Positions 1-22,593 of a stretch of DNA of 22,593 nt are shown one piece after another (positions within the stretch are counted from its first letter, which is position 1; every line of letters begins with the position of its first letter). Source of the DNA: a virus; IMG/VR virus record IMGVR_UViG_3300044729_002666, positions 1 through 22,593 of that record; one strand, written 5' to 3'. Made by a program: the position numbers and the translations under genes. A model generated the notes under the pieces. It was given only the letters and a program-made list of their open reading frames with translations, did no database searches and was not told where the DNA came from.

Positions 1-2
1 GG

Positions 3-77
3 GTCTTAGTCAACCGCCAGCGAAGAGCCGCCAAGGCAGCTCGGCAGCTGCAAAAGGCTGGGGAGGTGGAGGCGTGA
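3..77 (+). CDS. C-terminal end of an unidentified protein (partial)
   Basis: An open frame enters from the left edge and ends at TGA 75-77. About 24 residues are visible, rich in Arg, Ala, Gln and Lys (for example RRAAKAARQLQK), which would form a basic helix. The stop overlaps the GTG start of the next gene in a GTGA arrangement, so the two are probably translated from one message. Too little is present to name a function. Confidence 0.5.
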   Translation, partial: VLVNRQRRAAKAARQLQKAGEVEA

Positions 78-325
78 GGGATTACAGAACCGTAAAGACC
101 AGCCGCGAAGTCTGGGCCGTTATTCGTTCTCGTCATCCTGAACTTGTGCCGTTTGGTACTGCATCATTTGAAGGCGACATGTTTACAAGTTATGGATTCC
201 CTGCTGCCGATTTTCCACTAATAGAGGCTAGGACTACGTGGGAACTTGACCCAGACAAACCAAACCACCGCATCAATGAACAAAGCCTTTTCTGGCTGTG
301 TATCCCAATCAAAGAAGAACCATGA
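74..325 (+). CDS. Small phage protein of unknown function (83 aa)
   Basis: This 83-residue ORF starts with GTG at 74, which overlaps the stop of the preceding partial gene. I do not recognise the family. It starts with a basic stretch (residues 2-21), followed by an aromatic-rich segment (SFEGDMFTSYGF) and a Trp/Pro-rich end. There is no signal peptide, membrane segment or obvious DNA-binding motif. Its place at the head of the dcd-tmk operon suggests an early-expressed accessory role. The GTGA overlap supports the chosen start, and no better ATG exists in frame nearby. Confidence 0.6.
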   Translation: MRDYRTVKTSREVWAVIRSRHPELVPFGTASFEGDMFTSYGFPAADFPLIEARTTWELDPDKPNHRINEQSLFWLCIPIKEEP

Positions 326-479
326 GCCCTACACCCTGGCAATTCTGGCCGCCTTCAGAGACAGCCCAACCCTCAACGAGGCCGTCGCTCAATCCTTCAG
401 GGCCCTGGCGCTGCTTAAGTCGGACGAACCCCTCGCGCCGGATCGGCTATTCCGCATCGCTGACGAGCTAGACCCGTGA
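276..479 (+). CDS. Small helical protein of unknown function (about 67 aa), start uncertain
   Basis: The C-terminal two thirds of this frame look clearly coding: third codon positions are G/C-rich and the product reads as a helical domain (SFRALALLKSDEPLAPDRL). The family is not recognised. The start is unclear. ATG 276 has no ribosome-binding site and lies 50 bases inside the previous gene; TTG 246 is possible. ATG 322 in another frame has the best context: it overlaps the previous stop as ATGA and follows AAAGAAGAA. That frame, however, leads into a poor reading frame unless the ribosome, or a sequence error, shifts by one base near 370. The gene is real in its 3' part, while the 5' end is unresolved. 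Confidence 0.5.
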   Translation: MNKAFSGCVSQSKKNHEPYTLAILAAFRDSPTLNEAVAQSFRALALLKSDEPLAPDRLFRIADELDP

Positions 480-524
480 CATGCGGCCCACCCCATCCAC
501 CCTCACCCCTGACTCTCCACTTGC

Positions 525-1040
525 ATGACCATCCTTGCTGACTTTCAAATCCGCGCCCTTTGCGAATCGGGCATGGTCACACCCTTTGATCCCGAACTGC
601 TGAATCCCGCCAGCCTGGATCTTCGCCTGGGTTCAAACATCCTGATCGAATCCAGTGAAGGACCGGATCTTGTGCCCTGCTGCATTGCCAACTACACCCC
701 CGCAAATCCCTATCAGGTGGTGCCAGGGCAATTCCTGCTCGCCGAAGCGGAGCCCATTTTTAACCTGCCCAACTGCATTGCAGCGCAGTTCGTGCTGAAG
801 TCATCCCGCGCCCGCGAGGGGTTGCAGCATCTGCTCGCTGGATGGTGCGATCCTGGTTGGAACGGTTCCCGCCTGACCCTTGAACTAAAGAACGTGCGCC
901 AGCTTCACTGGATTGGCATCTACCCAGGGCTCAGGATCGGGCAGATGAAGTTTATGAAGATGGATTCAACGCCACTGGCAAGCTACGCAGAGACTGGCCG
1001 CTACAACGGGGATCAAACCGTCAAGGGGTCACGTGGATAA
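525..1040 (+). CDS. dcd: dCTP deaminase (dUTPase-like fold), nucleotide metabolism
   Basis: Enzymes of this family deaminate dCTP to dUTP, the first step from cytosine to thymine deoxynucleotides. They form homotrimers in the cytoplasm. The visible hallmarks are SSRAREG at residues 93-99, DPGW at 109-112, LTLELKN at 117-123 and a C-terminal GRYNGDQ. Arg97 and Glu120 have the spacing of Arg115 and Glu138 of the Escherichia coli enzyme, the latter being the catalytic base. The length of 171 aa is slightly short for the family (about 190). No extra domain is fused, so a metabolic role is more likely than the defence role of fused deaminases. A bifunctional deaminase-dUTPase cannot be excluded from sequence alone. 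The 3' end overlaps tmk by 8 bases. Confidence 0.88.
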   Translation: MTILADFQIRALCESGMVTPFDPELLNPASLDLRLGSNILIESSEGPDLVPCCIANYTPANPYQVVPGQFLLAEAEPIFNLPNCIAAQFVLKSSRAREGLQHLLAGWCDPGWNGSRLTLELKNVRQLHWIGIYPGLRIGQMKFMKMDSTPLASYAETGRYNGDQTVKGSRG

Positions 1041-1686
1041 GACTCCAGCCCGTGGCCGCTTCATCGCCCTGGAAGGGATCGACGGCTGCGGCAAGACCAC
1101 GCAACTGGAGGCCCTGCGCCAATGGCTGCCCACCAGCGGCCTGATGGCCCCTGGCGCCCGTTTGGTTGTGAGTCGCGAGCCGGGGGGGACGGCCCTGGGC
1201 CAGGCCTTGCGGGAGTTATTGCTGCATCCGCCCCAGGGGGTGCAGCCCTTGCCCCGGGCCGAATTGCTTCTTTATGCAGCCGACCGTGCCCAGCATGTCG
1301 AAGCGCTCCTGTTGCCTGCGTTGCAGGCCGGAGATTGGGTGCTGTGTGATCGCTTCACCGGATCGACAGCCGCCTATCAGGGCTATGGCAGGGGCTTGCC
1401 CCTGGCCCTGATCGACACGCTGGAAACCCTGGCCACAGGCGGTCTTCAGGCCGATCTCACCCTCTGGCTGGATGTGTCCCTGGTCGAGTCCTGCCGCCGA
1501 CGTGGTGGCCAATTAGCCGACCGCATTGAGGGGGAGGGAGTGGCGTTGCTGTCCCACGTAGCTCATGGATTTGAACGCCTGGCCGCCCAGAGGGACTGGA
1601 CCCGGATCAATGCAAGCCAGCCAGTAGCTGCCGTGACGGCGGACTGTTGCCGCGCCATAGTTTGCCAGCTTGGGGGGCGGGCATGA
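1033..1686 (+). CDS. tmk: Thymidylate kinase, probably acquired from a picocyanobacterial host
   Basis: The enzyme phosphorylates dTMP to dTDP with ATP. At 217 aa it is full length. Visible motifs are the P-loop GIDGCGKT (residues 15-22), REPGGT (48-53), the DRF motif (106-108), the YQGYGRG segment (115-121) and DRIE (163-166). It starts with GTG at 1033, preceded by AAGGGG at 1022-1027 and overlapping the dcd stop. From memory, phrases such as WLPTSGLMAPGA and TALGQALRELLLHPP are close to chromosomal Tmk of Synechococcus and Cyanobium, which suggests host origin. In such hosts I recall tmk lying next to holB. Here it sits between dcd and a small unknown gene, so this looks like a phage copy. 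With dcd it would raise dTTP supply during phage replication. Confidence 0.93.
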   Translation: MDKTPARGRFIALEGIDGCGKTTQLEALRQWLPTSGLMAPGARLVVSREPGGTALGQALRELLLHPPQGVQPLPRAELLLYAADRAQHVEALLLPALQAGDWVLCDRFTGSTAAYQGYGRGLPLALIDTLETLATGGLQADLTLWLDVSLVESCRRRGGQLADRIEGEGVALLSHVAHGFERLAAQRDWTRINASQPVAAVTADCCRAIVCQLGGRA

Positions 1687-1997
1687 AAAACCCAATTCCA
1701 GCAGCGCTGATCTCAGCCACCCTCACCCGCCGCGGCACGGTCGCCCCTGACGCCCTGCTCGATTGCCTGTCTCTGGTGGCGGTCCTGGATGCACGCTCCC
1801 CCGACCTTGCCCACCCACTCGCGCTAACCAATCGGCTGATCACCCTGAAGGATTTGCGCCGGGCCTGGTGCTGCCCTGGTTGGGAGGCGATCCAGCGGAT
1901 GAATGCGCTGCAGGCTACGCAGCTGGCTGATACCACCTACCACCCTGCCGAGCCTGCCTTTTGGCAAGTGCATCGCGTGGGGCCGGTGATACCGTGA
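1683..1997 (+). CDS. Small protein of unknown function (104 aa), possible HTH fold
   Basis: ATG 1683 overlaps the tmk stop as ATGA, and a GGGGGGCGGG stretch just upstream may act as ribosome-binding site, so this start is preferred over the in-frame TTG at 1647. I do not recognise the family. The segment LITLKDLRRAW...EAIQRM (roughly residues 55-80) could form two helices of a helix-turn-helix, and the C-terminus reads FWQVHRVGP. This is only a fold guess. It is the last gene of the left-hand + strand operon. Confidence 0.6.
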   Translation: MKNPIPAALISATLTRRGTVAPDALLDCLSLVAVLDARSPDLAHPLALTNRLITLKDLRRAWCCPGWEAIQRMNALQATQLADTTYHPAEPAFWQVHRVGPVIP

Positions 1998-2079
1998 CCA
2001 TGTTCCTGGCGCTCCCGAAGGGGCTAAGAAGTGGGCCGTCCCTGCGTGCAAACGGCTATAGGACTGGATGGTAAATCGA

Positions 2080-2146
2080 TCCCCGAACCACAGGGGACCC
2101 GGCTGCAATGCAGGGCACCATCCAGCCACCGGTTTAACTCCGGAGG
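2080..2146. terminator. Two GC stem-loops between convergent genes (weak terminator candidates)
   Basis: The 158-base gap between the end of the + operon (1997) and the end of the - gene (2156) holds no convincing gene. It contains TCCCC 2080-2084 facing GGGGA 2093-2097 (loop of 8), and CCACCGG 2126-2132 facing CCGGAGG 2140-2146 (one mismatch, loop of 7). Neither is followed by a T-run in either direction, so intrinsic termination is only a suggestion based on the convergent placement. Confidence 0.25.
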
Positions 2147-2155
2147 AACCACCAA

Positions 2156-2446
2156 TTATCCCAATCCCTGCAGCACCTCCCTGGCCCACCGCTGGTGTTC
2201 GTCGCTGGGGAGCTGCAGGGGGCGAGCGTCACGGGCCAGGACGAGCTCCACTTCCAGGCACCGCACGCGGCCCAGCAGGGAATCGATCAGCGCCTTCTGG
2301 CCATAGGCCCGCATGATCAAATCATCAACCACGATGCTCAGATCGTTCCGGCATAGGTGGGCAGCAGTCCGCCGATCCAAAGCCCGGCTCAGCTCAGTTT
2401 CTAGGCTGAGTGTCGGCACCATCCAATTATTCGAGATCGAGGCCAT
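2156..2446 (-). CDS. Small helical protein of unknown function (96 aa)
   Basis: The frame encodes a mostly helical 96-residue protein with alternating hydrophobic and charged residues, for example DLSIVVDDLIMRAYGQKALI and a following leucine-rich helix. It reads like a short coiled-coil or dimerisation protein. I do not recognise the family. The first ATG (2446-2444) overlaps the ATG of the + strand gene at 2445, so the two start codons share the CCATGG palindrome. A second in-frame ATG lies at 2422-2420. Neither has a clear ribosome-binding site. It is transcribed alone, away from its + strand neighbour. Confidence 0.55.
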   Translation of the reverse strand: MASISNNWMVPTLSLETELSRALDRRTAAHLCRNDLSIVVDDLIMRAYGQKALIDSLLGRVRCLEVELVLARDARPLQLPSDEHQRWAREVLQGLG

Positions 2447-2717
2447 GGCGGATCAGGATTTTCGAACGAGGGTAGGAACAGACGCGAGAGATGGCGGCTA
2501 CTGCCTAGAGGTTCTCATTGATGGGGTTTGGCACCAGGACCGATCACCCGCCCAGCTCCGCGCCCTGATCGAGCAGCGCCGCGCCCAGCAACCGCACACC
2601 CCCTTAACACGGTGGGCCCAGCTGGAACCGATCGAGGGGCTGGACGAGGATGCCGACGCGGGGCAGCCTGGCTGGGCTGGCATGGTGCAAAACGAGGGGG
2701 GCTGGCGGGAGGGTTGA
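2445..2717 (+). CDS. Small acidic protein of unknown function (90 aa)
   Basis: Starting at ATG 2445, this frame gives a 90-residue protein with a plausible soluble fold: GGYCLEVLIDGVW followed by a helix (SPAQLRALIEQRRAQ) and an acidic, glycine-rich tail. GAGG lies just two bases before the ATG, closer than ideal. The frame is open upstream to 2313, but that part is antisense to the 96-aa gene and does not look coding. The stop at 2715-2717 abuts the stop of the peptidase gene on the other strand with no gap. Family not recognised. Confidence 0.5.
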   Translation: MADQDFRTRVGTDARDGGYCLEVLIDGVWHQDRSPAQLRALIEQRRAQQPHTPLTRWAQLEPIEGLDEDADAGQPGWAGMVQNEGGWREG

Positions 2718-3266
2718 TCACGGGAACGTCCACCCCCAACCTGATCGGGGCCCCTCAACCAGCCACCTGGGGTTGGTGTTGCGAAACGAATAGTGCTGGC
2801 TCCGGCCGTTGCTATTGCCCGTCCGCGCCCATCCTCCGGCGACCAGATCGAGATCGCCGTAGGGATCATGCACCAGCCACCCTCTGGTATCGAAACCCGT
2901 GAGGATGATGTAGTGCCCGCCTCCACTGGGCCGGGTGACGGGGCCACGGTGCAGGATGCCAATCACCACGGGCCGGCGCCGCAGCAGGCAGGCCTTCGCA
3001 TCATCGACCCCCATGTTCTGCCGGAACGTGGCCGGCACTTTCAGGGATGCCAGGGCTCGCCGGTGAGTCTCGGCCGCTGTGGTGTCACCGATCCTGCGCA
3101 CGATGGCCAGATAGTCGGTGTCGTCCGCAATCCCCGGCACCCTCAGGTAGGCCAGGGCCATGGCGATTGAGCTGGTCTGGCACTGGCGCCACCCCTCGGG
3201 CCCGTCGCTCGGATCGAGTTGGGAGAAAAACGGAACCGGGAGGCTGACGGTAGGCGATGGGGCCAT
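2718..3266 (-). CDS. C39-like papain-fold cysteine peptidase, candidate endolysin
   Basis: The 182-aa protein matches the peptidase C39-like (PF13529-type) layout. VPFFSQ at residues 11-16 supplies the presumed oxyanion-hole Gln16, QCQTSS places the nucleophile Cys29, GGGHYI puts the catalytic His at 118, and VHDPYG puts Asp at 134. GDTT (60-63) and a C-terminal HYSF...RW segment resemble cyanobacterial and phage members. No signal peptide, membrane segment or separate cell-wall-binding domain is seen. Known members cleave leader peptides or, in phages, are suspected to cut peptidoglycan cross-links. Since no other lysin is visible in the window, lysis is a reasonable but unproven role. The gene stands alone between two + strand genes, and the ATG lacks a clear ribosome-binding site. 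Confidence 0.75.
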   Translation of the reverse strand: MAPSPTVSLPVPFFSQLDPSDGPEGWRQCQTSSIAMALAYLRVPGIADDTDYLAIVRRIGDTTAAETHRRALASLKVPATFRQNMGVDDAKACLLRRRPVVIGILHRGPVTRPSGGGHYIILTGFDTRGWLVHDPYGDLDLVAGGWARTGNSNGRSQHYSFRNTNPRWLVEGPRSGWGWTFP

Positions 3267-3312
3267 GACCAGCGGGATTAAGCTGTGGGCACGATCCTAG
3301 GCCTGATTTTGC

Positions 3313-4170
3313 GTGCCAACATTCAAGCTCGGCAATGCGGCCGTTCACGCCCTGGCCACCAGCGCAGCGCCTCTCACTGGCGTCTGGTACGGCCAGCTGA
3401 TGAAGCCGTCGTTTGTGTTCGATGTAAAAACGCACGACACCATCGCCAGCCTGCCTGCAGGAATGGAGATCAGCCCCGTATCGGGCTATTCAGCAGGGGG
3501 GCAACCGGTCACGCTGAGCAATGTGACAGCCGCCAGCATTAACACCCTGACCATCGCCGCCACGCAATGGGAGGCCAATCTGACGGATGTCCGGGGGATG
3601 CTGATTTACTACCGGCCAGCTAGCTCTATTTCATCTGAATGGATAATCTTAGGTTACAACAATCTGGAAGTATCGCAAAACAGTACAGGCGGAATTTTTA
3701 GAATTCAATCCATGAAGATTGAAACCGCAAAAATCGGGGCAGCGGCGCACACAATCCCGGACGCAACCATAACAGCGTTGATCAATGAACAGTTAGACCT
3801 CAACACAGCCACCGTTTATGCAATGGTGCTGAATGCTAGCTATACCCCTAGCGTAACCCATGGTTTCAGGTCTAGCCTAACTGCATTCGAGGTAACGGGC
3901 ACCGGCTACACAGCGGGCGGGATAGAGTGCAACGTTACTGTGACCAGAGTTGATGCAGCAAACAAAACCATAGTTGAGTTTGACGGGCCAATATTTACGG
4001 GCACAACAATCACGGGTCAATATGTTGCATTCTACGAAAGGCTAGGCGGCGCTGCGTCTGCTGATCGAGTGATTACAATTATGAACTGGGGGGCGCCATA
4101 TTCATCAGGTGGCGCTGCATTCCCAATGGGAATCAATACGATTGAAATCATGCCTTCGTATCCCTCCTGA
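3313..4170 (+). CDS. Phage structural protein with two copies of one beta-rich domain
   Basis: The 285-aa product starts with GTG 3313. Residues about 165-281 match a widespread phage structural family recognisable by YAMVLNASYTPS, EVTGTGYTAGG, a long beta stretch and YVAFYERLG, usually encoded near tail genes. Residues about 20-133 repeat the same layout in diverged form: WYGQLMKPSF, SPVSGYSAGG and GMLIYYRPA. It is therefore an internal duplication and probably a surface or tail-associated adhesin or decoration protein. G+C drops from about position 3610 onwards. The stop overlaps the next start (TGATG), so the two + strand genes form a pair, opposite in direction to the late operon. The exact location in the virion is unknown. 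Confidence 0.65.
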   Translation: MPTFKLGNAAVHALATSAAPLTGVWYGQLMKPSFVFDVKTHDTIASLPAGMEISPVSGYSAGGQPVTLSNVTAASINTLTIAATQWEANLTDVRGMLIYYRPASSISSEWIILGYNNLEVSQNSTGGIFRIQSMKIETAKIGAAAHTIPDATITALINEQLDLNTATVYAMVLNASYTPSVTHGFRSSLTAFEVTGTGYTAGGIECNVTVTRVDAANKTIVEFDGPIFTGTTITGQYVAFYERLGGAASADRVITIMNWGAPYSSGGAAFPMGINTIEIMPSYPS

Positions 4171-4514
4171 TGGATTTTCCTGCATCATTGCTTCCAATCG
4201 GCAGGCCCCACACCCTGGGGGGATTTAATATCGCCGATGAAATCGACCGGCGGTTTAGAACGGGCGATGTCGTCCGGGGCCAAACCGTGGCCCTGCCGTT
4301 GCCGCTGCTGACCCCCGCGCAGTTTGAGGACCACGTTGAGCACTGGCGCACGGTGGGGCTGTTGTCCGCCTGGGGCCTACCGGCTGCTGTGTGGGTTGGG
4401 CGTGTATCACCGCCGCCCGTGACGCTCTGGCGCTATGCATCGGCACCTAGCTGGAGCCTGCAGCCTGGGGAGCTGTGGCTGGTGTCTGGGGTATCGCTCA
4501 GGGCCGCTGACTAG
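4170..4514 (+). CDS. Small tail-tip-associated protein, similar to the N-terminus of the 405-aa adhesin
   Basis: The 114-aa protein starts at ATG 4170 in a TGATG overlap with the preceding gene. Its layout matches residues 1-120 of the LamG adhesin encoded on the opposite strand: both begin with an M..FPA start, contain TGD followed by a hydrophobic LP segment, then L-T-x-A-Q (LTPAQF here, LTEAQA there), a helix, and a beta-rich end. It looks like a free-standing version of the domain that docks the adhesin to the tail tip. The stop is 7 bases from the end of the convergent adhesin gene. Function is inferred only from this similarity, which I judged by eye. Confidence 0.6.
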   Translation: MDFPASLLPIGRPHTLGGFNIADEIDRRFRTGDVVRGQTVALPLPLLTPAQFEDHVEHWRTVGLLSAWGLPAAVWVGRVSPPPVTLWRYASAPSWSLQPGELWLVSGVSLRAAD

Positions 4515-4515
4515 G

Positions 4516-4531
4516 CCGGCGTTACTGCCGG
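4516..4531. terminator. Short GC hairpin at the convergent end of two operons
   Basis: CCGGC 4516-4520 and GCCGG 4527-4531 form a five-pair stem with a six-base loop. It straddles the last codons of the - strand late operon and the end of the + strand pair. There is no T-run, so it is a weak candidate for a bidirectional terminator, supported mainly by its position. Confidence 0.3.
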
Positions 4532-5739
4532 AGGAATGGGGCAGTATCTACGGTGTAGGCCGTGGTTCCCCTGCAGATCGCGCTTAGTCTTATCTCGTCG
4601 ATATATGCATGCGCGCCTTTGTTTCCAACCCACCCGATTCGGCCATCTGAAAAATCCAAATCACCCAGGATCCCTGAGTCTCTGGCCATTACCAGATCAC
4701 CATTCACAAAATAGTAATAAACCCAGCCAGTACCAGCGGCATTAAGCGCCCTCGTATATCTCAACGCTAGCCATGTGTTAATGGCTGGAAAAAGTGCTTG
4801 GAAGGCTTGTCCGTTAAAGTAAATCATATAGATGTTGTTTTCGCTTGAATCTATGCCGGCATGCACCCCGGGTGTCTTGCCTAAGATCGCATTATTTTTA
4901 GCGCTGCGCATTCTAATGCGAACATCTAAGGTAAATTCGCCGTTAATCACTAGCCTAGAATCTGTCGGCAATTGAATTGCACTGGCAGGGCTGTCAAAAT
5001 TTGGCTGTGTAAGTTTTAATGAACTGCTGCCAAACACTGATTGTTCGGTTGATATTTGCGCGTTCCCAACTGCGGTCAGCGTCAGGTTTAGCGGGCCTTC
5101 ATCATCAAATGTGGTGGAGCCGTTTGCTCCATTAAAGCCGCAAAGTAATAAATTAGAGTCAAAAAATGGATCATAGATAGTTGTGTCCAGCGTGCCTGCT
5201 GCTGTGGTGCGCAGCAGAATGTACGACCTAGCGGCTGGGGGGTTGGTCGGCACACCGGCCGCCGTGGTGGTCAGGCGGATGATCGAGGTAGCGGCAGGCG
5301 GGCCAGCCGGCAGCGCTCTAGCGGCCGTGGTTCGCAGCACGATGCGAGATGTAGCGGTCGGGACCAGCGCTACTCGCACCCGCACCGCCTGGAACGTGCA
5401 TGTCAGAAAATACAACTCGGCACCCGCAACTGATTGAACGTCCTCCTGCTGGGGATCGCCTGCATAGACCCAGGCGTAGCCGGGTTGTGACAGCGCCGGG
5501 GCCAGAGTGGCGGCATCGAATGCAAACGGCCGGCCCTGCTGGTCGCGTGCGTGGTTGCGCACTGAGTTGGCCTGGGCCTCGGTGAGGCTTTTGAACGGCA
5601 GGGTCAGCGTGTCGCCGGTGGCCATGGTGTCGGCCGTGGTGGTGACCGTTGAGCCGTCATAGCCCTCAACCACCGTGGCAGGGATCGCGCCGGGGGTGAT
5701 GATGACATCGGCAGGGATAAGGGCGGGGAAGTTGACCAT
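4522..5739 (-). CDS. Tail-tip adhesin with C-terminal LamG (concanavalin A-like) domain
   Basis: The 405-aa protein is the last gene of the late operon and starts in a TAATG overlap with the tail-tip gene. Residues 1-120 form a tail-tip docking domain. Residues about 132-186 contain three similar segments around (R/T)TTAA separated by Pro-rich linkers. Residues about 195-405 form a LamG/concanavalin A-like domain, recognised by LLLCGFNGANGSTTF, GNAQIS, FGSSSLKL and the closing YIDEIRLS. LamG domains bind surface glycans, so this is a likely host-receptor or surface-attachment protein. The DNA for the LamG part is clearly AT-richer than the N-terminal part, with a sharp change near 5185, which suggests domain exchange. 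Confidence 0.75.
   Translation of the reverse strand: MVNFPALIPADVIITPGAIPATVVEGYDGSTVTTTADTMATGDTLTLPFKSLTEAQANSVRNHARDQQGRPFAFDAATLAPALSQPGYAWVYAGDPQQEDVQSVAGAELYFLTCTFQAVRVRVALVPTATSRIVLRTTAARALPAGPPAATSIIRLTTTAAGVPTNPPAARSYILLRTTAAGTLDTTIYDPFFDSNLLLCGFNGANGSTTFDDEGPLNLTLTAVGNAQISTEQSVFGSSSLKLTQPNFDSPASAIQLPTDSRLVINGEFTLDVRIRMRSAKNNAILGKTPGVHAGIDSSENNIYMIYFNGQAFQALFPAINTWLALRYTRALNAAGTGWVYYYFVNGDLVMARDSGILGDLDFSDGRIGWVGNKGAHAYIDEIRLSAICRGTTAYTVDTAPFLRQ
5195..5372 (-). repeat. Three tandem 60-63 base coding repeats in the adhesin linker
   Basis: GTGGT anchors recur at 5204, 5264 and 5327, with related bases around them and a shared TAGCGG element after each. Translated on the - strand they give three units of about 20 residues with the core (R/T)TTAA followed by a Pro/Ala-rich stretch. 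The repeat joins the docking domain to the LamG domain and could be a length-variable stalk. Confidence 0.7.
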
Positions 5740-8105
5740 TACTGCGTCAAGTAACCAGGAATCAATACCGATCGCTCAAATGTGTACATCCAAGTCTGTA
5801 CAGTAGATCTATAGATATGACCATACTCTATGTTTTGAGGCGCTGAGCCTGTTCTCCAGACCGTTACCCTGGTAATACTTTCATCCTCATACGTTATCGC
5901 CGCAGCGTCACCAGATTGATAGCTTGGACGTATAAAGATAGGAGCATAGTCCTGTTCAACCTCTTGCGGAAAGTCACTAGCAGAAAGCCCGCTACCTATA
6001 AGTCCTGCTGGATTAAATCTAAAGTATTTTTTCAGGGTAAAGCTGGTAAAATTTTCGTTCCCGTAGGGTGGCAACGGTGGATCTGCCGGCCCGTCAGGCG
6101 TGCCAGGCTCGGCCGGGATTCCAGGGGGGTCAACCGGGCCGGTGGGTGGTAGCGGGGCAGGGCCACCGCCACCTTCACCGCCGCCGGCTCCTCCACCCCC
6201 GCCGCCAGGGGGGCCAGCTGGAACACCACCCCCAGCCACAAAGTTGCCACCGCCACCGCCACTGCCACCCGCATACTCTCCGCTGGTAGGAAACCGCCCA
6301 TTTTTGTTGTAGAAATAGACCTCCTCAGCGGTCCGGCTATCTGCATCCTCGTCAGGGATTGAGGTATCAGTGGCCCTGCTGGGGTCTGCATCGCAGGAGG
6401 GGCCGCTGTTGCCGGTGATGAACATGTCACCCGCTACCGTCACTGCCGCCACGTCTAGCGCCACCAGAGAGCGACGCTGCGCGTCAACTGGGAAATGCTC
6501 CAGTGAGAGGGTCAGATGCCCATCGCGGCTCTTGTTCAAGTTGGTGACCAAATACCATTGGACCATTGGATCGCTGGTTTCTGTCTCCAGGTCTTCCCGG
6601 TCAAGCTGAAGTGCGACCTTATCGCCCTCGCCTAGCTCAGAAGTCCAATAACCGGGCTTGACTATTACTTGCGCTGAATGAGTGATGTGGCGGCGCTTTG
6701 CTTGATTGAAACGTATCGCCCGCGCAATATGAATTTCTGAGGTTGCAAACTGGCTTAGATCATGTGTTTCGATTGGTGCCGAGTCCGGGGTGTCGTCATA
6801 TTTGACCGTGCTAGTCCTGGTGATTCCTGACAGCCCATCGTCACCCTGTTGCCGCCACGCGACTTCAGCAATGAATGGCCGCCTGGCTTGAGGATCTGAA
6901 AATTGATACGAATAGCTGCCATTTACTACGGCTTCGTTATCGAATATCCATTTTGGCTTTTGCGGGCCAACATCAATCGCACCGCTAGGTGTGACGGGCA
7001 GCAATGGCGTCAGGCCATATCGACCCCCTACACTGGTTTCCCGCACCAGGAAATAAGGCCCGATTTTGTTTAGCCAATCACTGGTGCTGGTTGGTTCGGT
7101 CAAGATGCCATCCCAAAACAAACCATTTACCGCCATAAAATTGGCAGTCTTAACAAATGACTCGCGATCAATTTGTATCTCTGAAACCTTGCCCGTGTGA
7201 GTCAGCAGCCAGTAATAAAGCTCGGCTAGATTGTTGCTGCTGCCGTAAACGCCATCAGTCAGCCGAGTGGACTGAACGCCGTTGCGGATAAAAGCATGTA
7301 CCGACCGTTTCCAATATCCTTGATCTTCATTTGCAACACCATAAGGGTCGTCGCCATTAATGTAAACAACCGAAAACGAAAGCGTGGACATGCCTTCGTA
7401 GGTGCCAGCCGTGCCGCATATCGTGGGTGCTGGGACAGCCTTGGCGACCAAATAATTATTGTTTAATAAAGCCTCAGACTGATTCTTTCCATCCACAAAA
7501 GTGGTAGTTCTAAAATACAAAACGTTTCTATATACATCTTTAAGAAAATTGCCAGGGGCCCACCTTCCTGCCCGCTTGTTTCGTGATTGGCTGAACTGGC
7601 CAACCCTGCAACGGCCTTGAAAGATATCGCGTACTTGAATGCCCCCTATGCTACCCTCGCTTAAGACAAGATGATAAAAAGCCTTTACAGTATTGGGAAG
7701 GTCAAGACTAACGGTTCTGTACTGAATTTGCCCGCCTGTAGTAACGCTATAAGGTTCCTCGCGCAGCTCTGCTGGGGTTTCAAATCTGCAAGCAGTGGCC
7801 TTGGGTGCAATCAAAACCCCGCCCGTATTGCCTACTCGACGGGTCCATACAATTGGAATTCGCTCAAACAGCAGCATCGCTTCTTGATCTTTACCTAGAT
7901 CCAGCCCCCCTGATATTCCATTACCGCTGCCAATGGCCATGCTCCCGCCCAGGGCTGCTGCGCTAGTGCCTGTTGCATAGCGAGAAGGCCGCGCCTTGGC
8001 GCCTACACTGTTAATAGCAGACTGATATACGTCACTAGTAAAAGAACTTGACAAACGTGAGTTGCCGCCTCCGCTATTTCCCGACCGCATTATCGGAGCA
8101 ACCAT
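5739..8105 (-). CDS. Tail-tip / host-specificity protein (gpJ-like role)
   Basis: This 788-aa protein follows the tape measure and a minor tail protein, the usual place for the tail-tip baseplate protein of siphoviruses. The N-terminal 100 residues are Ser/Gly/Ala-rich. A beta-rich central region (about 100-560) has features of tip proteins, such as WKRSVHAFIRNGVQ, a WLNKIGPYFL segment and ARAIRFNQAKRRHITH, which recalls the hub domains of lambda J-like proteins. Residues about 606-682 form a Gly-rich then Pro-rich hinge, followed by a C-terminal domain ending at GYLTQ. It is shorter than lambda J (about 1130 aa). The start overlaps the upstream stop (TAATG). The role comes mostly from position and size. 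Confidence 0.7.
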   Translation of the reverse strand: MVAPIMRSGNSGGGNSRLSSSFTSDVYQSAINSVGAKARPSRYATGTSAAALGGSMAIGSGNGISGGLDLGKDQEAMLLFERIPIVWTRRVGNTGGVLIAPKATACRFETPAELREEPYSVTTGGQIQYRTVSLDLPNTVKAFYHLVLSEGSIGGIQVRDIFQGRCRVGQFSQSRNKRAGRWAPGNFLKDVYRNVLYFRTTTFVDGKNQSEALLNNNYLVAKAVPAPTICGTAGTYEGMSTLSFSVVYINGDDPYGVANEDQGYWKRSVHAFIRNGVQSTRLTDGVYGSSNNLAELYYWLLTHTGKVSEIQIDRESFVKTANFMAVNGLFWDGILTEPTSTSDWLNKIGPYFLVRETSVGGRYGLTPLLPVTPSGAIDVGPQKPKWIFDNEAVVNGSYSYQFSDPQARRPFIAEVAWRQQGDDGLSGITRTSTVKYDDTPDSAPIETHDLSQFATSEIHIARAIRFNQAKRRHITHSAQVIVKPGYWTSELGEGDKVALQLDREDLETETSDPMVQWYLVTNLNKSRDGHLTLSLEHFPVDAQRRSLVALDVAAVTVAGDMFITGNSGPSCDADPSRATDTSIPDEDADSRTAEEVYFYNKNGRFPTSGEYAGGSGGGGGNFVAGGGVPAGPPGGGGGGAGGGEGGGGPAPLPPTGPVDPPGIPAEPGTPDGPADPPLPPYGNENFTSFTLKKYFRFNPAGLIGSGLSASDFPQEVEQDYAPIFIRPSYQSGDAAAITYEDESITRVTVWRTGSAPQNIEYGHIYRSTVQTWMYTFERSVLIPGYLTQ

Positions 8106-8584
8106 TAGAACGACAGCACGCAGGGCGTCCCGCTCAATTTTGTAGTCGCAATTCTAGGTGGAATTGTGGCAACCACTGGCGGCAGGGTGCTACTGGCAGA
8201 GAATGAGATCCCGGTCAGTGTGCCACCACCGCCGCTGATGGCGAGCAATGCTGAGTCGTCCCGGATCAGGCCACCAAGGACGATTCGATATTGGGTCACC
8301 TGAATCAACCACTGCCCCGCCACTGCCTGCAACACCAAGGCCAGGGTGGCGGGGGAATGGGCGCAGGTGATTGTGACCGATGCTGCTACCAGGCCCGAAT
8401 CAAAGCCCGGGCAGTTGAACTCTTGATACCGCCAAGCCTGGGGCCCGTCGCCGTCGCCCGCATCCCAGCTGCTGAACGGAGGACTGTTCGGCAGGTCAAG
8501 CCGGTGCCAGCGGGCCCGCGCCACGCCGGAAGGGTCCAACCATTTGAGGGTCTGGGTCCAGAAGTAGGGGCCCGTCGCGGTCAT
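8105..8584 (-). CDS. Minor tail protein (distal tail region)
   Basis: The 159-aa product lies between the tape measure and tail-tip genes and joins both through ATGA and TAATG overlaps. It is beta-rich, with WLIQVTQYRIVLGG near the middle and IPPRIATTKL near the end. Position suggests a distal tail or tip adaptor protein, as lambda gpM/gpL occupy the same slot. I do not recognise a specific family, and no membrane or signal segment is present. Confidence 0.6.
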   Translation of the reverse strand: MTATGPYFWTQTLKWLDPSGVARARWHRLDLPNSPPFSSWDAGDGDGPQAWRYQEFNCPGFDSGLVAASVTITCAHSPATLALVLQAVAGQWLIQVTQYRIVLGGLIRDDSALLAISGGGGTLTGISFSASSTLPPVVATIPPRIATTKLSGTPCVLSF

Positions 8585-10407
8585 CAGGCCATCCCCAGGG
8601 CTTTGCGCCCGTCATAGCTCTGGATGTGAGCCCAGAGCTGGCCAACGCCATCGCTCACCATGGCCTCGGCATCCTCGCGCCGGATCCACTGGGAGCCGTC
8701 GGGCTGCTGCTGGACTGGGCCGGTTTGAACCTGGATCGTTGGGGCGAAGGTGCCGCCTCTGGAGCCCCCTCCAGCAGCGGCGCCGCCCGTGGCAGAGCGA
8801 GGGGCCGACCGATGCAGATCGATGACTTGCTCTTCAGGATGCAGCATGGCCATAAATCCGCCCTGCCCATCGAGGCCGCCAGACCGGGGGCCGTGGCCGG
8901 TGAATCCGCCGCCGGCAAACTGGGGCACATTCACGGGTTGGATCATCCCCAACTGCGGACCCCGCACGGCGGCGCTCACCGAATTGGCCGCGGCGATCAG
9001 GCGGTTGATCTGCTCGATGAAGGCATTGACCGCCCGCCCCGCCAGGGTCAGGGCCGAATTGATCACGCCTTTCACCGTGCCAACGATCGACTCCCAGGCA
9101 TCGGTGATGGGCTGCACCAGGCCCACGGCGTAAACCCGCATCGAATCCATAGCCTGGTTCCAGGTTTGCCCCAGGCGGGCAATTAGGCCGTTCTCTGGGC
9201 CGATGATCGTGTCGATGAAAGCGGTCCAGTTGTCGCCCAGGTTGGTGAGGATGTTGCCGGCATAGCTGCTGATGCCGTCCATCATCAGGTTCCAGCCGCC
9301 GCCGATCATTGCAACAAACCCGGTGGTGGGGTTGGCGATCAGATCCCAGAGCTCCCGGAAGGCATCGGCGATCTGGTCGCGGAATGAAAACAGCACCACC
9401 GCCGTGGCCACGGCTGCTGCGCCGATCAGCACCGGGGCAGTCACGAACGCGGCAACCAGGGCAGCCAGGCCGGTCGCTACTGGCACAATCGCGCCGGCCC
9501 AGCCAGCGAGGGTGGCGCCAATGCCCAGGCCGGCAAGGGCACCCAGCACCGTTACCACGCTGGTGATGATGGGGGCCAGCAGGGTAAAGCCCACGGCCAA
9601 CAGCGCCACACCGCCGACCGCTGCCTGTATCGGGCCTGGCAGCATTGTGAAGGCATCAATCACCGCAGTCAGCGCCGTGGCTGTTGCATCCAGCGCAGGC
9701 AGCAAAGCCACGGTCAGTCCAGCGGCAAGACCGCCGACCTTCCCGCCAAGCATCGCCAACTTATCGTTATACTCATCCGCCTTTTTAGCGAATGCCGCCG
9801 TCATCTTTACGCTTAATGATTCGATGGCTTTGCCGCCTTCGTTCAGCATTGGAATCATATCCGCGCCTGACTTGCCAAACAACTGCATCGCTAAAGCTGT
9901 TTTTTCTATGCCGTCTGGCATAGTCTTAAACTTGTTTGCTATCTCTAGCGTTACCTGATCCGCCGTCTTGAGCTTACCGGCTGCATCTGTTGCGCTGATG
10001 CCCAAGGTCTGCAGTGCTTCAGATGCCGGACCCTTGCCGGTTTGTGCGGTTTCGTAAAGACCCTTGCTGAGCTTGACAAGCGATTTGGCGACCGCATCGA
10101 TATCAGTTCCTGAGGTCGCCGCTGCCTTCCTGAACCTGGCCAATGACTCAACGCTGACGCCGGTGCGCTGGCTCATGTCGTTCATTGAGTCGCCTAGTTC
10201 AATCGTCCTGCCCACCAGCGCCCCCAGCCCGCCAATCGTTGCGATCGGGGCCAGGGCCCCCAAGGCACCGCTCAATGGGCCGAGGTTGCTGGTGAGCGAC
10301 TGCGTGGCACCTTCTACCTGTTTAAAAGTTGAGCCGAGCTTGGCGACTTGCTCGGTGCCGACAACCTGGGCGGCAATCTTGAGGATTGCGGCAAAGTTGA
10401 CGGCCAT
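8584..10407 (-). CDS. Tape measure protein
   Basis: This is the longest tail-module gene before the tip, with typical tape-measure layout: an N-terminal helical region (VGTEQVAKLGSTFKQVEG), a DMSQRTGVSVESLARF motif near residue 77 that is common in this family, a long hydrophobic Ala/Gly/Val/Leu-rich block (about 225-345), further amphipathic helices, then FAGGGFTGHG...LHPEE (about 497-527), a signature found near the C-terminus of many tape measures. It acts as a scaffold setting tail length and may help DNA passage into the cell. At roughly 1.5 Å per residue, 607 aa would predict a tail near 90 nm. It follows the chaperone pair as expected. Confidence 0.9.
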   Translation of the reverse strand: MAVNFAAILKIAAQVVGTEQVAKLGSTFKQVEGATQSLTSNLGPLSGALGALAPIATIGGLGALVGRTIELGDSMNDMSQRTGVSVESLARFRKAAATSGTDIDAVAKSLVKLSKGLYETAQTGKGPASEALQTLGISATDAAGKLKTADQVTLEIANKFKTMPDGIEKTALAMQLFGKSGADMIPMLNEGGKAIESLSVKMTAAFAKKADEYNDKLAMLGGKVGGLAAGLTVALLPALDATATALTAVIDAFTMLPGPIQAAVGGVALLAVGFTLLAPIITSVVTVLGALAGLGIGATLAGWAGAIVPVATGLAALVAAFVTAPVLIGAAAVATAVVLFSFRDQIADAFRELWDLIANPTTGFVAMIGGGWNLMMDGISSYAGNILTNLGDNWTAFIDTIIGPENGLIARLGQTWNQAMDSMRVYAVGLVQPITDAWESIVGTVKGVINSALTLAGRAVNAFIEQINRLIAAANSVSAAVRGPQLGMIQPVNVPQFAGGGFTGHGPRSGGLDGQGGFMAMLHPEEQVIDLHRSAPRSATGGAAAGGGSRGGTFAPTIQVQTGPVQQQPDGSQWIRREDAEAMVSDGVGQLWAHIQSYDGRKALGMA

Positions 10408-10775
10408 CAGAAGCCCCTCTCTAGTAGTAGAAACTCGTGCTCGATCACTGCAAGGTCATCCATGATCGCGTCAACGCGCCGACGGCGCCAAGTCAGAAGG
10501 GCCCGCTGTATTACCGCTTCGTGGATAAGACCTGTCCGCATCAGCTGCGGGTATCCGTCTGGGGTGTAGCCCGTGGCCCAGTGCCATTGAGTGGGGGCCA
10601 CCTTGCACCAGAGCGAGAAGGCGTCCATGTTCTCGGGCCATATCCGGCAGATCGGCTCAGCAGGTTCTGGGCGATCCTCGCGGGGCTGGGGCACGTAAAC
10701 AATGCCCATGGCCTCGGCCGCCCGGCGCTGTCCAGCGTCCTCCTGCTCCCGTGTTTTGGTTGGCGCCTGGGTCAT
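10407..10775 (-). CDS. Tail assembly chaperone, downstream frame (gpT-like, DUF1799 type)
   Basis: The 122-aa frame lies between the first chaperone and the tape measure, where gpT-type extensions are found. ICRIWPENMDAFSLW and a following QWHW resemble the WPEN...QWR pattern of DUF1799 phage proteins, with a GLIHEAV segment after it. ATG 10775 overlaps the upstream stop (ATGA), so it could be started separately. The same frame is also open for 13 codons upstream of this ATG, back to the slippery site at 10814-10820, so a -1 frameshift would give a fused protein of about 271 aa. Its stop overlaps the tape measure start. Confidence 0.7.
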   Translation of the reverse strand: MTQAPTKTREQEDAGQRRAAEAMGIVYVPQPREDRPEPAEPICRIWPENMDAFSLWCKVAPTQWHWATGYTPDGYPQLMRTGLIHEAVIQRALLTWRRRRVDAIMDDLAVIEHEFLLLERGF

Positions 10776-11221
10776 TTGCCGATGCCATTCCCTCGCGATT
10801 TCCCTGAGGTTGGCTTTTTTCCGGTTTCAGGTGCGGTAGATTCTGTCCAGGCATCAGCAATCGCCTGGGCCATTCCTGGAAATTGAATTACTTTTCTCTT
10901 TGAATCTTCGTCAAACTCCCACGGCTTCCCGTCGTAAAGCATGTCTTCATCCCATCCTTGCAACACGCGATTAGCAATATGAACATAGTCAACTGATTGC
11001 ACGCCCCTGGCTGCGCTGGGCGGCTCCCTGCCGTCTTCAATTGCCACCACCACGGCCCGGTAGTGCCTGATTGCTTCGTTTAGTTCTTGAATTTCTGTCT
11101 GCTCCATCCTTTCAAAAAACGCGGTAAACGTTATGTCCCGTCGCGTTCCATCTTTCAGTGTGACGTTATGCTTTACTTCCGCTTTAAAAATGTCGCCTAT
11201 TTCGTAAAAATCAAAAGCCAT
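10772..11221 (-). CDS. Tail assembly chaperone, upstream frame (gpG-like)
   Basis: The 149-aa protein sits right after the major tail protein. It has the chaperone-type layout: an N-terminal beta part (VKHNVTLKDGTRRDITF), helices with ERMEQTEIQELNEAI, an NRVLQGWDE segment and a C-terminal helix (FPGMAQAIADAW). These proteins coat the tape measure during tail assembly and are not in the finished tail. The last 15 codons follow a GGA AAA AAG stretch, so ribosomes may slip into the downstream frame there. No clear ribosome-binding site precedes ATG 11221. Confidence 0.75.
   Translation of the reverse strand: MAFDFYEIGDIFKAEVKHNVTLKDGTRRDITFTAFFERMEQTEIQELNEAIRHYRAVVVAIEDGREPPSAARGVQSVDYVHIANRVLQGWDEDMLYDGKPWEFDEDSKRKVIQFPGMAQAIADAWTESTAPETGKKPTSGKSRGNGIGK
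10814..10820 (-). promoter_or_regulatory. Programmed -1 ribosomal frameshift site A AAA AAG
   Basis: On the - strand the codons GGA AAA AAG (135 and 136 of the upstream chaperone frame are AAA AAG) contain A AAA AAG in the correct phase for a -1 slip, the same heptamer as in E. coli dnaX. The -1 frame has a TGA at 10829-10827 and is open after that, and the zero frame stops at 10774-10772. The slip site lies at the start of the 50-odd bases where shifting can work. A weak CCTC/GAGG stem follows 4 bases later. Frameshifting between tail chaperones is established for lambda G/T and many siphoviruses. Confidence 0.8.
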
Positions 11222-11263
11222 GAGAAGATGATTGCAAAGGGTTAAGGTTGGCAGCTTGGGTAA

Positions 11264-12208
11264 TCAGGTCTGAACAACCGTCAGCTCTTGGTTGGCCGCT
11301 TCGGCAACCATCCGCCCCTGAAGCTGGATGTAATTACTATCCTTGACATTAACAAGGCTGGGCATTACCTGAACTTGTGGCAGGTTGAAGGTGTTGATGT
11401 TGCCAGCCACCGTGCCGACTGGAAGCACCAAGGCACCTAACTGAGAGTTGGAGGCATTGGTAAATACGTCCAGTGTTTCAATTGTCGGACGGGCAATCGT
11501 GAGGCTAAAGGTTACAATCCGGTCGGTAAAATCAATATGAGGCACGCACCCGGCATTGTCGTAATACTGGGTGATATTTTCAATGGTCAGTTCAAACGCC
11601 TCTACGCAAACCCCAACACCGGCAAACGTCAGCGAGCCCGGTGTAGTGCTGGACGAATCGAACGGCACCGAATTGGCCAGTGGCGCCGGATAGCTCGGGG
11701 TTGGGTTGGCAACGGTTGCAGGGGGGCGGTAGAGGCCCATGTAGCTGGCAACGGCGCTCAATGGTTGCCCAGCCTGGCCGCTGATTACCAGCTTGCTGAC
11801 TCGCCCGCCAGCAGCAGAGTACACCACGCCATCGCGGTGAAACCGTGCGGTGTGGGTGGTCGCCGGCGGTGGCCAGGCCAGGGCGTAGCTCACACTGCCG
11901 CTGGCCCCGGCAACCACGCTGGAATTAAACCCAGCAGCCAGCATCACCGGATTGAGGGCCGAGATCGCGCCACGGGTGCCCGAACCCGCAAACTCAAACG
12001 GGATGTCAGCGGAAACCTTGCGCTCGGTGATCGCCGCCGCTCGCTGCGCACCAGGGCGAGCGCCTAGCTGTGTTCGCTCAACCTCGACCCAGTCAGCCAC
12101 ATTGGGATCAAACGAGCCGCAAGGGATCGCGTTAGCCCCGGTCAGCGTTACCGCTGTGCCGGGGGTTGTTTCAGGGCCCAGCAGTAAAATTTGATCGCGG
12201 TAGGGCAT
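11264..12208 (-). CDS. Major tail (tube) protein
   Basis: The 314-aa protein lies between the tail terminator-like gene and the chaperones, the standard slot for the tube subunit. The N-terminus contains a long beta-rich region with a VEVERTQLGARPGAQ segment, then ADIPFEFAGSGTRG, ALNPVMLAAGF and a middle beta region. This resembles tail tube proteins in which a charged GA(K/R)PG segment precedes the E-x-x-G-S-G stretch. The strong ribosome-binding site at 12217-12221 fits a protein needed in many copies. No Ig-like extra domain is obvious, though the size exceeds lambda gpV (246 aa). Confidence 0.82.
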   Translation of the reverse strand: MPYRDQILLLGPETTPGTAVTLTGANAIPCGSFDPNVADWVEVERTQLGARPGAQRAAAITERKVSADIPFEFAGSGTRGAISALNPVMLAAGFNSSVVAGASGSVSYALAWPPPATTHTARFHRDGVVYSAAGGRVSKLVISGQAGQPLSAVASYMGLYRPPATVANPTPSYPAPLANSVPFDSSSTTPGSLTFAGVGVCVEAFELTIENITQYYDNAGCVPHIDFTDRIVTFSLTIARPTIETLDVFTNASNSQLGALVLPVGTVAGNINTFNLPQVQVMPSLVNVKDSNYIQLQGRMVAEAANQELTVVQT

Positions 12209-12374
12209 CGGTCGAATCCTCGGGGGGTGATGGTTGAGGGGCTGGTTGGTCGGTAGCGGGGAGGTCTACGGCGGCCGGGGGCGCAACCTCCTGCCAGTCG
12301 GACTGGCCCAGCTCCCAGGTGAACTGGCCAGCTCCTTGGGGAAGCGGGGGAGGCGTGGGGTTTTCAGTGCTCAT
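12171..12374 (-). CDS. Proline-rich small protein of unknown function (67 aa)
   Basis: ATG 12374 overlaps the stop of the terminator-like gene (ATGA). The product is about a quarter proline, acidic, and has one ordered-looking piece, FTWELGQSDWQEV (about residues 18-30). It overlaps the first 38 bases of the major tail gene in another frame. Its place just before the tube protein and the coupling suggest real translation, but it could partly serve to bring ribosomes close to the tail protein start. No family recognised. Confidence 0.5.
   Translation of the reverse strand: MSTENPTPPPLPQGAGQFTWELGQSDWQEVAPPAAVDLPATDQPAPQPSPPEDSTDALPRSNFTAGP
12217..12221 (-). promoter_or_regulatory. Strong Shine-Dalgarno sequence of the major tail protein
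   Basis: GAGGA lies 8 bases before ATG 12208 on the - strand, one of the few clear ribosome-binding sites in an operon mostly built on overlapping starts. It lies inside the 3' end of the proline-rich ORF and decides the tail protein start. Confidence 0.7.
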
Positions 12375-12871
12375 CTGATCACGGTCACATTAGACTCTGC
12401 GGTCTTGTAGGTGAAAGTGTAGAGGAGCCTTAACCAACATGCCTGCAGGTTGGGATCGGGAAACGCCCGCCCATCTGACTGGATGCTTTGGCATAGCCCT
12501 CCCAGGTTGCGAGGCGGGGCCATGATCCGGCTATGGATTGCCACGTAGAACGGGTCAAGCAGCTGCCAGTTAGGTGGGTCTCCCGGTTGCCTTGACATGG
12601 AAATGGTGAGCACCACCGGCATGATTGACAGCACCCGGCAGGTATCTGCGATCTCGTCCCGCGATCGGCCTTCATTCACGTCGCCTTGGTCAATTCCGAT
12701 CACCACCCCATCACCAGGCCCCGCCACGCGGGAGGCATCCAGAAACAACTGAGGGCGGCGGTTGGTTGGGTTGCCAACCAGCCAGGGGATGTCGCTCTCT
12801 CCCTCGGGGGCCGTGCCCTGCAGCAGATCGGCCAAGGCGTCCATGATCCGGCAGGAAATCGAGAGAGTCAT
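12371..12871 (-). CDS. Tail terminator / tail completion protein (gpU-like role)
   Basis: The 166-aa protein lies directly before the tube protein region, as tail terminators do. It begins with MTLSISCRIMDALADLL, a common start for terminator-type proteins in which the first helix is preceded by hydrophobic residues, and it has a GLCQSIQSDGRAF segment and a final beta strand, YTFTYKT. Such proteins cap the tail tube and set its join to the head. The assignment rests on position, length and general pattern; a different minor tail role is possible. It is joined to both neighbours by ATGA overlaps. Confidence 0.55.
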   Translation of the reverse strand: MTLSISCRIMDALADLLQGTAPEGESDIPWLVGNPTNRRPQLFLDASRVAGPGDGVVIGIDQGDVNEGRSRDEIADTCRVLSIMPVVLTISMSRQPGDPPNWQLLDPFYVAIHSRIMAPPRNLGGLCQSIQSDGRAFPDPNLQACWLRLLYTFTYKTAESNVTVIR

Positions 12872-13092
12872 GGGTTGGGGGTCCGGTCCTGTTGGGGTTC
12901 GGTGGGCTTATCGTGTCGCCGCCGGCCGCGCAGCAGGTTGCCAACCGCAGGAATGGCAACCTGGATAGGTGACGGGACCAGCACGCCTAGGGCCCAGTTC
13001 CAGCGGCTCTCGCAGGCCTGGAATGGGCTCGGCACCCTAGCCTCACAAACCCCGATGTAGCCGACAATTAGCAAGGCGGTAAACCAGTTCAT
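12868..13092 (-). CDS. Small membrane protein (74 aa), possible lysis-related protein
   Basis: Residues 3-16 (WFTALLIVGYIGVC) form a hydrophobic N-terminal segment. A second moderately hydrophobic stretch (WNWALGVLVPSPIQVAI) lies about residues 31-47, and the tail is basic then Pro-rich (LLRGRRRHDK). It could be a small inner-membrane protein with one or two spans. The Cys in GVC is not in a good lipobox, so an outer spanin is not supported. It is the third of three adjacent membrane ORFs, all linked by start-stop overlaps, and may be a holin or holin partner. Family not recognised. Confidence 0.55.
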   Translation of the reverse strand: MNWFTALLIVGYIGVCEARVPSPFQACESRWNWALGVLVPSPIQVAIPAVGNLLRGRRRHDKPTEPQQDRTPNP

Positions 13093-13559
13093 ACCCTTTC
13101 CCTCGGCATGGCCATGGCTGGCAGGTTGGTGGTTTTTGGTTGAGACCTAAATAGGCTCCACCATGCAGGACCGTTGGCAACAATCAAGACCAGAGCAGCC
13201 CCCAGAATAGTTGTAAAAAATGAGTTAACCCCTAAGGTTGTCTTTGTGCTTTGGACTGTTTCGACTACTGTGTCGTAATTTGTTATTTTTTGTTCAATAG
13301 CTTGAATCTTAAGCTGGTGTTCATGCAATTGATCTCGGTATTGCTCTCTTGATTCTCGATGAGACTCCTCTATTTTTTCAACAAGGCCTTCCATTTTCTC
13401 TTGCCCCTTCATCAAAGACTCAAGAGTTTGCTGTATTAACGGAACATTTCCCAGCTTGTTTTCTACGCTGGCTAGGCGACCGCAAGCCGTTGCCATCATT
13501 CCGAGGACAGCAGCTACCTCGCTTTGCCCCCCTGACTGGATTGCTGATTGATCGCTCAC
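13089..13559 (-). CDS. Coiled-coil protein with C-terminal membrane segment, possible holin-related protein
   Basis: The most likely start is GTG 13559, overlapping the stop of the 40-aa ORF (GTGA), giving 156 aa; the frame is open further upstream but that part is antisense-like in reading and overlaps the 40-aa ORF. Residues about 28-105 are a long heptad-rich coiled coil (for example QLHEHQLKIQAIEQKI). A single membrane helix follows at about 115-135 (TTILGAALVLIVANG), then a short basic tail. The order resembles XhlA-type holin-associated proteins (coiled coil then C-terminal membrane helix), but they are much shorter, and I see no specific motif. Virion attachment or membrane-linked assembly roles are alternatives. 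Confidence 0.6.
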   Translation of the reverse strand: MSDQSAIQSGGQSEVAAVLGMMATACGRLASVENKLGNVPLIQQTLESLMKGQEKMEGLVEKIEESHRESREQYRDQLHEHQLKIQAIEQKITNYDTVVETVQSTKTTLGVNSFFTTILGAALVLIVANGPAWWSLFRSQPKTTNLPAMAMPRERV

Positions 13560-13678
13560 GGCTTCAGCCTCCCTGCCATCCAGCCTCTCACCGTGGGATT
13601 CTTGGTCAGCAACCACCACGCCGGCAGGAACAGGGCCAGGTGCAGCGCCGTCATGGCGACAACATCCCATAAGTCCAT
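13556..13678 (-). CDS. Overlooked 40-aa single-span membrane protein
   Basis: An ATG at 13678-13676 lies two bases after the stop of the 170-aa gene. The frame runs 40 codons to TGA 13558-13556, which overlaps the GTG start of the coiled-coil gene. The protein has an acidic short N-terminus, a hydrophobic helix (MTALHLALFLPAWWLL, residues 9-24) and a basic C-terminus (RGWMAGRLKP), which matches an N-out or N-in single-span topology with the positive end in the cytoplasm. It fills exactly the gap between its neighbours, the main reason to believe it. A small holin or antiholin is possible. Confidence 0.6.
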   Translation of the reverse strand: MDLWDVVAMTALHLALFLPAWWLLTKNPTVRGWMAGRLKP

Positions 13679-13680
13679 GG

Positions 13681-14193
13681 TTAGACGCTAGGTGGAGTCA
13701 TGGCGATTATAGCCTCATTCAGGGCAGTCATAAAAGCCCCTGGCAAATTGCATCGCGCAGCCAAGGCTAAAAATTCCTGAACCAAACTCGCCTGATTCTG
13801 CTCAGGCTGTATCGAAACAATCAGCAAGAGTCCTTGTAAATATTCGGCAAAATCTCCTTTATCTTGGAAACGATCTAAGCGGGAGTGAGAGAACGTTACC
13901 GCAAGCCGAGCAGAAATATTTGCAGAATCCAGGGCTAACGCCATTGCTTCTACGTAGCCGTTTTCGGTTAATATCGCCTGCCGGAATCCTGCCCAATCTG
14001 TGTTTGTTGCGCCGTTGATTTCGTAATACGCCTCGGCTGCTGCCAGAGAATTGAACCAGCTCCAACCATGATAGGGGTAGACGTATGAATCTTTTTCGGA
14101 CGCAAGTAGCGGTTCAGCGTTTGGCATGTGAACCGAAACCGGAGCAAAACGCAACTCGCCATTCAAGAATTGGTAAAACCCTGCTGCTGTCAC
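13681..14193 (-). CDS. Fibre-associated protein of unknown function (170 aa)
   Basis: GTG 14193 overlaps the stop of the 464-aa fibre gene. The N-terminal part has a YPYHGWSWFNSLAAAEAYY segment (about residues 39-57), and the C-terminal half is helical (FAEYLQGLLLIVSIQP...LVQEFLALAARC). The placement directly after a fibre gene with tight coupling suggests a fibre assembly chaperone or partner, as commonly seen in phages. No known chaperone motif is recognised, and a second structural protein is equally possible. Confidence 0.5.
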   Translation of the reverse strand: MTAAGFYQFLNGELRFAPVSVHMPNAEPLLASEKDSYVYPYHGWSWFNSLAAAEAYYEINGATNTDWAGFRQAILTENGYVEAMALALDSANISARLAVTFSHSRLDRFQDKGDFAEYLQGLLLIVSIQPEQNQASLVQEFLALAARCNLPGAFMTALNEAIIAMTPPSV

Positions 14194-15584
14194 GATGTCA
14201 CCGTCCAGCCCTTGGCTGTTGCAATAGACGGATTATAGCCCGCCTCGCCAATGCCAAAATTGTTGCTTACGGTAATTGTTTGACCTGTTACAACTGGCAA
14301 TCCTGTAAAAATTTCATTAAGTGCCACTGCGGAAAGTTGACGATCTGAAACGCTAAACGAAAACCGCATACCTGTAATTTGTAGGCGTTTTATACTGTTG
14401 GAGCTTCCCGCTATATTGCCATTGCCTGAGCTATTAACACCACTCATGTTTAGCGATGCTGCTTGTAATGACTGCATGTTTGAAATAATGCCATTCATAT
14501 TAGTTACGAACTGAGTTGAGTTGCCATGCGCCGGAATGCGGATAGCTCGCTGGCATCCCGCGTACATGTTGTTAGCAATTGTCCAGGCAGAAGTAGTTCC
14601 TAGTAATTCGGGAAACTCTTCCGCGTTTACTGCGCCCAAAAACTGGGAGTTTGTGTTTTGTAACGCCGTGGCCGGACCGATATAAGCCGGAAACCTTTTC
14701 AGCCCAGTTCCTGCATACATATTCAACATAGTGGTAACTGAGCTTATCGAGCTTGGAAACTGCGAAACGCTTTGTAAAGACGGAGTATTGTTATAGAGAT
14801 TGGCTAGACTTGTTAGAACGCCACATGCTATTATGTTGGCACGCTCTAGCAGTCGGTGCCCTACCTGGGTTCCACCTAACGTAAAGTTAGCGCCAGTAAC
14901 GCTAGGAACTGAAATGGCTAAATCTAGCCATCCGCTGCTGTACGGTTGGTTTCCTCCCGTTGCATTGCGAGCTTGCAAATTGATGACTGTTAGATTTTGG
15001 CCCGCCTGTGGGGTAATTGTAACAACTGCAATTTTGTACGGTAGCAACGTGGCGCTGCCGTCATTAGTCAGGATAACAGGGCTGCCTCCTATCGTGGCGG
15101 AAACCTGAAAGGTATTAGCCGTTGGATTGACGACATAATAGCGCCGGCCTTCAATTAACCCAGTCGTCGAAACGATGTTGTAAAACGGGACCGCAGTGCC
15201 GGCGTTAAATCCATGACCGGTGAAATTTACGGTGCTGCTTGCTGCGGTAAATGTAACAGGCTTGTTAGTGCCAGCAAGCGCCGTATTGTTAAAGTTAAAG
15301 GAGTAATTTGCCTGCGTATTGCTTGCAAAATTTTGTATATTTCCATCACCAAAATCAATAGTATATGCGCCTTGTCCATTGAATGCAAAAAAGTTGCCAC
15401 CAGTCCCAACGCCATCGCCAGGGTGGACAGCGTGCAGTCCAACTATTTTTTGTTCTGACGGCAGGACTACTGGGATCGCGGGCCAGGTTGCAGGGCGTAC
15501 CCATTCGTCGATGAGCTGGGTTGTGCTGGTGCCGCCACCGCCAACATCAACGAAAACGCCGTTTTCCTTTATCTTTAGTCCCAT
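14190..15584 (-). CDS. Phage fibre-like structural protein (464 aa)
   Basis: The N-terminus (MGLKIKENGVFVDV, then WPAIPVVLPSEQKIVGLHAV) and a YTIDFGDGNIQNF motif near residue 75 recall cyanophage structural proteins with a PKD-like DFGDG element. Residues about 260-400 carry repeated short blocks such as NMYAGTGLKRFP and NMYAGCQRAIRIP, similar to BspA-like (DUF285) leucine-rich repeats. The last 60 residues contain the fibre-end pattern LSAVALNEIFTGLPVVTGQTI and IATAKGWTV. It is therefore probably a receptor-binding or surface fibre. The DNA is clearly AT-richer than that of the neighbouring 574-aa fibre gene. Starts in a TAATG overlap. Confidence 0.72.
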   Translation of the reverse strand: MGLKIKENGVFVDVGGGGTSTTQLIDEWVRPATWPAIPVVLPSEQKIVGLHAVHPGDGVGTGGNFFAFNGQGAYTIDFGDGNIQNFASNTQANYSFNFNNTALAGTNKPVTFTAASSTVNFTGHGFNAGTAVPFYNIVSTTGLIEGRRYYVVNPTANTFQVSATIGGSPVILTNDGSATLLPYKIAVVTITPQAGQNLTVINLQARNATGGNQPYSSGWLDLAISVPSVTGANFTLGGTQVGHRLLERANIIACGVLTSLANLYNNTPSLQSVSQFPSSISSVTTMLNMYAGTGLKRFPAYIGPATALQNTNSQFLGAVNAEEFPELLGTTSAWTIANNMYAGCQRAIRIPAHGNSTQFVTNMNGIISNMQSLQAASLNMSGVNSSGNGNIAGSSNSIKRLQITGMRFSFSVSDRQLSAVALNEIFTGLPVVTGQTITVSNNFGIGEAGYNPSIATAKGWTVTS

Positions 15585-17308
15585 TATGCGCCACTGGTGG
15601 GGAAATAAATATCGCCATCTATGGCGTTAATCGGCTCTACTGTGCCCTTCCAGTAGACAATTACCGCCCCTGCTGGGCGTGCTGTGCTGGCGTTAGACCC
15701 GTGGGCGACAGCGGTGACGGCGCTTTGAGCGTTCCCGACAATCTTCTGTAGTGCCTGCAGGATTGAATCTGAAGCGCTGACCGTGCCAGCCCCTGCGGTA
15801 AAACCGGTGATGGGTGTTGCTCGAACCTGCGCCTCGGTAAATCCATCCGTGATGCCATAGCCGGCCAGGGTCGTGGGCTTGTCGCTGATCCCCGCCCCGA
15901 ACGGCAGCCCCGTGGCGTTGGTCAGCGTGAGACTGGAGGGGGTGCCGCCTGCGCTGTTGAGCAGCACCGGGGCCCCTGGCGATCCTGCATTGATCGCTAG
16001 GGCTGTGGCGATGCCAGTTCCTAGGCCAGTGATGCCGGTGCCAAGGGGCAGGCCGGTGCAGTTGGTGAGGACCCCAGCGCTGGGGGTGCCAACATCTCCG
16101 CCCTGAAAAAACAGCAGCCCGGCGCCAGTCTCGTCAGAGATCACGCCGCGCAACTGCGCTGAGGTGGTGGCCGCAAACTGGCTCAGCGGGTTGGTCGTCA
16201 GCGCATCGCCTCCACCACCGCCATGCCCGCCGCCGGTAACGGTGATCGTTTGGTTTGGCCAGGTGCCGGTGATGCTGACGTGGGTGCCTGCGATCAGCCC
16301 CGGAGCGGCGGTCCCGGTGCCACCATTGGCTACCGGCAGGAGGCCCGTAACCCCGGTGTTCAGCGGCAGGCCGGTGGCGTTGGGCAGGGCAATGGCTGAT
16401 GGGGTACCGCCCTCGCCGCCCAGGATCACTGGGGCCCCAACGGTGCCGACGTTGATTCCTAGGGCTGTGGGTATTCCGGTCCCTAGGCCAGAAATCGTGC
16501 TCAGCCCTTGCGTACCGGTGTGGTTGGATCGATCGCGGAGCTGTGCGTCCGTGGCGTTGGCCGTGGCGCCGGCTGCGATCCCATCGAGCTTGGCCTTAAA
16601 TTCCGACGCGGCCCACCATGCAGCGATGCTCTGGAACACCCGCAGCGGGTTGTAGGCCACCCTGGTTGTGCTGGTGCCTGCCTCGGCCGTGGCCTGGCTG
16701 ACGGTGGCAGCGCTCCATTCGCGGGAGTCGGTCAGCCGTATATCACCTTCCTGGACCGCTGTGCCGGCCAGCTCCGCCCCTGCCGTCCATGTCGCCTGGA
16801 TCGCGTTGCTCGGCAGGCTGAACCCTGACGGCAGGCCCAGTGTGAGGGTGACGCTACCGCCAGTGTTGGTGCTGCTGGTGCTCCAGCCGCTGGGAGGGGT
16901 CAGGGCCACGGCCTCCACCGCTGCCTCGGCCTTGGCCCGGTTGCTCGGCGTCTGGAGCCCTGCCAGGGTTTCGGTTGCCAGGGGCACCGGTGCGTCGGCC
17001 CCGGTCGAGGAGGCAATTGTCAGCCCCTCGGCCGTGCGGTTGATGACCGACAGGTTGGTGGGGTCGCCGGGGCCGCCTTCCCCCGTGCCGGTGGGATCAA
17101 ACGGCAGATTGACAAACCGCGTGCCGACGACAACGTTGTTGATCTCCCGACCATCAATGCCGGTTTTAGTCCGACCGGTCTTGCGCCCGATGCTATCAAT
17201 TTCGTTCCAGGTTTCCCCTATTAGCAGTATAAAATTCTGTTGAATTGCTGCGGCTTCTGTTGAATGCCTTGTTACAACTAAAGTCTTTTGTCTGTTGTAT
17301 GTCGTCAT
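15584..17308 (-). CDS. Repeat-containing phage fibre (574 aa)
   Basis: The N-terminal region (residues about 1-60) reads like a virion-docking part, with FILLIGETWNEIDSI. Residues about 270-490 contain repeated blocks GTPS...L.N.TGLP..TG(V/I)TG and GLGTGI.TAL.IN.G..GAPV, very common in phage tail fibres, together with LPVANGGTGT and KPTTLAGYGITDG motifs. The C-terminus has YWKGTVEPINAIDGDIYF, a collar-fibre-like end. It presumably forms a trimeric beta-structured fibre. It overlaps a head-joining gene upstream (ATGA) and the 464-aa fibre downstream (TAATG), so it is located before the tail genes, not after the tail tip. Confidence 0.82.
   Translation of the reverse strand: MTTYNRQKTLVVTRHSTEAAAIQQNFILLIGETWNEIDSIGRKTGRTKTGIDGREINNVVVGTRFVNLPFDPTGTGEGGPGDPTNLSVINRTAEGLTIASSTGADAPVPLATETLAGLQTPSNRAKAEAAVEAVALTPPSGWSTSSTNTGGSVTLTLGLPSGFSLPSNAIQATWTAGAELAGTAVQEGDIRLTDSREWSAATVSQATAEAGTSTTRVAYNPLRVFQSIAAWWAASEFKAKLDGIAAGATANATDAQLRDRSNHTGTQGLSTISGLGTGIPTALGINVGTVGAPVILGGEGGTPSAIALPNATGLPLNTGVTGLLPVANGGTGTAAPGLIAGTHVSITGTWPNQTITVTGGGHGGGGGDALTTNPLSQFAATTSAQLRGVISDETGAGLLFFQGGDVGTPSAGVLTNCTGLPLGTGITGLGTGIATALAINAGSPGAPVLLNSAGGTPSSLTLTNATGLPFGAGISDKPTTLAGYGITDGFTEAQVRATPITGFTAGAGTVSASDSILQALQKIVGNAQSAVTAVAHGSNASTARPAGAVIVYWKGTVEPINAIDGDIYFPTSGA
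15867..16496 (-). repeat. Fibre repeat units of the 574-aa protein
   Basis: Three copies of a unit centred on GTPS-(x)-L-x-N-x-TGLP are encoded near 16397-16411, 16081-16094 and 15936-15950. Two copies of the GLGTGI...GAPV block precede them. At DNA level, stretches such as GGGGCAGGCCGGTG near 16045 and GCGGCAGGCCGGTGG near 16364 are nearly the same. These could recombine and change fibre length. Confidence 0.65.
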
Positions 17309-17721
17309 AAGCCGCTCCCATCCAGAATCAGAACCGGCAATTCAGTAGGTTCGGTGGTTGGATCGTCGCCAGGGTCGCCATCCAGGATCACCACCGTCTC
17401 CTCTGGGGCGTCAACCCTGGCTAGCCTCACCATGCTCCAGCTCAGTGCCCTGGGCTCGCTACCGGGCAGTGGCTCTGGCGGCCTTGTTGCCTTAAATGCA
17501 ATGCCATCAACTACAACGGAATGGTTATAGTCAAGATGGCCAAATTCTGCGGTTTTAATCTTTAGCAGCCATGGGATAATTTCCACTCCATCATCAAAGA
17601 CCAGCTCTTTGTTTTCCTCCAAAAAACCACGGCCAGTAACGGCGCCAGCAATTACGCTGACGCCGCCCATGAACTCCAGGGCCGCCCGATCTGCATCGGC
17701 CGATAGGCGGGCCCAGGGCAT
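17305..17721 (-). CDS. Head-tail joining protein (gpFII-like role)
   Basis: The 138-aa protein directly follows the decoration protein gene and precedes the fibre cassette. The N-terminal LSADADRAALEFMGG, the SVVVDGIAFKATRPPEPLPG segment and the SWSMVRLAR strand (about residues 90-102) fit the pattern of small beta-rich head-tail joining proteins that bear a VDG...P.P motif. The C-terminal 35 residues are acidic and probably flexible (DGDPGDDPTTEPTELP). Such proteins dock the tail to the filled head. The name is mostly from position and shape. Starts in a TAATG overlap with the decoration gene. Confidence 0.55.
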   Translation of the reverse strand: MPWARLSADADRAALEFMGGVSVIAGAVTGRGFLEENKELVFDDGVEIIPWLLKIKTAEFGHLDYNHSVVVDGIAFKATRPPEPLPGSEPRALSWSMVRLARVDAPEETVVILDGDPGDDPTTEPTELPVLILDGSGL

Positions 17722-18074
17722 TAGAAGCTGCCGTTGAGGCGGACGTGAGCCAGGGTGTCGCCAGAGGCGTACGCGGTCGTCTGGGCTGGCGTGGCCGGCA
17801 CAAACGCGCCGATCAGAGTGTTACCACTGGCGCTGGCTGTTACGTTTTTGTTGGTGTCGTTCCAATACGCCTTTGCGCCAAGGTTGGCGGCGGCGCCAGT
17901 GGCCTTAGGAAGTTGCCATACACCTACAAGGCTAAATAGACCGACCTCGCCGTTAGCCAAGGCCGCCAGCGAAACACCAAAAACAGCGCCAATCAATGCA
18001 CCAGCGCCTGATGCAACCGCGTAAGGAGCGGGAAACGGAATCGTCTTGCCTTCTTGAATTTCGTTTTTAGCCAT
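17721..18074 (-). CDS. Capsid decoration protein, DUF2190 family
   Basis: The 117-aa protein has the full DUF2190 signature: I(Q)EGKTIPFPAPYAVASGAGALIG, FGVSLAALANGE, GVWQLPKA near residue 53, GAKAYWNDTNKNVT (about 66-79) and a final TLAHVRLNG. Members sit next to capsid genes and are considered capsid cement or decoration proteins in the gpD role. It is encoded right after the protease-capsid fusion and has a good ribosome-binding site, as expected for an abundant virion protein. Confidence 0.88.
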   Translation of the reverse strand: MAKNEIQEGKTIPFPAPYAVASGAGALIGAVFGVSLAALANGEVGLFSLVGVWQLPKATGAAANLGAKAYWNDTNKNVTASASGNTLIGAFVPATPAQTTAYASGDTLAHVRLNGSF

Positions 18075-18080
18075 TGAATT

Positions 18081-18085
18081 ACCTC
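18081..18085 (-). promoter_or_regulatory. Strong Shine-Dalgarno sequence of the decoration protein
   Basis: GAGGT lies 6 bases before ATG 18074 on the - strand, within the 52-base gap after the capsid gene. With the major tail protein site it is among the best ribosome-binding sites of the operon, fitting high-copy virion proteins. Confidence 0.65.
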
Positions 18086-18126
18086 AGGAATGAAATGGAT
18101 TGAAAGTTGTCAAGAGAAAGCATTGA

Positions 18127-20280
18127 TCAATCAACTCCGGTAGAGCGATAGATAAATCGATAGTCGCTAAGCGTGCAACCCCAATACATGCGAAACAGAA
18201 ATTCCAGGCAGTCGGGATTTCGTTTAGTTTCGGTAGTAAGGGTTGGGCCGCTTTCGCCTTGAAGATACCCTTGAACAATTCCCTTAGAGGCTGTTTTTGC
18301 TGCCATAACGTACCACTGAAGTGCGCTAGCGCTATCAAGCCGAGCAGAATAAATGTCTTCGATAGCACCTGAATAAGAAGAAGTTGCAGGCCCGGCATTG
18401 CCTGTAAGCTGTTGAGGCATGTAATTGTTTGGCCTCAGAAATTGCTGCATAGGCCCGCGCAAAGCAGCAGGAGCCAGTGTCAACGCTGGGTCTAGCTCCA
18501 ACGGGTTACCAGCTGGATCCGTTTGCGTAGACAATTTCAGAACAGCATTGTTCCATCCGGTGTTGCCAATGGTTCCGGTTCCAGTGTTGTTATGACTGGC
18601 ATGGAACAATGGCAGGCCATCAATGCCAACGTTTGCGTTGCCAGTAATAAGGCCGTAAATACCTTTAGCTTGAACACGTCGACCGCCTCGGCCAAACATA
18701 TCAGGGACTTCGGCTAGTCCGCTAAGGTCGTCATTGATAAATACCTCTTCAGCAACACGCAGGCCCCGCGTATATTTGCTCAACTGCCAGGTCACTTTCC
18801 CATCTTGAAGAGTGGCGAATTGATATTCACCTCCTTCTATTCGGGCATCCGCTTTGGTCTTGTCGGTTGGTTCGCCATTTACCACCCTGATAGGCTCAAG
18901 ATTGCCAGCGATAAACACCTGATTGGCAGGCTTTAAGTCGGGCAAATCTTGACGAGTTGCGAAAAGCTCCCATCTATGGTTTTCCTCAGCCCATCCGTCC
19001 ATCATTGTCTTGTTGGCAACATTCGCCAGCAAGTTTGTAAAATCGTCGCTGGTATGCAATGCCAACGCAATTAGCTGGTGAGCAGATCGGCCAATTGTGT
19101 TATGCCCTCGGCTTTCAGCAAAAACGCGGGTGATCTCCATCATCCGCATTCCAGCATAAGGCTGGGCCGCGTCGCTCATGGCCTGCTCAGGCCTGATCTT
19201 GGCCCAGATCGCATCCTGCAATCCGGTCATCAGCGTATCCCCCGCGTCGCGGGTTACCTGGATGCGGGCAGGGTGGCCAGCCTTGCTGGCGACGGTTTCA
19301 AGCGGGCCGGCGTGGGCCCTCACAATTTCGAGGGCAACATCGGCAAACGGCCTGCCGCTGTCAACCATGGCTTGCACCGCGTTAGGAGCGATATTGGCCT
19401 CGGCCGCGCAACGGCGGATTTCAATTTCGCGCTGTGCATTGGCAAGGACCACGGCATCCGCAACAGCGGTCGAGGTAACGGGGCTGACGGCGGCCTGCAC
19501 TACTGCAGGGGCAACAGGGGCAGCTTCGGTAGAAGCGACCACGGGAGGCGCTTCGATGACGGCGGCCGGTGCGCTCCCGGCCTGATCTTGCGTGGGCATG
19601 TGTTCAGCTCGGGAGTGTTCAGGGTGATCTCCTGATTCTATTCTAACCATTGACGCCAGGGCCTTAGACACCCACCCTGGAGGGTCTGGAAAGCGTCCCG
19701 CAGGCAACGGCGGGACGCTGGCACGCACATCTACCGGATCGATCACTGCATCAATCAGGCCAGCCGCCAGGGCCGCTTCGGCGGTAAACCAGGTACCACC
19801 CCCTTGCGCCGCGCCCATCCATTCCAAAATCTGTTCGACCGATTGGCCTGATGCCTTGGCATAGGTGGTGGAATAAACCTCGGAGTGAACGCGCAGCATG
19901 GCCGCTGCGGCATCCATCGAATCAGCGTCTCCAACCGATCCGCCCCAGCAGTTATGGATCATCAGCAGGGCGTTGCTTGGCATCAAGCGGCGATCACCCT
20001 TGGCCTTGCTGATGGCCATTGGAACAATCGAGCCGGCAGATGCCACCAAGCCATCCACCACATAATCCTTTCTGCCCTTGTAGGCCGCCAACACGTTATG
20101 GATCGCAATCCCCTCGGCAGCTGCGCCGCCAGGCGAAAACAGGTGAATCTCAACATCACGCCCCCCTGCAGCGTCCAGCGCTCGGGCCACGTCGTCAACC
20201 AACACGTCAACCCCGACTTCGCCATAGAGCCGCAACACTGGGGCAGTGGCGGCGGCTTTAACGGTTACTCCTGGGGCCAT
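18127..20280 (-). CDS. ClpP-like prohead protease fused to major capsid protein
   Basis: The 717-aa product joins two functions. Residues 1-200 are a ClpP/S14-like serine protease: FSPGG (48-52), GLVASAG with nucleophile Ser81, MIHNCWGG with His109 and TWFTAEAALAAGLID (163-177). Residues about 230-345 are Ala/Val/Pro-rich then helical and could act as a built-in scaffold. Residues about 346-717 form an HK97-fold-type major capsid protein of the kind found in protease-capsid fusions, with FTNLLANVANK, RGLRVAEEVFINDD and LPLFHASH. The protease would be expected to cut itself free during prohead maturation. Such fusions are known in annotated prophages. An in-frame ATG at 19599 (Met228) might give a separate capsid product, but it lacks a good ribosome-binding site. 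Confidence 0.88.
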   Translation of the reverse strand: MAPGVTVKAAATAPVLRLYGEVGVDVLVDDVARALDAAGGRDVEIHLFSPGGAAAEGIAIHNVLAAYKGRKDYVVDGLVASAGSIVPMAISKAKGDRRLMPSNALLMIHNCWGGSVGDADSMDAAAAMLRVHSEVYSTTYAKASGQSVEQILEWMGAAQGGGTWFTAEAALAAGLIDAVIDPVDVRASVPPLPAGRFPDPPGWVSKALASMVRIESGDHPEHSRAEHMPTQDQAGSAPAAVIEAPPVVASTEAAPVAPAVVQAAVSPVTSTAVADAVVLANAQREIEIRRCAAEANIAPNAVQAMVDSGRPFADVALEIVRAHAGPLETVASKAGHPARIQVTRDAGDTLMTGLQDAIWAKIRPEQAMSDAAQPYAGMRMMEITRVFAESRGHNTIGRSAHQLIALALHTSDDFTNLLANVANKTMMDGWAEENHRWELFATRQDLPDLKPANQVFIAGNLEPIRVVNGEPTDKTKADARIEGGEYQFATLQDGKVTWQLSKYTRGLRVAEEVFINDDLSGLAEVPDMFGRGGRRVQAKGIYGLITGNANVGIDGLPLFHASHNNTGTGTIGNTGWNNAVLKLSTQTDPAGNPLELDPALTLAPAALRGPMQQFLRPNNYMPQQLTGNAGPATSSYSGAIEDIYSARLDSASALQWYVMAAKTASKGIVQGYLQGESGPTLTTETKRNPDCLEFLFRMYWGCTLSDYRFIYRSTGVD

Positions 20281-20321
20281 TGATGCTCAGATGCTGGGGG
20301 TAGTTTAAGCGGTCAGCGCCA

Positions 20322-21827
20322 TCAGTCCGGCGGGTCGCTGCCGTTCTCGTCTGCGCCAGGGTCAGGCGCCGAGCTGGTGAATGCAGATCCTGCCGGGCGA
20401 GCCTGGGTTACGCCAGCGTTAGAAACCAATGCTGAATCTGTGCTCAGGATCAAGCTGGCATCCCTGGCTCTTTGCAGGTCTCTGCTCAGCTCTTCAATTA
20501 CTTCCTCTGGTACATAGCCAAATGACAGCTGTACTTCTGACAGGCTCATAAACCCAGCCCTCACCGCCAAAATCAGCGCTGGAATTTCCTTGGTTGGGTC
20601 GATCATTTCCCGGCGCGGCGGGGTATGAGCCCAGCTCATTGGCCCTTTCAGCAGGCCAACCATTCGAGCTAATTCGTCGTGCCACTCACACACCGGCGCC
20701 AGCATTCCGGGGATAGAAACCTTCCCTCGCAAGTAAGCAATTCGCCTACTAAACTCAAGCCATCCGCCCCTAAAGCTCGAATAATTGACGTTTGACAAAT
20801 CACCCGTCATTGATTCATAGGTAATCTCGTAGGCTGCTGCTACGGCGTGAGCGTACTCACGATGGGTGCTAACAAAATCACCGGAACTTGGCGGGGTGAA
20901 TGCTTTGAAGTCTCGACCTGGTGGGAGATGCTCAATTGCGCCAGGCTCAATTTCATCAAAATTAACTCCGATTATTTGGTTACCGTCTTCATCAAGGAGT
21001 TTATCTGCATTAACATCAGAGTCGTAGCTAACCCCAAAAAAGCAAGCTGAAATTTTATCTTTCATCTGCTGGGCCGCCCTGATGTCGCCCATATCCCGCA
21101 GGGTCAAAATCGCTGCCGTGCCAAACGGGAGCCCCATTCGCTGGCCAGCTCGCCTGCAGTCAAAATGTAAACTAATTTCTTCTTTCGGTACAAAAGTGCT
21201 TTGCACCCTGACGCCAATACCTAGCGACGTTTCGCCAGGGTGGCTGTCTCTAATCCAGTAACCCATCAAACGGCCTGCGCTATCAAACTGCTGGCCAAAT
21301 AATATGTCTTGAGAATTGTCTTTATTAAAATCTAACCAATCAGGCTCAAGCATCTGCACCTGCAAAGGCACTATTCCATGGCGCTCAAATAGTTCAGGAT
21401 ATATCCGTTTTCGCACCAGTACGGCGCCGCGAACCGCTGTAGTTCTGGCCCCAACGGATTGATTGCCGTACCAGTCATGGGTGCCGTAAAAATCGCTATG
21501 TCGTGATTCTGCCCAGGTTTTCCAGCTTGATTTATATTTGCTAGTTGCGCCTGTAGGTGTACTCATAATCCCATCGCCAATCCAATTATTTATAATCACG
21601 CCAATCGCTCTGGAGGCGTAGGCATCGTTATCGGCAAGATCCTGGTGCCGCTTGACTAGCCAGTAGTACGCCTGTCGCAAATCGCTGTTTGGGCCGCTGT
21701 TGTTTGTCCGCCAGCCAGAGGTTCGCCGGGTGTCCTCTGCGGCCTCAAACCGGGCCATGGTGCGGCGGGCGAATTCCCGGTCATCCCGGAGCCGCTTGCC
21801 CTTGCCCTTGCTTTTGCCCTTGCCCAT
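20322..21827 (-). CDS. Portal protein, lambda gpB family
   Basis: The 501-aa protein is the dodecameric gate for DNA at one capsid vertex. The family pattern is visible: an N-terminal basic segment, NDAYASRAIGVIINNWIGDG (about 67-86), VQMLEPDWLD (157-166), the long helix region LRDMGDIRAAQQMKDK, and AAYEITYESMTGDLS..NYSSFRGGW (about 331-356), the hallmark of lambda-type portals. The C-terminal 45 residues are Ser/Asp/Gly-rich and likely disordered. The length is typical. It overlaps the gpW-like gene upstream (ATGA) and precedes the protease-capsid gene by 41 bases that show no further feature. Confidence 0.92.
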   Translation of the reverse strand: MGKGKSKGKGKRLRDDREFARRTMARFEAAEDTRRTSGWRTNNSGPNSDLRQAYYWLVKRHQDLADNDAYASRAIGVIINNWIGDGIMSTPTGATSKYKSSWKTWAESRHSDFYGTHDWYGNQSVGARTTAVRGAVLVRKRIYPELFERHGIVPLQVQMLEPDWLDFNKDNSQDILFGQQFDSAGRLMGYWIRDSHPGETSLGIGVRVQSTFVPKEEISLHFDCRRAGQRMGLPFGTAAILTLRDMGDIRAAQQMKDKISACFFGVSYDSDVNADKLLDEDGNQIIGVNFDEIEPGAIEHLPPGRDFKAFTPPSSGDFVSTHREYAHAVAAAYEITYESMTGDLSNVNYSSFRGGWLEFSRRIAYLRGKVSIPGMLAPVCEWHDELARMVGLLKGPMSWAHTPPRREMIDPTKEIPALILAVRAGFMSLSEVQLSFGYVPEEVIEELSRDLQRARDASLILSTDSALVSNAGVTQARPAGSAFTSSAPDPGADENGSDPPD

Positions 21828-22045
21828 CAGGTTGGCCGAGACATGCTGAAGTAGGTACGGCGAACCCGACGCGAGGTGGTCGGCTCCGCTTCTGCGGCCA
21901 TGGATTGTTCGATCCGGCGCATTTCGTCCAGGCTTCGATAGGTGATCTCCCGTCCGTCGCTGAATCGAGCTTTTAGGACGCCTTGATTGATCTTGCTGCG
22001 TAGCTCAGCAAGGTCCGCAGCAACATCCTCAGAGGTATAGGCCAT
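21827..22045 (-). CDS. Head completion / connector protein, gpW family
   Basis: The 72-aa protein has the gpW-like layout: two helices around a beta hairpin with VLKARFSDGREITYRSLDEMRRIE in the middle (about residues 23-46). Between the terminase and portal genes this is the same position as lambda W (terminase A - W - portal B). gpW stabilises packaged DNA and forms part of the connector to which the tail joins. The C-terminus is basic (SRRVRRTYF). Confidence 0.8.
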   Translation of the reverse strand: MAYTSEDVAADLAELRSKINQGVLKARFSDGREITYRSLDEMRRIEQSMAAEAEPTTSRRVRRTYFSMSRPT

Positions 22046-22054
22046 GGCCCCATC

Positions 22055-22593
22055 TTACCTCTTTAGCCAACCTTTGCGCCTGTCCGGGCCGCTTGTGCTG
22101 GAGCCCTTCAGCCAGCCCGATCGCTGAAGGTCTCGGGCTGGGGGTGCCACCCCTCCCCCTCCCGTCCCCGGCGCCTGGGTGCCCAGGCTGCGGGCGAGCT
22201 GGGCCCACATGGTTCCTGCTGCGTAGTTGCGTTTCGCCAGCTCCAACATCGCCAGGATGTAAACCTCCAAATCCAGCGGCTCGTTTCGGGCCCCTTTCTC
22301 ATTCCGCCATTCAGACTGCTCAAAACCTCTGTTATTAATTGTGGTTACAAGTTTCTCGCAAGTTAAACCCTTAAAGTATTCATCTTTTGCATTTTGCCCA
22401 AAGTGCATAAATCCCGGCCCTGGTTGCTCAATGTTTAACCTTCCGTAGATAGTTCGCTTTAATGTGTGCGTGTTTATCATATAAAGAGTAACCCCTTTTT
22501 TTATTTTGCGACCGCGTAAATTTACGTCTTGTTTTGTGCCATCGCCAAGGGTTTTTGCTTTATTGTCGCTGCCGCCTTTGACTGCTACCACTC
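22055..22593 (-). CDS. Terminase large subunit, C-terminal part (gpA family, partial)
   Basis: About 179 residues are visible; the gene begins beyond the right edge, and the GTG near 22591 is not a believable start. LYMINTHTLKRTIYGRLNI, the PGPGFMHFG motif, DEYFKGLTCEKL and the RNEPLDLEVYILAM segment are the end of the nuclease domain of GpA-type large terminases. The RNEPLD motif contains conserved acidic residues near the nuclease centre of the family. The last 50 residues are Gly/Ser/Arg-rich. The subunit cuts concatemeric DNA and drives packaging into proheads. It is separated from the gpW-like gene by 9 bases. Confidence 0.9.
   Translation of the reverse strand, partial: VVAVKGGSDNKAKTLGDGTKQDVNLRGRKIKKGVTLYMINTHTLKRTIYGRLNIEQPGPGFMHFGQNAKDEYFKGLTCEKLVTTINNRGFEQSEWRNEKGARNEPLDLEVYILAMLELAKRNYAAGTMWAQLARSLGTQAPGTGGGGVAPPARDLQRSGWLKGSSTSGPDRRKGWLKR

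Follow-up and report, generated by a model that had tools for sequence, protein, structure and literature searches.

Tail assembly chaperone genes of the lambda G/GT type in cyanophage-like siphoviruses, with strong comparative support for programmed −1 ribosomal frameshifting

The G/GT tail assembly chaperone locus of phage lambda is expressed by frameshifting at the heptamer G_GGA_AAG, and both the mechanism and the shiftiness of A_AAA_AAG and G_GGA_AAG have been described (PMC5009743). The shift occurs at a low level of a few percent, with a product ratio of ~30:1. Of the two products, gpG associates with the tape measure protein, and gpGT, the rare one, makes contact with the tail tube protein as well (PMC5009743). 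Slip sites have likewise been given for pre-tape-measure chaperone genes of the Caulobacter phages phiCbK (AAAAAAC) and Colossus (GGGAAAC) (PMC3556154). For the gene families considered here, PF08748 (Phage_TAC_4) and PF08809 (DUF1799), a search of literature available without subscription returned no published description of frameshifting. One genome paper that names DUF1799 presents it as a separate gene beside the tail assembly chaperone, with frameshifting unmentioned (PMC9658991).

We analysed a DNA of 22,593 nucleotides from an IMG/VR virus record (IMGVR_UViG_3300044729_002666), referred to in its entirety as the window. The features on which the argument depends are as follows.

10772..11221, minus strand: G-like gene for a putative tail assembly chaperone (Phage_TAC_4), 149 aa, zero frame
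10814..10820, minus strand: candidate slippery heptamer A_AAA_AAG, in phase (from the sequence and from in-phase conservation in relatives)
10776..10814, minus strand: −1-frame coding stretch from the slip to the first start codon (ANLREIAREWHRQ), with a predicted helix and access by frameshifting only
10827..10829, minus strand: −1-frame stop TGA just 5′ of the slip site (from the sequence)
10772..10775, minus strand: ATGA, in which the zero-frame stop and the first DUF1799-frame ATG overlap (from the sequence)
10407..10775, minus strand: T-like ORF, DUF1799, 122 aa from its own ATG, −1 frame (Pfam)
8584..10407, minus strand: tail tape measure protein gene, directly downstream (phrog_8462, E 7.4e-51)
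11264..12208, minus strand: tail tube protein gene, directly upstream (PF18906, E 2.2e-18)

A first-pass annotation of this DNA, which left the strand unstated, had pointed to an in-phase A AAA AAG preceded closely by a −1 stop, to an open −1 frame and to a shifted product of about 271 residues. All of these elements were confirmed, with the gene pair on the minus strand. In the upstream frame, the sequence is ..GAA ACC GGA AAA AAG CCA.., which places A AAA AAG at 10820-10814. A TGA at 10829-10827 closes the −1 frame two sense codons before the heptamer, and from there the frame is open to 10407, giving a predicted −1 fusion of 271 residues. The zero-frame stop that the same annotation had placed shortly after the site, overlapping a downstream ATG, was also found: this TGA (10774-10772) lies 39 nt past the heptamer and shares bases with the ATG at 10775-10773 as ATGA.

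Flanked by the tail tube gene on one side and the tape measure gene on the other, the gene pair occupies the position of the lambda G/GT-type class. The window chaperone matches PF08748 with E 9.7e-5 and 23.0 bits (curated cut-off 21.1), as do 36 of 59 relatives (best E 2.8e-27). Its downstream neighbor matches PF08809 with E 6.2e-6 and 26.8 bits (cut-off 26.0), and all 60 relatives examined match this family as well (best E 1.2e-21). A scan of bacterial genomes with DUF1799 yielded no relatives. The first-pass annotation had proposed that two chaperones are fused; the upstream protein fits this description through its Phage_TAC_4 match, and the downstream partner is better described as a T-like extension of the tail chaperone, which is the likely role of DUF1799. 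PHROGs names both genes of 10407-11221 (phrog_569 and phrog_680) ‘tail length tape measure protein’, a label that looks like a carry-over from the neighboring gene. Elsewhere in the window, an ORF at 18127-20280 combines a ClpP-type protease domain with a capsid domain (PF00574, PF25209) as a protease-capsid fusion.

Neither window protein has a sequence match to the solved lambda or HK97 proteins, and comparisons of predicted structures only suggest a tail chaperone fold for the first protein. Among 995 PDB chains compared, its best three matches, all weak, are 3fgx (Z 4.7), YqbN 3klu (2.8) and 2ob9, the HK97 gp13 tail assembly chaperone (Z 2.7, rmsd 5.0, 86 aligned). YqbN is a prophage tail chaperone-type protein. 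In BFVD, the match at rank 6 carries the name tape measure chaperone, and a protein of Colossus is a weak fold match at rank 13 (E 0.09). The model of the DUF1799 protein (pLDDT 87.7) has no PDB match above noise level.

Within the window, the site stands out. It is the sole in-phase A_AAA_AAG among the 24 listed genes (6775 codons), in which in-phase G_GGA_AAG, A_AAA_AAC and G_GGA_AAC do not occur and the other known slippery types are represented by one A_AAA_AAA only. To follow the site through the family, relatives were gathered with both window proteins, an alignment and a pair of DUF1799 queries taken from the S-CBS1-like part of the family, and none of the peptide patterns used in the scan covers the heptamer. 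An in-phase heptamer is present at the homologous place in 53 of 53 testable loci of a first set of relatives, in all 158 loci of a second set, and in two cultured phages of Synechococcus, S-CBS1 and S-CBS3. Including the window, 214 loci were counted, which come down to 208 distinct records once five contigs and S-CBS1, each obtained twice, are removed; three further loci (L069, L144 and L208) start past the site and were left out of the count. Thus none of the 208 testable distinct records lacks the in-phase heptamer, whose absence from related phages was what the first-pass annotation had named as counting against a programmed shift.

This conservation in phase holds despite low protein identity among the relatives, and it is not accounted for by the encoded peptide. 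When the zero-frame peptide was recoded with local codon usage, 4.7 in-phase heptamers were expected at the site among 61 non-redundant members, compared with 61 observed. The heptamers of the 214 loci are A_AAA_AAC (142), A_AAA_AAG (27), G_GGA_AAG (23), G_GGA_AAC (21) and A_AAA_AAA (one). A tree built from the 61 fusions requires at least eight changes of heptamer type, each of which leads to another usable slippery form. Because the heptamer turns over in this manner, always to another slippery form, what is conserved is a function rather than a sequence.

A zero-frame stop lies directly 3′ of A_AAA_AAC in 112 of the 158 loci of the second set (L094-L253), an order that is also found at some retroviral gag-pro sites. 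Furthermore, one member (L203, ~2486-2500) is alone in having an eight-A run at the site (GGGAAAAAAAAG), which could add transcriptional slippage.

From the site onward, the −1 frame codes for protein. The codons between heptamer and start specify (A/V)NLxxIAxEW(H/F)RQM in the clade of the window and KKLxxAAEHW in other clades, and among the relatives the −1 peptide after the heptamer has one invariant Leu, with an Ala and the Trp conserved at 90% or more. AlphaFold predicts that residues 5-17 of the −1 product form a helix (pLDDT ~84). Neither the window nor 53 of the 61 non-redundant members has a −1-frame ATG, GTG or TTG between the preceding stop and the conserved Trp; because these members offer no usable start, the segment is translatable only via a shift. 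The pattern of substitution in the overlap is consistent with dual coding. By parsimony, changes at zero-frame codon positions 1/2/3 number 16/25/21 in the overlap versus 298/206/672 in the remaining chaperone gene (p 1.6e-5). In the −1 reading, the pattern also departs from that of DUF1799, less strongly (p 0.03). A pattern that differs from the norms of both frames is expected if both are constrained. The zero-frame tails past the site, for their part, keep their length within clades.

These results, an in-phase heptamer in 208 of 208 testable distinct records and −1 coding ahead of the start codon, support the programmed −1 shift put forward by the first-pass annotation. Several other explanations for the arrangement were considered. 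The ATGA overlap seen in the window and its close relatives is typical of coupled genes, and a separate DUF1799 protein, starting at its own ATG, might therefore arise through translational coupling with no programmed shift. However, the −1 frame codes upstream of that ATG, in a stretch that no start codon can reach in 53 of the 61 members, and most A_AAA_AAC members have their first possible start well past the heptamer. Coupling also leaves the in-phase heptamer unexplained, and the ATG is not preceded at the usual distance by a good Shine-Dalgarno sequence. We consider this explanation very improbable. A combination, in which the fusion is made by frameshifting and ribosomes in the clade of the window also re-initiate to some extent at ATGA through coupling, giving three products, would be in keeping with the retention of ATGA across the AAG-type clade. 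Yet the −1 peptide (..RQM) and the zero-frame stop already demand these same bases, so their conservation needs no further cause, and the wider family is without this feature; the combination is unlikely. The first-pass annotation had anticipated three such forms (short, fused and downstream-only). A downstream-only product is possible in the window, but it is not a family feature, because a start codon close to the junction is missing in most relatives.

Joining of the frames by a polymerase that stutters on the A run is suggested by the six A residues at the window site and the eight in L203. Six is short, however, as known cases of transcriptional slippage have A runs of more than seven (PMC3711429), and members with GGGAAAG or GGGAAAC have no long homopolymer at all, which makes this route extremely improbable. 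The window is a single metagenomic contig, in which an assembly or sequencing error could split one gene. This possibility is independently excluded by the recurrence of the same arrangement in 208 records, two isolates among them, and the constant zero-frame tail length within clades likewise argues against it; we assign error a vanishingly small probability. Programmed −1 ribosomal frameshifting at a tail assembly chaperone locus of the lambda G/GT type is in our judgment a highly probable reading, and one that comparative sequence evidence from the TAC_4/DUF1799 locus strongly supports.

Stimulatory elements differ among the members. In the window, the sequence 3′ of the site is no more structured than chance predicts (z −0.04; with peptide-preserving recoding, z 0.0 and rank 0.5), and no Shine-Dalgarno-like element lies upstream (anti-SD pairing energy +0.4 kcal/mol). 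As a feature of the family, an upstream Shine-Dalgarno stimulator was rejected, its signal being no greater than that from synonymous recoding, and a short CCUC/GAGG stem, present in several AAG members, does not outperform shuffled sequences. Members with an AAC ending (A_AAA_AAC or G_GGA_AAC; L038, L089-L253) have a hairpin that begins about six bases past the site. It lies at or below the 5% level of peptide-preserving recoded sequences in 29 of 48 AAC versus 0 of 12 AAG members (Fisher p 1.4e-4), although these members are non-independent because the tree shows only one or two origins of the AAG state. The structure in L149, the one outlying AAG member, is ambiguous. The pairs of the hairpin covary, with 20 cells changed on both sides; one of 500 shuffles scored as high, and slid controls scored lower. 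The alignment consisted of 32 sequences picked from hairpin-type members, and the percentage paired is therefore biased. In the structure runs, the S-CBS3 row was left out and S-CBS1 was either taken from the viral_contigs copy or omitted.

Because both the 3′ hairpin and the Shine-Dalgarno-like element are missing, the efficiency of the window site is possibly low, and a low, lambda-like value is more likely than the ~50% of dnaX. A_AAA_AAC is a weak slip site in E. coli. The natural reading of the link between heptamer and hairpin is that site strength is traded against stimulator. We tentatively propose, as a possibility that falls somewhat short of an even chance, that selection holds frameshift efficiency near a set point within this one chaperone family, with AAG sites acting alone and AAC sites, mostly followed by the zero-frame stop, acting with a covarying 3′ hairpin. 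If this proposal is true, the hosts of these cyanophage-like viruses would support efficient A_AAA_AAC slipping.

Under programmed frameshifting, most ribosomes would complete the 149-residue Phage_TAC_4 chaperone. A minority would slip at A_AAA_AAG, both tRNAs re-pairing with AAA AAA one base back, and would continue in the DUF1799 frame to give the 271-residue fusion; such slipping probably takes place at a low percentage. In mass spectrometry, the junction peptides left by trypsin would be too short for detection. The analogy with lambda suggests that the short form coats the tape measure protein and that the fusion, as the rarer form, recruits the tail tube protein. In a large and mostly uncultured phage group, two separately annotated hypothetical genes would thereby become a single recoded locus. 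Moreover, the ~200 homologous sites, with four heptamer types and both with and without a hairpin, form a natural set for directly testing the rules behind frameshift efficiency.

Since AAAAAAC and GGGAAAC have already been given as chaperone slip sites (PMC3556154), no heptamer type described here is new. The added value lies in a comparative set that is large and shows turnover of the heptamer, and in the association of heptamer type with the hairpin. Compared by heptamer, phiCbK and Colossus use the same sites as distant relatives of the window, which itself uses AAG. The gene pairs of Synechococcus phages S-CBS1 (gp13/gp14) and S-CBS3 (gp12/gp13) are homologous to that of the window and have in-phase A_AAA_AAC. 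Unlike the window, both have the zero-frame stop directly after the heptamer, and a 3′ hairpin can form, clearly in S-CBS1 and more weakly in S-CBS3. These pairs (S-CBS1, L038 2576-3228; S-CBS3, L039 2468-3177) are annotated as separate CDSs for hypothetical or phage proteins, and the joining −1 segment with its conserved helix is missing from the CDS annotations of both phages.

The first-pass annotation had called the heptamer dnaX-type. The sequence agrees with this description, as A_AAA_AAG is shared with E. coli dnaX, but the Shine-Dalgarno-like element and 3′ hairpin that dnaX possesses are both missing from the window. The outcome differs as well, since the dnaX shift shortens the protein whereas a shift in the window would lengthen it. 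The window differs from lambda G/GT in its protein families (PF08748/PF08809) and in its heptamer (A_AAA_AAG in place of G_GGA_AAG); the lambda heptamer itself occurs in close relatives of the window. Lacking both dnaX stimulators, the window resembles lambda, and its locus agrees with the lambda G/GT class in position, frames, presence of an in-phase heptamer and conservation. The locus joins the lambda G/GT class in cyanophage-like siphoviruses.
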